DNA of 64,000 nt from Marinomonas pontica (GTDB lineage Bacteria > Pseudomonadota > Gammaproteobacteria > Pseudomonadales > Marinomonadaceae), in NCBI RefSeq assembly GCF_026191375.1, contig NZ_JAODTL010000048.1, forward strand, positions 1 through 64,000, read 5' to 3'. The notes under the pieces were generated by a model. It was not told where the DNA came from, ran no database searches, and was given only the letters and a program-made list of their open reading frames with translations. The position numbers and the translations under genes were made by a program. Shown here piece after piece: positions 1 through 64,000 of this stretch. The stretch's first letter is position 1. Each line of letters starts with the position of its first letter.

Positions 1-59
1 CAAACCAACTCTTTTGGATGGTTTTATTGACAGGGAATGGCAGAAAACTGAGTGGTCAT
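1..59 (-). CDS. Probable start of tnsD/tniQ-like target-selection gene (partial)
   Basis: This is only the first few codons of a gene that runs off the left edge, transcribed leftward right behind tnsC. An ATG lies at 59-57, but its frame stops after 11 codons (TAA at 26-24). The +1 frame from about position 47 stays open and reads SFLPFPVNKTIQKSWF, which resembles the N-terminal FP-rich start of TnsD/TniQ proteins. Removing one base after the ATG would give MTT joined to SFLPFP. A tnsD gene is expected here because Tn7-like elements at glmS use TnsD to recognise the glmS 3' end. Too little is visible to be sure of the family or of the frame. Confidence 0.35.
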
Positions 60-61
60 TT

Positions 62-1648
62 TTACAAATAATCAGAGAGATGGAGCACAACCCCTTCAGC
101 CTTCATAGCCTTGTAACTGCCACTTTTACTGTTAACCATTAACCGCAGGTCGTTTTCAACATACCTAGGCTTTAGCTTAACGACTTTTGGCTTCTCTTTG
201 ACTGGGGGCACTGGCTCTTTATTCTGCAAGTTATTGATATGCGCAAGCAGCTGAAATAAGTTGGCGTCAGGAAGCTCTGACACAGCTTGCTCTGCCACAG
301 TGGGCGCAATGTCTTCACCGATACCCGCTTGCTCAAGCATATTGATCAGCTTAGATAGCTTGGTCTGCTCAGGGAAATCATGCTCATCCTCTCTATTAAG
401 CTCCGTATTTTCATTTACTGGAGCTGAAACCACTGCGTTCTGAACTATGCTTGCTTTTGGTATTTCTAGATCATCATACTTTTGTATTTCTGAATCACGG
501 CCACTTTGAAGCGCTTTGATCATGGGTTTGATCATATGAAGCTCTTCATTGAATACGGTTTCCACTAAGTCTCTGGAGATCACTTCTCTACCCACTGTCA
601 CAGCTCTTGTCTGACATAAGTAAAAAAGTGTTACCGCAACATGGGCAATGCCCTGAGAGTAGTCCCAGAAAAGCGTTTTAATCTCTTTCGTTAGGGGCTG
701 AGGTGACTTGAACCACTGTAAAGCCCACAACTGAGAGAAAAACCTATCCCAATCAGAGCCTTTACCGGATCTGTCTGTGGTATTGAATCGATTCCAATTG
801 ATACTGCCAAACTGTGAAGCACGTCTAGCCGAACGCATACTAGGAGAAAATAGCTCATAGGCTTTTGGCGTCCCGACAAACAGTATTGGTAGCTTAATCG
901 TGTTCGTTAGCTGCACAAAGAACCGAAGAATTCGATCAGACACATTCGTAGAGCTCGAACGCTCTAAATGCTGAATTTCATCAATAACTAGTAGGCCTAT
1001 TGAGTGCAAAGCGGCAATTCTCGCAAAATCCCCCAGCAACATTTCAGCATTTGCTCGTGGTTTTACGTATTGCTTTTCATATAGTCCGTTGTTGTCTAAT
1101 GCCTCGTCTAGAGCACGAAAGAAGTTGATGCATAGACTTTTTACAGAGGCGTCATGAGGACACTCTACTTTAAGCCAGACAATCTGAACATGTTGGTAAG
1201 AGGAATGCATAATGACTTGAGGATAGCCAGACAAGACGGCTTCAACGGCTGTTGATTTACCAGCACCCGAACAGCCAATAACAGAGCTTACTAATGCTTC
1301 ATTTCCAGCATTACGGCTGTCATCTGCTAGCTTCTCTGTTCGATTCAATGTTTCTTGATAGCTTTTATTGGCTATGTTTCGACTCAAATAGCCTTGACGA
1401 ATCATAGTAGAGATCGTTTGCTCTAACTGTAGATGCGCTTTTGTTGGGTATAAAAAACCATCCATAATTCGCAACATGGCATGTCGACGGATATGAGCAG
1501 GAAGAGCCACCTCTTCAGGACTTACAACCGGAATACGTCGTATCAATTCCGCTGTGTCTTTTGGCGAATTAATCGGTGGCAGTGCATTGATTAATGGGTG
1601 ATCTTCGTATTCTTTGATCTCTGCATCTATGTATTCTCGCTGTTTCAA
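62..1648 (-). CDS. tnsC: Tn7-like transposition regulator ATPase TnsC
   Basis: A 528-residue AAA+ ATPase that in Tn7-type elements links the target selector (TnsD/TniQ) to the TnsA/TnsB transposase and provides target immunity. The Walker A motif GCSGAGKST is at residues 125-133 and the Walker B motif LLVIDE at about 219-224. It is close to the length of Tn7 TnsC (about 555 residues). The C-terminal tail from about residue 400 is rich in charged residues and proline and is probably flexible, in the region that contacts partner proteins in Tn7. The gene follows tnsB by 21 bp in the same direction. The family call is firm from motifs and context; activity cannot be judged. Confidence 0.93.
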   Translation of the reverse strand: MKQREYIDAEIKEYEDHPLINALPPINSPKDTAELIRRIPVVSPEEVALPAHIRRHAMLRIMDGFLYPTKAHLQLEQTISTMIRQGYLSRNIANKSYQETLNRTEKLADDSRNAGNEALVSSVIGCSGAGKSTAVEAVLSGYPQVIMHSSYQHVQIVWLKVECPHDASVKSLCINFFRALDEALDNNGLYEKQYVKPRANAEMLLGDFARIAALHSIGLLVIDEIQHLERSSSTNVSDRILRFFVQLTNTIKLPILFVGTPKAYELFSPSMRSARRASQFGSINWNRFNTTDRSGKGSDWDRFFSQLWALQWFKSPQPLTKEIKTLFWDYSQGIAHVAVTLFYLCQTRAVTVGREVISRDLVETVFNEELHMIKPMIKALQSGRDSEIQKYDDLEIPKASIVQNAVVSAPVNENTELNREDEHDFPEQTKLSKLINMLEQAGIGEDIAPTVAEQAVSELPDANLFQLLAHINNLQNKEPVPPVKEKPKVVKLKPRYVENDLRLMVNSKSGSYKAMKAEGVVLHLSDYL

Positions 1649-1669
1649 ATACGGCCATGTGATTATCCC

Positions 1670-3730
1670 TTAAAAATCATCCAAATCTGGGTAGTCGAAC
1701 CCCTGTTCAACTTGTTTACCGGAATGGATAGAAGTAACTGTCGCTGCCTCCTTCTTCTTAGGCGATTTAGCGGACTCTCTATTTTTCTGGCGTTCTGACT
1801 TTTTTTCTTGCTCTCGATTGTTACGAATTCCACTTAGTCGCTGCGAGTTGTTAGATAGATCCGAAGACTTTTGTCTCTTTTCTGCAACTTGGGCAATCAT
1901 CTCAAGCTCATTTTGAAGATCTGGTGCTTGATAATCGGCTTCTTGTTGAGCTTCAGAATATGTTGATCTCGATTCAGATTGAATTGACATTGCTTCAACT
2001 AAGCTCATGTCTTGATATCTACGACTTCGACTCTGCAATGTGCATTCCCATACACTATCAAACTTATTGTCTGGTCTCACATATAGAACATTGGTGTTCA
2101 GAGGATCGTAAGCTACCTCTAAGCTTTTTGGACGAGGCACTGATCTATTTTTATGAAACCAGCCAAGTTCAACTGCTTCTGCACAGGTATAATACATGCC
2201 CTTAAAACATATGCCTGAAGGAGATATCGTAGCTTTGCTATGGGGCAACATGTTCACATAGGTGAATTTTGGATCTACTTCCCTCAAAACACCCGTTCTA
2301 TTTTTAACGCCCCAATGCCATAGCCTTACAGGTATCGCAGCCAAATCTGCGGGCATATCAGATTCAAAGTCGTAGCCCTCTAATGGAATGGATGTATTGC
2401 GGTTGATTTCAGAGATGATCACCATTTTTGTGAAATCATAAAGCGTTAGGTTCGCTGATAGCTCTGTTCGTTTCCCCGCTTTTTTCTTTCCATTTACAGG
2501 TTCGACCTTCCCTTTCACATAAGGAAGAATATCTACATGCATCATATGAAATGATTTTTCGACTATGCCTTTATCATCACCGCGATATGCTCGGGTATTC
2601 GATAAAGTGATGCCAAATCGGTTAACTAAGATATCTCCGTGTTTGCCAAGCAACTCTCCTCGGTCAGCTGTAATCGTTGCAGGGGTCCCAATACTTGGCC
2701 AATCACTTTCAGTAATCTCAATACCGAATCTACGGCAGTACTCAACTTTGTCACAGAACGCGTGCGCGAGGGCGATCGATGCGGTTGCCCAAGAAGGATT
2801 TTCTAACCCAACATACAAGCCAACAGTCATACGACTAAACACATCTTTGACTTTATATACGATTGGGCGGCCTACGATCCGATCTGGGTCATGGCCTGAA
2901 ACAAGGTGCAAGTCCGCTATGGTCGCATCGATTTCATAACGAGCCCCTGGTCCAAAGTTATTTGTGGTAGAAGTGCTGTGGCTAGGTGTAACATCTTTTG
3001 CATATTGAATAGATGGAGTGCGAGCTTGCACAACAAGAGGCTTTGCATAGTTTTTGTTGTAGAAGTATCGGAACTGCCTATAAGTGGGTAAATCTTCTTT
3101 TTTCACCTTAGGGTACTTTGACTTAATAAAGCCATTCGCCTTTGTCCTAGCCCCTTTTAGGTCTACATCATTATTAACTAAATAGAAGCCTTCAATAGCC
3201 AACTTGAAAAGACTTGCTATCTCATCAGTAATAGCAAGTCCCTCTCCATGGGATACTGTGCGTTTACTCCCTGTTTTTTGAATTGCTAGTCGGTTTTGTC
3301 CAGGAGCACCGCATTTTGTGTAGTCTGGAGCAAGGGAGTCAGGAGAAAGTCCTCTCTGCCAATATCGACGCAATTGTCGAGTCACATACAGCCTAGACTC
3401 ATCCGTTGCTTCTAAAACTGACTTAATCTTCTGATTCCTCAGCTTTTTATCAAATAAGGCAAAATAGTCCGTTAACAATAAAGCTACGGATCGATAAGCC
3501 CGATCTCTTATCTCTTCCGCTTTAGAGCCTGCTTCGGGGGTGGCCAACAAAATTGGATCTGGCACGGCTTCTAGTGACAAACTTTCGAACTCATCTAGAT
3601 TTACGCGATATGGCCACGCTTTTTCATCGTGTATATCGATAAGCATTAAGAAATCGACATGTTCATAAACAATTCGGACATGGGTTGGATGGTCCAAGTG
3701 AGGGTCAAGAAATACTTTATTAAGATACAT
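1670..3730 (-). CDS. tnsB: Tn7-like DDE transposase TnsB
   Basis: A 686-residue transposase of the retroviral-integrase (rve) fold that binds the transposon ends, cuts the 3' strands and joins them to target DNA. The DDE triad is visible as D268 (YEIDAT), D356 (ITADRG) and E391 (GIVEKS). The spacings of 88 and 35 residues equal those I recall for Tn7 TnsB (D273, D361, E396). An N-terminal helical DNA-binding region precedes the catalytic core, and a basic low-complexity tail follows. Its start overlaps the end of tnsA by 11 bp, which suggests translational coupling. All three catalytic residues are present, so the protein looks competent. Confidence 0.95.
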   Translation of the reverse strand: MYLNKVFLDPHLDHPTHVRIVYEHVDFLMLIDIHDEKAWPYRVNLDEFESLSLEAVPDPILLATPEAGSKAEEIRDRAYRSVALLLTDYFALFDKKLRNQKIKSVLEATDESRLYVTRQLRRYWQRGLSPDSLAPDYTKCGAPGQNRLAIQKTGSKRTVSHGEGLAITDEIASLFKLAIEGFYLVNNDVDLKGARTKANGFIKSKYPKVKKEDLPTYRQFRYFYNKNYAKPLVVQARTPSIQYAKDVTPSHSTSTTNNFGPGARYEIDATIADLHLVSGHDPDRIVGRPIVYKVKDVFSRMTVGLYVGLENPSWATASIALAHAFCDKVEYCRRFGIEITESDWPSIGTPATITADRGELLGKHGDILVNRFGITLSNTRAYRGDDKGIVEKSFHMMHVDILPYVKGKVEPVNGKKKAGKRTELSANLTLYDFTKMVIISEINRNTSIPLEGYDFESDMPADLAAIPVRLWHWGVKNRTGVLREVDPKFTYVNMLPHSKATISPSGICFKGMYYTCAEAVELGWFHKNRSVPRPKSLEVAYDPLNTNVLYVRPDNKFDSVWECTLQSRSRRYQDMSLVEAMSIQSESRSTYSEAQQEADYQAPDLQNELEMIAQVAEKRQKSSDLSNNSQRLSGIRNNREQEKKSERQKNRESAKSPKKKEAATVTSIHSGKQVEQGFDYPDLDDF

Positions 3731-4538
3731 CAGACAATCCAGCTTTACATGAATCTAGGCCTAGAACGATAGACACATCCGTTGCACGCCAATTCCTAAA
3801 TACAATATCTAAAGGAACATCAATCAAATTTGCAGCAGCAGCATTACGAATCACACCAATATGAAAGCCTGCACTGCAATCGTATAGGTCATCCATAGCA
3901 GCACAAACTGTAGCAAGCTTCTTCTCAGAGCCTGATAACCGGTTAATCACTGTCGAAATATCTTCTAAAGACAACTCTTCGTATAGGTCATGGGAATTCT
4001 GGCTGGCTGCATGAAGCCATTCAAGATTCTCTTTTACGACCGCTGGAATCTCTTGGTCTGTGAAAAGTTTCCATTCATAACCAAGCTCTTCCCAATACAG
4101 CTTTTCGATTTGAAGTTTGTCTACCGTACGCACATTGTCTAAATCGCTGGCGTATTTAACAGCAATAGCAATAGATGGCTTGCCTTTCAGCTCCACAACT
4201 AAGTCTGTGGTAACGACTTTCAATTTGTTGCGTATTTGGGGGTGCTTAATTCCCAAACGAGAACAAATACTCAAGGTATCAGCTACAGGTAGAGGAAATT
4301 GCTCTTTGATGTCGTAGGTAAGATGGAAGCGATCAAAGACAAGGAAAGCAGAAAATTCAAGACGAGATAAAAGATGATGAGCTCTAGAGGTGTTTCGACC
4401 TCGGATGCGATAGCTCTCACCAGTACTACTTATTTCGTGGACTTTTATAAAGGGCTCGTAGTCTTCCCCTGAACCAATCCCTCTGGTTTTTAACTTCTTC
4501 TCATCTTGAAGATCAACTAGTTTCTCAGAATCTAACAT
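3720..4538 (-). CDS. tnsA: Tn7-like endonuclease subunit TnsA
   Basis: A 272-residue restriction-enzyme-like nuclease that cuts the 5' strands at the transposon ends, giving cut-and-paste rather than cointegrate transposition together with TnsB. The N-terminal nuclease domain aligns by eye with Tn7 TnsA through HHLLSRLE, FPLP, IKHP and TTDL. Catalytic E61, D112 and K128 are present, but the residue matching Tn7 Q130 is A126 (AIAVK instead of AIQVK). The C-terminal TnsC-binding domain is complete. ATG at 4538 has a GAGG about 8 bases upstream. It is the gene nearest glmS, as in Tn7, and its promoter lies within the transposon end. Confidence 0.93.
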   Translation of the reverse strand: MLDSEKLVDLQDEKKLKTRGIGSGEDYEPFIKVHEISSTGESYRIRGRNTSRAHHLLSRLEFSAFLVFDRFHLTYDIKEQFPLPVADTLSICSRLGIKHPQIRNKLKVVTTDLVVELKGKPSIAIAVKYASDLDNVRTVDKLQIEKLYWEELGYEWKLFTDQEIPAVVKENLEWLHAASQNSHDLYEELSLEDISTVINRLSGSEKKLATVCAAMDDLYDCSAGFHIGVIRNAAAANLIDVPLDIVFRNWRATDVSIVLGLDSCKAGLSDVS

Positions 4539-4563
4539 TTTTAGGCCTCATGCTTACTCTTTG

Positions 4564-4593
4564 AGCATAGCAGAAGGCCTAAAAAAATATCAA
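4564..4593 (-). promoter_or_regulatory. Predicted sigma-70 promoter of tnsABC inside the transposon end
   Basis: On the minus strand a TTGATA -35 (4593-4588) is followed after 18 bp by a TATGCT -10 (4569-4564), about 26 bp before the tnsA ATG. The -35 falls in the innermost of three repeated transposase-site candidates, so TnsB bound at the end would be expected to repress its own operon. That regulation is inferred from the overlap. Confidence 0.5.
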
Positions 4594-4644
4594 ACATTAT
4601 TGTAAAATATCAAACTATAATGTCTTTTATCAAACTATAATGTC
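4588..4644 (-). repeat. Three phased repeats, probable TnsB binding sites of the right end
   Basis: TATCAAAC followed by an ATAATGT-like tail occurs three times on the plus strand, starting at 4588, 4608 and 4628. The two outer copies are identical over 17 bp (TATCAAACTATAATGTC), and the inner one is diverged. The strict 20-bp spacing is about two helical turns, so all copies face the same side of the DNA. Tn7 ends carry several 22-bp TnsB sites in the same place, which is the basis for the call. Confidence 0.8.
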
Positions 4645-4655
4645 ACCGTACAACA
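4588..4655 (-). mobile_element. Right terminus of a Tn7-like transposon at attTn7
   Basis: The element end is placed at 4655, where the minus strand begins TGTTGTACGG; TGT at the terminus is the rule for Tn7-like elements. The glmS stop codon (4679-4677) is 21 bp further on, matching the fixed distance at which Tn7 inserts beyond glmS. If the end is right, the 5-bp target duplication would be CAATC at 4656-4660. The left end and the cargo lie outside the window, so the duplication cannot be checked. An end at 4657 is a possible alternative. Confidence 0.75.
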
Positions 4656-4676
4656 CAATCTCGTTTCCTAATCTCG

Positions 4677-6503
4677 TTATTCTACGGTAACGCTTTTCGC
4701 TAGGTTCCTTGGCTGGTCTACGTCCGTACCTTTCACAACGGCAACGTGGTAAGACAATAATTGCAGCGGAATGGTATGAACAATCGGCTCTAAAATGCTG
4801 TCGACCTTTGGCACTTCGGTGAAGATAATATTGTCTTCATTATGAAGGTCGGTGTCTTTGTCCGCAAAAACGTATAACTCACCACCACGAGCGGCGACTT
4901 CTTGCAGGTTTGATTTCAGCTTATCGAGCATGTCATTGTGTGGAACCAAGGCGATGATCGGCATGTCTTCATCCACCAACGCCAATGGGCCGTGCTTCAA
5001 TTCCCCTGCTGGGTAGGCTTCGGCGTGAATATAAGAGATTTCTTTTAGTTTCAAAGAACCTTCTAGCGCAATAGGGAACATGGTGCCGCGCCCTAAGAAC
5101 AAGGCGTTGGTTTTATTGGCAAAGCGGTCCGCGACTTTTTTGATATGACCGTCAGTCAATAACGCATCGTTAACGTACGCAGGCAAAGATTTCATGGCTT
5201 GCACTAGCTCTTTTTCTTTGTCGGCTGATAAGCCGTTTTCTACCGCGATGGCAACGCTGGTAATCAATAACGCGGTTAGCTGAGTGGTAAAGGCTTTGGT
5301 GGAAGCCACGCCGATTTCAGGGCCAGCATTTGTTAGCAAAGTAAGCGCTGACTCACGCACTAGCGTACTAGATGGCACATTACAGATAGCCAGAGTCGTC
5401 AAATAACCGAGTTCTTTTGCCATGCGCAATGCCGCTAACGTATCGGCGGTTTCGCCCGATTGCGATAGGGTCAAAAACAAGGTGTTTTTTGGCACAGCCA
5501 CTTTTCGGTAACGGTATTCGCTGGCGACTTCGACCGTACAAGGTAATCCAGCTAGATCCTCAATCCAATATTTCGCGACCATGCCTGCATGGTAGCTGGT
5601 GCCACACGCCACGATGTGAACATTTTCCACGTCTTTTAAGAATCCAGAATCGGCACCAAAACAGCTTGTCAGCACTTTGCTCTCGCTGATCCGACCTTCT
5701 AAACAGGCGCTGATCACTTTTGGCTGCTCGTAGATTTCTTTCATCATGTAATGACGAAATTCCCCTTTGTCTGTGGCATCCACATTGTGATTAAACACGC
5801 TGATTGGGCGGTCTTGCAGTTCGCCTTTTTCATCATAGATAACCACACTGTTTCGGCTTACTTCGACAACGTCTCCTTCTTCCAAAAAGATAAACTGGTC
5901 GGTAACGTGTAACAATGCAAGCTGGTCAGACGCAACAAAGTTTTCTTCGATGCCCACACCAACGACAAGCGGGCTGCCTTTGCGCGCTGCGATAAAGCGT
6001 TCGTTGTCGTCTTTTTGCACCACGCCAATCGCAAACGCCCCATGCAGTTTTGTTAACGCAGCTTGAACGGCTTTGAGCAAGTCTGGCTGTGTTTTCATGG
6101 CATCGTGAATAAGGTGAACGATGACTTCGGTGTCTGTCTCGGATTTGAACTCATAGCCTTTGGCTTTTAATTCACGACGTAATGGTTCGTGATTTTCGAT
6201 AATACCGTTATGAACCAATGCAAGGTCATCACCAGAAAAGTGCGGATGCGCATTGGCTTCCGTTGGTTTGCCATGGGTTGCCCAACGCGTATGTGCGATG
6301 CCCATTTTTCCATCCAATGGCACAGCGTCAAATTTGTCTTTGAGTGCTTGAACCTTGCCTACGGCACGGTGCGAATAGACACCTTCTTCGTTGTTAATGG
6401 CCACACCAGAAGAGTCATAACCACGGTATTCAAGGCGGCTCAGTCCTTCGATTAATATTTTTGATACGTTACGACGTGCAATGGCACCCACTATTCCGCA
6501 CAT
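4677..6503 (-). CDS. glmS: Glutamine-fructose-6-phosphate aminotransferase GlmS
   Basis: GlmS makes glucosamine-6-phosphate from fructose-6-phosphate and glutamine, the first committed step toward UDP-GlcNAc for peptidoglycan and LPS. The 608 residues match the usual length. The mature N-terminal nucleophile is C2 (MCGIVGA), and the glutaminase domain shows HTRWATHG. Two SIS sugar-isomerase domains follow (SQSGETADT and the C-terminal half), and the protein ends DQPRNLAKSVTVE. That conserved C-terminal coding region is the sequence read by TnsD in Tn7 systems, and a Tn7-like element lies 21 bp past the stop. It follows glmU by 41 bp in an operon. No glmS ribozyme was seen, as expected for a gammaproteobacterium. 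Confidence 0.97.
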   Translation of the reverse strand: MCGIVGAIARRNVSKILIEGLSRLEYRGYDSSGVAINNEEGVYSHRAVGKVQALKDKFDAVPLDGKMGIAHTRWATHGKPTEANAHPHFSGDDLALVHNGIIENHEPLRRELKAKGYEFKSETDTEVIVHLIHDAMKTQPDLLKAVQAALTKLHGAFAIGVVQKDDNERFIAARKGSPLVVGVGIEENFVASDQLALLHVTDQFIFLEEGDVVEVSRNSVVIYDEKGELQDRPISVFNHNVDATDKGEFRHYMMKEIYEQPKVISACLEGRISESKVLTSCFGADSGFLKDVENVHIVACGTSYHAGMVAKYWIEDLAGLPCTVEVASEYRYRKVAVPKNTLFLTLSQSGETADTLAALRMAKELGYLTTLAICNVPSSTLVRESALTLLTNAGPEIGVASTKAFTTQLTALLITSVAIAVENGLSADKEKELVQAMKSLPAYVNDALLTDGHIKKVADRFANKTNALFLGRGTMFPIALEGSLKLKEISYIHAEAYPAGELKHGPLALVDEDMPIIALVPHNDMLDKLKSNLQEVAARGGELYVFADKDTDLHNEDNIIFTEVPKVDSILEPIVHTIPLQLLSYHVAVVKGTDVDQPRNLAKSVTVE

Positions 6504-6544
6504 GAGATCATCCTTTTTTGGTCTTTAACTTTAAAGGTAAAACG

Positions 6545-7906
6545 TTACTTTTTAATTGGCCTAGGCCAATTATCTTTGTTTGTTTGACGCGCTCTGGCAA
6601 AAGCCAATTGCTTCTCACCAACCCGTTTGGTGATGGTCGAGCCTGCGGCAATCGTTGCGCCTTCTGCCACTTGAACAGGGGCAACTAATGAGGTGTTAGA
6701 GCCGATAAACACATTATCGGCCACTTGTGTCTTATGTTTATTAACGCCGTCGTAGTTGCAGGTAATGGTACCCGCCCCAACATTCACATTGGCGCCCATT
6801 TCGGTGTCTCCAATGTAACTCAGGTGATTCACTTTACTGCCTTCTCCAATGAGCGCTTTTTTGGTCTCTACAAAGTTACCAATTTTGGCGTTATTCGCTA
6901 AAACCGTTCCAGGACGCAGACGCGCAAAAGGGCCGATATCACAGGCATCACCGACTTCACTTTCGTCAATCATGGTGTTGCTTTTAATGATGGTATTGTC
7001 GCCGATAAGACAGTTTTTAAGATGACAGTTCGGTCCAATTTCAACCCCATTACCCAACACCACATTGCCTTCAAACACGCAGTTGACGTCAATGATCACG
7101 TCTTGCCCCGTGGTCAATTCGCCACGGATATCAATGCGAGCAGGGTCGAACAGTGTCGCGCCGTTTTGCATCAAAGTAATGGCTTGTTGGTGCTGTAACT
7201 CACGCTCCAGTGCCGCCAATTGAATACGGTCGTTCACACCAGCCACTTCGGCTTCGTTTTCAGGATGAACCGTGACAATGTCCACACCATCTCGCGCTGC
7301 CATGGCAATCACATCGGTAAGGTAATATTCGCCTTGAGCATTGTTGTTTGTTAATGCTGCTAACCAGCCTTGCAGGTGAGAGTTGGGTGCTAACAGAATG
7401 CCGGTATTGACTTCTTTAATTGCCAGCTGACTGTCGGTCGCATCTTTTTGCTCCACTATGGCCACGACTTTGTTTTGTTCATCACGCACAATGCGGCCGT
7501 AACCCGTTGGGTTATCGAGAGAAATGGTCAATAGCACTAGAGTATTCGGTGTGGATAAAGCCGTCATTTTTTCAAGCGTGCTGGCACGAATGAGTGGTAC
7601 GTCGCCATACAAGGTCAAGGTCGCGCCGTTGTCCTGCAAATAAGGCGCGACTCGACGCAGCGCGTCTCCCGTGCCTTGTGGGTCATTTTGCCAAACAACA
7701 TTGGCCATAAAATCCTGACAGCTGGCTTCCACCTGATCACCCTGATGGCCCACGACCAGATGTAATTTTGCGTTCGGTAGCGCGCTGGCGGTAGTCAGTA
7801 CACGTCGAACCATGGCGCTGCCGCCGACCTTGTGCAAAACCTTAGAAAAAGCAGATTTCATTCGGCTGCCCTTTCCGGCAGCAAGAATTACAATATCCTG
7901 AGTCAT
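6545..7906 (-). CDS. glmU: Bifunctional UDP-GlcNAc pyrophosphorylase / GlcN-1-P acetyltransferase GlmU
   Basis: GlmU acetylates glucosamine-1-phosphate and then couples it to UTP, giving UDP-GlcNAc. The N-terminal nucleotidyltransferase domain carries the signature LAAGKGSRMKS (residues 7-17) and YGDVPL. From about residue 250 a left-handed beta-helix of hexapeptide repeats forms the acetyltransferase trimer, with the conserved NFVETK and GAGTITCNYDG stretches. Length (453) is normal. It is the first gene of a two-gene operon with glmS. In many relatives atpC lies upstream; here the upstream neighbour is a LysR gene, so the ATP synthase operon is not adjacent. Confidence 0.97.
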   Translation of the reverse strand: MTQDIVILAAGKGSRMKSAFSKVLHKVGGSAMVRRVLTTASALPNAKLHLVVGHQGDQVEASCQDFMANVVWQNDPQGTGDALRRVAPYLQDNGATLTLYGDVPLIRASTLEKMTALSTPNTLVLLTISLDNPTGYGRIVRDEQNKVVAIVEQKDATDSQLAIKEVNTGILLAPNSHLQGWLAALTNNNAQGEYYLTDVIAMAARDGVDIVTVHPENEAEVAGVNDRIQLAALERELQHQQAITLMQNGATLFDPARIDIRGELTTGQDVIIDVNCVFEGNVVLGNGVEIGPNCHLKNCLIGDNTIIKSNTMIDESEVGDACDIGPFARLRPGTVLANNAKIGNFVETKKALIGEGSKVNHLSYIGDTEMGANVNVGAGTITCNYDGVNKHKTQVADNVFIGSNTSLVAPVQVAEGATIAAGSTITKRVGEKQLAFARARQTNKDNWPRPIKK

Positions 7907-8175
7907 GAAGCGTCCTTGTATTGGCGTCTTTAAATAATAGATACATTAAGAATGGAGCCATTAGACCTTTTTGCCAAAAACGCCACAACCCAAATTGTCA
8001 AAAATAAAATGACAATTTTTAAAAAATAAAGCCGAATCTGATTTTTCATGGCGTCTACGCGCCTTACGCTTAAAGATTGTCAGAAAGAATCGGCACAATA
8101 TTAGACATTACGGACACCTAACATGGTGCAACAATCTCCCGACTAAATACGTTGTTCTAACCCTATTTTTGAACA

Positions 8176-9094
8176 TCAGACAATGCGCAAGCTGCCCCTT
8201 CGCGGGCAGGCGTTGCACTCAGCCTGAAGCAGTTCCACTAATAAGCGAGTAGCAGGGCCGGTTCGCTCCCCTTTGCCAAAAATAGCGTACATATGGAAGT
8301 TACGCTCGCTGCCTGAAATCAGTTTCAATTTTTTCAGTTTGCCACTTTGTAAGGCGTATTCTAAATCGGCTTTTGGCAACCACGCGAAGCCGATACCACT
8401 GGTCACCATTTCAAGCGCGGACTGCACGCTCGATACCGTCCAGCGACGATCTGTTCCCAACCAACCCGCATCTACTGAGGTTTCCGACGCCGAATCGCGA
8501 ATCACGATCTGCAGTTCTCGACTCAAGCGTTCATTATTAATCGGGGGCCGTCTCGCTGTGCAACACATGGCTGCTTGCCGCCACGGCGATCATTTCCACT
8601 TCTACTATAGGGTCCGCAAGGTAACCTTTTGGTACCATGCCACTGAGCACCAAATCGGGACTGCCTTTTCGCAAGGCCTCTTCGCCACCACTTAATACCG
8701 CTTCTTTTAGCTGCACCTGTGTGCCTTGGCTTTGTGGTTCAAATGCCTGCAACGCTCGCAGCAAAGCAGGCGTAGGAAAGGCCTGATCGACGACTAATTC
8801 CAACTCTGGCTCCCAGCCTTGGCCTAGCGTATGAGCTAACTCTTCAAGGTCTACCGCTTCTTTTATCAAATGACGTGATCGGCGTAACAGTACTTCGCCA
8901 CGTTCGGTCAATTTGGCTTTTCGCCCCTCAATGATTAATAAAGGATAACCAAGCTGTTCTTGCAGTTTCGCAACGGTATAACTCACCGAAGACTGACTTT
9001 TATGAAGGGCTTCCGCCGCTTGGGCAAAACCGCCCTTGTCGACAACCGATTGCAGTACTCGCCATTGCTCTAACGTTACTCTTGGGGCTTTCAC
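8176..9094 (-). pseudogene. LysR-type regulator interrupted by a +1 frameshift
   Basis: A LysR regulator with its winged helix-turn-helix at the N-terminus (FAQAAEALHKSQSSVSYTVAKL) and a substrate-binding domain split over two frames. The first part ends VLHSETAPD-stop and the second continues INNERLSRELQIV. Removing one C from the run of five (plus-strand G run 8543-8547) joins them as TAPINNERL, a full-length protein of about 305 residues. A GTG start at 9094 with AGAGAAG just upstream fits family length better than the upstream TTG at 9157. It is divergent from azoR with a LysR box between them, so it probably regulates azoR. The break may be a sequencing error. Confidence 0.8.
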
Positions 9095-9130
9095 AGTTCT
9101 TCTCTTAGGTTGGGGGTATGAAAATAATTT

Positions 9131-9145
9131 ATCGTATTTTTCGAT
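9131..9145. promoter_or_regulatory. LysR-type operator candidate (ATC-N9-GAT)
   Basis: The perfect dyad TATCG-N7-CGATA lies between the divergent LysR gene and azoR and fits the ATC-N9-GAT half of a classical LysR recognition site. A second TATCGA half-site follows at about 9173-9178, where an activation site would be expected. Assignment to this regulator is inferred from position. Confidence 0.45.
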
Positions 9146-9260
9146 ATATATCTCCAAAAAATGTCACTTTTTTATCGAATATATAGGTTATATGATGGCT
9201 TCATTAATCAAGAAACGGGGTCGACCTGATCCTAAATACCTTATTACGGAGAATGTAAAC

Positions 9261-9854
9261 ATGGCAACTTTATTGCGTATCGACTCTAGTGCTTCTGGCG
9301 AAAACTCAAAATCACGTCAATTGGCAAACGAATTTATTCAACAATGGTTAGCAAAAAACCCAGACGGCAAGGTTGTTGTTCGTGATGTAGATGCAAACCC
9401 ATTGCCTCACTTTACCAGCGAAACATTGGGTGCATTGTTCACTCCTGAAGAAAACCGTACTGCTGAGCAAAATGCCATTGTGGCGATTGGTGATGAATTG
9501 ATTAGCGAAATCGAGGCCGCTGATGTCGTTACTATTTCTGCGCCAATGTACAACTTCGGTATTCCATCTACTTTGAAGTCTTACTTTGATTACATTGCGC
9601 GTGCTGGCCGTACTTTTAAATACACAGAAACGGGCCCTGTTGGCTTGCTAAACAAAGACGCTTACGTGTTTGTTGCAAGCGGTAGCTTCTTGGCAGAAAC
9701 ACCAATGGATCACCAAGTACCTTACCTAAATACGTTCCTAGGTTTTGTTGGTGTGACAGTGAAAGAAACCTTCATTGCAGGCGGCCAAGCATTGGGCGAG
9801 CCAGGTGAAGAATCTTTCAACCAAGCTAAAGCGAAAATCGCTTCTGCAGCGTAA
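9261..9854 (+). CDS. azoR: FMN-dependent NADH azoreductase AzoR
   Basis: A flavodoxin-fold FMN protein of 197 residues that reduces azo compounds and quinones with NADH; its likely physiological role is detoxification of quinones and thiol-reactive compounds. The N-terminal phosphate-binding segment RIDSSASGENSKSRQLANEF and the PMYNFGIPSTLKSYFDY motif are diagnostic. The open frame extends upstream to 9036, but ATG 9261 has GGAGA at 9248-9252 and gives the family N-terminus, so it is taken as the start. A bidirectional terminator follows at 9878-9915. The upstream divergent LysR gene is its likely regulator. Confidence 0.93.
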   Translation: MATLLRIDSSASGENSKSRQLANEFIQQWLAKNPDGKVVVRDVDANPLPHFTSETLGALFTPEENRTAEQNAIVAIGDELISEIEAADVVTISAPMYNFGIPSTLKSYFDYIARAGRTFKYTETGPVGLLNKDAYVFVASGSFLAETPMDHQVPYLNTFLGFVGVTVKETFIAGGQALGEPGEESFNQAKAKIASAA

Positions 9855-9877
9855 TGTAATAGCCCAACGCGCTATCT

Positions 9878-9915
9878 AAAAAAACCGATTAGCCGGCTGG
9901 TTAATCGGTTTTTTT
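9878..9915. terminator. Bidirectional terminator between azoR and tex
   Basis: A 14-bp stem (AAAAAAACCGATTA pairing with TAATCGGTTTTTTT) around a short loop, with T runs in both directions. It serves the convergent azoR and tex genes. Confidence 0.88.
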
Positions 9916-9947
9916 GTTTGCGCGCCTAACAAAACACTCAATGAATG

Positions 9948-12109
9948 TTATAAGCCATTGGCTTTCAACGCGATTCGTTTGCGCTGTACATCGACTTCCA
10001 ACACAGTGACATTCACCACTTGTCCCACTCGCACCAAATCTCTAGGGTCTTTCACGAATCGATTGGCTAGCTGAGAAATATGAATCAGCCCATCTTGATG
10101 AACACCAATGTCAACAAACGCGCCAAACGCCGCCACGTTAGTAACGACGCCTTCTAAGGTCATCCCCTCGTGGACATCATCGAGTGTTTGTACCGTCTGA
10201 TCAAAAACCGCATAGCGAAATTCAGGACGAGGATCTCGACCCGGCTTTGCTAATTCCGTCAAAATATCTGAGTAGGTAAAATCATCCACCTGAGCCATGC
10301 TCGGCGCCATGTTTTTAAGCTGTTGTAAAGCGTGGCTGTTGTTTAAAAGCTGATGCGCTTTAAGCGACAGACGCTCTGCCATTTGCTGCACCAAGGGATA
10401 CGACTCAGGATGCACGCCAGACTGATCCAGTGCCTCTTTACCGTTTAGAATTCTTAGAAAACCGGCGCATTGTTCAAAACATTTCTCTCCAATGCCTTTT
10501 ATCTTCAACAACTCTGCCCGAGATTCAATACGGCCTTTTTGTTGACGATATTCAACGATATTTTGTGCAAGACGCTGTGTTAAACCAGACACATAGGACA
10601 ACAAAGACACCGACGCCAAGTTGATATCAACACCAACACGGTTCACACAGTCTTCCACCACATTCCCCAGCGACTTGGAAAGCAGAGACACTTTCACATC
10701 ATGCTGATATTGGCCCACGCCAATCGCCTGTGGGTCGATTTTTACCAACTCCGCAAGTGGGTCTTGAAAGCGTCGAGCAATAGACACCGCACCACGAATG
10801 GTGACATCCAAATCGGGGAACTCTTGTATCGCAATCGGTGAGGCAGAATAAACAGACGCCCCCGCTTCACTGACCACCACCGCACGACAATCAAGCTGCT
10901 GTTGTGTTATTAGTGCATTAATAAGCGCTTCGGTTTCCCGTGAGGCCGTGCCATTACCAACGGCCAACCAAGCAATGCGATGCCGATTAATAAGGGACAG
11001 CAAAGTAGCTTCGGCTTCTTGTGTGCGATTTTGAGGTCCATGAGGGTAAATAACCCCGTGATCTAATACACTGCCTTGTTCATCAATCACAGCCAGTTTT
11101 ACGCCATTACGAAAACCTGGATCAACGCCTAATACACGAAACGCCCCTGCTGGTGCCGACATTAATAAGTCGTGTAAATTATCCGCAAAAACCTGTATCG
11201 CCCCTTCTTCGGCTCGGTCTTTCAGCTGAGTTAAAACATCGGTTTCTAATTTAGGCAGCAGTTTCTTATCCCAAGCAAGGTTTAAATAACGTCGCTGTAC
11301 AGACGTTACACGATTCGATTCCGGTTGTGTTCCATCAAACAGTTGATTCAATTGAGGAAAGAGTAAAGTGTCCGGGTAAGAAGCCGAGTATTTCAATGCA
11401 ACACTCAGCTTTAATATGGATTCTTTTTTCCTCTAAATAACGCCAGCAATCTATGCGCTGGCACTTTATTTATATCTTCTTGGTAATCAAAGTAATCTCG
11501 AAATTTCTCGCCTAATTCTTTTTTGCCTCTTAATACGCGACTGATGATACGTCCATTTTTCAGCAATTCTGCTCGACCTTGCTTTAGTACGTCACTGTCA
11601 TTAGCAATGGTTTCGCTTACTATCTCTACCACCCCTTCTAGAGCCTGTTCAGGCGTGACTTTGCTGTTCGTTTGCTTGCACCATGCGGAAACAGCCGACA
11701 CGCTGTCCGAACGATCGCCAGACCAGATTAGCGCGGCCAGCGGTTGCAGACCTTGCTCTCTTGCTTCATCGGCTTTTGTTTTGCGCGCTTTTTTAAAAGG
11801 GGCGTATAGATCTTCTAATTCATTTTTAGAGGTGGCGTTCTGTATTTTCTTTCGAATAATATCGGTTACCGCTGGCTCGTCAGCTAATAATGAGAGGATG
11901 CTTTCTTTGCGTTTACCTAATTCCACTAGGTATTGCCATCTATCATAAAATGAACGCAGATCCATGTCGCTCATACCGCCCGTACTCTCTTTTCTATATC
12001 GAGCAATGAATGGCACCGTGGCACCTTCTTCAAATAATTGAATGATGTTGTTACTGTGTTTTTTTAATATAGAAAACTCTGTACTTAGGTTATCTGCTAT
12101 AGAACTCAT
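9948..12109 (-). pseudogene. tex: Transcription accessory protein Tex, two frames joined at a slippery heptamer
   Basis: Tex is an RNA-binding transcription accessory factor with an N-terminal helical region, a YqgF-like RNase H fold (VLGVDPGFRNG), helix-hairpin-helix repeats (IKGIGEKCFEQ) and a C-terminal S1 domain (GVVTNVAAFGAFVDIG). The first frame (12109 to 11411) ends FRGKKNPY-stop and the second resumes ESILKLSVAL, the normal continuation. The junction is GGA AAA AAG (plus-strand T run 11424-11429), where a -1 slip on A-AAA-AAG restores the Tex sequence exactly. Missing one A from a run of seven would look the same. Joined length is about 720 residues, slightly below typical Tex. The lesion may be sequencing error, mutation or programmed frameshifting. 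Confidence 0.85.
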
Positions 12110-12463
12110 GTATTACCCTATTGTTTACACTTTTCTAACAGTCCAACTACGTTATTTTATTAGCATGTTAGGATGTTTTTTATTAAAATCCGCACACAAA
12201 CTTGAAATAGTATAAAATCACACCACAATGTATTGATAGCAATTCAATTATTATGCAGAGAAAGCAAAGTATATTGATTTGATCAAATATATGACAAGCC
12301 CACTTCTCAATGGATTTTAATAAATTACCAGAGAAGATAGAAAACCTTTTCTAAGGAAATCGTTTTTAATGGCTTATTTTAACACCACTGAGTGTAAAAG
12401 ATGGATCTCTTTTCAGTGCAGGACCATACCAACCAGTTCTTAACAGATTAATAGGGGACACCA
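12110..12463. promoter_or_regulatory. AT-rich divergent intergenic region between tex and the hns-like gene
   Basis: These 354 bp hold no gene I can support. They are visibly more AT-rich than their surroundings and must carry the promoters for tex (leftward) and the hns-like gene (rightward). A perfect 12-bp palindrome ATTTGATCAAAT lies at 12277-12288, inside the motif TTGAT-N3-ATCAA, one base short of an FNR/CRP-type spacing. AT-rich bent DNA ahead of H-NS genes commonly serves autoregulation; that is an inference here. AGGGGAC precedes the ATG at 12464. Confidence 0.5.
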
Positions 12464-12862
12464 ATGAGTTTATTAGTTGAATTAGCAGGCAATAAAGCAA
12501 AAGCACGTGCAGCAGGTAAAGAGCTAAGCGTTGCACAGCTTGAAAACCTAATTGCTGGCTTCACCAATGCACTTGAAAAAGCGAAGGAAGAAGAAGCTGC
12601 ACGCGAAGCGGAACAAGCGCTTAAATCGGCCCGCGCAGAAGAAATCGCCAACCTAATTGCAAAAAGCGGCCTAACAATGGAAGAAATTGCGCTGTTAACC
12701 ACACCAAAAGCTGGCGCGACAAAAGGCAAAACAGTAGAGCCTAAATACCGCCTAGTGGTAGAGGGTGAAACACATGAGTGGACTGGCCGTGGCCGCACAC
12801 CAAAAGTATTCCAAGAATACTTTGATGCTGGTAACAGCCGTGACAGCGTTGAAATCAAATAA
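12464..12862 (+). CDS. H-NS family nucleoid protein
   Basis: A 132-residue protein with an N-terminal coiled-coil oligomerisation region rich in Ala, Glu and Lys (residues about 10-75) and a C-terminal H-NS DNA-binding domain. The hallmark is YRLVVEGETHEWTGRGRTPKVF, with TGRGR as the AT-hook-like minor-groove motif. H-NS family proteins silence AT-rich and foreign DNA and organise the nucleoid. Length and architecture are typical. AGGGGAC sits at good spacing upstream of the ATG. A perfect palindromic terminator follows. The protein differs enough from E. coli H-NS that I do not give it a specific symbol. Confidence 0.92.
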   Translation: MSLLVELAGNKAKARAAGKELSVAQLENLIAGFTNALEKAKEEEAAREAEQALKSARAEEIANLIAKSGLTMEEIALLTTPKAGATKGKTVEPKYRLVVEGETHEWTGRGRTPKVFQEYFDAGNSRDSVEIK

Positions 12863-12885
12863 GACTTTGATGTCAGTGTCGAACA

Positions 12886-12925
12886 GATAATAAAAAAGCG
12901 ACTCATGAGTCGCTTTTTTATTATC
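12886..12925. terminator. Bidirectional terminator between the hns-like gene and trmB
   Basis: A 40-bp perfect palindrome centred on AGCGACTCATGAGTCGCT, with A/T runs on both sides (GATAATAAAAAA on the left, TTTTTTATTATC on the right). It ends both convergent transcripts. Confidence 0.92.
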
Positions 12926-12944
12926 TTAAAATCCGCACTTGTCG

Positions 12945-13655
12945 TTAGATTTTGTGCGTATAAATCAGATCCCAAACACCGTGCCCCAAACGCTCGCCAC
13001 GTTGTTCAAATTTGGTCAGCGGTCGCCATTCAGGTCGAGGATGATACAACCCTTTACCCGCGGCATTTTCATACCCTGCTTGAACTTCCATTACTTCCAT
13101 CATGTGCTCTGCGTATGGCTGCCAATCTGTCGCCATATGGAAATGTCCGCCGTCTTTTAAAACATTAGCCACTTGTTGAGCAAACAAAGGCTGAACGATA
13201 CGGCGTTTGTTGTGCTTTTTCTTGTGCCAAGGATCAGGGAAAAATAATTGAAATGCACTGGCGGCTTTTTGCGGTAAGCAATTTGCCATGACTTCAATCG
13301 CGTCATCACAATAAACTCGCAAATTGGTTACGCCCTGTTCGGTCGCCAACATCATCAATTTAGCCACGCCAGGGGGATGAACTTCGATTCCAATAAAGTC
13401 TTTCTCTGGGGCATTTTTCGCCATTTCAACCAGTGATGCGCCCATACCAAACCCAACTTCCAGCACAACGTCCGCTTCACGGCCAAATACCGTGGCGTAG
13501 TCGATACGTCCATCGGCCAGATCTAAACCGTAGATTTCCCAGTTTGCGTCGTAGTTTTTTTGTTGGCCTTCGGTCATGCGACCTCCTCGTACCACAAAAC
13601 TGCGAATGGTACGTTTTTTAATAGGCTCTTGTGTTTCTGTTTTTTGATCTTGCAT
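12945..13655 (-). CDS. trmB: tRNA (guanine-N7)-methyltransferase TrmB
   Basis: Methylates G46 in the variable loop of tRNAs with S-adenosylmethionine. The 236 residues include the N-terminal [11 protein letters not shown], the SAM-binding motif [23 protein letters not shown], and the catalytic region [14 protein letters not shown] that defines the family. Length is normal. It converges on the hns-like gene with a shared terminator. In relatives trmB often sits beside yggX and mutY, and these are about 4 kb away here. Start ATG at 13655 was kept, although an internal start closer to the conserved region cannot be excluded. Confidence 0.96.
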
Positions 13656-13819
13656 GATTGTGTGTCGCTTAGCGTAAATATGTTCTATTTGTGTGTGCTT
13701 ACCATTCCATATTGGAAGAATAAAACACGCATTATCAATTTGGTCGCCATACTACCCGAAAAAGCCAATTATGTCCTGCTTTGAACTCAGTTCTAAAAAT
13801 GAACAAAATAGTGCCTTTA

Positions 13820-14200
13820 TTACGTTGAAGCGCGCCACAAACGTAACGCCAATAACCCCCATGCCATCAAATAGCACAATCCACCTAATGGCGTAACAGC
13901 ACCCAAAAAGGTCAGGCCACTTAATGCCATGAGATACAAGCTACCAGCGAATAACAGATTTCCCACTGAAAACAGCAGCAAAATACGCGGAGCCTTAAGT
14001 GCCAAAGACGACATAGACACCGCCAACCCAGCAAGCGAATGGTACATAAGATATTGGCTCGCAGTCTGCCACCAGCCTAATGCTTTTAGGTCAAGAATCG
14101 TGGTTAAAGCATGCGCACCAAATGCACCCGCGGCCACAGAAAGAGCTGCTTGTATTGCAAATAGTGCTGCCCATTTTGATAAGGATGACGTCGTAATCAT
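13820..14200 (-). CDS. DUF423 (YgdD-type) inner-membrane protein
   Basis: A small integral membrane protein of about 126 residues with four predicted hydrophobic helices. The family signature GAFGAHAL lies near the first helix, with WWQTASQYLMYHSLAGLA after it and GAVTPLGGLCYLMAW near the end. Function of the DUF423 family is not established. The frame extends upstream to a TTG at 14221, but ATG 14200 gives the usual family length. It is transcribed in the same direction as the WD40-like lipoprotein gene upstream, with about 57 bp between them, so the two may share a transcript. Confidence 0.88.
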   Translation of the reverse strand: MITTSSLSKWAALFAIQAALSVAAGAFGAHALTTILDLKALGWWQTASQYLMYHSLAGLAVSMSSLALKAPRILLLFSVGNLLFAGSLYLMALSGLTFLGAVTPLGGLCYLMAWGLLALRLWRAST

Positions 14201-14257
14201 AAAAAAGTCACTGTAGGACAATGGATGTGTTGATAAGGTCTTATCTGAACAGATAAT

Positions 14258-15241
14258 TTATTCTAGGACGTTAAAGTACCCATTACTGCCAATGGCATAA
14301 TAACGATTGCCGGGGCCATACGCCAAAGCAAGCACCACGGAGCCGGTTAGACGGCTTTTCTGCTGCATAATGTCCCACTCTTTCTGAACAATGCCAGTAC
14401 TCACCTGAGCCAAGGTCACACGACCGGTAACTTCCCCCATCAAAATGGTTCGGTCATCTTTTGCAAACACCGCCTGACTGATCGTTACATTACGGTATTG
14501 CAATGCTCCGGTGTCTATCTTTGTCAGTTCTTTGCCCGTTCTTGTTGACCAAATTTTTGCATTTCCTAATTGCGCGGCGCCAAACGCGTATTTACCGTCT
14601 GCCGATAACGCCACACTGGCGATGGCATTATTTAAGGGCCATTCGTATTTTTTCTCGCCCGTTTGCATGTCCCACAAAATCACTTTAGACAAATCGTCGC
14701 CGGTGATTCCCAGCATGCCATCCGGTGTGACATCAACGGCTCGCACAGTCGCCCCCGTTCTTAGGGTCTGTTTTATGCCGCCACGTTTGATATCAAAATA
14801 GCGTGCGGTTTGATCATTCAAACCAATCAAGGCGTAATCGCCATTTTGCGTTAATTTAAGCGATTGAATATCGCCTGGTGTATTCCAAAAACCGTCCGGC
14901 TTTCCGGTGACGGTATTCCACAACACCAATGTGCGTGCACCGCCCGTTGCGGCAAATTGACCAGTTGGGTCAATGTCTACGCCCAACAAAGAGGAATACT
15001 CCCCTTGGGCATGGTTCCAATTATAACGACGCTCATTTACCGCGTTTACCCAGTAACTGCCACCGTGTTCAATAGAACCAATCAAAGCGGTCGAGCCATC
15101 ATCGCTCAACACCGCCGAATACAAACCTTGCACAGCGTATTTCGCCGTTCGAACTGGCGCCTCTGCCGAGCAAGACAATAACGCCGCGCAGCAGAAAACC
15201 ATAACCCCCAATTCAAGCGTCTTTTTCGCTGTGCGCTTCAT
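14258..15241 (-). CDS. Lipoprotein with WD40-like beta-propeller repeats
   Basis: A 327-residue exported protein. A short basic N-terminus and hydrophobic stretch lead to the lipobox LLSC with C24 as the lipidation site, so the mature protein is probably membrane-anchored. The rest shows about six loose WD40/PQQ-type repeats with recurring GAT/ILWDMQTGE and VLWNTVTGKPD blades. Such propellers usually act as protein-binding scaffolds; the ligand is unknown here. The start overlaps the end of the rsd-like gene by 29 bp, so the two are probably translationally coupled. I know no named homologue. Confidence 0.8.
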   Translation of the reverse strand: MKRTAKKTLELGVMVFCCAALLSCSAEAPVRTAKYAVQGLYSAVLSDDGSTALIGSIEHGGSYWVNAVNERRYNWNHAQGEYSSLLGVDIDPTGQFAATGGARTLVLWNTVTGKPDGFWNTPGDIQSLKLTQNGDYALIGLNDQTARYFDIKRGGIKQTLRTGATVRAVDVTPDGMLGITGDDLSKVILWDMQTGEKKYEWPLNNAIASVALSADGKYAFGAAQLGNAKIWSTRTGKELTKIDTGALQYRNVTISQAVFAKDDRTILMGEVTGRVTLAQVSTGIVQKEWDIMQQKSRLTGSVVLALAYGPGNRYYAIGSNGYFNVLE

Positions 15242-15683
15242 GTAATTCCTTAATTAATTGGTCTTCGAATTGAAACCGTTCAGCCATAACGAGCGTTAAG
15301 GCCTGCAAAGAAAATGGCAAAGCCTCTAATTGCGCATTGCAATGTTCTTTGGTGTCGTATTTGTCGTTAAACTCAATCGCCACTTCCGTCGAACTGTCTA
15401 TCTGCGGCAAAAGTTCGCGTAACAATACCAAGGCACCGTCATCATGAAATTCTTTGGCTTCCAACGCCAATTGTTCGTAAACTGTAAAATGACCCGCAGA
15501 CACATAGTCCACCAGCATTTCGCATACCGCTTGTATTTTAGGTGTGTCCGTCGGTGTAAATTCACCTCGCTCACGCAAATACATCCAGTTCTCAATCAAT
15601 TGTCGACGCTGCTCTAACCAACGATCAATAATGATGTGTACTCCGCCCCATCGCTCTTGGGCTGTTTTACAACCTTCTAACAT
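15213..15683 (-). CDS. rsd: Anti-sigma-70 factor Rsd / AlgQ family
   Basis: A 156-residue all-helical protein of the Rsd/AlgQ family, which binds region 4 of sigma-70 and frees core polymerase for alternative sigma factors in stationary phase. Visible family features are AQERWGGVHIIIDRWLEQRRQLI near the N-terminus, VDYVSAGHF and FNDKYD. Length fits Rsd and AlgQ (about 158-160). In Pseudomonas algQ neighbours a dsbB homologue, and a dsbB gene lies 106 bp upstream here in the same direction. It overlaps the lipoprotein gene downstream. Confidence 0.93.
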   Translation of the reverse strand: MLEGCKTAQERWGGVHIIIDRWLEQRRQLIENWMYLRERGEFTPTDTPKIQAVCEMLVDYVSAGHFTVYEQLALEAKEFHDDGALVLLRELLPQIDSSTEVAIEFNDKYDTKEHCNAQLEALPFSLQALTLVMAERFQFEDQLIKELHEAHSEKDA

Positions 15684-15789
15684 ATGCAGACTCCATCAGG
15701 CGTTCATTATTATTACTGTCTTACCTCAAGCATATTCCGATACGTTACCCCCTGCAAGACGATAGTCAGGGGGTATTTGTAACCTTTTA

Positions 15790-16296
15790 TTAGCGAAAGG
15801 TGTTTTTACCCGCTCGCACAGCGATCACGATATTAATGATGGCCATGCCGACAAATGCCACCAAAGTCCAGCCAGGAATGCTGATACCAAAGAGTGTCCA
15901 CACCACATCTCCGCACTCTCCGGTACCCATCACCATCGCCTGCATAATTTCTTGCCACGGGAAGACTTCAAACATGTAGCTTAGTCCCGGCAAGCACGCA
16001 GGTAGCTGCTCCGCCGGCAAATTTTGTAAATACAGATGGCGAATCGCCAGCGCCGCACCCGCAAAAGACAACACCACGACCAGCCAAGAACAGCTTTTTC
16101 GAACGGTGGCATTGGCCGTCAATGCAGAACCCAAAGACACCACCCCCACGCAAAAGAAAACAATGCGCTGCAACATACACAATGGGCAAGGCTCTAGCCC
16201 CATTTGGTATTCCATATAAAAAGCCACGGCTAAAAGAGCAAACGCGGCAAACGCAACCAAACCATGAAAACGACGAGCAGACAAAAACGCAAACAT
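15790..16296 (-). CDS. dsbB: Disulfide bond formation protein DsbB
   Basis: An inner-membrane quinone reductase that reoxidises DsbA and passes electrons to ubiquinone. The 168 residues form four transmembrane helices. The first periplasmic loop carries the redox pair CPLC in GLEPCPLCMLQR (about residues 37-40), and the second loop carries C in LPACLPGL and GECGDVVW. Length is typical. It is upstream of rsd in the same direction. A dsbA gene lies separately at 27829, so both halves of the pathway are in this window. Confidence 0.95.
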   Translation of the reverse strand: MFAFLSARRFHGLVAFAAFALLAVAFYMEYQMGLEPCPLCMLQRIVFFCVGVVSLGSALTANATVRKSCSWLVVVLSFAGAALAIRHLYLQNLPAEQLPACLPGLSYMFEVFPWQEIMQAMVMGTGECGDVVWTLFGISIPGWTLVAFVGMAIINIVIAVRAGKNTFR

Positions 16297-16444
16297 AAAC
16301 GAAGGTTCCTAAGCTGACTAAAGTGATAATTTAAAAATATGAGTTTATGACAATAAGAAGACCAGAAAGTGCGAAATTCCTACTGACAGAACGCTTTAAT
16401 GGCAGTTAGTATACTGTCTATTGGAACGAATACGAGAATCTACC

Positions 16445-16870
16445 ATGTCATTGATGATGTCCTTGAGCAATAAAATGCGAATCCTTGCTCTGAGCTGTGC
16501 TTTTTGCGCAACCAGCCTGAATGTCTACGCGGCAGAAGAAGGCGAAGCGCCCGTTCCGACCTATATCGAGTTAAAACCCAACTTTGTCGTAAACCATGTG
16601 GGGGATGAAACACGACTTAAATACATAAAGACCAGCATTAGCATCCGCACCGACATGAGCAAAAAAGAACTGATCGAAGCCAATATGCCCTTGGTCAGAG
16701 ACGCACTCGTCATGTTTCTCAGCTCACGCACCACAGAACAAGTCACAGGCGCCATCGCCAGAGAGAAAACTCGCGAAGAAGCGGCTGTTGCCGTCAATTC
16801 CGCATTAAAAGAAGAAACCGGCGCAGAACCAGTGAAAGACATTTTATTTGCCAGCTTTGTGACACAGTAA
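16445..16870 (+). CDS. FliL-like periplasmic protein with signal peptide
   Basis: A protein of about 141 residues whose body resembles the periplasmic domain of flagellar stator-associated FliL (YIELKPNFVVN, KYIKTSISIRT, IREALVMFLSS-like stretch). Unlike FliL, it starts with a cleavable signal peptide ending near NVYAAEE instead of a membrane anchor. No flagellar genes are nearby. Similar FliL-like proteins occur beside dsbB/algQ in Pseudomonas relatives. ATG 16445 is preferred over the in-frame start at 16421 because it gives a compact signal peptide. Function is unassigned; a role in a stator- or stomatin-like complex is speculation. Confidence 0.8.
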   Translation: MSLMMSLSNKMRILALSCAFCATSLNVYAAEEGEAPVPTYIELKPNFVVNHVGDETRLKYIKTSISIRTDMSKKELIEANMPLVRDALVMFLSSRTTEQVTGAIAREKTREEAAVAVNSALKEETGAEPVKDILFASFVTQ

Positions 16871-16902
16871 ACACTCATTTACATACTCATTTGCTCAAAC
16901 AC

Positions 16903-16937
16903 AAAAAAAGCCCCTTGACTACCAAGAGGCTTTTTTT
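16903..16937. terminator. Bidirectional terminator between the fliL-like gene and yggX
   Basis: AAAAAAAGCCCCTTG pairs with CAAGAGGCTTTTTTT with one mismatch, giving a stem with A/T runs on both flanks between convergent genes. Confidence 0.88.
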
Positions 16938-16965
16938 ATGAAAAATGACTCGCCCTAAAATCAAC

Positions 16966-17250
16966 TTACAACTCTTTGATGTCATCAGGATCGACGTAAC
17001 CAGACAATTTGTCTGTGGCTTCGTTATTGAAAAACTTCTCCATTTGCTCCATTACATATTTACGAGAGTCAGGCTGCATCAGGTTCAATTGCTTTTCGTT
17101 GATCATCATTGTTTGCAGTAACTGCCATTCTTGCCAAGCTTGTTTAGACACTGACTGTAGAATTTCTTGGCCTTTTGCTCCCGGTAACGGCGCGCGGTCT
17201 AACGCCTCCATGTCTTTCTGAAACTTTTTGCAAAATACTGTATTCGCCAT
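16966..17250 (-). CDS. yggX: Probable Fe(II)-trafficking protein YggX
   Basis: A 94-residue cytosolic protein linked to iron-sulfur cluster protection under oxidative stress. The N-terminus MANTVFCKKFQKDMEALDRAPLPG carries the conserved C7, and KQAWQEWQLLQTMMINE is the family core. In most gammaproteobacteria yggX directly follows mutY. Here a chromate transporter and about 570 bp of palindromic repeats separate them, so yggX may no longer be co-transcribed with mutY. Confidence 0.95.
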   Translation of the reverse strand: MANTVFCKKFQKDMEALDRAPLPGAKGQEILQSVSKQAWQEWQLLQTMMINEKQLNLMQPDSRKYVMEQMEKFFNNEATDKLSGYVDPDDIKEL

Positions 17251-17908
17251 AGGAATCTCTCGCCATCATAAAGTAATAGAGTGAATAATGGCGTTAACAC
17301 GTCAGAATTCAAGGCATTATAGAAATAAGATAAGAAACGCGATCCACTTAGCTCCTCCCCCTTGAAGATAAGGGGAAGGAACAAAAAAACGTACTTAGCC
17401 CCTCCCCTGCTAAGGGGGAGGCTGGGAGGGGTTAATAAAGCTAACAACCCCATCCTAACCTTCCCCTTGAAGATAAGGGGAAGGAACAAAAATGCTTAGC
17501 CCCTCCCGCTGCTAAGGGGGAGGCTGGGAGGGGGTTAAAAAGCTAACAACCCCATCTTAACCTTCCCCTTGAAGATAAGGGGGAGGCTGGGAGGGGGTCA
17601 ACAAAGCTAACAACCCCATCCTAACCTTCCCTGGAAGATAAGGGAAGGAACAAAAATACTTAGCCCCTCCCCCTGCCAAGGGGGAGGCTGAGAGGGGTTA
17701 ACAAAGCTAACAACCCCATCCTAACCTTCCCCTTGAAGATAAGGGGAAGGAACAAAAATGCTTAGCCCCTCCCCCACTAAGGGGAGGCTGGGAGGGGGTC
17801 AATAAAGCTAACAACCCCATCCTAACCTTCCCCTTGAAGATAAGGGGAAGGAACAAAAATGCTTAGCCCCTCCCCCTGCTAAGAGGGAGGCTGGGAGGGG
17901 GTCAGTTT
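17251..17908. repeat. Tandem array of palindromic repeats (REP/BIME-like), about 101-bp period
   Basis: Between yggX and chrA there is no gene; from about 17345 to 17903 the DNA is an array of two alternating hairpins. Hairpin A is CCTTCCCCTTGAAGATAAGG with its complement, and hairpin B is built on CCCCTCCCCCTGCTAAGGGG followed by GAGGCTGGGAGGGG; a linker AAAGCTAACAACCCCATCCT joins them. Full A hairpins start at 17459, 17561 (hybrid), 17625, 17725 and 17826, giving spacings of 102, 64, 100 and 101 bp. The GGAG/GGGAGG bases beside the stem are like those of REP elements moved by RAYT transposases. No RAYT gene is in the window. Confidence 0.9.
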
Positions 17909-19099
17909 TTAAGCACTTCCAACCAATCCAATCAGCACAAATACCGCAATAAAAACAAAAATCGACGGCCGTTTGTAACGCAAAACAACAAAACCTACCC
18001 CGACAATCATCAGATCCCAAATCGTCAGTAAACTGGACGTAGCTATTGGAGAATACAGTGCCGCCAGCAAAATCCCTACGACGGCCGCATTAAGACACGC
18101 CACAGCAGAACGACAACGTGCCCGCTGAAACACACTCTGCCAAACACCCTGCGCGCTCAACATCAACAACAAACCAGACAAAAAAACCGCTAAGGTCGCC
18201 ACACCTGCCCACCACCAAATTTGGTGACCATCGGGGGCGGCAATGGCTCCTAAAAAGCTCGCCATGGTAAACATCGGTCCAGGTACCGCTTGAGCCGCCG
18301 CATAGCCTAATAAAACCGTCGACTCAGACACCATACCCGAGGCCGACGGCAAGACAAACGAAGACAGCATTGGCAACACCACATGACCGCCCCCAAACAC
18401 CAAAGCGCCCGCCTGATAAAAGCGGCCAAACAAAGCACTCAAACCATCATTTAGGGCAAAACTAGCGATAAAAACGCCCACTACGATGGCCAACAGCACG
18501 CCAGAAAAACGTATCGGCGGCAACGACTCTTGCGGAGACATCGCCTTAGCCGGAACAAAAAGGCTGACCAATACCGCCAACAACAGCGCCCACAACGTGG
18601 CCAATCCAAATGGGAATAACACAATAAACAGCCCACACAACACCGCCAATGCGGCAAGTAATGTAGTCTGGCAAAACGATCGCCACATACTGACACAAGC
18701 GTCGGCCACCACGACCACAGCCAACAGTTTTAAGCTATGCACTATGCCGTCAAAATAGAGGTTCTCCTGCCACGTTTGGCCAAACTGCGCCAGCAACACC
18801 ATGATGACAAAAGACGGCAAAGTAAAACCGATAAACGCTGCCAACGCCCCCATTATGCCCGCTCGATGATAGCCTAAAGCAAAGCCTACTTGGCTAGACC
18901 CTGGGCCAGGAACAATTTGACTTAGCGCCACCCACTGAGCATATTGGGATTCGCTCGCCCATTGTTTTCGTTTGATAAAAGTTTGGTTGAAATAACCAAG
19001 GTGTGCGGCGGGCCCACCGAAACTGGTAAAACCCAACAATAAAAACGAAACAAAAACCTCGACCACACGTTTATAAAAAGAGAGGTTTTTTTCAGTCAT
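17909..19099 (-). CDS. chrA: Chromate transporter ChrA (long-chain CHR family)
   Basis: A 396-residue membrane protein of the CHR family, which exports chromate. It has two homologous halves, each with its own motifs: FGGPAAHLGYF and PGPGSSQVG in the first half, FGGGHVVLPML and PGPMFTMASFLG in the second. About ten hydrophobic helices are visible. The ATG overlaps the mutY stop by 4 bp (ATGA), so translation is probably coupled to mutY, an odd partner. It separates mutY from yggX and is followed by a repeat array, suggesting it was gained by insertion. No regulator (chrB) is next to it. Confidence 0.93.
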   Translation of the reverse strand: MTEKNLSFYKRVVEVFVSFLLLGFTSFGGPAAHLGYFNQTFIKRKQWASESQYAQWVALSQIVPGPGSSQVGFALGYHRAGIMGALAAFIGFTLPSFVIMVLLAQFGQTWQENLYFDGIVHSLKLLAVVVVADACVSMWRSFCQTTLLAALAVLCGLFIVLFPFGLATLWALLLAVLVSLFVPAKAMSPQESLPPIRFSGVLLAIVVGVFIASFALNDGLSALFGRFYQAGALVFGGGHVVLPMLSSFVLPSASGMVSESTVLLGYAAAQAVPGPMFTMASFLGAIAAPDGHQIWWWAGVATLAVFLSGLLLMLSAQGVWQSVFQRARCRSAVACLNAAVVGILLAALYSPIATSSLLTIWDLMIVGVGFVVLRYKRPSIFVFIAVFVLIGLVGSA

Positions 19100-20166
19100 C
19101 GGACACTCATTCCCAATTCATTCAGTTGCTCTAAAATACGTCTTACTGGCGCAGGTAACCCCTGTGCTAACGCTTCATCTGGATTAAACCATTGATATTT
19201 ATCACCCTCTCCCACTAATTGAATGTCAGACACCACTATCTGGCTGGGCGAAATATCTAAATGGTAATGACTAAAAGTATGTCGAAACAATGACAACGGC
19301 GTGACAACCGACACCTGCGTCGCAAATCGTTGCTCTGTATGCAAGACAACCGACTCGTCTACCGCCAATTCAGGCAAGCTCCATAGCCCACCCCAAATCC
19401 CAACCGAAGGCCGTTTTTCCAATAACCACTGACCTTTCGGGTTGGTCAATACCAATAATTGAATGCTTTTCTCTGGCTTGGCGGCTTTTTTCGGTTTACG
19501 AATGGGAAATTGTGTTGGGTCTTGCGTCAGTCGACCTTGGCAGTCTTCTTCCAATGGACACAGCAGACATTGTGGCTTCGAACGAGTACACAGCGTCGCC
19601 CCTAGATCCATCATAGCTTGCGTGTAATCACCACAGCGTTCACTTGGCATATAATGCTCGGCTAAGTCCCACATGGCATTTTCCGTCTTTTTCTCACCTG
19701 GCCAAGTCGGCACCGCATGAAAACGAGCCAATACACGCTTCACATTGCCATCCAAAATCGCGGCCTGAACACCACGAGAAATCGACAATATCGCCGCTGC
19801 AGTGGAGCGCCCAATGCCAGGTAACTCACACACCCCTTCCACACTGTGTGGAAACTCACTGTCCAACTCATCCACCAACATTTTTGCCGCTTTGTGCATG
19901 TTGCGTGCTCGCGCGTAATAGCCAAGGCCACTCCAATGCGCCAACACCTCGTCTTGTTCCGCGTCAGCAAGCGCCTCTACAGTGGGAAAGGAGGCCATGA
20001 ATTTTTGGTAATACGGAATCACCGTTGTCACTTGCGTTTGTTGCAACATGATTTCAGAAATCCAAACACGGTAAGGCGTTTTGTGCTCTTGCCAAGGCAA
20101 GTTTTTACGCCCGTGCTCATCAAACCACGCTAATACACGAGGCGCGAAATTATCAACTGGTTGCAT
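19096..20166 (-). CDS. mutY: A/G-specific adenine DNA glycosylase MutY
   Basis: Removes adenine mispaired with 8-oxoguanine. The 356 residues contain the N-terminal helix-hairpin-helix glycosylase core (LPWQEHKTPYRVWISEIMLQQTQ, ELPGIGRSTAAAIL, ILDGNVKRVLARF), the iron-sulfur cluster ligands CTRSKPQCLLCPLEEDC, and a C-terminal NUDIX-like domain that reads 8-oxoG. Length is normal. It lies between asmA and chrA, all in the same direction, with 36 bp from asmA. The asmA-mutY order matches Pseudomonas. Confidence 0.97.
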   Translation of the reverse strand: MQPVDNFAPRVLAWFDEHGRKNLPWQEHKTPYRVWISEIMLQQTQVTTVIPYYQKFMASFPTVEALADAEQDEVLAHWSGLGYYARARNMHKAAKMLVDELDSEFPHSVEGVCELPGIGRSTAAAILSISRGVQAAILDGNVKRVLARFHAVPTWPGEKKTENAMWDLAEHYMPSERCGDYTQAMMDLGATLCTRSKPQCLLCPLEEDCQGRLTQDPTQFPIRKPKKAAKPEKSIQLLVLTNPKGQWLLEKRPSVGIWGGLWSLPELAVDESVVLHTEQRFATQVSVVTPLSLFRHTFSHYHLDISPSQIVVSDIQLVGEGDKYQWFNPDEALAQGLPAPVRRILEQLNELGMSVR

Positions 20167-20202
20167 GTATTTCTCACATTTACGCCGTTTTATCCGTATG
20201 GG

Positions 20203-22484
20203 TTAAAACAAGCTCTTTAGTTTTTCTTTTAATTTCTCTTTTAACTTTTCTTCTTCCGCTTTCCGCTTTGCTTCAAGCTCGGCCTTTAATCGGGCGGTTT
20301 CCGCTTGTTTTTTCGCGTCTAATTCCGCTTTAATCTCCGCTTCCTTGGCTTTTAGTCGGGCTTTTTCTGCGTCCAATTTTTGCGTCAACTCGACTTTAGC
20401 AAGGTCCGCAAACAACTTCCCAAAGCCTTTTAGATCAGGGCGACATAAGCCCGCTGGGTCATCACTAAACTGACCTTTACAGACAATAGGAAACGCCAAT
20501 TTGGTTACCTTTTCATTCACACGGCACGCGTTGTCTAATTCACTGCCAGCGAGGCCAACATTGGCCTGATAATTCAACGAAGATTCAGGCAATGACACCA
20601 CGCCATCACCGGTTACTTGAATGCCCGCGGAACTGATTTTCAAACCGGGCGTAGACACTTGGCCGTTTACAATATGGGCAGGAAAACGCATGGTTTCAAA
20701 CGGTGTATCTGGCCCAAATTGTTGTTCATCAATGCGCTCTTTGCGTGTGGCTGCGATGCCTTCACACACGGTTTTGGTTAAGTTCGTTCCGACCAATGCA
20801 CCATTCTTGATTTCAATAAGCACATCGCCCTGTAAAGACGCCATCAGGTCATTGACGCTGTTGCCGCTCGTTTTTAGATCACCGTTTAAATACGTGGCTC
20901 CGGCGATTTTATTTAGATCCATGAAGTCCACTAACAATGGCTGAATTTGCACGCCCTCAATGGCAGGAGACACATCGATTACCGGTTGTTTGCCTCTCAC
21001 ATCCAGACGCGCTTTGGAAGACACGGTTCCCTTATACAAGGCCACTTGCAATGGTGCGACGGTGACTACCCCATGAGATTGGGTCGAATCCAACGACACT
21101 TTGTCAATTTTTACTTTTTTGACAATGATGTTTTCAAACACCAAACCAACATGACCATTTAACCCGCGAATCAGCTCGACAGGGATCAAAGCATCGGCTT
21201 CTTGTGCGGTTTGGGCTTCCATTTGCGCGGCGGTTATGGCCTCTTTTGAGCCATTTTCATTAGGGGTAATCGGCGTTGGCAAATAGCGGTCTAGGTCTAG
21301 GTTTTTACCTGCAACTTTAATGTCCCAGCGCAAAGGCGACAGATCCACCACCGCATTGGCTTCCATGTTGGTGTCATCCATGGCAATTGAAATGGGCTGT
21401 GCGGTGATCGATTCTAGATTGCCTTCTAGGGTGATATTGGCACGCGCTTTCGTAAACGCACTGTCATCGGACATGTCCGGTACAGGTAAGTTAAGGCGTG
21501 TCATTAAATAGCGGGGATTCACGTCCCCCACCGACAATACGGCTGAAAACTGTGGCTCACTCAATACTTGATACGCTTGAACTTTGGCGTCTAGGTTCAC
21601 ACCCAGCACACTTAACGCCGCGCCTTCTATTAAGACATTCTCTTGCGGCAAATCCACATCCACATTCGCCACTTTGAGTTTTGCGCTGATTGGGCTAACA
21701 GGCAAAAGCGCGCTGTCTACCTCGGCTGACAACACTAACGAATCCAACGCTAACGCTTCTCTTTCTGGAAAAACGGCAAGATTGGCGTTCAACGACACGT
21801 TGGCTTTAATGGGCGACTGCCCCTGTAAATCACTTTGCGTTACGGCAATGTCCATCACCATTGGCCACGCTTTGTCCCATTCCACATCGTTTAATTGAAT
21901 ATTAAAGACGGCGCTCAACAACTGATTGGTTTGTTCATCACGGTACTGAACTTGCGCGTTTTCAATACGCAACTCGTCCAACTGTATAGCGGGAAGCGCT
22001 CGACTTGGTGTGCTGTCGGTAGTGGTCGAAGAAGAGGGATTCACGGTTGCCGCTGTCGTTCCTGTTTGGTTGAGCGATTTCTCGCTCGGGCTTGCCGATG
22101 GGTTTAACTGCCAATTCCCTTGCCCTTTGGCGTTTTTGCTTAAACTGGCTTTCACATTGACTAGGTTGACCTTATTCACCTGAATCTTCTGTTCCAGCAA
22201 GGGTAAAATAGCCAATCCAAACTCTGCGCGGTCGAATTGCACTATTTCAGGGTCAGAACCCAAAGCCACGCCAATATCTTCTAAGTTCAAACCTAACCAA
22301 GGAAAAACGACCAACTGATGTCGCCATCCAAACGCAGACTGACATTGGCTTTTTCTAACGCAACGTTTTTGAGTTCGTCTTTAAAATCATTGGGATTCAC
22401 AAACAACATCACGTACGCCAACAGCAAAGCAATGACGGCGAACAAACCCACCACTAACATACCAATTCGCTTTAACCACACCAT
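20203..22484 (-). pseudogene. asmA: AsmA family protein, broken by a 1-bp frameshift near the N-terminus
   Basis: AsmA-type proteins are inner-membrane-anchored, largely periplasmic, and are thought to help lipid transport and outer-membrane assembly. The N-terminal part (22484 to 22293) holds the membrane anchor and ends LDGDISWSFFLG-stop; the second frame resumes FPWLGLNLEDIGVALG. Adding one base to the five-A run at 22303-22307 gives SWSFFPWLGL, the normal AsmA sequence. The C-terminal domain and a final Lys/Glu/Ala-rich coiled tail (about the last 70 residues) are intact. Joined length is about 760 residues. Sequencing error is the simplest explanation. Confidence 0.85.
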
Positions 22485-22882
22485 GAAAAACCCCTAAATG
22501 AATTGTCCTTACCAGCCTCCCCCTTAGCAGGGGGAGGAGCTCGTACGTTTTTTTTGTTCCTTCCCCTTATCTTCAAGGGGAAGGTTAGGATGGGGTTGTT
22601 AGTTTTTTAACCCCCTCCCAGCCTCCCCCTTAGCAGGGGGAGGAGCTAAGTACGTTTTTTTGTTCCTTCTTCTTATCTTCCAAAGGCAGGAATAAAAATA
22701 TCGCCATATCATAGCATTCGATGTTGGCGTTTATCGATGCAATAGCGATAACTCATCGAAAAACACACGGACAAAGCATAGAAGCAAACGTGTCCACGTT
22801 CTATAATGATCATCTTATGTCATCCTCTTAATACACAAAACGTGGCGGCCATTCGTCACAATCACGGTGGAGAAACCAATCA
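22485..22882. repeat. Second copy of the palindromic repeats, inverted, plus the hisB upstream region
   Basis: From about 22512 to 22690 the minus strand carries the same hairpins A and B and linker as the array at 17.3-17.9 kb, in opposite orientation: two B hairpins around one good A hairpin (22559-22584) and one decayed A hairpin (about 22664-22690). The two sets therefore form inverted repeats around chrA-mutY-asmA. The remaining bases up to 22882 contain the probable hisB promoter and no gene. Confidence 0.88.
22787..22807 (+). promoter_or_regulatory. Probable hisB promoter with an overlapping palindrome
   Basis: A perfect TATAAT lies at 22802-22807, 76 bp before hisB. The 14-bp palindrome AACGTGTCCACGTT (22787-22800) directly precedes it, in the -35/spacer region, a typical operator position. 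The motif partly resembles a PurR box, but the match is weak. No good -35 is visible, so an activator may be needed. Confidence 0.4.
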
Positions 22883-23476
22883 ATGTCCGATCGCATTGCC
22901 AGTGTCGAGCGCAATACGCTTGAAACTCAGATCAAGGTGTCGATTAACTTAGACGGTACCGGTAAATTCAACTGCTTCACAGGCGTTCCTTTCCTTGACC
23001 ACATGCTTGAACAAGTCGCGCGTCATGGCCTGATTGATTTAGATATTCATGCCGTGGGCGACCTTCACATTGACGCTCACCACACTGTTGAAGATTTGGG
23101 TATCACATTAGGGCAAGCATTTGATATTGCTGTTGGCGACAAAAAAGGCATCAAACGCTACGGCCACGCTTATGTGCCATTAGACGAAGCCTTATCTCGT
23201 GTGGTGATCGATTTCTCTGGCCGTCCAGGTCTAGAAATGCACGTGCCATTTACTCGTGGCTCTGTTGGTGGCTTTGATGTAGATTTATTCTCTGAGTTTT
23301 TCCACGGTTTTATTAATCACGCAAAAGTGACCCTACACCTAGATAACCTGCGCGGTAAAAACACTCACCACCAAGCGGAAACCATCTTCAAAGCATTTGG
23401 TCGTGCATTGCGCATGGCACTAGAAGCGGACGAACGTATGGCGGGGCAAATGCCTTCCACCAAAGGTTCTTTGTAG
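22883..23476 (+). CDS. hisB: Imidazoleglycerol-phosphate dehydratase HisB
   Basis: Catalyses the sixth step of histidine synthesis. This is the short monofunctional form (197 residues) with no N-terminal phosphatase domain. The manganese-binding histidine motifs are plain: [26 protein letters not shown], and later [14 protein letters not shown] and [19 protein letters not shown]. It begins the block hisB-hisH-hisF. A probable promoter with TATAAT at 22802-22807 lies upstream. Confidence 0.97.
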
Positions 23477-23518
23477 GACTCTCTTAGTTTGAGCGATAAG
23501 AGTATGAGCAATAAGAGT

Positions 23519-24181
23519 ATGAGTGAAACGAAAAGATCCACCGTCGCGGTAATCGACTATGGCATGGGCAACCTTCACTCGGTTGCCAAAGCCCTTGAGC
23601 ACGCGGCGGATGAAAACACCGACGTAATCGTCACCAGTGACCCTGCGGCGATCGATGCGGCAGACCGTGTTTTGCTGCCGGGCGTTGGTGCCATTCGTGA
23701 TTGCATCGGCGAAATGCACAATGCTGGGCTGGTTCCTAGTATTCGCAAAGCCATGACAGAAAAACCTTTTCTTGCCATTTGTGTCGGTATTCAGTCGTTG
23801 ATGTCACACAGTGAGGAAAACGGCGGCGTTGATTGCCTAAATCATTTTCAAGGCAACGCGCTGTTCTTTGGCGAACACCACAAAGACCATGACGGCAGCA
23901 AACTCAAAGTGCCGCACATGGGCTGGAATCAGGTTAAACATACCATAAACCACCCGCTTTGGGCGGGGATTCCAGACAACGCGCGCTTTTACTTTGTGCA
24001 CAGCTTTTATGTGGTGCCAGAAAACAAAAATGAAGTCGCAGGCACCTGTGACTATGGTTTGGAGTTCTGTGTTGCGATTGCGCGTGACAATGTGTTCGCG
24101 GTGCAATTCCACCCAGAGAAAAGCCACAAAGACGGCCTTCAACTGTATAAAAACTTCCTTAACTGGGATGGCAAGCCATAA
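23519..24181 (+). CDS. hisH: Imidazole glycerol phosphate synthase glutaminase subunit HisH
   Basis: The class I glutamine amidotransferase subunit that supplies ammonia to HisF. The nucleophile elbow is FLAICVGIQSL and the His-Glu pair lies in AVQFHPEKS. The protein begins at one of three in-frame starts made by a 15-bp tandem duplication: TTG 23489, ATG 23504 or ATG 23519. ATG 23519 (MSETKRSTVAVIDYGMGN) gives the usual length (220 residues) and is chosen. HisH is followed after 25 bp by hisF; hisA, usually between them, is absent. Confidence 0.95.
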   Translation: MSETKRSTVAVIDYGMGNLHSVAKALEHAADENTDVIVTSDPAAIDAADRVLLPGVGAIRDCIGEMHNAGLVPSIRKAMTEKPFLAICVGIQSLMSHSEENGGVDCLNHFQGNALFFGEHHKDHDGSKLKVPHMGWNQVKHTINHPLWAGIPDNARFYFVHSFYVVPENKNEVAGTCDYGLEFCVAIARDNVFAVQFHPEKSHKDGLQLYKNFLNWDGKP

Positions 24182-24206
24182 CAGCAATCGATATTAGGAG
24201 CCGTAA

Positions 24207-24980
24207 ATGGGCTTAGCAAAACGCATTATTCCTTGCCTTGATGTGGACAATGGCCGCGTTGTAAAAGGCGTTCAGTTCGTTGATATTCGTGACGCTGGCG
24301 ACCCAGTTGAAGTCGCAAAACGCTACAACGAACAAGGTGCAGATGAGATTACCTTTCTCGACATCACTGCCAGTTCAGACGATCGCGCAACGACAGTTCA
24401 CATGGTTGAAGCCATTGCCAGCCAAGTGTTTATCCCGCTTACCGTAGGCGGCGGCATTCGTACCTGCGAAGACATTCGTCGCATGCTTAACGCAGGCGCA
24501 GACAAAGTTGGCATTAATACCGCAGCGGTCTTTAACCCTGAGTTTGTGCGCGAAGCCGCACAACGCTTTGGTTCTCAGTGTATCGTTGTCGCCATTGATG
24601 CGAAAAAAGTCAGCGCCGAAGGCGAACCAGACAAATGGGAAATTTTCACCCATGGTGGCCGTAAACCGACTGGTTTAGACGCCGTTGAGTGGGCGAAGAA
24701 AATGGTCAAATACGGCGCAGGAGAAATCTTGCTGACCAGTATGGACCGCGACGGCACCAAAAATGGTTTCGACCTTGGCGTTACTCGCGCCATTAGTGAA
24801 GCCGTGCATGTGCCTGTTATCGCCTCTGGTGGCGTTGGTAACCTCGATCATCTTGTCGATGGCGTCATCGAAGGCAAAGCCGATGCCGTGTTGGCGGCCA
24901 GTATTTTCCATTTCGGTGAATACAGCATTCAAGAAGCCAAGCAACGCATGACCGACGCCGGCATTGAAATGCGTCTTTAG
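24207..24980 (+). CDS. hisF: Imidazole glycerol phosphate synthase cyclase subunit HisF
   Basis: A TIM-barrel cyclase (257 residues) that, with HisH, turns PRFAR and ammonia into imidazole glycerol phosphate and AICAR. Catalytic D11 is in [15 protein letters not shown] and the second catalytic Asp is in [13 protein letters not shown]. Phosphate-binding loops GGGIRT and [10 protein letters not shown] are present. The spacing of 25 bp with AGGAG before the ATG supports co-transcription with hisH. A hairpin terminator follows at 25008-25037, so the his block ends here. Confidence 0.97.
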
Positions 24981-25007
24981 CGCATTCAGAAATGGCATCA
25001 AAAAATT

Positions 25008-25037
25008 AAAAACGCGGTGTATCAACATCGCGTTTTT
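25008..25037 (+). terminator. Terminator after hisF
   Basis: AAAAACGCG pairs with CGCGTTTTT around a 12-base loop and is followed by further T residues, ending the hisBHF transcript. Confidence 0.8.
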
Positions 25038-25165
25038 ATTTTCGTATCCTCATCGGGAAGTCAGCATTTTTTGTGCATGGGATATCTGTTGCTTGCTGCG
25101 AATAAGCTCTGCCGAGTACAATCCTTGAAATTTCATTTTGCCTTATTCAATAGAAGGACGACTTC

Positions 25166-26758
25166 TTGACTACCTTAACCGATGCTTTGCAAGCGTTGGC
25201 AGACCATTGCCAACAAGCCGCGACAACTTCTGCCTTAACATTTCATCGTGGCGTAGAACGAGAAGCCTTACGCGTTGACCGTACCGAAGGCCGCATTTCG
25301 CACAAGCCTCATCCAAAAGCATTGGGCTCCGCTTTGACTCACAGCTCCATTACAACGGATTATTCTGAGTCACTAATGGAGTTCATCACTGGCGTTCACC
25401 CAAGTGTGGAAGGCGTCATAAAGGAACTGGAAGACATTCATAATTTGGTCAACCACGAACTTTACAAGCAAGACGAATGTTTGTGGCCAGCCAGTATGCC
25501 TTGTTATTTGGCCGGTAATGAGGACGTTCCTATTGCCTATTATGGCGAATCAAACACCGGCAAGCTAAAGCGCGTTTATCGTGAAGGTTTGTCTAATCGC
25601 TATGGTCGCATCATGCAATGCATCGCGGGCATGCATTACAACTTCTCTTTCGACAAGGATTTCTGGTCTTTCTTGGAAAACCATAAAGGCCGTGCCAATC
25701 TTTCGGCGACTGAAAAGCAAGCATTCCAATCAGACAGTTATTTTGCCCTGATCCGTAACTTCCGTCGCAGTTCTTGGATGTTATCACTGTTGTTTGGCGC
25801 TTCTCCTGCCATCGATGACAGCTTTCTTCCGAAAAAACCAGACAGTTTAAACGCGCTTGAGAAAAACACTTGGTTTGGCCCAAAAGCCACGTCACTACGA
25901 ATGAGCGACCTTGGCTACCAAAACAAGGCGCAAGCCGATCTATACGTGTGCTACAACGAAGTTGACACCTACATCAGCACGGTCAAAAAAGCCTTGCAGA
26001 CGCCTTATCAGCGTTACCAAGACATTGGCGTCAAAGTAGACGGCCAATATCGACAGCTGAATAGTAATTTGCTGCAAATAGAAAACGAGTACTACAGCGA
26101 CATTCGACCCAAGCGTGTCACCCAACCGGGCGAGCATCCGAGCGCAGCACTTCATGCACGAGGGGTTGAATACATTGAAGTTCGTATTATGGATCTTGAT
26201 CCAAGCTCTTCGATTGGCATGCAATCTTCGACGCTGTACTTCATCGATGTATTCTTGCTTTACTGCATGCTGCGTGGTGATGAGCGTCTAGGCAGTGCAG
26301 AATGCAGCCAACTGCGTCAAATGCAACAAGAGATTGCTTCCCACGGTCGTGATTTGGATATGGATTTTGACTTTGGCCAAGGCCCAACCAAGCTTCGCTC
26401 AAAAGCAGAATCGATGTTGGACTCACTGGCGGAAGTAGCGGATTTTCTGTCCAATAAAACAGGCAATCCCGCTTACCGTGATGCGGTTGAAATGCAGCGA
26501 GAAAAGCTCAGCAACGAGGCACTGCTTCCTTCGTCTCAGCTGTTAGAGCGCAGTAAAGCACAACAAGGTTACCAAAACGCCATGTTGGCACTCTCTAAAG
26601 AGCAGCAGACACAGTGGATGTCTCGCCCATTATCTGACGAGCTGATCCGTGAATTTACGCTAAAAGCCGAGCGGTCTTTACAAGACCAAGAGGCAATGGA
26701 AGCGGCAGACGACGTCGATTTCGACACCTTTCTTACGGCGTATTTAACTCCACAATAA
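25166..26758 (+). CDS. gshA: Glutamate-cysteine ligase GshA
   Basis: Makes gamma-glutamylcysteine, the first step of glutathione synthesis. The 530 residues match the gammaproteobacterial GshA type (about 518-530): FHRGVEREALRV, TTDYSESLMEFIT, the GMHYNFSF motif and VEYIEVRIMDLDP. The start is a TTG at 25166 with GAAGGA at 25153-25158, seven bases away. No in-frame ATG precedes the conserved core, so the TTG is accepted. A palindromic terminator follows. Confidence 0.96.
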   Translation: MTTLTDALQALADHCQQAATTSALTFHRGVEREALRVDRTEGRISHKPHPKALGSALTHSSITTDYSESLMEFITGVHPSVEGVIKELEDIHNLVNHELYKQDECLWPASMPCYLAGNEDVPIAYYGESNTGKLKRVYREGLSNRYGRIMQCIAGMHYNFSFDKDFWSFLENHKGRANLSATEKQAFQSDSYFALIRNFRRSSWMLSLLFGASPAIDDSFLPKKPDSLNALEKNTWFGPKATSLRMSDLGYQNKAQADLYVCYNEVDTYISTVKKALQTPYQRYQDIGVKVDGQYRQLNSNLLQIENEYYSDIRPKRVTQPGEHPSAALHARGVEYIEVRIMDLDPSSSIGMQSSTLYFIDVFLLYCMLRGDERLGSAECSQLRQMQQEIASHGRDLDMDFDFGQGPTKLRSKAESMLDSLAEVADFLSNKTGNPAYRDAVEMQREKLSNEALLPSSQLLERSKAQQGYQNAMLALSKEQQTQWMSRPLSDELIREFTLKAERSLQDQEAMEAADDVDFDTFLTAYLTPQ

Positions 26759-26777
26759 AACGTCTTTTACACCTATA

Positions 26778-26813
26778 GACCTAAAAAAAGCCTCGATGAG
26801 GCTTTTTTAGGTC
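26778..26813. terminator. Bidirectional terminator between gshA and engB
   Basis: A long palindrome: GACCTAAAAAAAGCCTC, loop GAT, GAGGCTTTTTTAGGTC. Strong stem with A/T runs on both sides between convergent genes. Confidence 0.92.
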
Positions 26814-26848
26814 TGGTTCAGATCGGGCGTTCTATTTAACACACGCTA

Positions 26849-27493
26849 TTATGCATTTGGTGAAACCGGAATCTCTTCCAGATTATCAAGTACCAACCAT
26901 TCAGCCAGTTTGATGCGCAAGTTGTCGACACCGTCACCATTGAGTGAAGAAAACGTTTGTACTGTGCCATCAACGCCTTGCGCTTTTAGGGCTTTTTGTA
27001 CCGTAAACATGGAAGCTTGAGCTGGACCGCGCTTTAACTTATCCGACTTGGTCAGTAGCACGTGCACTTTCATGCGATTGGACTTCGCCCAATCCAACAT
27101 CATTTCGTCAAATTCTTTTAATGGGTGGCGAATGTCCATCACCAAAACCACCCCCGCCAACGAGCGACGGTTCATCAGGTAATCTTGCATGTGAGCTTGC
27201 CAGACTTTTTTCATTTCAATCGGCACTTTTGCAAACCCGTATCCAGGCAAGTCAATCAAACGACGATCGTCCACGTTTAACCCAAAACAGTTAATCAGCT
27301 GAGTACGTCCAGGTGTTTTGGAAGTACGAGCCAATTTCTTTTGGTTGGTCAGCGTGTTCAACGCCGTTGATTTGCCCGCATTCGAGCGACCTGCAAATGC
27401 GACTTCGACGCCTTGGTCTAAAGGGCATTGAGAGAGTTTCTCGGCACTTTTAATAAAGTGTGCAGATTGAAAAGTGGAGTCAAAAGGGGTCAT
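26849..27493 (-). CDS. engB: Ribosome biogenesis GTP-binding protein EngB (YsxC/YihA)
   Basis: An essential TRAFAC-class GTPase needed for large-subunit assembly and normal division. The 214 residues show the G1 loop GRSNAGKST, the G2 region KTPGRTQLIN, G3 DLPGYGFA and G4 LLTKSDKL. Length is typical. It faces away from dsbA; in Pseudomonas a cytochrome c4 gene often lies in this interval, but here there is only a short ORF. Confidence 0.96.
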   Translation of the reverse strand: MTPFDSTFQSAHFIKSAEKLSQCPLDQGVEVAFAGRSNAGKSTALNTLTNQKKLARTSKTPGRTQLINCFGLNVDDRRLIDLPGYGFAKVPIEMKKVWQAHMQDYLMNRRSLAGVVLVMDIRHPLKEFDEMMLDWAKSNRMKVHVLLTKSDKLKRGPAQASMFTVQKALKAQGVDGTVQTFSSLNGDGVDNLRIKLAEWLVLDNLEEIPVSPNA

Positions 27494-27614
27494 AAGTTGA
27501 TATTCGTCAGTAGATTCGGATTTGCATTCAGATTTATTTCATTTGCTGTATATAATGCCAGCAATCGTAAAAATATGCCATGTTAAACTCGGCTAGACAC
27601 GGGAATCACAGGAA

Positions 27615-27746
27615 ATGAGCAAAGCCACCATTGATCCGATGTTTCATTTCATTAAAAACATTGAGAAAGACTCCACCAATCTGCTTTTTTGTTGTAAGTT
27701 TTATGTAAACTTACTGGAAATGCAGAACCTTCCTCAATTCAAATAA
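27615..27746 (+). CDS. Small unrecognised ORF, 43 codons
   Basis: An ORF beginning MSKATIDPMFHFIKNIEKDS and ending LLEMQNLPQFK in the 335-bp gap between engB and dsbA. GGGAA lies nine bases before the ATG and a TATAAT is present at 27551-27556, so transcription and translation are plausible. I do not recognise the protein; it has no clear signal peptide or membrane helix, and two adjacent cysteines (C26, C27). It may be a chance ORF. The rest of the gap holds nothing else I can support. Confidence 0.35.
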   Translation: MSKATIDPMFHFIKNIEKDSTNLLFCCKFYVNLLEMQNLPQFK

Positions 27747-27828
27747 TCGTATTCTATGTCATTCTGTGCATGATATGCAGATACTATTAAAGACAAACAT
27801 AACCATTTAATACGATCAGGAGTAACCC

Positions 27829-28449
27829 ATGATAAAGCTGTTTTCAGCATTGATACTTTCTTTCTTTATTTCACTAACGGCGACTGCGGCAGAATACAGT
27901 GACGGCAATGGCTACACGACGATTAAAACGCCCGTTCGTACCAGCGACCCAAGCAAGATCGAAGTCACTGAAATTTTTTGGTACGGATGCCCACATTGCT
28001 ACAAGTTAGAACCTATTACCGCCGCATGGAAAAAGAACGCACCAAGCGATGTTGATTTTAAATTCCTACCAGCGGTGTTTGGGCGTAACTGGTTAGCACA
28101 CGCTAAAGCCTTCTACGTTGCCGATCTGCTTGGCATTGAAGATAAAATTCGCGCAGACCTTTTTAATGCTATCCATGTTGAACGTCGTAATCTAAACTCA
28201 GAAGACGCGTTGGCGAGCTTCTTTGCAAATTACGGTGTTAGCGAAGACGAGTTCCATAAACAATACAACTCTTTCGCAGTGAACAGCCGTTTGAGCCAAG
28301 CCGATGCAAAAATTCGTGCTTATGGTGCTCGCGGTGTTCCTGGATTGATTGTAAATGGTAAATACTTAGTCAGTGCTGAAACAGCGAATGGAAACGAAAA
28401 TATTTATAAAGTCGTTGATTTTCTTATCGAGAAAGAACGTCAAAAATAA
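27829..28449 (+). CDS. dsbA: Thiol:disulfide interchange protein DsbA
   Basis: Periplasmic oxidase that introduces disulfides into exported proteins. A signal peptide (residues 1-20, ending TATAAEYSDG) is followed by a thioredoxin fold with a helical insert. The active site is CPHC in FWYGCPHCYKLEP, and the cis-Pro loop is GARGVPGLIVNGKY. Length of 206 is typical. AGGAG precedes the ATG. Its partner DsbB is encoded at 15790-16296. The diguanylate cyclase gene starts 15 bp downstream and may be co-transcribed. Confidence 0.96.
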   Translation: MIKLFSALILSFFISLTATAAEYSDGNGYTTIKTPVRTSDPSKIEVTEIFWYGCPHCYKLEPITAAWKKNAPSDVDFKFLPAVFGRNWLAHAKAFYVADLLGIEDKIRADLFNAIHVERRNLNSEDALASFFANYGVSEDEFHKQYNSFAVNSRLSQADAKIRAYGARGVPGLIVNGKYLVSAETANGNENIYKVVDFLIEKERQK

Positions 28450-28464
28450 TATAAATGAGGCGAT

Positions 28465-29991
28465 ATGACGGAATCATCAAGTGACAAACTGATCGAAGCT
28501 TTACGTAAAGCGGTTTCCCGAACGAGCATGCTCGCTGAAGGAAATGACCCTAAACTGGATTCCGTTGTTCGCCAAATTCGCCAAGCCATAACAAAAGGGG
28601 CGGACGCGAACGAGATACAAGACGTACTCAATGCGGCTGAGCCATTGCTTATTCAAAGCGATGAAGCTCAGCTAAGTCGAGCAAAGCAAGTTCGAAATTG
28701 CTTGCAAGATCTGATTGAACTACTTGAAAAGCAAGATACTAGCAGCGTTCCTCAAAACGAAAAGAAACAGCTAGAAGCACAAATACGTATGAACTGGCAA
28801 GTATCGTCACAATGGCCACACTTGCTAAAAGGCTTTTTGTCTTTAGCCGAAAAAACCCTAGTACAAACCGAACATAATCCGTCAAAAAGCTCTTTTTTCA
28901 AGCGTTTTTTTAACCGTGAAACTCAGGTCATTACGCCGAAAAACGACCAAGAAATCATGGTACAGATCAGTCATACGCTCGCGGGCTTGACGAATAACTT
29001 AATGCTCCCCAGCCATTATGATGACGATATCTCTGATCTTAAAAAAGCCCTATTAGGCAATAACAACTTACAACAATTACCCGCGCTGCTTGATGAAGTC
29101 ATTAACTTAATCATGGTGGCCATTGGTAAAACACAAGAAAACCTCACCAACTACTTAAATCAATTAAACAAGCAACTTGCCAGTATTAACGAGTCCATTA
29201 CCAGCAGTTATCATTCGCAAAAGTCGCTATCTGAAAGTCGGGAAGGATTTAACGCCAAACTTCAACAACAGGTCACGAACACGTCTCAGGCTGTCAAAGG
29301 GGCCAGCGATTTAGACAGTTTAAAGGCATTGATTGATGATCGGTTGTCGACGATATCGACCACCATGACCGAATACCGAACCCAGATGCTGAAGCAAGAA
29401 AAACTCGCGACACAGTCAATTACACAGCTAAAAAACAAAGTCACTCGCATGGAAAAAGACACCGCATCACTGCGCTCTTTGCTGCAAGAAAAATTGGCGC
29501 AAGCGATGACAGATTCCCTCACCGATTTACCCAATCGCACCGCCTACCAAGACGCTATTCTCCCACTCTGCAAAATCATGCAAAAAACACAGAAGCCTAT
29601 TTGTTTGGCCGTTTGCGACATTGATCATTTTAAAAAAGTAAATGACACATGGGGGCATCTTGCCGGCGATAAGGTATTACGTCTGGTTCCAAAACAAATT
29701 CGCAGTATTTTGTCGAAGGAAGATTTGATGTTCCGTTATGGTGGAGAAGAATTTGTTATTGTTTTTCCCGAGTTGACTCTTACACAAGCCACCGAACGCG
29801 CGGAAGCCATTCGTCTGGCGGTGGCAAAAACCCCGTTTAATATGCAAGGCGAGCCCGTTTCTATCTCTGTTTCAATAGGAGTTGCCGAGCTGATCCCTCA
29901 AGAAGAGCCTGAATCTTTGTTCGCTCGTGCAGATAAACAGCTGTATCTCGCAAAAGAATCTGGCCGAAATAAAGTCATGGCCAACAAATAG
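28465..29991 (+). CDS. Cytoplasmic GGDEF-domain diguanylate cyclase
   Basis: A 508-residue protein with a helical, coiled-coil-rich N-terminal region (about residues 1-340) and a C-terminal GGDEF domain that would make cyclic di-GMP. The catalytic signature is RYGGEEFVIVFPE (GGEEF at about 426-430), with metal-binding CDIDHFKKVND. The inhibitory I-site position, four residues ending five before GGEEF, reads SKED rather than RxxD, so product inhibition may be lost. No transmembrane segment is evident. The N-terminus resembles Pseudomonas-type cyclases found beside dsbA. Start ATG 28465 has TGAGG upstream. Confidence 0.93.
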   Translation: MTESSSDKLIEALRKAVSRTSMLAEGNDPKLDSVVRQIRQAITKGADANEIQDVLNAAEPLLIQSDEAQLSRAKQVRNCLQDLIELLEKQDTSSVPQNEKKQLEAQIRMNWQVSSQWPHLLKGFLSLAEKTLVQTEHNPSKSSFFKRFFNRETQVITPKNDQEIMVQISHTLAGLTNNLMLPSHYDDDISDLKKALLGNNNLQQLPALLDEVINLIMVAIGKTQENLTNYLNQLNKQLASINESITSSYHSQKSLSESREGFNAKLQQQVTNTSQAVKGASDLDSLKALIDDRLSTISTTMTEYRTQMLKQEKLATQSITQLKNKVTRMEKDTASLRSLLQEKLAQAMTDSLTDLPNRTAYQDAILPLCKIMQKTQKPICLAVCDIDHFKKVNDTWGHLAGDKVLRLVPKQIRSILSKEDLMFRYGGEEFVIVFPELTLTQATERAEAIRLAVAKTPFNMQGEPVSISVSIGVAELIPQEEPESLFARADKQLYLAKESGRNKVMANK

Positions 29992-30125
29992 AAAGGACAA
30001 AGCAGTACCAGAGCCTTGTCGTCGCGGTTACAATAACCGCCATACGCTCGCTACAATACAGCGACTAACACAATTGCCAGAAAAGAAGACAGGCGTGCGA
30101 TGCCGCCATTAGGATGAAGTAGTTT

Positions 30126-30881
30126 ATGCAAGACGATCAGAAAAAAACCACCGACTTTGGTTTTAAAGAAATTCCCACAGACGAGAAAGTACAAGCTGTC
30201 GCGCAAGTTTTCCACTCCGTCGCTGCAAAATACGACATTATGAATGACCTAATGTCTGGCGGCATTCATCGCCTATGGAAACGTCATACCATCAGCCAAT
30301 CTGGTGTTCGTGCTGGCAACTGCGTACTCGATATTGCCGGCGGTACAGGGGATTTAACCCTAAAGTTTTCACGTTTAGTTGGCAGCCAAGGCCAAGTCAT
30401 TTTGGCGGACATTAACGATTCCATGCTAAAAGTAGGTCGTGACAAATTGGCCAATCAAGGCGTCGTCGGAAACGTCAAATTTGTACAAGCCAATGCCGAA
30501 GCCTTGCCCTTCCCTGATGACACGTTTGATTGCATTACCATTGCGTTTGGTTTGCGCAATGTAACCGACAAATCCAAAGCGCTAGCCTCCATGTATCGTG
30601 TGCTCAAGCCTGGTGGACGTTTGCTGGTTCTTGAGTTCTCTAAACCCGAGTCAGAATTATTGTCGCAAGTGTATGACCAGTACTCATTCCGCCTTCTTCC
30701 AGCCATGGGCAAACTGATCGCCAATGACGCCGACAGCTACCGCTACTTGGCTGAGTCTATTCGCATGCACCCTGATCAAGAAACACTAAAAGGCATGATG
30801 GATGACGTGGGGTTTGAACGCACAAGCTACCAAAACTTAACCGGCGGTATTGTTGCGCTGCACAAAGGATTTAAATTCTAG
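30126..30881 (+). CDS. ubiE: Ubiquinone/menaquinone C-methyltransferase UbiE
   Basis: Methylates carbon in the ubiquinone ring using SAM (and demethylmenaquinone in species that make it). The 251 residues contain [21 protein letters not shown], the SAM motif [12 protein letters not shown] and the signature [25 protein letters not shown] split around it. The 134-bp leader holds a perfect small hairpin (GCGGTTA, loop CAA, TAACCGC at 30024-30040) of unknown role. UbiB follows after 2 bp; ubiJ, found between ubiE and ubiB in E. coli, is missing. Confidence 0.97.
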
Positions 30882-30883
30882 TC

Positions 30884-32527
30884 ATGCTAACCAGTACTTT
30901 TCGATTACTGCGCATACTGTTTACGGTTGTGCGCTTTCGCCTTGATGTGTTTATCCCATTTGCTCTTTTGCCTTGGTACATACGTTACACAGTCGGTGCC
31001 GTATGCTCTATCGGACGTCATAGAGCCAGCAAAAATAAAGGCGAACGTTTACGTCTAGCCTTAGAGTCACTTGGCCCTATTTTCGTAAAGTTTGGACAGA
31101 TTTTATCGACAAGACGCGATCTTCTGGACGACGACATCGCCGATGAACTTGCCAAATTACAAGACAAAGTGCCTGCGTTTTCAGGGCAGGTAGCGCAAGC
31201 GATTATTGAGCGAGATTTGAAAGCACCGGTGGCGGAGTTATTTGCAAAATTTGACTCAACACCATTGGCATCGGCTTCTATTGCTCAGGTTCACACCGCA
31301 ACCTTGCACACTGGAGAAGAGGTTGTCGTCAAAGTCATTCGACCGAATATTCAAAAAACCATCAGCAAAGACATTAGCCTGCTGTACACATTAGCGCATC
31401 TGGTCGCCAATATGAGTGCCGATGGTCGACGACTTCGCCCTGTAGAAGTGGTGACAGATTATGAATACACCATTTTAGACGAACTCGACCTAGCGAAAGA
31501 AGCCGCTAACACCGGCTTACTGCAACGTAACTTTACTGACTCTGAGTTGCTGTATGTTCCGCAAGTTTATTGGGATTTCAGCCATCGCAATGTCATGGTA
31601 ATGGAACGCATTTCAGGCATTCCTGTCGCCGACATTGCCGCGCTAAACAAAGCCAATGTGGACATGAAGTGCCTGGCCGAGCGCGGTGTTGAAATCTTTT
31701 TTACCCAAGTGTTTTCCCATAGTTTTTTCCATGCTGACATGCACCCAGGGAATATTTTTGTTGATATAAGCAACCCTCAAAAACCAAAATACATTGCGAT
31801 CGATTGCGCCATTATGGGCAGCTTGGATGATGCAGATAAAAGCTATTTGGCGCGTAATTTGTTGGCGTTTTTCCAGCGTGATTATCGTCTGGTTGCTGAG
31901 TTGCACGTGGAAAGTGGTTGGGTACCCAAAGGCACGCCCGTTCACGCATTTGAATCTGCAATTCGCAGTGTTTGTGAGCCCATGTTTGCCAAACCTTTGA
32001 AAGACATCTCTTTTGGACAAGTACTGATTGGGCTGTTCCAAACCGCTCGCCGTTTTAATATGGAAGTGCAGCCGCAACTGGTTTTGCTCGAAAAAACCTT
32101 GCTGAATATTGAGGGACTGGGGCGTCAGCTCTACCCAGATTTGGATCTTTGGGTAACAGCAAAACCTTTCCTAGAACGTTGGATGCGGGAACAAATGGGG
32201 CCTAAACGCGTCATGGAAGAAGTCCGTAAACAAGCACCACAATGGGCCGGACAACTCCCTCAGATACCAAACTTGATCTTCACGGCCTTATCGCAAATGT
32301 CGCATCAAGAAGAGCGCATACAGGCACAGACCGAAGCGATAACGCAACTTGGTAAAGAGCTGAAAAGCAGCCGACAAAATTTGCCATTTAGATTACTTGG
32401 CGCATTAAGCATTGGCGCAGCTTGGGTCATCACCGATCCCGTATCTTTACAACATTTAAAGGTTGCCGACATGACCAGTTTAGGCTTATTTTTAGTTGGC
32501 CTATATTTGCTTGTCTTAAAACCGTAA
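30884..32527 (+). CDS. ubiB: Ubiquinone biosynthesis ATPase/kinase-like UbiB
   Basis: An atypical protein-kinase-like (ABC1/ADCK) membrane protein needed for ubiquinone synthesis, probably by ATP-driven extraction of lipid intermediates. Visible motifs are the KxGQ signature in [15 protein letters not shown], the A-rich loop [15 protein letters not shown], and [12 protein letters not shown]. Two hydrophobic helices lie at the C-terminus. Length 547 is typical. The gene begins 2 bp after the ubiE stop. Confidence 0.97.
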
Positions 32528-32543
32528 CATTTGAGAGACTATA

Positions 32544-32876
32544 ATGAATTCCGATGTATTGGCTGAATTAGCAGCGACTCTAGAACAACGTAAAACAGCA
32601 GCGGCAGACTCTTCATACGTAGCCAGTCTACATGCGAAAGGATTAAACAAAATCCTAGAAAAGGTAGGCGAAGAAAGCATTGAAACCATTATCGCAGCCA
32701 AAGATGCCGTGATTTCAGGTGACAAATCTGATCTGATTTATGAAACCGCCGACCTTTGGTTCCATACGCTTGTCATGTTATCTCACTTAGATATTGGCCC
32801 AGATGCTATCCTTGATGAACTGGCTCGTCGCTTTAACCTGTCTGGTCTTGATGAAAAAGCCAACAGAACCAAATAA
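32544..32876 (+). CDS. hisE: Phosphoribosyl-ATP pyrophosphatase HisE
   Basis: Hydrolyses PR-ATP to PR-AMP in the second step of histidine synthesis. The 110 residues include [22 protein letters not shown] and the metal-binding motif [14 protein letters not shown]. It is a stand-alone HisE. In Pseudomonas hisI and hisE sit together between ubiB and tatA; here only hisE remains, 16 bp after ubiB and 17 bp before tatA. Confidence 0.96.
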
Positions 32877-32893
32877 ACCGTAGGAGTAAAGTT

Positions 32894-33112
32894 ATGTTAG
32901 GTGGAATCAGTATTTGGCAATTACTTATTGTCTTAGCCATTTTGGTGTTGATTTTCGGCACGAAAAAGCTCAAAAACCTAGGTTCTGATTTAGGTGGCGC
33001 GGTCAAAGGTTTCAAAGAAGCCGTGGACAAAGACAGCGACACAGAAGCCGACAAAACCGCTCAGCATAAAGTCATTGATGCCGAAGCGAAAAAAGACGAT
33101 AAGAGCGCTTAA
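32894..33112 (+). CDS. tatA: Twin-arginine translocase subunit TatA
   Basis: Small pore-forming subunit of the Tat pathway for folded proteins. A single N-terminal membrane helix ([16 protein letters not shown]) is followed by the [10 protein letters not shown] hinge and an amphipathic helix ([11 protein letters not shown]), then an acidic tail. Length 72 is typical. AGGAG precedes the ATG. It heads tatABC and directly follows hisE, as in Pseudomonas. Confidence 0.96.
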
Positions 33113-33115
33113 GCT

Positions 33116-33535
33116 GTGTTCGACATTGGCTTTTCAGAACTTCTTGTCGTCTTCGTCGTTGGCTTACTTATTTTAGGCCCTGAACGTTTGCCACATGCGG
33201 CAAAAACGGCAGGGCTTTGGGTTCGTAAAATTCGTCGAAGTATTAACTCGGTTCAACGAGAAATCAACGCTCAGTTGGATCAAGAAGAACTGCAACAAAA
33301 AATCAATGAAACCAACCAGCGACTGCTTAAAGAAGGCCAAGCCATTCAAAATACGATTACGCCGTATCCTGAAACGTTCGGCACGCCAGCAGATCAGGCA
33401 CCTGAGCCACAAGCAGATATCCTAGACGCTGACACGGCTAAAGCCACAGCCACAAATGAAAACAAAACCGTGCCAGAGGCCAACAAGCCCACTGAATCAA
33501 AAACAGTAACGGATGCAACAAGCACCCAACCTTAG
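33116..33535 (+). CDS. tatB: Twin-arginine translocase subunit TatB
   Basis: Forms the receptor for twin-arginine signal peptides together with TatC. The start MFDIGFSELLVVFVVGLLILGPERLP is diagnostic, with E8 and the GPERLP hinge. A long amphipathic helix and a disordered Ala/Thr/Glu-rich tail complete 139 residues. The start codon is GTG (33116), 3 bp after the tatA stop, chosen because it gives the exact family N-terminus. Confidence 0.95.
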   Translation: MFDIGFSELLVVFVVGLLILGPERLPHAAKTAGLWVRKIRRSINSVQREINAQLDQEELQQKINETNQRLLKEGQAIQNTITPYPETFGTPADQAPEPQADILDADTAKATATNENKTVPEANKPTESKTVTDATSTQP

Positions 33536-33575
33536 TGGCTATATTTTCTACATGACAGCGGACACATAACGCATT

Positions 33576-34352
33576 ATGAGCACAGATTCTTCTAACCAAG
33601 CCCCATTGGTTGCTCACCTGATTGAGCTGAGAAACCGTTTATTAAAATGCGTTCTTGCGATACTCATTTTATTTATTGGCTTGTATTCGTTCGCAAATGA
33701 TTTGTATTTGATCGTGTCGGAACCATTGCGATTGTTGCTGCCTGCTGGCAGCTCTTTGATTGCAACCGAAGTGGCGTCGCCTTTTCTTGCGCCATTAAAA
33801 CTGACATTTGCAGTGGCTGTTCTCATCTCCGTGCCATACACTCTATTTCAGGCTTGGTCCTTTATCGCCCCTGCTTTGTATAAAAACGAGAAGCAAATCG
33901 CGATCCCTTTGTTAATTTCGAGCATTTTTCTTTTTTATGCCGGTGTGGTGTTTGCTTATTATGTCGTTCTACCGCTTATTTTTGGCTTCTTCACCACCGT
34001 TGGTCCAGGTGAAGTGACCGTTATGACGGACATCAACAACTACTTAAATTTTGTCTTAAAACTGTTTTTTGCGTTTGGTGTGACCTTTGAAATCCCAGTA
34101 GCAACGTATCTACTGATCAAGGCCGGCGTGACAACGGTTGCCACTCTATCGAAAAAGCGTCCGTATATTTTCCTAGGATGCTTTGTGGTGGGCATGCTCA
34201 TCACGCCACCGGATATATTTTCACAAACCCTGCTCGCCATACCTATGTGGCTGTTGTTTGAGCTTGGTTTGATTGCCGGTCGTACCGTCAAAGTCGTGGT
34301 CGATGGTTCGGAAACGGAAGAAGACAGCGAAGCCTCTCACACCACCCCTTAA
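33576..34352 (+). CDS. tatC: Twin-arginine translocase subunit TatC
   Basis: The six-helix membrane core of the Tat translocase. Family signatures are the N-terminal [25 protein letters not shown], and the late [20 protein letters not shown]. Length 258 is normal. Start is 40 bp after tatB. Its last 4 bp overlap the stop of dtd, which is convergent. Confidence 0.97.
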
Positions 34353-34783
34353 TCGAGCATAAAAGTAACAGGCCCATCGTTGGTAAAGGACACTTTCATG
34401 TCAGCACCAAAACGGCCTGTTTCAACTCGTTGATATTGTGCTCTCACTTTCTCCACAAAATCGTTAAACAAACGCTCTGCTTCAGACGGGACAGCCGCTG
34501 TGGAAAAGCCAGGGCGCAGGCCTTTTTTGGTCTCTGCCGCCAAGGTGAATTGAGAGACCAATAACACACCACCACCGGCTTGCTGAACATTGAGGTTCAT
34601 CTTGCCCTCTTCATCACTAAACATGCGGTATTTCAAAAGTTTGTCTGCCAATCGTTGAGCATCCGCTTCGGTATCGCCTTTTTCAATGCCAACCAACACC
34701 AGCTGTCCATGATCAATGGCTCCTACCGTGTCACCCTCTACAACAACGCTCGCGTTCAATGCTCGCTGCACCAATACTTTCAT
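34349..34783 (-). CDS. dtd: D-aminoacyl-tRNA deacylase Dtd
   Basis: Removes D-amino acids from mischarged tRNA. The 144 residues contain the conserved [10 protein letters not shown] motif and, near the C-terminus, the cross-subunit Gly-cisPro motif in [11 protein letters not shown]. Length is typical. It converges with tatC with a 4-bp overlap of their ends and is transcribed in the same direction as typA upstream. Confidence 0.96.
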
Positions 34784-34848
34784 TGCACTCGCCCTCTTTC
34801 CTTTGGCTCTTCTTACGTTACGACTCTAGCAAACCCCAGATAAAACAA

Positions 34849-34866
34849 AAGCGCCCGAAGGCGCTT
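34849..34866 (-). terminator. Terminator after typA
   Basis: On the minus strand AAGCGCC and GGCGCTT form a stem around a TTCG-containing loop and are followed by TTTGTTTT. It lies between the typA stop and dtd. Confidence 0.75.
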
Positions 34867-34952
34867 CTGTCGCTCACGGATTCATTTGCATGAACCCATT
34901 TGCTGCTGCTCTATAAAAACAACGTATTTAAAGCATTACACGAAGCAATGGC

Positions 34953-36773
34953 TTACTTACGACCAGCGCGTTTACGCTCGTTTTCAGTCAATAGCTTCTT
35001 ACGAATACGAATGCTTTCTGGTGTTACTTCTACCAATTCATCGTCTTCGATAAACTCAAGCGCTTGCTCAAGTGTGTGGCGAATTGGTGGCGTCAATGTC
35101 AACGCTTCATCCGTACCAGAAGCACGCATGTTCGTTAACTGCTTCCCTTTAACAGGGTTAACCGTTAGGTCGTTATCGCGTGAATGGATACCGATTACTT
35201 GACCTTCGTACACTTCAACCGCATGACCTAGGAACAAACGACCACGGCTTTGTAGGTTGAACAATGCAAATGCTGCTGTCTTACCCGTCACCATGCTGAT
35301 CAATACACCGTTTTGGCGTCCACCTACATCACCTTCTTTTACTGGACCGTAATGGTCAAATACACTGGTCATGATACCAGAGCCAGAAGTCAATGTTAGG
35401 AACAAGCCACGGAAGCCGATTAATCCACGAGAAGGCGTCATGAACTCAAGACGAACACGACCTTTACCATCTGGTTCCATGTTAGTTAATTCAGCTTTAC
35501 GTAAGCCAAGCTCTTCCATGATAGAACCTTGATGCTGCTCTTCAACGTCGATAACAACCAACTCAAATGGTTCTTGAATTTTGCCGTCGATTTCTTTTTG
35601 AACTACTTCAGGACGAGAAACACCCATCTCGAAGCCTTCGCGACGCATGCTTTCAATCAAAACAGAGAGGTGAAGCTCACCACGACCAGAAACGATGAAT
35701 TTATCCGGTGCATCACCTTGGCTTACGCGCAATGCCACGTTGTGGATAAGCTCTTGGTCCAAACGGTCTTTGATATTACGAGAAGTAACAAATTTACCTT
35801 CTTTACCAGCAAACGGAGAATCGTTCACCATGAAGGTCATGCTTACTGTTGGCTCATCTACAGACAATGCAGGAAGCGCTTCTACGCACTCTGGGTTACA
35901 TAGCGTGTCAGAAATACTTAGGCCATCGATACCATTAATACAAACGATATCACCCGCCGACGCTTTTGTTGTATCGACACGAGCTAGACCATGGTAACCC
36001 TTAACGTTTAGAACTTTACCTTTACGCTCTTTACCGTCAGCAGATTTGATTACTACTTGCTGGTTTGGAGACAAGCTACCACGAGTGATACGGCCGATAC
36101 CGATAACGCCAACGTACGCATCGTAGTCCAACGCAGACACCTGCATTTGGAACATGCCTTCTGGATCAACATCAGGAACAGGCACGCTGTCTACGATCAT
36201 TTGGTAAAGTGGCACCATGTCTTCGGCCATGTTTTCTGGGTCATTACCAGAAATACCGTTGATTGCAGAGGCATAAATAACAGGGAAGTCTAATTGCTCT
36301 TCTGTTGCACCAAGGCTATCAAACAAGTCAAATACTTGATCCATAACCCAATCTGGACGAGCGCCAGGGCGGTCAATTTTGTTAATAACAACGATTGGAC
36401 GAAGACCACGCTCAAATGCTTTTGATGTTACGAAACGAGTTTGTGGCATTGGGCCATCAACTGCGTCAACCAACAACAATACAGAGTCAACCATGGACAA
36501 TACACGTTCTACTTCGCCGCCGAAGTCAGCGTGTCCAGGTGTGTCTACGATATTGATACGGTAATCGTTCCACATGATGGACGTGTTTTTCGCCAGAATG
36601 GTGATGCCGCGCTCTTTTTCTTGGTCGTTAGAGTCCATGATTCGCTCTGAACCAAGGTCTTTACGATCTAGCGTACCAGATTGTGTTAATAACTGATCAA
36701 CCAAGGTAGTTTTACCATGGTCAACGTGGGCAATAATAGCTACGTTACGTAACTTATTGATATCATTAGACAT
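34953..36773 (-). CDS. typA: Translational GTPase TypA/BipA
   Basis: A ribosome-binding GTPase of the EF-G family, involved in ribosome assembly and stress adaptation. The 606 residues show G1 [13 protein letters not shown]2 [10 protein letters not shown]3 [14 protein letters not shown] and G4 [14 protein letters not shown], followed by beta-barrel, EF-G-like and C-terminal TypA domains ending [16 protein letters not shown]. Length is typical. A terminator lies about 90 bp after the stop. Confidence 0.97.
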
Positions 36774-36947
36774 TTATAGTTCTCTGCATTTAGCGTGAGC
36801 AAAAAGATAAACTGCCGCTTGATACGGGCAGATATGCTCTTCAAGCGTCTCGGATCTTGGTGCGGGATAAAATTCGCGCAATTGTACCCTTATATTTGTG
36901 AAGATCCCATTAAAGTGGCCAAAAAAGCCAATAAAATATCGAAATAT

Positions 36948-38555
36948 TTATTTTTTGGCACCTTCTTCGCAAGTCTGCTTGTCTACCGTTTGCGCCCAAA
37001 ACTGCGCGGCAAGCTCTTCCATTTGCCTCACCAGCTGATGCACCTCGTCACACTCTTTGGCGTCTTGCTCTCCATGCTGAACCAATTCACCAACTACTTT
37101 GACGGCATTGACCATACGATGGCTTATTTCGTTTGCGCATTCATTTTGTTGCTGCATTGCGTTTACGGTTTCTTGCATTTGTTGATGCACAACCTCTATC
37201 TCGGCCTGCGCATCAATAAGTCTCGCTTCTGCTGAGTGCGCTCTTGCTTGGCTTTCTTGGGCGACATCATACGCTTGTTCCATTTGTGACAGCGCCGTCA
37301 TGGATCCTTTTTGCAAACGCTCCATAACCGCAACAATATCTTCTGTTGAATGGTACGTGCGTGTGGCCAGCCCTCTTACCTCATCCGCCACCACGGCGAA
37401 CCCTCGTCCTTGATCGCCTGCGCGTGCGGCCTCTATCGCGGCATTTAATGCCAATAAGTTGGTCTGCTCAGCAACGTCTCGAATTACCCCAACCACGGAG
37501 GATATCGCATTACTGTCTTCCTTTAAGTTCGCCAAACCGTTTCGAGCGGCTTCCACTTGTTGACACACTCGACTCATTGCTTCTCGAGAAGACTGCATTT
37601 CTTCTCGTCCACCAAACATATTGTCTCGAGCCATTTGAGTATTTTGTTCGCTTTTTTGAGCGGAAGAGGCCACTTGATCCGTCACCACAGCCATGTCTTG
37701 CGACGCTTGCCCTATTAAGCCGAAGTCCCCTGATAATGCATTCAGCGCCTTTTGTTTACTCTCTACACTGGCACAGATAGTGGATTGCCTCGCCCACACA
37801 TTTTTAGAAAAATCACTGATGCGCCCCATAATCGCAGCGGTTTCACCTCGCAAGCGAGACATAGCAAGGCCAAGCTGACCCGCTTCATCTGTTCGCCCCG
37901 TATACAAATACATCGCCAAGGTAGAATCTGATATGGTTTTGGCCTCATTTAAGACTCGTGTTAAAGGCCGTAGTAGTCCGCCAATACTGAACAAACACAG
38001 CAATAACGCCATGATTTCCAGAGTGGCCACCAGCCAAACGGATGATAAAAATTGCCCCAACAAGGCAACCACAAAAAAGAACGCCGTGGTGAGTTGCAGC
38101 TTTCTAAGTAAAGTCAATCGAGGGCGTCGTATTTGCTTTAAAGGTTTACCTTTCGCCTCTACCCCTTGTTGATAAAGCGATTCAGCTCGGTGCTTCACAC
38201 CGTCATCAGGACGACGACGCACGGATTGAAATTCTGCCACCTCCCCCTCTCGTCGAATTGGGCTAACGTAGGCATCTACCCAATAGTGATCCCCATTTTT
38301 ACAGTGATTTTTTACTATTCCCATCCAAGATTTATCGCGCTGCAAGTGCTGCCAAAGGTCTTTAAACGCAAGGGCGGGCATATCCGAATGGCGAATAATA
38401 TTGTGAGGTTGGTCAATGAGCTCATCAAACCGATAGCCACTGACTTCTTCAAACTCGGGGTTCACATACTTAATGGCACTGCTAAGGTCTGTGATCGACA
38501 AAATGTTAGCATCATGGCTGACAACACGTTCTTTACCCACTGATGTATATGGCAC
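36948..38555 (-). CDS. PAS-domain methyl-accepting chemotaxis protein (Aer-like)
   Basis: A 535-residue chemoreceptor. The N-terminal PAS domain (residues about 15-120) has the Aer-type pattern [24 protein letters not shown] and [12 protein letters not shown], suggesting a bound flavin or redox/energy sensing. A hydrophobic membrane segment lies at about 155-195, followed by a HAMP-like linker and a signalling domain with the conserved tip [19 protein letters not shown]. The start is GTG at 38555 with AGGGAGG about ten bases upstream. It stands alone, downstream of the thiI terminator. Confidence 0.93.
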
Positions 38556-38619
38556 CCGACACCCTCCCTATGTTCACAAAGTAGACAATTTCTTGAGGCG
38601 CCAAGCATAAGCAGGCCAT

Positions 38620-38653
38620 AAAAAAAGGTTCTTGATGTAAATCAAGAACCTTT
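38620..38653 (-). terminator. Terminator after thiI
   Basis: AAAGGTTCTTGAT and ATCAAGAACCTTT form a long stem around GTAA; on the minus strand a T run follows directly. It separates thiI from the chemoreceptor gene. Confidence 0.88.
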
Positions 38654-38690
38654 AACTATTGCGTAACAGTATGTAATACCAGTAAACAAC

Positions 38691-40142
38691 CTAAGGCAAA
38701 TACACTCCGACATTTTCATGCCCTTTGCCCAATAAGTAAGATGCGTGCATTCGACTCATGACGCCCTTGCCACAGTACAGTAAATGCATTGTGTCTTTAT
38801 CAAGATCAGACCAATTAGAATCCAATGCAAAAAATGGAATCACTTTGACAGGACGACCGCTGACTTTCAATGGGCGGTTACTGGCTTCATCTGGGTGACG
38901 GATATCGATGATCACTTCGTCTCCCACGGGCATACGCACCACAGGCACTTCACCTTGATATTGCTTAGAAACATCGTCCATTACATTTTGAATCGACATA
39001 ACTTGAGCGTTCTCAATGGCACTTTCCAAAACAGCGAAGTCAAAGTTCGACTCTTGTTTTTCCACGCGATGCATTTTTGCTCGCGTTGTTGGCTTAACCG
39101 AAATCACACCACAAAACTCAGGCATACTGGCCGCAAATGGCGCAGTGCCGATTTCGATGGCCTTATCAATGATGACTTGCTTATTCGTCGTAATCAAAGG
39201 ACGCAGTACCAGCTCTTCTGTCACCTGATCGATCACTTTTAAATTCATCAAGGTTTGACTAGAAACTTGCGCCACACTTTCACCCGTTACCAACGCTTTC
39301 GCCCCAACTTCGCCCATCAACTGAGAAGCCGCACGCAACATCATGCGTTTTAAGATAACGCCCATCTCGGCGTTATCTACTTTGGTTAAAATCTCACCGA
39401 CCACCGCCTCAAAAGGCACAGTAATGAATTTTACATTCAGTGCGGAACCGTATTTTTCCCAGATAAAATTGGACACTTGCTTAACGCCAATTTCATGAGC
39501 ATCTCCGCCCAAATTAAAGAAGCAAAAATGCGTTTTCAAGCCTCGACTCATGGTTAAGTAGGAGCTTACTGTTGAGTCGTAACCACCTGACATTAAAGAC
39601 AACACAGAATCTTGGGACCCTAACGGATAACCACCAAGGCCTTCAACTCGTTGTTCAATCATCCACACTCGATCATCACGAATATCAATAGGTACCAATA
39701 CTTCAGGATTTTTCAAGCGCACCGCTAAGGCGCCGCAGCGTGCTTTTAAACAACCGCCAATATGACGTTCAGCATCCACAGAAGTAAAGTCATGCTGGCC
39801 GACACGTTTTACTCGTACTGCGAAAACAGCGTCTTTTAATGCATCGCCATAAGAAACCACCGCTTGCTCTACAATGTCATCAAGGTCAACCAAAGGGAAT
39901 TCACGAACATACTGGAAATGAGCAATACCAGCGATACAAGACAATGCCTCTGTGAACTCTTGTCGCAATGCGTCTTTATCGGAAAAAATTTCAATAAAAT
40001 CCCAATTACCAGAAACAATGACATCGGCATCGTGCTTCTTTAATACCAATTTCACATTATGGCGGAGTTGTTTAATAAACGCCTTTCTTACTGGACGACT
40101 TTTGATGGTGATTTCTGCAAAGAACTTAACAATGAATTTCAT
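38691..40142 (-). CDS. thiI: tRNA 4-thiouridine synthetase / thiazole synthesis protein ThiI
   Basis: Adds sulfur to U8 of tRNA and supplies sulfur for thiamine. The order of parts is ferredoxin-like plus THUMP (about 1-165), the PP-loop ATPase with SGGYDS, and a C-terminal rhodanese domain whose catalytic cysteine is in LYCGKGVMS. This three-part form is the enteric type, about 482 residues. ATG 40142 (MKFIVKFFAEITIKS) is chosen over the more upstream frame start at 40271, which would run into the glnA control region and add a 43-residue extension. The coding length is then 483 residues. Confidence 0.96.
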   Translation of the reverse strand: MKFIVKFFAEITIKSRPVRKAFIKQLRHNVKLVLKKHDADVIVSGNWDFIEIFSDKDALRQEFTEALSCIAGIAHFQYVREFPLVDLDDIVEQAVVSYGDALKDAVFAVRVKRVGQHDFTSVDAERHIGGCLKARCGALAVRLKNPEVLVPIDIRDDRVWMIEQRVEGLGGYPLGSQDSVLSLMSGGYDSTVSSYLTMSRGLKTHFCFFNLGGDAHEIGVKQVSNFIWEKYGSALNVKFITVPFEAVVGEILTKVDNAEMGVILKRMMLRAASQLMGEVGAKALVTGESVAQVSSQTLMNLKVIDQVTEELVLRPLITTNKQVIIDKAIEIGTAPFAASMPEFCGVISVKPTTRAKMHRVEKQESNFDFAVLESAIENAQVMSIQNVMDDVSKQYQGEVPVVRMPVGDEVIIDIRHPDEASNRPLKVSGRPVKVIPFFALDSNWSDLDKDTMHLLYCGKGVMSRMHASYLLGKGHENVGVYLP

Positions 40143-40253
40143 AGGGTTTGAGGTTTTTACCGGATAGTGTAATTTAGGCGCATAGTATAAAGAAAAGCCA
40201 ATCGATACGAAAACGCTAAATTTGCACCAAAACAAAACAATCAGCCTTATTTT

Positions 40254-40270
40254 TGCACTAACAAGGTGCA
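40254..40270. promoter_or_regulatory. NtrC binding site upstream of glnA
   Basis: TGCACTAACAAGGTGCA is a 17-bp dyad that matches the NtrC consensus TGCAC-N7-GTGCA. It lies about 140 bp before the predicted sigma-54 start, the usual enhancer distance. A half site, TGCACCA, lies at 40223-40229. Confidence 0.85.
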
Positions 40271-40375
40271 TTTAAGCAATTTCAAAGCGCTATTTTGGCC
40301 AAAGTGAATAACAACAAGGATCAAAAAAAACCTATCTTATTGTTATTTATGAACTTATTGTCTCGCACAAAATTC

Positions 40376-40391
40376 TGGCACAAGTTGTGCT
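40376..40391 (+). promoter_or_regulatory. Sigma-54 promoter of glnA
   Basis: TGGCACAAGTTGTGCT has the -24 GG (40377-40378) and -12 GC (40389-40390) separated by exactly 10 bp. This is the glnAp2-type promoter driven by NtrC, about 100 bp before the glnA ATG. Confidence 0.88.
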
Positions 40392-40489
40392 TACCTTATA
40401 ATCGATGAATAACTAGACAAACGGCGCTTTACATTGAAGCCCCCTTAAATCAAAAGTAATTTTGCTTTTACTATGACTGGAGAACAACT

Positions 40490-41896
40490 ATGTCAAACAA
40501 GACCCTTGCCTTGATTGCTGAGCATGACGCGAAGTGGGTTGACCTTCGCTTTACCGATTTTAAAGGTAAAGAACAACACGTATCTATTCCAGCTATTACG
40601 GTAGATGAAGAATTTTTTGAAAACGGTCAGATGTTTGATGGCTCTTCCATCGCTGGCTGGAAAGGCATCAACGAATCCGACATGATCATGATGCCTCAGG
40701 ACGATACCGCGATTATCGACCCTTTCACTGAAGAGCCAACGGTTATTGTTCGTTGTAACGTTATCGAGCCTTCTACTATGCAAGGTTACGACCGTGACCC
40801 ACGCTCTGTTGCTCTACGTGCAGAAGAATTCCTAAAATCAACAGGTCTTGGCGACACTGCGTTCTTTGGCCCAGAGCCAGAGTTCTTCATCTTTGATGAT
40901 GTTAAATGGAAAACAGACATGTCAGGTTGTTCTGTAGAGATCAACTCTGAAGAAGCGGCTTGGTCTTCTAACAAGAAATTCGAAGGCGGCAACATGGGCC
41001 ACCGTCCTTTCGTGAAAGGCGGTTACTTCCCAGTTCCACCAGTAGACTCTCATCACGACCTACGTGCTGCAATGTGTGGCGCGATGGAGACTATGGGTCT
41101 TGTGATCGAAGTTCATCACCACGAAGTAGCAACAGCGGGTCAGAACGAAATCGGCGTTAAATTTAACACTCTAGTTAAAAAAGCCGACGAAGTTCAAATC
41201 CTTAAGTACTGCGTACACAACGTAGCGCACGCTTACGGAAAAACAGCGACTTTCATGCCTAAACCAATCGTTGGTGACAACGGTTCTGGTATGCACGTTC
41301 ACCAGTCTTTCTGGAAAAACGGCGAAAACCAATTCGCAGGTGACCAATATGCCGGTCTATCTGAAATGGCGCTTTACTACATCGGCGGTATCATCAAGCA
41401 CGCTAAAGCATTGAACGCGTTCACTAACGCTTCAACTAACTCTTACAAGCGCCTTGTACCTCACTTCGAAGCACCTGTTATGCTTGCATACTCTGCACGT
41501 AACCGTTCTGCTTCTATCCGTATCCCATACGTTGCAAGCCCTAAAGGCAAGCGTATTGAAGCTCGTTTCCCTGATCCAACCGCTAACCCATACTTGGCAT
41601 TCGCAGCCATGTTGATGGCGGGTATCGACGGTATCAAAAACAAGATTCACCCTGGCGATGCAGCGGATAAAGATCTTTACGACCTACCAGCTGAAGAAGC
41701 GTTGGCCATTCCTCAGGTTGCTGGCAGCCTAGAAGAAGCGCTTAAGTGCCTAGATGAAGACCGCGCATTCTTAACTCAAGGTGGCGTTTTCTCTGACGAC
41801 ATGATCGATGCTTACATCGACCTTAAGACTGGTGAAGCTCGTCGCGTATCTATGACAACTCACCCACTTGAGTTCGAACTTTACTACAGCGTGTAA
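40490..41896 (+). CDS. glnA: Glutamine synthetase type I GlnA
   Basis: Makes glutamine from glutamate and ammonia, the main ammonia-assimilating step. The 468 residues are those of a class I-beta enzyme: DGSSIAGW, the ATP/metal site [26 protein letters not shown]-like core, [11 protein letters not shown], and the adenylylation loop [11 protein letters not shown]-like [12 protein letters not shown] with its tyrosine. It is preceded by NtrC sites and a sigma-54 promoter and followed by a strong terminator, then ntrBC. Confidence 0.98.
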
Positions 41897-41922
41897 TATC
41901 AATATTCGCTAAGTAATTCACG

Positions 41923-41954
41923 AAAAGCCCCGACACAGATCGGGGCTTTTTTTT
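41923..41954 (+). terminator. Terminator after glnA
   Basis: AAAAGCCCCGA, short loop, TCGGGGCTTTTTTTT. Strong stem with eight T residues, between glnA and ntrBC. Confidence 0.92.
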
Positions 41955-41981
41955 GCACTAAAAAAAACACCAACACCATAA

Positions 41982-41998
41982 CGCACAAAAACAGTGCA
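41982..41998. promoter_or_regulatory. NtrC binding site upstream of ntrBC
   Basis: CGCACAAAAACAGTGCA is a 17-bp dyad one base off the NtrC consensus. It lies between the glnA terminator and ntrB, where NtrC classically represses the constitutive ntrBC promoter. Confidence 0.65.
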
Positions 41999-42127
41999 TA
42001 ATGTTTTCTTAACAAACGCAAAAACCTTAATAAACAAGCCATTCTAGGCTGCCCAATGTTGGTTCGCTTTTTGCAGTTGTTATAAAAGGAAACCATAAAA
42101 GCAGGAGTCAATAGAGAGGCACTGTCT

Positions 42128-43213
42128 GTGTATAGTTTATTAATCGACCATTTATCTACGGCTATTGTTCAACTGAATGACCAGCTTGAGATCGAATATC
42201 TGAATCCTGCAGCCGAAATGTTGCTGGCGGTCAGCCGCCGTCGAATTTATGGCAGTGACATTAACGCCGCCTTTCGTGAAGACGAAGACAGCATTCAAGC
42301 CTTGCATGCCGCTATCGAGTCTGGCCACCCTTTTACTAAGCGCGAAGCGGAAATAGAGTGCAGTAACAACAAAAAGCTCTTTTGCGACTACACGGTCACA
42401 CCGGTCATGGGCACGTCCAATGATACGGAAAGCTTAATCATTGAGCTGTACCCACGCGACCGCATGAAGCGCATCTCACAAGAAGATGAAATCATCGCGA
42501 ACCACGAAAGCAGCAAAGAACTGGTGCGCGGCTTGGCTCATGAAATCAAAAACCCACTTGGCGGTATTCGCGGCGCCGCGCAACTTATCAGCCGAGCCTT
42601 TACCGATGAAGCACTAAACGATTACACACAGGTGATCATTGAAGAGTCCGATCGGTTACGTGATCTTGTTGACCGTTTGTTAGGGCCGAGACAACTACCG
42701 AAGAACAAACCTCTCAACATACACAAGGTCATAGAACGCGTTAGACAACTGATCTCAGTTGAGACAGACAATCAAATCCAACTCATTCGAGATTACGACC
42801 CCAGCATCCCAGACCTCATTGGCGACGAGTCGCAATTGATCCAAGCGCTGTTGAATGTGACACGCAACGCCATGCAAGCACTCATGGAAGACACCGACAA
42901 TCACCACAAAACCATTCACATGGTGACGCGGGCTTTGCGTCAATTCACCATTGGCTCAAAACGCCATCGTTTAGTGTGCAAAATCAGCATTGTCGATAAT
43001 GGCCCAGGCATTCCAGAAGCCATTCTAAAAACCCTCTTTTACCCAATGGTCAGCGGCAGAGCCGACGGCACAGGCTTAGGCTTATCCATCGCACAGTCTG
43101 TTATTCATCAGCACCATGGGATTATTGAATGCAACAGTTACCCGAAGAAAACCGAATTTAATATATTGATTCCCATAGAGACAACAGTCCACGAACAGGA
43201 GAAACACACATGA
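42128..43213 (+). CDS. ntrB: Nitrogen regulation sensor kinase NtrB (GlnL)
   Basis: A soluble histidine kinase that phosphorylates or dephosphorylates NtrC according to PII signals. The 361 residues hold an N-terminal PAS domain (about 1-110), the H-box GLAHEIKNPLGGIRGAAQL with the phosphorylated His, and an ATPase domain with the N-box (LLNVTRNAMQAL) and G boxes (DNGPGIPE, GTGLGLSI). The start is GTG at 42128 with GAGAGG seven bases upstream. Its end overlaps ntrC by 4 bp (ATGA). Confidence 0.96.
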   Translation: MYSLLIDHLSTAIVQLNDQLEIEYLNPAAEMLLAVSRRRIYGSDINAAFREDEDSIQALHAAIESGHPFTKREAEIECSNNKKLFCDYTVTPVMGTSNDTESLIIELYPRDRMKRISQEDEIIANHESSKELVRGLAHEIKNPLGGIRGAAQLISRAFTDEALNDYTQVIIEESDRLRDLVDRLLGPRQLPKNKPLNIHKVIERVRQLISVETDNQIQLIRDYDPSIPDLIGDESQLIQALLNVTRNAMQALMEDTDNHHKTIHMVTRALRQFTIGSKRHRLVCKISIVDNGPGIPEAILKTLFYPMVSGRADGTGLGLSIAQSVIHQHHGIIECNSYPKKTEFNILIPIETTVHEQEKHT

Positions 43214-44643
43214 CACCAGAAGAAACCGTATGGATTGTTGACGACGATCGCTCTATTCGTTGGGTTTTAGAAAAAACACTGGAACAAGAAGGCATTCAAT
43301 GTCGTTTGTTCGACTCTGCTGAAAACCTCGTCAACATGATTGACAAAGAGCAACCCAGCGCGATCATCAGCGACATACGTATGCCAGGTATGGATGGCCT
43401 TAAACTGCTTGAGAAGCTGCAAAAAGATCACCCCTATTTGCCCGTAATCATCATGACCGCCCACTCCGATTTGGAAAGCGCGGTGGCATCTTATCAGGGT
43501 GGTGCGTTCGAATACTTACCAAAACCTTTCGACGTCGAAGAAGCGGTCAGCTTGGTGAAACGCGCCATGCTCCACCATCGCAACGCAAGACCCAGCACCG
43601 ACGACATGGAAGTGGCAGAAGAGCCTCAAGTAGACAAAGAGATTATCGGCGAAGCGCCTGCCATGCAGGAAGTTTTCCGCGCCATTGGTCGTCTTGCCAA
43701 TTCCAACATTACGGTGTTGATTAATGGCGAATCGGGCACAGGCAAAGAGTTGGTTGCACAGGCGTTACACACTCATAGCCCACGAGCATCCAATCCATTT
43801 ATCGCCTTAAACATGGCGGCCATTCCACACGACCTCATTGAGTCTGAATTATTCGGCCATGAAAAAGGCGCATTCACTGGTGCCAACACACAACGTCGCG
43901 GACGCTTTGAACAAGCCAACGGCGGCACCCTGTTTTTAGATGAAATCGGCGACATGCCAGCCGAAACCCAAACCCGCTTATTGCGCGTTCTAGCGGATGG
44001 TGAGTTTTATCGCGTTGGCGGCCATACGCCCGTTAAAGTGGACGTTCGTATCATTGCCGCGACACACCAAAATTTAGAAAACTTGGTACAAAAAGGTTCA
44101 TTCCGAGAGGATTTGTTCCACCGACTAAACGTGATTCGCATTCACTTGCCAAAACTGGCAGAACGCCGAGAAGACATTCCAAAATTGGCTCGTCATTTCT
44201 TGAGTCGTGCCGCGGATGAACTGTCTGTGGAACCAAAGCAACTCACCAAAGAAACCGAAAATTACCTTACTCAACTCGACTGGCCAGGCAACGTTCGTCA
44301 ATTAGAGAACACCTGTCGATGGTTAATCGTGATGGCATCAGGCCGAGAAGTGCTTGTCGAAGATTTACCACCGGAATTGCTCGCAGCGGTTCCACACGAG
44401 CAACCTTTCGCATCTTGGGAGGAAGCGCTTAAAAATTGGGTCGACAGTACATTAGCCACTGGACAAAAAGGCATACTTGAACAAGCGGTGCCAAAATTTG
44501 AGCGAATCATGATTGAGACGGCATTGGCACATACTGGTGGTCGTCGTCGTGATGCTTCTTTGTTACTGGGCTGGGGACGTAACACTCTGACCCGTAAAAT
44601 CAAAGAGCTCAACATTGATCACGCCGAACAGGATGAAGATTAA
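43210..44643 (+). CDS. ntrC: Nitrogen response regulator NtrC (GlnG)
   Basis: A sigma-54-dependent activator with three parts. The receiver domain carries DDD near the N-terminus, the phospho-acceptor in ISDIRMPGMDG and the K in EYLPKPFD. The central AAA+ domain has Walker A GESGTGKE, the sigma-54 contact loop GAFTGA and Walker B GGTLFLDEIGD. The C-terminal Fis-type helix-turn-helix is RRDASLLLGWGRNTLTRKIKEL. The 477 residues are typical. It acts at the glnA and ntrB sites described. Confidence 0.97.
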   Translation: MTPEETVWIVDDDRSIRWVLEKTLEQEGIQCRLFDSAENLVNMIDKEQPSAIISDIRMPGMDGLKLLEKLQKDHPYLPVIIMTAHSDLESAVASYQGGAFEYLPKPFDVEEAVSLVKRAMLHHRNARPSTDDMEVAEEPQVDKEIIGEAPAMQEVFRAIGRLANSNITVLINGESGTGKELVAQALHTHSPRASNPFIALNMAAIPHDLIESELFGHEKGAFTGANTQRRGRFEQANGGTLFLDEIGDMPAETQTRLLRVLADGEFYRVGGHTPVKVDVRIIAATHQNLENLVQKGSFREDLFHRLNVIRIHLPKLAERREDIPKLARHFLSRAADELSVEPKQLTKETENYLTQLDWPGNVRQLENTCRWLIVMASGREVLVEDLPPELLAAVPHEQPFASWEEALKNWVDSTLATGQKGILEQAVPKFERIMIETALAHTGGRRRDASLLLGWGRNTLTRKIKELNIDHAEQDED

Positions 44644-44796
44644 TAAGTCCTGAGAAACAATCGAGTAATGCAAGCAAGTCTTTTATTATTTGCTTGCATT
44701 ATCTCAGCTTTCTATTCTTTTAGACTTGCTTTTACTGACACAATCCCCTACTAATTAAAGATTATTAAATAACGATTAATAAACGGGAAAATAGTT

Positions 44797-45177
44797 ATGT
44801 ATCCAACACTTCAGTCCATGGGTATCACCAGCATACAGGACATTGAAAAATTCACGTTACGCTACGAAGGCGGTCACGACGTCTTAAAAATTTATTACCG
44901 CCGTGAGAAAGGCTCTTTGCTTCCAAAGAGTAAAAAATTCAAATTTGGTCGCTCAACAAAAACCGTATTGGCTGATGGTGGTCAACAAACTTACCGACAA
45001 GTACAAGAACCATCATTGATCGTTTTACGAGCGATGGAAGAGCTGGAACAAATCGTCGGTAAGCAGCACGAAACCAAGGCATCAAAAGAAGATTTGATTA
45101 AAGAGCTGGAACACCTAGAAAAAGTGGTCAACAGTAAAATCAGTGAGATAAAAGAAAAAATCGAATCGATGCAATAA
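44797..45177 (+). CDS. DUF3461 family protein
   Basis: A 126-residue cytosolic protein. The N-terminus MYPTLQSMGITSIQDIEKFTLR and the basic stretch KSKKFKFGRSTKTV are characteristic of the DUF3461 family in gammaproteobacteria. The C-terminal third is a charged coiled coil (EDLIKELEHLEKVVNSKISEIK). Function is not known. It stands alone with 153 bp upstream and about 150 bp before tsaC. Confidence 0.88.
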   Translation: MYPTLQSMGITSIQDIEKFTLRYEGGHDVLKIYYRREKGSLLPKSKKFKFGRSTKTVLADGGQQTYRQVQEPSLIVLRAMEELEQIVGKQHETKASKEDLIKELEHLEKVVNSKISEIKEKIESMQ

Positions 45178-45329
45178 ACCTGTACTGGGTATTTAGCAGA
45201 ACTTCCCTTTGACCAAGCGATTGCCGTTATCGCTTGGTCAAACAACAATATCAACTGGCTCCCCTCTTTTTTTCTCGCTACAATCTTTCGTATTCTTATC
45301 TTCTGTGTACATTTTATAAGCCAATCAAT

Positions 45330-45917
45330 ATGAACCTCATTACCTCTGTAGAAGTACTTGCCGACATTATTAGACAAGGCGGCGTTATCGCCTATCCAAC
45401 TGAAGCTGTTTGGGGGCTGGGTTGTGACCCTTTTAATGAAGCGTCGGTAAGACGTATTTTGACATTAAAAGACCGTCCAGAATCCAAAGGATTAATCTTG
45501 GTCGCCGGGGCAAAAGAACAACTGGCGCCTTGGCTTCAGGCTCTCGACGCTACCTCTGCAGCGCGCCTTATCAGCCACAATGACATCCCAACATCATGGG
45601 TGGTACCCGACAGCACCATTACACCAAGCTGGGTAAGAGGCGAACACCAAAGCGTTGCAATACGTTTATCTCAACACCAGCCGGTTCAACGCCTGTGCGC
45701 TGCCTATGACGGCGTTATTGTCTCTACCTCCGCTAACCCTGCAGGATTATCACCCGCAATGAGTGCAGAAGAAGTGCATGCGTATTTCGGTGACAAGATT
45801 GATGCTATTTTTCAAGCACCATTGGGCATGGCTTCACAACCTTCGCAAGTACGGGACATTTTAACCGATACGCTTTTAGAGCTTAACGCCCCACTTCAAC
45901 CAGCGTGGTTTTCCTGA
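45330..45917 (+). CDS. tsaC: Threonylcarbamoyl-AMP synthase TsaC
   Basis: Makes threonylcarbamoyl-AMP for the t6A modification of ANN-reading tRNAs. The YrdC fold is shown by [39 protein letters not shown] and [12 protein letters not shown] 45330 gives 195 residues and the correct N-terminus ([18 protein letters not shown]); the frame is open upstream to 45234 but that part is not family-like. A shared terminator with livF follows. Confidence 0.95.
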
Positions 45918-45973
45918 AAAATACAGCAAGAATGCTGAGCAGCCTGTGTAAAACACACTGTTTTATCCACAAT

Positions 45974-46017
45974 AAAAAAGCCACGTTTCATTCCTGTTAT
46001 AAATGAAACGTGGCTTT
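45974..46017. terminator. Bidirectional terminator between tsaC and livF
   Basis: AAAGCCACGTTTCATT pairs perfectly with AATGAAACGTGGCTTT around a loop of about ten bases, with A/T runs flanking. Confidence 0.88.
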
Positions 46018-46045
46018 GATTAAAAGACCAAATAATCGTTTAAGT

Positions 46046-46759
46046 TTAGTGGCCGCCTAGGTAAGCTTCTCGTACTTCTGGGTTGACCAGTAGCTCAGCC
46101 CCAGTACCAGTCATACGAATCTCACCGTTGACCATAACGTAACCACGGTTTGCCAATTTCAAGGCGTGGTTAGCGTTCTGCTCCACCAAAAATATGGTCA
46201 TCCCTGTGCTCGCTACGTCTTTCAAAATTTGAAAGATCTGCTTCACGATAATGGGCGCCAAACCTAAACTCGGCTCATCCAACAACAGCAGTTTTGGACG
46301 GCTCATCAAGGCACGAGCGATCGCCAACATTTGTTGCTCACCACCAGACATAGTAGAGGCTCGCTGATTGCGGCGCTCCAGTAATCGAGGAAACAGCTCA
46401 AACATTTTCTGCATGTCTTCCTCAGCATGATCCATACCGATTGGAATCGTCCCCATCAATAGGTTCTCTTCCACCGACATACTAGGGAAAATCCGGCGAC
46501 CTTCTGGTGATTGAGCCAAACCATGCGACGCCACATAATGCGCAGATTTTTGCGAAATATCTTCACCGCGATAAATGATTTCACCTGAAGAAATGCGTGG
46601 CTGCCCAAAAATAGACATCAATAACGTTGACTTACCCGCACCGTTGGCACCGATCAACGTCACAATCTCCCCTTCATTTACAGTAAGAGAGACTTTTTTC
46701 AGCGCTTGAATTGGACCGTAATGAACATCTACGTCTTTAAATTCCATCAATGTAGTCAT
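46046..46759 (-). CDS. livF: Branched-chain amino acid ABC transporter ATPase LivF
   Basis: One of two ATPases of the Leu/Ile/Val importer. The 237 residues have Walker A GANGAGKST, the signature MSGGEQQMLAIARALM, Walker B LLLLDEPSLGLAP and the switch His in LVEQNANHAL. Length is typical. Its ATG overlaps the livG stop by 4 bp, the usual arrangement. Confidence 0.96.
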   Translation of the reverse strand: MTTLMEFKDVDVHYGPIQALKKVSLTVNEGEIVTLIGANGAGKSTLLMSIFGQPRISSGEIIYRGEDISQKSAHYVASHGLAQSPEGRRIFPSMSVEENLLMGTIPIGMDHAEEDMQKMFELFPRLLERRNQRASTMSGGEQQMLAIARALMSRPKLLLLDEPSLGLAPIIVKQIFQILKDVASTGMTIFLVEQNANHALKLANRGYVMVNGEIRMTGTGAELLVNPEVREAYLGGH

Positions 46760-47638
46760 AGTGTTACCTCCTCACCTTCTTCTGCACCAAGGTAAGCTGC
46801 AATAACTTTTGGATTACTCTTAATGTCATCAGGGCCGCCTTTCGCAATGACTTCACCATGATCCAGCACTACTATGTAGTCCGAAATATCCATGACCATC
46901 CCCATATCGTGCTCGATCAACAACACTGTCGTATTATGCTCATCACGCAATACGCGAATCATTTTGGTCAATGCTTCGGTTTCAGATGGGTTCAAACCAG
47001 CCGCAGGCTCATCCAAACACACAATCTCTGGATTCGTACACATAGCACGAGCAATTTCTAAACGACGTTGCTGGCCATATGAAAGTTCACCCGCCAATCG
47101 GTTAGCAGAATCCACCAAATCAACCACACCCAACCAATAAAAAGCACGTTCTAACGCGTCTTCTTCGGCTTTTTTATAAGACTTAGTGTTTAAAATACCG
47201 GCCAATAAGCTGCGATTTGCTAGCATATGTTGTGCCACCAGCAAATTCTCCACCACCGACATTTCTTTGAACAATCGAATATTCTGGAAACGTACGGGCA
47301 AGGCCCGCACGGTTCACCAAATGCGAGCCACCAAACATTTTGTATTTAAGGCGCGCAAAGAACGCAAAAGGTGAGAAGAAATCCGTCGTTTTGAACGGTT
47401 CGCCTAACACTTTAATGATACTGGTCTCTTTACCGCCAGCAGACAAAATAATCTTACCGCCAGTCGCTTTGTAAAACCCTGTCAAACAGTTAAATACCGT
47501 CGTTTTACCCGCTCCGTTCGGACCAATAAGAGCAGAAACAGAGCCTCGTTTAATATCAAAGGTCACGTCATTTAGTGCTTTAATACCACCAAAATGCATC
47601 ACCAAGTTTTCAACAGCTAAAACATTTTCTTGGCTCAT
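46756..47638 (-). pseudogene. livG: Branched-chain amino acid ABC transporter ATPase LivG, frameshifted
   Basis: The second ATPase. The first frame holds Walker A GPNGAGKTT and runs to NRAGLARTF, where an extra C (plus-strand GG at 47286-47287) shifts it. The second frame resumes QNIRLFKEMSVVENLLVAQ and has the signature LSYGQQRRLEIARAM, Walker B VCLDEPAAGLNP and LIEHDMGMVM. Removing one base restores ARTFQNIRLF, the family-invariant sequence, giving about 293 residues. All catalytic motifs survive on the two pieces. Sequencing error is likely. Confidence 0.9.
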
Positions 47639-48907
47639 TTCGTTACCCCTTTTCTCGCAGCAAAACCAGTTCGAGTAACACGAACAATACCTCGAGGTTT
47701 CCAGATCATCATAACAACCATCAAAATACCAAACATCAACACACGGTATTCAGCAAATTCCCGCAATATTTCAGGTAAAACAGTTAAACAGAAGGCAGCA
47801 AGTACAACGCCTAAAGTCGAGCCCATTCCACCCAAGACAACGATCGCAAGAATCAACGCAGATTCAAAGAACGTAAAAGACGATGGGTTGACGAAACCTT
47901 GGTAAGAGGCAAAAAACACACCCGCCAAACCCGCCGTAGAAGCACCTAACATGAAGGCAGACAGTTTTACCAGTACGTGGTTTAACCCCAAAGATCGACA
48001 AGCAATCTCATCTTCACGCAATGCTTCCCACGCGCGACCAATTGGCATTTTTACCAAACGATGCTTAATGAACAATACCGCCCAAACTACGAAAAATAGA
48101 ATCAAATACACAAACATGTACTTGTAAGCGGAATCATAAGGAAGATTAAAAAATTCATGGAAGGTTTCACCACTGCTAGAGCGGCGCTTAAATTCCAAAC
48201 CAAAAGAGTAGGAAGTGGTGCAGAAACACCGTTTGGTCCATGAGTAAAAGACGCCCAGTTTGTTAAAACAAGTCGAATAATCTCACCAAAACCCAGCGTA
48301 ACAATGGCCAAATAATCCCCATGCATACGCAAAACAGGGAAACCCAGAATCGCCCCAGCAATGGCCGCCATAACGGCCGCTATCGGCAACATAGACCAAA
48401 AGCCCAAGCCCAGATTTTCATAACCTAACGCCAAACCGTAAGCACCAATCGCGTAGAAGCCAACAAAACCAAGATCCAGCAACCCCGCCAAACCCACAAC
48501 GATGTTAAGCCCCAGCCCTAGCAAAACGTATATTAGGCCAAGGATGACAACCGTCAAAACGTATTTGGATGCAATAAACGGAATGATTAAGCCAATCACC
48601 ATGACCAACGGAATAATCCAGATCATTTTAGATTTATGGCCCGGAGCTAATACCTCCACCCCTTCATTGTTATTCGCGTAACGAAATGCCATCGCCACGC
48701 CTTTTTCAGTCTGAAAAAGCATGACATAACGAAGCGGCCTGCGGCGACAATAGCCACCATCCAAGCGACTTTTCCGAACTCAGCATTAAAGTTATACCCA
48801 TCTAACACGACACCAACAATGGGTCCAAATAAGACCAACGCCATAAAACCGGCAATTAAGGCATCAATGCTACTTTTTTTAAAATTAATTCCGACTGCTT
48901 GGCTCAT
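47635..48907 (-). pseudogene. livM: Branched-chain amino acid permease LivM with two frameshifts
   Basis: A membrane permease of the importer, present in three frames. The N-terminal part ends near [10 protein letters not shown], the middle resumes [15 protein letters not shown] and ends [10 protein letters not shown], and the last resumes [17 protein letters not shown] and runs to the stop. Adding one T at each of two short runs (plus-strand A runs 48714-48718 and 48202-48205) rebuilds a full-length LivM of about 424 residues. Conserved EAA-loop sequence [20 protein letters not shown] is intact. The ends overlap livG by 4 bp and abut livH. Confidence 0.9.
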
Positions 48908-49819
48908 TTATACTTTCTCCACTTCAGGTTTGCCTAAAAGGCCACTTGGGCGAACAATCAAAATGAGTACTAACAAAGAGAATGAAAAAACATCTTTATA
49001 ATCAGAACTAATCAACCCAGCAAACAGTGCTTCAGACAATCCAAGAATCAACCCACCTAACATAGCACCTGGTAAGGATCCAATGCCGCCTAATACAGCA
49101 GCAGTAAAGGCTTTGATACCAATAATAAAGCCAACATAGAAATCAAATGCACCGTAATCAAGCGTAACCAATACACCCGCCAACGCAGCCATAACGGCAC
49201 CAATAACGAAAACAGTCGAGATAACCTTGTCCGTATCTATACCCAAAATAGAAGCCATTTTACGGTCTTGTTGGGTCGCTCGACACATACGACCTAGTTT
49301 TGTTTTTTGGATAACGTAAGTCAGTACACCCATACCCAAAATAGAAATAAACAGAATGAGCAATTTCATGTACGTGATTTGCACAAATCCGTCACCAACA
49401 TGGAAACGCAAGGCGCCGGTTAACAGTGTTGGTACGCCCTGCTGATTTGCACCTTGGCTAAGTTGCACATAGTTTTGCAAAATCAACGACATACCGATCG
49501 CAGAAATCAATACAGACAAACGACTGGAGCTTCTTAATGGACGATAGGCAATACGTTCAATTACCCAGCCATAAGCGCCAGTGACAGCAACCGTTAGGAA
49601 TAAGGTGCCGACAAGAATGATAGGAAAAGATTCGATACCGAAAAATGTTAAAAGTGCTAATGCAATAGCGGTGATATATGCAGAGACCATGTAAACGTCG
49701 CCATGCGCAAAGTTAATCATGCCGATAATGCCATACACCATGGTGTAGCCGATCGCAATGAGTCCATAAACAGAACCAAGGGTAAGACCGTTTACCAACT
49801 GCTGGAGAACGATATCCAT
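48908..49819 (-). CDS. livH: Branched-chain amino acid permease LivH
   Basis: The first membrane permease of the importer, 303 residues with about eight helices. The start MDIVLQQLVNGLTLGSVYGLIAIGYTMVYGIIGMINFAHGD is cut here to its diagnostic parts: QQLVNGLTLGS and MINFAHGD. The EAA-type loop RMCRATQQDRKMASILGID is present. Intact, unlike its neighbours livM and livG. About 105 bp separate it from livK. Confidence 0.96.
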   Translation of the reverse strand: MDIVLQQLVNGLTLGSVYGLIAIGYTMVYGIIGMINFAHGDVYMVSAYITAIALALLTFFGIESFPIILVGTLFLTVAVTGAYGWVIERIAYRPLRSSSRLSVLISAIGMSLILQNYVQLSQGANQQGVPTLLTGALRFHVGDGFVQITYMKLLILFISILGMGVLTYVIQKTKLGRMCRATQQDRKMASILGIDTDKVISTVFVIGAVMAALAGVLVTLDYGAFDFYVGFIIGIKAFTAAVLGGIGSLPGAMLGGLILGLSEALFAGLISSDYKDVFSFSLLVLILIVRPSGLLGKPEVEKV

Positions 49820-49924
49820 CGTAAGACCTCGTGGGAATTTTAATAGAGAAATCAGGAGTGCTCACCTAATCCGTGGCGAGCAACCCTGTGTCAGATATGA
49901 CAGGAACAGAAAACTAATAGGAAA

Positions 49925-51037
49925 TTAATCTACTTGACTATATTTACCTTGAGCATCCCACTCGTACATAACGTAATCAGAAACCGTTAAGTCACCTTTG
50001 CTGTCAAAGTCTTTTTTACCCATTACCGTATTAACAGAATGAGACTTCAACCATTTAGCGCCTTTGATTGGGTCTAAGTTATTGTTTGCCAATGCAGCAA
50101 CAGCCACTTGCATCGCTGTGTAAGAGTACAAGGTATAACCTTCTGGCTCGTAACCGCTATCACGGAATTCTTTGATCACTTTTTTACCCGCTGGGTAAGA
50201 GGTTGGATCCGCACCAAATGTCATCAACACGCCATCAACGTATTTTGGAGAGCCCGCTACAGAAACGAATTCGTCAGATACGATACCGTCACCAGAAATA
50301 AAGATGGCTTTGGAACCTTGTTCACGCAACTGGCGAACCAATGGGCCGGCTTCAGAGTGAAGACCACCAAAATACACAACGTCTGCGTCTACAGAACGAA
50401 TTTTAGTAATCAAGGCGTTAAAGTCTTTCTCGCCACGAGTCAAACCTTCGTACATCACTTCTTTTACGCCATAAGCGTTAAGAGTGGATTTCATTGCGTC
50501 TGCAAGGCCTTTACCGTACGTGTCCTTATCATGAATAACGGCAACGCGTTTCGCGTTTAGTTTGTCCACAATATAGCTCGCTGCTACGTCGCCCTGCTGA
50601 TCATCACGACCACACACACGGAAAACGTTTGGCAAACCTTGGTCAGTCAACGTTGGGTTTGTGGAAGCAGGCGTTACCATAATAACACCGGCTTCTTCAT
50701 AAATTTTTGACGCAGGGATAGAAGAAGAAGAACAGAAGTGACCCACAACAGCAACAGCGCCATCGGAATCCACTAGACGGTTAGCAACCGATACAGCTTG
50801 TTTTGGCTCACACGCATCGTCTGCTTTTACCAAAGAGATCATTTCGCCATTAACACCACCCGCGGCGTTAATGTCAGCGGCCGCTTTTTCAGCCCCTTTC
50901 CACAATTGTTCACCGAATGCAGCATAAGCCCCAGTATGAGGACCTGCAACACCGATGACCACATCTGCTTGTGCTAATGTAGCCGCACCCGCAACAGCAA
51001 GAGAAATTAATGTTTTTCTAACAACCGCATTTGACAT
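49925..51037 (-). CDS. livK: Branched-chain amino acid substrate-binding protein LivK
   Basis: A 370-residue periplasmic binding protein of the Leu/Ile/Val importer. A signal peptide ends at about residue 24 (GAATLAQADVVIG). Family features are GPHTGAYAAFGEQLWKGAEKAAADINAAGG (abbreviated: GPHTGAYA, DINAAGG), VVGHFCSSSSIPAS and VFRVCGRDDQQG. It is the first gene of the livKHMGF transcription unit. The upstream intergenic region carries a possible operator. Confidence 0.95.
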   Translation of the reverse strand: MSNAVVRKTLISLAVAGAATLAQADVVIGVAGPHTGAYAAFGEQLWKGAEKAAADINAAGGVNGEMISLVKADDACEPKQAVSVANRLVDSDGAVAVVGHFCSSSSIPASKIYEEAGVIMVTPASTNPTLTDQGLPNVFRVCGRDDQQGDVAASYIVDKLNAKRVAVIHDKDTYGKGLADAMKSTLNAYGVKEVMYEGLTRGEKDFNALITKIRSVDADVVYFGGLHSEAGPLVRQLREQGSKAIFISGDGIVSDEFVSVAGSPKYVDGVLMTFGADPTSYPAGKKVIKEFRDSGYEPEGYTLYSYTAMQVAVAALANNNLDPIKGAKWLKSHSVNTVMGKKDFDSKGDLTVSDYVMYEWDAQGKYSQVD

Positions 51038-51502
51038 AAGAAAAGCCTCTACTCGTTTTGTGTTTTATCGTTATTATTCAAAAGCAAGAAGCGTTCCAAC
51101 ATTTCAACCTATTACAAAGTATTAAATATGGAACGTTTACAGCAATTATTCAAAAAATGTGCACTGTAATGAAGCTACACATTAATATTAGTCTATTGTT
51201 TGGTCAATAGTAGTGCGAACAAATAATGCAAATAGAAGAGACAAAACGCTGTCGATTAAAATATAAGCAAAATTAATCACTGTATTTTTTTATTTATAAA
51301 GAATTTTATACTGACGAGCGTGATCTTCTGCACTAAGCAGGAGCAAACTGTTTGGAGGGATATTTAAGAGGGCGGATATTAAAACCCCGCGCTGTATGCA
51401 AAACACACAACACAGATTTAATGTATTACAAAAAGCCAAGAAATAAATTAGTAAAAACTCCGATTTTTTATCAAAAACCTCCTAGCTTTATAAAATAACC
51501 AT
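51038..51502. promoter_or_regulatory. livK upstream region with a dyad, no gene
   Basis: These 465 bp are AT-rich and hold no convincing gene. A perfect dyad CTATTG-N6-CAATAG lies at 51193-51210, and on the minus strand it overlaps a TTGACC that could be a livK -35. No clear -10 follows at the right distance. The left part near 51480-51502 contains the end of the downstream deacetylase gene with no obvious terminator. Confidence 0.45.
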
Positions 51503-52708
51503 TTAGGGAGCCGGTTGTGTGGCCACCTTTAACAGCGCTGACACAGGCACAAGATGCACGCCATCTTGCCCTAGATTATGCAGTCGCTTATTAAGGTAAG
51601 ACATCGTCTCTGGATAAGGATGACCGATTGCCAGCGCACTACCGTGCTTTTTTGCCAACTTAATTAACCGTGTGAATTGTTTGTCTATCGCGGCTTCGGT
51701 TCGGATATTATCCAAAAACACATCTCTACTCACTGTTTCTAGACCGAATTCTTGAGCCGTTTGCTTCGCTACACTTTTCGGGCTAGTCAGGCTATCAATA
51801 AAAAACAACGAGCGACCTTTTAGGGTTTCCATTACCCACTTCATCGAATCGGCTTTGGTCGTGAGTAAACTCCCCATGTGGTTGTTCACCCCTTTTATAC
51901 CCGGCAAGCCATCCAGATCATTAGACAACGTAGACTTCAATTCTTGCTCCGACATCTTGGCGTACAATCCACCCGGCCCTAATTTCAGCTCTCGTTGATT
52001 TTCCATAGGAGCGTGCAACAGGGTAATTCGATTTTGCTTTTGAGCCCCCAGTGCCGTTTGATGCGCAAAGGGAGTACTAGGCAGAATCGCCAACGCAACT
52101 TCGGTCGGCAACAACAACGACGATTCCATACCGTGACGGTTATACCCTAAGTCATCAATCAGGATCGCAATTTTGGGCATTTTAGGGTGAACGTCGACCG
52201 CCAGAATCTTGGCAGGGACACCCTCTTGCTTAGGCGATACCACTTTGGGTTCATGCAATGGCTTTGAGGCTGTTTTACCATCTTTAGCACCCTCTTTAGC
52301 CGCTGCTTCTTCAGGCAGGGTATGGTCGAGAAATGGCACTATTGATGGAACCCAAGGCGCTGGCGCGTCCAATAATGGCGACTCTGGGAAGGCGACCGAT
52401 GGTTCGTCGGTATTTTTGGCGGAAATAGGATTAATAACAGGGCCCAAATGCTCAGGCAACACCAACGGCTCCTCAAAATACGCCACACCACCGTCTGAAT
52501 TATCCTCAACGACAGCGTCATCTGCCACCCATTCATACACATCAACACCATCGCTGTGACGGCTCTCTTGTTGCTCTTTAGAGGTCTCAAAAGTTGGCTC
52601 TGACTCCTCCGCCCTTGATGACAAAGTAAACAGACAAATGACGATAAAACCCATTACCTTAAAATTAACCAAGTGAACTATTACCCAAAAAATACGTTGA
52701 TAAAACAA
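51503..52708 (-). CDS. Divergent polysaccharide deacetylase family protein (YibQ-type)
   Basis: A 401-residue exported protein with an N-terminal hydrophobic segment, a Pro/Glu-rich linker of about 150 residues, and a C-terminal divergent NodB-like deacetylase fold (KIAILIDDLGYNRHGMESS, GVNNHMGSLLTT, LFFIDSLTSPKSVA, AIGHPYPETM). The family is linked to envC and gpmI in many gammaproteobacteria, as yibQ in E. coli, with unknown substrate. It begins 3 bp after the ctpA-like gene ends. The linker is longer than in E. coli YibQ. Confidence 0.9.
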   Translation of the reverse strand: MFYQRIFWVIVHLVNFKVMGFIVICLFTLSSRAEESEPTFETSKEQQESRHSDGVDVYEWVADDAVVEDNSDGGVAYFEEPLVLPEHLGPVINPISAKNTDEPSVAFPESPLLDAPAPWVPSIVPFLDHTLPEEAAAKEGAKDGKTASKPLHEPKVVSPKQEGVPAKILAVDVHPKMPKIAILIDDLGYNRHGMESSLLLPTEVALAILPSTPFAHQTALGAQKQNRITLLHAPMENQRELKLGPGGLYAKMSEQELKSTLSNDLDGLPGIKGVNNHMGSLLTTKADSMKWVMETLKGRSLFFIDSLTSPKSVAKQTAQEFGLETVSRDVFLDNIRTEAAIDKQFTRLIKLAKKHGSALAIGHPYPETMSYLNKRLHNLGQDGVHLVPVSALLKVATQPAP

Positions 52709-52711
52709 AAC

Positions 52712-54001
52712 TTAATTCTTACTCGTGAACTTTGGCAGCGTTTTTAAAATGGTTAATGCTTGAAACAATTGAAAATCGCTTTTCGCTAACTCACCAATAT
52801 CCGATTTCACATCCGCACTCGTACGCTCTTCGCCGCCAGTTCCATTTCCCAAATGCCCTTTTAATTCGGCCTCTTTGACAAAAAACTGTCCTTTATCAAA
52901 CGTCAAGGTTGCCTGCGGCACCACCAAATCAGGAGTAATGCCTTGTGCCTGAATAGAACGCCCGTTAGGCGTGTAATATAAAGCCGTTGTTAACTTTACC
53001 GCATCGCCATTAGAAAGAGGGACAACCGTTTGCACTGAACCTTTGCCGAAGGTTTCTGTCCCCATAATCAACGCTCGACGATGGTCTTGTAATGCGCCAG
53101 CGACAATTTCAGACGCAGAGGCAGAACCTTCATTTACCAGCACAACCACAGGCACCGTCGCTAACTTGGTATTTTTTTCCGTTGCCATAAATTGGCTTTT
53201 TGACATGTCATGTCGACCATTGGTGTACACAATCATGCCCTTATTAATAAAAACATCGACCACGCCAACGGCGCTTTGTAATACGCCACCGGGATTATTT
53301 CGCAAGTCCAAAACAATCCCTTGAATACTATGCTCGGCTTTCAGCTTATCAATAGCCCGGGAAAACTCCGTACTGCTGTCACCCTGAAATTGGCTAATAC
53401 GAAAATACGCAATACCATCGTCCAACCATTTGTCCGTCACACTGGCGTCTTCGACCAAACGACGAGTCAGCTCGTAATGCTTTACTTCACCATCACGTTC
53501 AATATCCAAAGTAACAGTGGAGCCAATTTCCCCGCGCATCATGGTCACAATGTCTTGCATCCCAAGATCGGTAATCAAGGTATTGTCTATTTTAATGATC
53601 ACATCCCCCGCCAACACACCGGCTTCCTTGGCGGCCGAGCCATCGACTGGCGTAATAATCGTCAAACGCTTGTCTTTCATTTCAACTTCAACGCCAATAC
53701 CAGCGTAGTTTCCAGACGTGAGTTCATTGAAATCCACCAGTTCACTTTTGGTAAAGTATTCCGAATGAGGGTCAAGTCCTGACACCATGCCTTTTAAGGC
53801 TTTATGCAAAATGTCTTCATCAGACATCACTTCGACGTACCCTTCACGAATGGTTTCGAATGTCTCAACAAACGATTGAATCTCCGCAGTGGGCAACTTG
53901 GAAGGCTCTTGAACAGCGACAGGAAGCGGCGCAGAAAAGCCGGGCTGAACCAACAGCACAAGAAAAAATAATGGAAGTCGTCGACGTAAAGAATGAATCA
54001 T
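52712..54001 (-). CDS. S41 family C-terminal processing protease (CtpA-like)
   Basis: A 429-residue exported serine protease. A signal peptide precedes a PDZ domain (about residues 85-170, with GIGVEVEMKDKRLTIITPV) and the S41 protease domain. The catalytic Ser is in NEGSASASEIVAGAL and the Lys in GTETFGKGSVQTVVPL. Such enzymes cut periplasmic hydrolases and lipoprotein substrates. Its neighbours are envC and the deacetylase, so a role in peptidoglycan turnover is likely. It is 51 bp after envC. Confidence 0.94.
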   Translation of the reverse strand: MIHSLRRRLPLFFLVLLVQPGFSAPLPVAVQEPSKLPTAEIQSFVETFETIREGYVEVMSDEDILHKALKGMVSGLDPHSEYFTKSELVDFNELTSGNYAGIGVEVEMKDKRLTIITPVDGSAAKEAGVLAGDVIIKIDNTLITDLGMQDIVTMMRGEIGSTVTLDIERDGEVKHYELTRRLVEDASVTDKWLDDGIAYFRISQFQGDSSTEFSRAIDKLKAEHSIQGIVLDLRNNPGGVLQSAVGVVDVFINKGMIVYTNGRHDMSKSQFMATEKNTKLATVPVVVLVNEGSASASEIVAGALQDHRRALIMGTETFGKGSVQTVVPLSNGDAVKLTTALYYTPNGRSIQAQGITPDLVVPQATLTFDKGQFFVKEAELKGHLGNGTGGEERTSADVKSDIGELAKSDFQLFQALTILKTLPKFTSKN

Positions 54002-54052
54002 GTTTTATCCTATAACATTGTCACGGGTGCGGGATGCAGTGTGCCATGAATA

Positions 54053-55195
54053 TTACCCAGCGTTTACCCAAGAAAGTGGTTTTAATGGTGTTCCGTTATG
54101 TCGAATGGCAAAAAACAAAGCGGTATCGGGGCGACCACCCGTGCTACCAGCCATCGCAACCGTATCACTTGCACCGACCCATTCCCCCACTTCTTTCAGC
54201 AGGCTTTGGTTGTATCCGTATAATGACATATAGCCATCACCATGATCTAAAATAAGTAAAAAGCCAAACCCTCTCATCCAATCTGAAAACACCACCCGCC
54301 CTGAAAAAATAGCATGAACTGGCTCGCCTTCTTTCGCACGTAATGTCACGCCACCTAGGTTAATACTGCCATTGGTTGACAATTCATTAATGGATTTTAA
54401 AGGTCGAACTAACTTGCCACGTTGTGATGAAAAAGGCACGTCTTGATCGGGTATTTGAATGTCAGCCAGCGCTTCTTCTAGACGCTTCAACATGTCCTGT
54501 AAGTCTTTTTGATCTTGCTGTAACTGTTTGGAGCGCTGATCGCCCTTGGCCAAATCACGGTCCAATTTCGCCAATAATTCTCGGCGGCTTGCTTGTTGCG
54601 CCGTTAAGCGACGACGCTCTTCTTTGAGAGAGACTTCTTCTTTGGCTTGCTGTGCTCGATGGCTTCGGATGCTTTTTTCAACCAAGTTCAGATCGCTGAC
54701 TTCGTTGACGAATCCGTTTACCAAGGATTGTCTCGCATTGGAAAAATAACGGTTGTATTGCACCAAGCGTTGGGCGTCTTCCGAGTTGTCCCCGTTCAGC
54801 AGCAACTTAATACTTTCTTCCTTGCCTGAACGATAAACCGCCCTTAATTGGGCGGCTATTTGGTCATTTTGTTGCTGGATACTCAGTTGCAATGAGCGCT
54901 GCTGGACTCTCAATTCACCCAGCTGCTTTTCACCTTGTTGAAGACTTTGCTGAATGGACTGAATCTTTTTTAACAACTCTTGGATATCTTTCTCTTTTCC
55001 TTCAAGCTGTTTTTCCACATCCGACCGCTCAGACTTCAGATCTTTAAGCCAGGTATTGAGCTTTTTAAGGTCTTTTTGCAATGCTTGAATCTGCTGCTTA
55101 GCTTCTTCTGGAGTTTGTGGTTCGCCTGCTGACCAGCTCACGCTGGACAGCAGTAACAAACTCAAAAGAAGGCAACGTGATAATAACATCATCAC
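54053..55195 (-). CDS. envC: Murein hydrolase activator EnvC
   Basis: A 380-residue periplasmic activator of amidases at the division septum. A signal peptide (ending VSWSAGEPQ) is followed by long coiled coils rich in Gln and Lys (about 25-250) and a C-terminal LytM domain. The LytM domain lacks the zinc ligands of active M23 peptidases, with HGDGYMSLYGYNQ and FFAIRHNG like E. coli EnvC, so it is expected to regulate rather than cleave. The gene starts 4 bp after the gpmI stop, as in the E. coli gpmI-envC pair. Confidence 0.95.
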   Translation of the reverse strand: MMMLLSRCLLLSLLLLSSVSWSAGEPQTPEEAKQQIQALQKDLKKLNTWLKDLKSERSDVEKQLEGKEKDIQELLKKIQSIQQSLQQGEKQLGELRVQQRSLQLSIQQQNDQIAAQLRAVYRSGKEESIKLLLNGDNSEDAQRLVQYNRYFSNARQSLVNGFVNEVSDLNLVEKSIRSHRAQQAKEEVSLKEERRRLTAQQASRRELLAKLDRDLAKGDQRSKQLQQDQKDLQDMLKRLEEALADIQIPDQDVPFSSQRGKLVRPLKSINELSTNGSINLGGVTLRAKEGEPVHAIFSGRVVFSDWMRGFGFLLILDHGDGYMSLYGYNQSLLKEVGEWVGASDTVAMAGSTGGRPDTALFFAIRHNGTPLKPLSWVNAG

Positions 55196-55199
55196 TATT

Positions 55200-56729
55200 T
55201 TAAGCCCGCGTGAGCAAGCTCACACCTGTCATTTCCGCCGGCTTATCCATGCCCATCATATCCAGCAGGGTGGGAGCAAGGTCACACAAAGCGCCTTCTT
55301 TCAACCCTACCCCCTGAGAAGGAGAAAACAACACCAATGGCACAGGTCCAATCGTATGAGATGTTAAAGGCTGCGCACCATCATCACTCAACATTTGCTC
55401 CACGTTGCCATGGTCTGCGGTAATCAAACATTGGCCACCATTCACTTTCAACGCATCAATAATTCGACCTAAGCAGGCATCAACCGCTTCAACCGCTTTC
55501 ACTGCCGCTTCAAAAATACCACTGTGGCCTACCATGTCGCCGTTCGCGAAGTTACAGATAATCGTGTCGTACTTGCCCGCTTCGATCACCTCAACCAACT
55601 TGTCCGTCACTTCTGGCGCACTCATTTCTGGTTTTAGATCGTACGTTGCCACATTTGGAGAAGGGATCAACTCGCGCTCTTCGCCATCAAACAACGCTTC
55701 TTCCCCACCGTTGAAGAAAAACGTCACGTGAGCGTATTTTTCGGTTTCCGCAATGCGTAGCTGCTTTTTACCGTGTTTTGCCAGCACTTCACCCAATGTA
55801 TTCGTCAAAGCAATCGGCGGAAATGCCACATCAGCGTTGATGTCAGAAGCAAACTCCGTAAAGGTTACAAACGACGCCAGCGTTGGATAAACAGCGCGAG
55901 TGAAACCATCAAAGTCAGCGTCCGTAAAAGCACGAGTCAGTTGGCGCGCACGATCAGGGCGGAAATTAGCGAAGATAATCGCATCGCCATCTTGCACTGG
56001 TGCCGACTCACCAATCACGGTGGCTTTCACAAATTCGTCGTTTTCATCGCGATCATAAGCGGCTTGAATCGCGCTTTCTGCGCTCTCTGCTTGGAATTCG
56101 CCTTTGCCTAATACAATGGCATCGTACGCCGTTTGCACACGATCCCAACGATTGTCACGGTCCATGGCATAATAACGCCCCGTCAAGGTGGCAATTTTAC
56201 CAACGCCTAGCTCAGCAAGCTTGGCTTCTAACTCAGCCGCTGGCGTTTTAGCCGAACGAGGCGGCGTGTCACGACCATCCGTAAAGCCATGCACATAAAC
56301 CGCTTTCGCACCACGTTTTGCCGCTAACTCACACATTGCCATTATCTGCTCGTGGTGACTGTGAACGCCGCCATCAGACAGCAAACCTAAAATATGCACA
56401 GCCTTGCCAGCCTTCACCGCTTTATCGACCGCATTGACCAGCGCGTCGTTCTCAAAGAACGAACCATCTTCAATGGCTTTGCCGATACGAGTAAAGTTTT
56501 GATACACCACGCGGCCAGCGCCTAAGTTCATGTGACCGACTTCAGAATTACCCATTTGACCTTCAGGCAAACCAACGGCAAGACCGGATGTTTTGATTAA
56601 AGTATGCGGCTGATTGCTCCATAACGCGTCCCAGTTAGGCGTGTTCGCAGCAGCAATCGCGTTAGAAGTAGAGGTTTCGCTGTATCCCCATCCATCAAGG
56701 ATAAAGAGGGCTGTGGTCTTTTTGTTCAT
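55200..56729 (-). CDS. gpmI: 2,3-bisphosphoglycerate-independent phosphoglycerate mutase GpmI
   Basis: Interconverts 3- and 2-phosphoglycerate using two manganese ions. The 509 residues show the N-terminal metal site FILDGWGY, the phosphorylated S62 in [13 protein letters not shown], and later metal ligands in [10 protein letters not shown] and [11 protein letters not shown]. Length is typical. It leads the gpmI-envC-ctpA-yibQ-like operon. In E. coli the rhodanese gene yibN, grxC and secB lie on its other side; here about 6 kb of catabolic genes intervene. Confidence 0.97.
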
Positions 56730-56829
56730 GTTAATCTATCCCGTAAATTGATCATGATTATGACTCGATACTATCACAGGCTTGTAATTTAGTTACAGAC
56801 TCGAGTCTCTATTCGGACTATTAATTTCA

Positions 56830-57759
56830 TTAATAAGAAGCAGGCAGTTCACTTCGTTTTGCCAACAGCCAGTCTCTAAAGATGACCACTTGCTCCAAAT
56901 CCGCCTTATCCACAGGGTACGACAAAAGGTACTCATGGGGGGTAATCACCGCACTACCAAAAGGGGCCACCAGCTCGCCATTTTGTATGCTACGTTGCGC
57001 AAGAATCGTCGGCATGATCGCAATGCCCATGCTGTTTTTCGCCGCTTCCAACAACATATGAAAATGCGCGAACGACGCCCCCGCAAAAGAACCACTTTCT
57101 AGACCCTGCGCGACCATCCAATCGGGCCAAGCGTTAATACGCGATGACAGATGCAAAAAAGGAAACGCGGTCACGTCTTCCACTCGCCATGCATCTGTCA
57201 TTTTATCTAGCGCACGATCCGCTCCAATACGCTCCAACAAGGCAGGAGAACACACCGCTATCACCTTTTCTTTCATCAACTGATGAGAAATAGCGCGTGG
57301 CCAATGATCGCCACCGTAATGCAAAATAATATCGATGCTTTCTGGATCTATCTTTGCAGCATCATCCAATGAACGTACTTTGATTTGAAACTGAGGGTGA
57401 GCCAGTTGAAACTCAGCCAGAAGAGGCATGAGCCAATACGATGCCAGCGTCGGAAGCGCGGAAATCGTCAATGTGGTTTTCTCGTCCTCGCGATGCAACA
57501 TCCGTAAACAGGCGTTTTCCATTCCGTCCAACAGAGGCACCACTTCTTTGTAATACGCCGCCCCCGTTCCCGTTAATACCAATCGCTTGTTTAAACGAAT
57601 AAATAGGTCACGCGAAAGAAATTCTTCTAGATTACGAATTTGTCGGCTAACCGCACTTTGGGTAAGGTGTAATTCTTCTGCCGCCTTTGTAAAACTTAAA
57701 TGTCTAACAGAAGCTTCAAAGCATTTTAAAGCGGTTGACGATGGGATATAACGGCGCAT
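56830..57759 (-). CDS. LysR-type regulator, GcvA-like subfamily
   Basis: A 309-residue regulator. The N-terminal helix-turn-helix reads SSTALKCFEASVRHLSFTKAAEELHLTQSAVSRQIRNLE (key part FTKAAEELHLTQSAVSRQI), followed by FIRLNKRLVLTGTG, the GcvA/AmpR subfamily pattern. The rest is a periplasmic-binding-like effector domain. It is transcribed in the same direction as amaA, with amaA's terminator between them, and sits beside the pipecolate cluster. Its target is not evident from sequence. Confidence 0.9.
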   Translation of the reverse strand: MRRYIPSSTALKCFEASVRHLSFTKAAEELHLTQSAVSRQIRNLEEFLSRDLFIRLNKRLVLTGTGAAYYKEVVPLLDGMENACLRMLHREDEKTTLTISALPTLASYWLMPLLAEFQLAHPQFQIKVRSLDDAAKIDPESIDIILHYGGDHWPRAISHQLMKEKVIAVCSPALLERIGADRALDKMTDAWRVEDVTAFPFLHLSSRINAWPDWMVAQGLESGSFAGASFAHFHMLLEAAKNSMGIAIMPTILAQRSIQNGELVAPFGSAVITPHEYLLSYPVDKADLEQVVIFRDWLLAKRSELPASY

Positions 57760-57835
57760 CTAGACGTTACTCATAAACAGGACCAAGAAGGGAATAACTG
57801 TATCCTATATCTCTCTTATTCCCAAACAGTAAAAT

Positions 57836-57862
57836 AAAAAACGCACCATAAAGATGCGTTTT
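57836..57862 (-). terminator. Terminator after amaA
   Basis: AAAACGCA pairs with TGCGTTTT around a loop of about nine bases; on the minus strand six T residues follow. It separates amaA from the downstream LysR gene. Confidence 0.8.
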
Positions 57863-57882
57863 CATACCATTACTTATCGCTT

Positions 57883-59155
57883 CTAGCTTAACGCGTGGGA
57901 CTGCTGACCAAGATGGTAAGTGTGAGCACCCACTTCGTAAAATAAGCGCTTCAATTCTCGAAACGAAATATCTCTAAGGATGGTGGTTGGAATCGACAAA
58001 CTGTCTCGACGGCCTGACAGCCATTCCGCCAACTCGGCACCCACTACCGTTCCTGGGCCAATACCGCGACCACTGTAACCGGCCACACTGAACAAGCCTT
58101 TTTGCAGTTGTTGGCAATGCGGCAAATGGTCTTCACTGTAGGCAATTTTACCTGTCCAACAATAATCCCATTCCACCTTGCTCAGAATCGGAAACAATTC
58201 TGTGACGCGCTGCGTCGCCCAATTCGACAACACACTGCCCTCGCCGCCCATTCCACCAAACACCAAGCGGCCTTGATTGTCTAAACGAAAAGAGCTCATC
58301 ACTGTACAGGTGTCCCAAACGCCTTCTTTATTCGGCAACACGCTAGCCAATTGAGCGTCACTTAATGGCTTAGTCGCCAACTGGGAATAAAAGATTGGTA
58401 CAAACTTACGCGCCTGCTCTTTCACACCAAATTCCGAATACGCATTGGTCGCAAGAATCACTTTTTCAGCGTGAACCTCGCCTTTTTCCGTGTGCAGAAC
58501 CCAGCCGTTTTCAGCGGGCTCAATTTTACTCACAGGCGATTGATCAAACAGTTTCGCGCCTTCTTTCAACGCCGCATGCGCTAGCCCTCTGGCGTACGCC
58601 AATGGCTGAATCGTTCCCGCTCTTGGGTCAAACAATGCAGAATTGAATTTGCTAGAACCAATGCGCGCTTCTGCTTCGGCGGCATCCAGTAACTCAACGG
58701 GCGCACCGCGCTTTTTCATTTGCTCATAGCGACGCTGCAATTGCGCTAAACCGGCTTTACCAACCCCCGCATGCAAAGTGCCATTACGCACGGGTTCGCA
58801 TTGAATATCGTATTCTTTTATCAAGCCATACACACAGTCGGGAGCCGCCGCTAATGCCTTGTACATGATATTACCAGCGTCCACGCCAATGGCTTGATCC
58901 AGCTGATCGGGTTCCAACCAAACACCGGCGTTCGCCAAACCCACATTTCGTCCCGAGCCACCAAAGCCAACTTCTTGGGCTTCAACCACCGCCACAGATA
59001 CGCCAAACTTGGCCAAATGCAACGCCGCTGAAAGCCCCGTAAAACCCGCGCCGACAATAACGACTTCCACATCCATACGCCTCTTCCAAAGGCGTTAAAA
59101 CAGGCGCATCAGGAGAGCTTGCACGCCATAACGAATTACAGATTTTTTCAGACAT
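57883..59155 (-). pseudogene. amaA: L-pipecolate oxidase-type FAD oxidoreductase AmaA, frameshifted near the start
   Basis: A DadA-like FAD amine oxidase. The long frame has the Rossmann motif VVIVGAGFTGLSAALH and the FAD C-terminal signature VAGYSGRGIGPGTVVGAELAEW. It begins at ATG 59076 without the usual N-terminus, but upstream in another frame lies MSEKICNSLWRASSPDAPVL (ATG 59155), ending LEEAY. Removing one base of the doublet at 59073-59074 joins them as LEEAYDVEVVIVGAG, about 423 residues. A GGAAGAGG before ATG 59076 means a shorter protein could still be made. In P. putida the homologue oxidises L-pipecolate. Confidence 0.8.
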
Positions 59156-59245
59156 AAGACGACCCTAAAAAGGAAATTGGCCAAAACCTACAGCAAAATT
59201 GAAACAGGCGAGAAAATCTCGCCTGTTGTGTTTGAGAGAAAACAA

Positions 59246-60790
59246 TTATTCGAAAACAATACCCTGAGCCAATGGCAAGTCACCGCCGTAGTTCACGGTA
59301 TTTGTTGTACGGCGCATGTAGTTTCTCCACGCATCAGAGCCCGATTCACGACCGCCACCGGTTTCTTTCTCACCGCCGAACGCACCACCAATTTCCGCAC
59401 CGGATGTACCGATGTTCACGTTGGCAATGCCGCAGTCAGAACCCGCTGGAGACATAAACAACTCGGCTTCACGCATGCTTTCTGTAAACACAGCAGAAGA
59501 CAGACCTTGAGGCACTTCGTTTTGGATTTCAATCGCTTCGTCAAACGAGCTAAACGTCAATACATACATAATTGGCGCGAAGGTTTCTTCGTGTACGATC
59601 GGCGCATCGTGGGCAATGCGAACAATCGCAGGCTTCACATAGAAACCACCCGCTGGCACGCCTTCTGTCACACGATCGCCACCACAAATAATTTCGCCAC
59701 CTTGCTGTTTCGCTGTTTCCAACGCCGCTTGCATACGATTAAAGCTGCCTTCGTCAATCAAAGGCCCCACAAGATTGCCTTCCGTCAATGGGTTACCAAT
59801 GCGAAGAGAACCGTAAGATTTCGCCAAACGATCCACCAAACCATCCACCACAGACTCATGCGTGATTAAACGACGCAATGTTGTGCAACGCTGACCAGCA
59901 GTACCGGCGGCAGAGAATACTATAGCGCGCAAAGCAAGATCCAAATCCGCTGTGCTAGACACGATCATGGCGTTGTTGCCACCCAGCTCCAACAAAGAAC
60001 GACCTAAACGACCCGCCACAGTCTTAGCAACCGCACGACCCATTGCTGTAGAACCGGTCGCCGACACGAGAGGGAACGTTTCACTTGCTGAAATCGCTTC
60101 ACCCAAATCACGGTCACCAATCATCACAGACACCGCCGCTTTAGGGATATCAGGCATGTCCGCAATCACATTTTGCGCGATTTGGTACATTGCTAAAGCA
60201 CACAGTGGCGCTTTTTCAGAGGGTTTCAGTAGAATAGGGTCACCACAAACAAGACCCAGCATGGCATTCCACGCCCAAACGGCCATAGGGAAGTTAAACG
60301 CGGTAATCACTGCAACCGGACCCAGTGGTTGCCACTGCTCCATCATACGGTGGCCTGGACGTTCAGACACAATAGACAAACCGTGCAACATACGAGATTG
60401 ACCCACGGCGAAATCACATACGTCAATCCATTCTTGTACTTCACCCAACGCTTCAGGAACGATTTTGCCCGCTTCCAACGAAATCACTTGAGCCAATTCA
60501 TTTTTGTATTTACGCGCTTCATCACCAATACGACGAACCAATTCGCCACGACGTGGTGCAGGAATGGTACGCAATACTTTGAATGCGTCTTTTAATTCTG
60601 CGTTTACGGCCTCTAACTGAGCTGGCGTCGCATTATTAAAAGTAGACAATTTTGCACCGTCAATCGGGCTGTGCGCAGAAAAAGCGCTGCCTTCACCCAA
60701 AGTAAGTGTATTGCCTGTTAATACGCTGAAAAAAGTATCGCCTTGTTTCAGTGTGTTGATACCCAGTGTGTCTAAGCAAGTCAGTGACAT
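59246..60790 (-). CDS. amaB: Aldehyde dehydrogenase, L-2-aminoadipate semialdehyde type AmaB
   Basis: An ALDH7-type NAD-dependent enzyme that oxidises piperidine-6-carboxylate/2-aminoadipate semialdehyde to 2-aminoadipate in lysine breakdown. The catalytic Cys is in AAGTAGQRCTTLRR, and the catalytic Glu in LLELGGNNAMIV; the NAD site includes AFNFPMAVWAWN. ATG 60790 (MSLTCLDTLGIN) with AGAGG seven bases upstream gives 514 residues; the frame extends to 60820 without family similarity. It lies about 90 bp upstream of amaA and is divergent from a LysR gene. Confidence 0.93.
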   Translation of the reverse strand: MSLTCLDTLGINTLKQGDTFFSVLTGNTLTLGEGSAFSAHSPIDGAKLSTFNNATPAQLEAVNAELKDAFKVLRTIPAPRRGELVRRIGDEARKYKNELAQVISLEAGKIVPEALGEVQEWIDVCDFAVGQSRMLHGLSIVSERPGHRMMEQWQPLGPVAVITAFNFPMAVWAWNAMLGLVCGDPILLKPSEKAPLCALAMYQIAQNVIADMPDIPKAAVSVMIGDRDLGEAISASETFPLVSATGSTAMGRAVAKTVAGRLGRSLLELGGNNAMIVSSTADLDLALRAIVFSAAGTAGQRCTTLRRLITHESVVDGLVDRLAKSYGSLRIGNPLTEGNLVGPLIDEGSFNRMQAALETAKQQGGEIICGGDRVTEGVPAGGFYVKPAIVRIAHDAPIVHEETFAPIMYVLTFSSFDEAIEIQNEVPQGLSSAVFTESMREAELFMSPAGSDCGIANVNIGTSGAEIGGAFGGEKETGGGRESGSDAWRNYMRRTTNTVNYGGDLPLAQGIVFE

Positions 60791-61002
60791 ATGAACCTCT
60801 GTGATGTGTGTATTTATCAATAATAGTGAACTTCCTCCACCTTAACGGCCTCCGTAAAAAATGAGAAATACCGTTTTTCTGTTGGTGGTCTAGCTTTTTC
60901 CTATAGCAAGACAATAAACCTATAGGTATATTGAAAAGAATCAGGGGATCAATCGTTACTACGGTCGATGGGCAAAAGAATAAACACAAAAAGAGCACAC
61001 AG

Positions 61003-61872
61003 ATGGACATTCGATCACTACGTTACTTTATTGCGGTCTATGAAGAACGCAGTCTAAGCGCCGCCGCCAAGCGTTGCTTTGTGGCGCAACCTTCCATATC
61101 GACGACGGTGTCGCAGCTCGAAGACGATCTGGGCACCAAACTCTTTGTCCGTCACTCAAAAGGCGTATCGCCCACCGACAGCGGATCTCAACTTTACCCC
61201 CATGCCTGCAAAATGGTCAGTGACCTTAGCGCTATGCGCAGTTTATTCAGTGACACACCAGCGCCGCTTGCGCTATCGATTTCCTTAACGCCGTTTTTGT
61301 CTGGCGCACTGATTAGCCAAGTGATCAAAACCATGCTCGACGAAGTACATGGGCTCACCCTAAAACTGGTCGACGAGTCAGAAAGTGCCGACCTGCGCTT
61401 CACTTGTAATCGCTACACCACAGAAGAAGACGTTTTTTATCCACTTTGGGAAGACGACTATGTGATTGCCATGCCGTTAGATCATTGGCTGGCCGATTTC
61501 CCTTCTGTTTCGATCAAACAAATAGACAAGCAACCCTTTATTTCCAGAACGCCATGCGACATTTTGGAATCGTGGAACTACCTCTTACAAAAACAGGAAC
61601 TCACCACTGATATTCGAGCACAGGTAAAAACCGAAGAGTACGCACTGGATTTAGTGGCAGCGGGCTTGGGCATTTCCTTAATCCCCGAACATTCGTCACG
61701 AGGCCGTAACGATCTCTGTTTGCGCCCGTTGAACGACGTCAAACTTAAACGTGCGGTTGGCTTAGCGCACAAAAAAACACGCAGCTTCCCAGCGCATCTG
61801 ATCAACACCATCTTGACCGCGAAGCAGCAACTGTTCCTCCATAAAAACGCCACAGACAATCGGCTCGCATAA
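61003..61872 (+). CDS. LysR-type regulator divergent from amaB
   Basis: A 289-residue regulator with the N-terminal helix-turn-helix MDIRSLRYFIAVYEERSLSA, then AAKRCFVAQPSISTTVSQLE. ATG 61003 is preferred to the frame start at 60931, which would add 24 non-family residues. The LysR gene between amaB and hglS occupies the same position as PP_5259 in P. putida, so it probably responds to a lysine or 2-aminoadipate metabolite. The 212-bp divergent region carries CCTATAG repeated at 60900 and 60919, possible binding half-sites. Confidence 0.9.
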   Translation: MDIRSLRYFIAVYEERSLSAAAKRCFVAQPSISTTVSQLEDDLGTKLFVRHSKGVSPTDSGSQLYPHACKMVSDLSAMRSLFSDTPAPLALSISLTPFLSGALISQVIKTMLDEVHGLTLKLVDESESADLRFTCNRYTTEEDVFYPLWEDDYVIAMPLDHWLADFPSVSIKQIDKQPFISRTPCDILESWNYLLQKQELTTDIRAQVKTEEYALDLVAAGLGISLIPEHSSRGRNDLCLRPLNDVKLKRAVGLAHKKTRSFPAHLINTILTAKQQLFLHKNATDNRLA

Positions 61873-61990
61873 CTTTTACGCATCACAACGTGCGTTTTTA
61901 CCTTTTGCATCGACGACAAAGCGTGAATTAGAGTAATGGTCATTCGTTAGAGACCGTCTCTACTTCGATCCGCCCACTTAGGAGAATTTC

Positions 61991-62794
61991 ATGAAACCAG
62001 CCGATTTTTTTGCGTCCTTATGGGATCAATACACGGTTATCACCCCACAGGCACAGCGCATTCAAGACTTGTTTAAAAGCCACGGTGAAACCGTACTGAA
62101 CGACCACGTGGCGTTTCGTACGTTTAACCATTCGCCTGTTTCATTGGAAAAACTAGAGCCGCAACTAGAAGCCATTGGCTACAAAGCCTACGGTGCGTTT
62201 AACTTCGAGAGCAAACACCTAAAAGCACGCTGTTACAAACACCAAACAGATGTTGATTCCCCGAAAGTCTTTCTTTCTGAATTATTAGTGGAAGAGTTAC
62301 CCGCTCACTGCCAAGAGATCATTAGCAAACTGGTTGCACAGATTCCAGCAGACGCGGTACAAACACCCGCCATTTTTTGGGCTGGTAAACTATGGGAAAC
62401 ACCAACGGAAGCAGAATACCTTGCTCTGGCTGAGCACAGTGAGTACGCAGCGTGGTTGTCCACAATGGGCTTGCAAGCCAACCACTTCACCGTCAGTATC
62501 AACCATTTAAAGCAGTTCCCTACCATTGAAGAGGTGAACGCACTGTTGCTAAACGAAGGTTATGCCCTTAACCAAGTAGGTGGATTGGTAAAAGGCTCTC
62601 CAGAATCCTACTTGGAACAATCTTCGACCATGGCCGACAAGGTCGACTACACCTTTTCCGATGGCGTACAAAAAACCATCCCTAGCTGTTTCTATGAATT
62701 CGCCCGTCGTCACACTATGCCAAACGGTGAGTTGTTCGACAGCTTCATTGAAGGCAACGCGGATAAAATCTTTGATTCCACCAGCGCAAAATAA
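61991..62794 (+). CDS. hglS: DUF1338 2-oxoadipate dioxygenase/decarboxylase HglS
   Basis: An iron enzyme that converts 2-oxoadipate to D-2-hydroxyglutarate with loss of CO2, closing the lysine catabolic route. The 267 residues have the DUF1338 pattern: NDHVAFRTFNHSP near the N-terminus, GYKAYGAFNFESKHLKARCY, and late VDYTFSDG with IPSCFYEFARRH. Length is the short form of the family. AGGAG precedes the ATG. A terminator follows at 62818-62843. Confidence 0.9.
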   Translation: MKPADFFASLWDQYTVITPQAQRIQDLFKSHGETVLNDHVAFRTFNHSPVSLEKLEPQLEAIGYKAYGAFNFESKHLKARCYKHQTDVDSPKVFLSELLVEELPAHCQEIISKLVAQIPADAVQTPAIFWAGKLWETPTEAEYLALAEHSEYAAWLSTMGLQANHFTVSINHLKQFPTIEEVNALLLNEGYALNQVGGLVKGSPESYLEQSSTMADKVDYTFSDGVQKTIPSCFYEFARRHTMPNGELFDSFIEGNADKIFDSTSAK

Positions 62795-62817
62795 CCAAGC
62801 AATCGAATAACACGAAG

Positions 62818-62843
62818 AACGAGCCCCATGTGGCTCGTTTTTT
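62818..62843 (+). terminator. Terminator after hglS
   Basis: AACGAGCC, loop CCATGT, GGCTCGTT and then a run of T residues. Typical intrinsic terminator. Confidence 0.85.
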
Positions 62844-62983
62844 TGCCTCACGTCACACTCCGACCGCCGCCACCTAACCAGATAAATTAACATGCAAAGC
62901 CATCGCACAAAGGTTTCTCAGAGTATGTACCGATTCTATTGGCCGTGTATAATGCTCGCAGTTTAAATATGGGCCTTACGATT

Positions 62984-63403
62984 ATGATGAACCAACTTAT
63001 TGAATTTTCTATTAACCACTGGGAAATGGTCGCTGTCTTTTTCGCGATTCTAGCAACCTTACTTTTTGTCGAAAGCAAAGGTGGCGCGCAAGGGCTTTCT
63101 CCTTCTGCAGCAACCAATCTAATGAACGCTGAAGACGCGGTTGTTGTCGACATTCGTCCGGAAAAAGAATTCAGCGCTGGCCACATCACAGGGGCAATGA
63201 ACATTCCTGCGGCGAAAATGAAAGACAACATGAAACGTCTTGAGAAACACAAAGATGCCCCAATCATCATAGTATGCAAATCTGGCGTGACCGCTGGAGC
63301 AAGCGCTAAAGACCTTAAAAAATCGGGTTTTAGCAAGGTGTATAAACTTCAAGGCGGCATTGCTGAATGGCAATCATCCAACCTGCCACTGGTTAAAGGG
63401 TAA
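62984..63403 (+). CDS. Membrane-anchored rhodanese-like protein (YibN-type)
   Basis: About 139 residues: an N-terminal transmembrane helix (WEMVAVFFAILATLLFV) and a single rhodanese domain with the active Cys in VCKSGVTAGASA. The family sits with grxC and secB in E. coli (yibN), and grxC starts 11 bp after its stop here. Either of two adjacent ATGs (62984, 62987) could start it, and an ATG at 62969 is also in frame. A TATAAT at 62948-62953 may be its -10. Confidence 0.9.
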   Translation: MMNQLIEFSINHWEMVAVFFAILATLLFVESKGGAQGLSPSAATNLMNAEDAVVVDIRPEKEFSAGHITGAMNIPAAKMKDNMKRLEKHKDAPIIIVCKSGVTAGASAKDLKKSGFSKVYKLQGGIAEWQSSNLPLVKG

Positions 63404-63414
63404 CAGAAATTATT

Positions 63415-63666
63415 ATGGCCACTGTCACTATCTATTCGAGCGATTACTGCCCGTTTTGCGTTAGAGCTAAACAATTATTAACAGCAAAAAACATTGCTTT
63501 TAATGAGATCCGTGTCGACGGAGAGCGTGAATTAAGACAAGAAATGATGGAGAAAAGCGGCCGTCACACCGTTCCACAAATTTGGATTGGTGAACAACAC
63601 ATTGGTGGATGCGACGATCTTTATGCGCTGGAGCGTGAACAAAAACTGGACGCCATGCTTGCCTAA
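63415..63666 (+). CDS. grxC: Glutaredoxin 3 GrxC
   Basis: A small glutathione-dependent thiol oxidoreductase of 83 residues. The active site is CPFC in SSDYCPFCVRAKQLL and the cis-Pro loop TVPQIWIGEQHIGGCDDL is the glutaredoxin signature. It lies between the rhodanese gene and secB, the common gammaproteobacterial order. Glutathione for it would be made from gshA in this window. Confidence 0.96.
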   Translation: MATVTIYSSDYCPFCVRAKQLLTAKNIAFNEIRVDGERELRQEMMEKSGRHTVPQIWIGEQHIGGCDDLYALEREQKLDAMLA

Positions 63667-63756
63667 AAGCCAGCGTTCCAATGATGCATTCACGCATAGC
63701 TTACGTGGCACGCATCACCAAACAACAACATAAAAAACGATAGAAAAGGAACCAAG

Positions 63757-64000
63757 ATGTCCGATACTGCAGAAACTCAAGAAGCACAAACACAAGAAGC
63801 GCAAGCACCTCAACTTTCTATGCAGCGCGTCTTTTTAAAAGACATTTCTTTTGAGTCTCCACGCTCACCAATGATTTTCCAAGAAGAATGGAAACCAGAA
63901 GTTGGCTTAGAACTGAACACTAAAAGCCGCCAAGTGGGCGAAAGCGTATACGAAGTGGTACTAGAAATTACGGTTACCGTGAAAAATAGCGGACAAACGG
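63757..64000 (+). CDS. secB: Protein-export chaperone SecB (5' part)
   Basis: The first 81 codons of the cytosolic export chaperone, cut by the window edge. After a Gln/Thr/Ala-rich N-terminal tail the conserved [19 protein letters not shown] begins, followed by the SecB substrate-binding strands. AAAGGA lies six bases before ATG 63757. It completes the rhodanese-grxC-secB unit. Confidence 0.95.

Follow-up and report, generated by a model that had tools for sequence, protein, structure and literature searches.

Positions 62–4652 of the window, a 64,000-nucleotide stretch of contig C48 in the Marinomonas pontica assembly (GCF_026191375.1), form the right portion of a transposon of the Tn7 family. 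This portion lies downstream of glmS and consists of tnsABC and a right end with three repeats set close together (Table 1). Our best reading, to which we give a probability of roughly 0.8, is a glmS-targeting cut-and-paste transposon whose right part lies in the window and whose left part lies on a second contig, C6, so that the two contigs would carry one element. This kind of element is already well known, and glmS is the ordinary Tn7 site.

Table 1. Features of the window at and beside the transposon right end.
Feature	Position	Strand	Remarks
tnsC, AAA+ regulator	62..1648	minus	528 aa; ORF as listed, from TTG
tnsB, DDE transposase	1670..3730	minus	686 aa; catalytic motifs present
tnsA, endonuclease subunit	3720..4538	minus	272 aa; 11 bp overlap with tnsB
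Right-end repeats, presumed TnsB sites	4588–4603, 4608–4623, 4628–4643	plus	exact 20-bp spacing
Right-end terminal 25 bp	4628..4652	plus	recurs with ≤3 mismatches at three C6 sites in the same genome
5-bp target-site duplication, ACACA	4653..4657	strandless	reads TGTGT from glmS
glmS, host gene, 3' end = attTn7	4677..6503	minus	named from its sequence and from matches in relatives

The core transposition genes

A preliminary description, made from the sequence alone, had placed tnsA, tnsB and tnsC beside glmS with their catalytic residues mostly intact, and both points were borne out. The three minus-strand frames carry the Pfam domains AAA_22 and TniB (TnsC), Mu-transpos_C (TnsB) and the N- and C-terminal TnsA domains, and none of them matched an NCBIfam profile. 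Among solved proteins, the nearest to each is the Tn7 counterpart: 7pik for TnsB (E = 1.4e-130), 8glu for TnsC (E = 4e-89) and 1f1z for TnsA (E = 3e-45). TnsB has the motifs RYEIDAT, TADRGEL and KGIVE starting at residues 264, 354 and 387, and TnsC has a Walker A motif (GCSGAGKST) at 125 and a Walker B motif (LLVIDEIQHL) at 219. TnsA carries E61, D112 and K128, which we take to be equivalent to E63, D114 and K132 of Tn7 (Tn7 numbering placed on the 1f1z alignment). Alanine occupies the position of Tn7 Q130; since 11 of the 13 other aligned TnsA proteins also have alanine there (serine in relative G016, aspartate in the distant protein of G038), this odd residue is a trait of the family. The K128 position is lysine in 11/13, asparagine in G016 and arginine in G038.

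Upon comparison with two relatives, we noted that the tnsC frame is shifted near codon 8, and the listed ORF therefore starts at TTG. The relatives' tnsC starts a few bases further upstream at an ATG that, in the window, falls in a different frame. Two chromosomal genes of the window, one lysR-like and one tex-like, are likewise frame-broken, and for this reason the shifted tnsC start, together with a split cargo gene described below, may be sequence errors.

The right end and the target duplication

The window contains just three matches to the right-end consensus, whereas shuffled sequence gave 0.03 on average; the consensus was drawn from these same repeats. Other copies of the element end in ...GTACA, directly followed by a 5-bp duplication, which sets the terminus here at 4652 and the duplication as ACACA. 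The preliminary description was thus right in locating an end near glmS, but its terminus at 4655 has to be moved by 3 bp, and its duplicated CAATC was rejected along with that terminus. The TnsD-type position that it proposed, with the right end facing glmS, is supported: the duplication lies 20–24 bp past the glmS stop codon.

A likely left end on contig C6

With up to three mismatches tolerated, a search that more diverged ends would escape, four ends were found in the readable assembly. C48 has the right end, and C6 has one left end together with a right-left pair. C6 reads, in order, spaced left-end repeats, TGTGT, a 183-bp element, TGTGT and a luxR-family gene. The 183-bp element is gene-free, owns both a right and a left end, and is remnant-like. 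If C48 and C6 carry one element, the four ends pair off completely, the ends are asymmetric (close repeats on the right, spaced repeats on the left) and the transposon is flanked on both sides by the duplication TGTGT. The 5-mer on C48 is identical to that past the C6 left end, an agreement with a chance of about 1 in 1000, as the third copy of TGTGT is accounted for by the 183-bp element itself. C6 thus holds a left end of the sort that the preliminary description had anticipated, agreeing in termini, repeats and duplication, and it is likely to be the other end of the window's element. No contig links C48 with C6, and a search with the start of C6 for an overlapping contig returned, apart from C6 itself, only matches of ≤20 bases.

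Near the C6 left end, mkoA and mkoB lie side by side and match the Mokosh anti-phage system (PADLOC: MkoA, 2.3e-113 and 0 across two adjacent ORFs; MkoB, 2.4e-141), with mkoA split over the two neighbouring ORFs. Judged from these profile matches, the C6 cargo looks like Mokosh-type defence genes, in support of the earlier expectation that cargo, often defensive, would lie on the far side from glmS. The open papers searched, without their supplements, include none on Mokosh inside Tn7 cargo.

Relatives and recent movement

Over 4.6 kb, the tnsABC DNA is 97.3% identical to that of G017 and 97.4% identical to that of G019, both same-genus genomes. G017 is Marinomonas hwangdonensis. By contrast, the glmS end is only 81% identical to that of G017 (from a separate DNA search; blastn at default settings with full glmS against M. 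hwangdonensis gave zero output) and 79% to that of G019. Because tnsABC is so much more alike than its neighbour, the element family has clearly moved between species recently.

We found 14 related loci and compared 11 of them, leaving out three Paraburkholderia loci (L140–L142, about 30%). The position and orientation at glmS are common to 10/11; the eleventh (L130) starts at the element's own end. Perfect 5-bp duplications flank five of eight relatives' copies (G017, G019, G029, G039 and the glmS copy of G024), and the remaining three (G001, G016 and the second copy of G024) have none. In G017 and G019, a single contig at glmS holds the left end, the duplication and an older right-end remnant. 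The cargo in G017 comprises type I restriction-type genes and that in G019 other restriction-type genes, in both cases named by eye.

Stretches downstream of glmS were covered for 19 of 46 relatives with a glmS match, together with parts of G016 and G024. Among the 19, luxR lies downstream of glmS only in G038, where one 20-kb stretch carries, in this order, glmS, a further element of Tn7 type, luxR and an adhesin gene. No close relative with this flank and an empty attTn7 occurs among the stretches covered. A DNA search with luxR matched 5/47 relatives; the matches in G001, G018 and G029 are not beside glmS, and that in G025 is on a separate contig.

Scans of the window for tRNAs and Rfam families gave zero matches, and no phage record matched. 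By DNA, eight plasmid records matched partially at 60–80% identity, and each match took in less than 80% of the query.

tnsD, tnsE and other Tn7-like genes

For tnsD, which the preliminary description had expected to the left of the window, the readable assembly was searched with two Pfam models, by DNA and with a relative's TnsD protein, and none of these found it. The window's own contig stops 61 bp past tnsC. The assembly has 62 contigs, the shortest about 2.4 kb, so that anything smaller may have been removed by filtering. Some of the short contigs consist of nothing but N and fall outside the readable part, and the short-contig comparison listed only matches above 50% identity and 60 residues. 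Weak TnsD matches on C12 and C14 were rejected as below the cut-off, the same search giving below-cut-off matches in 12/14 control genomes as well. By eye, the C12 match overlaps a trpR-like ORF. Two weak TniQ matches also fell below the cut-off. A separate Tn7-like element on C9 encodes TnsA, TnsB, TnsC, TniQ and a TnsE_C match just under the Pfam cut-off and adjoins comM (named by eye); its TniQ was rejected as part of the window's element by position, as it belongs to that element's own tnsABC set.

In relatives, tnsD was found in G001, G016, G017, G019, G024 and G039; in four loci the filtering of overlapping matches in the locus comparison left tnsD masked by tnsE, and a separate listing shows it there. 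In five of the six, cargo of 5.7–13 kb lies between tnsD and tnsABC. A contiguous tnsABCDE operon, which marks the prototype and not the family as a whole, is absent from G001, G017, G019, G024 and G039. The TnsD proteins of G019 and G016 contain both TnsD and TniQ domains. tnsE has a Pfam match in G019 and homologues in G017, G024 and G039, and none was seen in the compared loci of G001 and G016. By DNA, nothing in the readable assembly of M. pontica matches the tnsE-containing stretch of G019.

Discussion

The element resembles Tn7 in its transposition proteins, in its insertion 20–24 bp past the glmS stop, in the 5-bp length of its duplication and in the asymmetry of its ends. Tn7 is described, in the parts of the literature consulted, as inserting about 20 bp beyond glmS with a 5-bp duplication (PMC2918618) and as having close repeats on the right and spaced repeats on the left (PMC11406308). 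The layout differs: tnsD is separated from tnsC by cargo in most tnsD-bearing relatives, whereas the consulted part of one paper describes Tn7 relatives of E. coli as a single operon (PMC10293859). Cargo differs as well, being of anti-phage type in this genome. Tn7 itself carries a resistance integron. The G017 and G019 elements share tnsABC, ends and site with the present one, but carry restriction-type genes in place of mkoAB. Elements of the Tn6022 type at comM, to which the C9 element belongs, are also Tn7-like, but use a different target gene and a different protein set.

Could C6 carry a different insertion elsewhere in the genome, sharing TGTGT with a genuine glmS element by chance? We regard this as unlikely. 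The two contigs are not physically joined, luxR adjoins glmS in one fetched relative only, and odds of about 1 in 1000 for the 5-mer are not negligible; set against these are the complete pairing of the four ends, the agreement of TGTGT itself, a like stack at glmS within one contig in G017 and G019, and the same neighbours in G038. Much less probable still, and in our view barely credible, is an I-F3 CRISPR-associated transposon whose unseen part would carry tniQ and cas genes. In I-F3 elements, tnsABC is followed by cargo rather than tnsD, and the relatives share this order. They nevertheless have two-domain TnsD proteins and, in some, a TnsE-like protein, and the window's TnsB is far closer to that of Tn7 than to that of Tn6677 (E = 1.9e-11). 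Csy3 was not found in the readable genome, although the middle of the element lies outside it (the control search matched 1/14 genomes, E. coli only).

A more serious but still doubtful prospect is that the window's copy is non-autonomous or decaying, having lost tnsD (and tnsE) and relying on a helper. The searches for tnsD, the out-of-frame tnsC start and the split mkoA all point this way, and G029, where tnsB is truncated and the compared stretch gave no match to tnsD, offers a precedent. The frame-broken lysR-like and tex-like genes argue that the shifts may instead be sequence errors, and pieces holding tnsD may be among those filtered out or reading as N. Of the earlier suggestion that the element may be live, recent movement of the family stands, but this copy itself, with no tnsD in the readable assembly and tnsC off-frame, does not bear it out.

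Taking C48 and C6 as one element, the layout would run glmS, TGTGT, right end, tnsABC, then a middle outside the readable assembly that, from the relatives, should hold tnsD and perhaps tnsE, and then mkoAB, left end, TGTGT, the 183-bp element, TGTGT and the luxR-family gene. If the element works as Tn7 does, TnsD would bind the glmS 3' end, TnsC would bridge, and TnsA and TnsB would cut and join with the right end towards glmS. The stacked remnants suggest that a later insertion reuses the same site, and that the earlier one is left outside and decays. The open papers searched, again without supplements, include none on stacked Tn7-like insertions at glmS.

On a broader proposal, we are evenly divided: these elements might form a marine sublineage of glmS-directed Tn7 with a split core (tnsABC at the right end; tnsD, in some with tnsE, past the cargo towards the left end), an exchange zone after tnsC in which complete cassettes, for defence or other functions, replace one another although tnsABC stays 97% identical across species, and a stack of successive invasions at attTn7 with the newest nearest glmS. 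The finding leaves knowledge of how Tn7 works unchanged. It shows cleanly, in nature, how a single transposase set carries varied cargo, defence-type in several copies, across marine bacteria, and the relatives supply both ends, the target duplications and traces of one insertion after another.

Right end and insertion site

From the left edge of the window (C48 1–64000, in a 3.55-Mb draft of 62 contigs), tnsC, tnsB and tnsA, all on the minus strand, are followed by a right end with three repeats spaced exactly 20 bp apart, a 5-bp duplication, and glmS. The preliminary description claimed a Tn7-like element at glmS, with its terminus at 4655 and the duplication CAATC. In other copies, the element ends in ...GTACA with the duplication directly after; we therefore place the C48 terminus at 4652 and the duplication at 4653–4657, 20–24 bp past the glmS stop. 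A passage of PMC2918618 puts Tn7 insertion about 20 bp past this stop, with a 5-bp duplication. Among solved structures, those nearest to TnsA, TnsB and TnsC are all Tn7's own proteins. A 15-nt inverted repeat just upstream of tnsA (4540–4583; arms 87% complementary, 14 nt apart) is possibly an operator.

A candidate left end on a second contig

C48 starts 61 bp past tnsC, hence the remaining element lies outside view. The terminal 25-mer (up to three mismatches) has four sites in this genome, one on C48 and three on another contig, C6. The predicted matching left end was found there, as far as the contigs permit.

Features of contigs C6 and C48 (C48 positions are those of the window)
Feature	Contig	Position	Strand	Remark
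NERD-domain ORF	C6	298–1224		
Kinase-helicase ORF	C6	1221–5261		
478-aa ORF	C6	5258–6694		
Left end	C6	ends at 6894		spaced repeats, then TGTGT
183-bp mini-element	C6	6900–7082		gene-free; right-type and left-type end, then TGTGT
luxR-family gene	C6	7060–8199	minus	listed stop falls within mini-element
lysR-like gene (named by eye)	C48	8176–9157		over at least two frames versus two Marinomonas genomes
tex-like gene (named by eye)	C48	9948–12109		over at least two frames versus two Marinomonas genomes

Seen from the glmS side, the duplication on C48 reads TGTGT, as at C6; the chance of one 5-mer matching is about 1 in 1000. The four ends found can thus be matched up into a full-size element and a mini-element sharing a single site. 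The C6 left-end stretch aligns with that of relative G019 at 78%. In relative G038, a 20-kb stretch runs from glmS through another kind of Tn7-type element, sugar-acid genes (by eye) and luxR to an adhesin gene, the last two being outer neighbours on C6 as well; at glmS in G046 lie a right end and a piece of tnsA, with an adhesin-type match 2 kb further. Against the link, a luxR DNA search matched in only 5 of 47 relatives, and the matches in G001, G018 and G029 lie away from glmS. C48 and C6 are likely parts of one element. The large repeat-rich adhesin-like gene on C6 (L017, G000:C6:12001–25880) has a near-identical inverted second copy on the same contig, which may be an assembly fold-back.

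Cargo and state of the M. pontica copy

The 1607-position PADLOC model of MkoA (Mokosh anti-phage system) is covered by the NERD ORF (1–278) and the kinase-helicase ORF (280–1603), and the third C6 ORF matches MkoB. Homologues of the kinase-helicase ORF (84–93%) occur on Vibrio and enterobacterial plasmids. On NZ_CP102501, a Citrobacter plasmid, the MkoA homologue is a single 1650-aa ORF, so mkoA is split in M. pontica; the plasmid homologue lies past tnsD of a Tn7-like element that also carries TIR-domain and CBASS-type genes. Defence genes are enriched cargo of Tn7-like elements, according to a section of PMC8649781.

In the readable M. pontica genome, tnsD was not found with PF15978, PF06527, a DNA search or a relative's TnsD protein; the sole above-cut-off TniQ match belongs to a separate element. 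This different Tn7-like element, on contig C9 beside a comM-like gene (by eye; L013, G000:C9:45000–60463, 6891–13417), encodes TnsA, TnsB, TnsC and TniQ, along with a protein whose TnsE_C match falls just under the Pfam cut-off. Since the shortest contig is about 2.4 kb and some contigs are entirely N, the missing middle may simply be absent from the readable assembly. The tnsC start is out of frame relative to relatives. However, of the proteins that match the window, 2 of the 8 from M. alcarazii and 2 of the 10 from M. hwangdonensis extend over more than one frame; these breaks, in the lysR-like and tex-like genes, suggest indel errors in the assembly.

Copies in relatives

The end motif (up to three mismatches) occurs in 11 of 48 genomes of the genus, M. 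pontica included; M. alcarazii (G001) and G039, with more diverged ends, are absent from these 11 and were recovered by protein. A tnsA match adjoins glmS in 8 of the 19 relatives whose glmS-downstream stretch was covered (G001, G013, M. hwangdonensis G017, G019, G029, G038, G039, G046; just 39% and 25% identical in G013 and G038), and none was seen in the other 11 within the part covered. Perfect 5-bp duplications flank five of the eight copies with both ends found: G017 (AAGGT), G019 (AGAAC), G029 (AGAAA), G039 (TGCCC) and, with contig pairing inferred for both M. piezotolerans (G024) copies, its glmS copy (CTCCT). G001, Maribrevibacterium harenarium (G016) and the second G024 copy, where 4 of 5 bases agree, lack a perfect one. 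Element ends in G024 (L114–L119; contigs C27, C7, C12, C13, C23, C25) lie at two flanks, one glmS and one elsewhere, which suggests a second, non-glmS insertion. End positions give sizes of 19.2 kb (G019), 22.8 kb (G017), 19.6 kb (G029) and 7.2 kb (G016).

Over about 4.6 kb, M. pontica tnsABC DNA is 97.3% identical to G017 and 97.4% to G019, the match ending near the tnsC end; the glmS end is 81% and 79% identical, respectively. These identities point to recent transfer. In G039, TnsA and TnsB are 70% and TnsC 97% identical, a sign of recombination within the core. TnsB reaches 84% in Alteromonas hispanica and 63–70% in Shewanella, Amphritea and Rheinheimera, always beside glmS.

Split layout and stacked remnants

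tnsD was found in G001, G016, G017, G019, G024 and G039, starting about 5.7 to 13 kb past tnsC in five of these six (computed from positions); in G016, a single 106-aa HTH gene separates the two. The distance is about 7.8 kb in Amphritea (L134), and no tnsD was seen in the 8.3–8.4 kb covered past tnsC at the Alteromonas, both Shewanella and M. alcarazii loci (L131–L133, L135). By contrast, the E. coli Tn7 relatives described in part of PMC10293859 have a full operon. Counting against a general rule, tnsD immediately follows tnsC at two Colwellia loci (TnsB 36–37%), and the G038 element is contiguous. Nor is the split unique to these elements, as NZ_CP102501 also has cargo between tnsABC-type genes (tnsB and tnsC assigned by position and annotation) and tnsD. 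Immediately ahead of the HTH gene and of tnsD, a helicase-type gene with a small partner (L105 12737–14637; homologues in L106, L116, L121, L122) recurs in five relatives (G001, G017, G019, G024, G039). tnsE homologues occur in G017, G019, G024 and G039; in G017, further cargo lies between these tnsD and tnsE genes and the left end, and the M. pontica mkoAB position would fit this slot.

In M. pontica, the mini-element lies directly past the left end. At this place, G019 and G017 have a right end plus the initial 38 and 27 residues, respectively, of a tnsA, and G039 has pieces of another tnsA and tnsB. Such remnants accompany 4 of 8 glmS copies with the left end seen, and none was found there in G029, the G024 glmS copy, G001 or G016. 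On the simplest reading, a new element would insert next to glmS, leaving the older one outside.

Taken together, the M. pontica element is genuine and belongs to the ordinary glmS-type Tn7-like kind, and its cargo is of defence type. Of the features described, a specialist might note the split layout in relatives and the stacked remnants.
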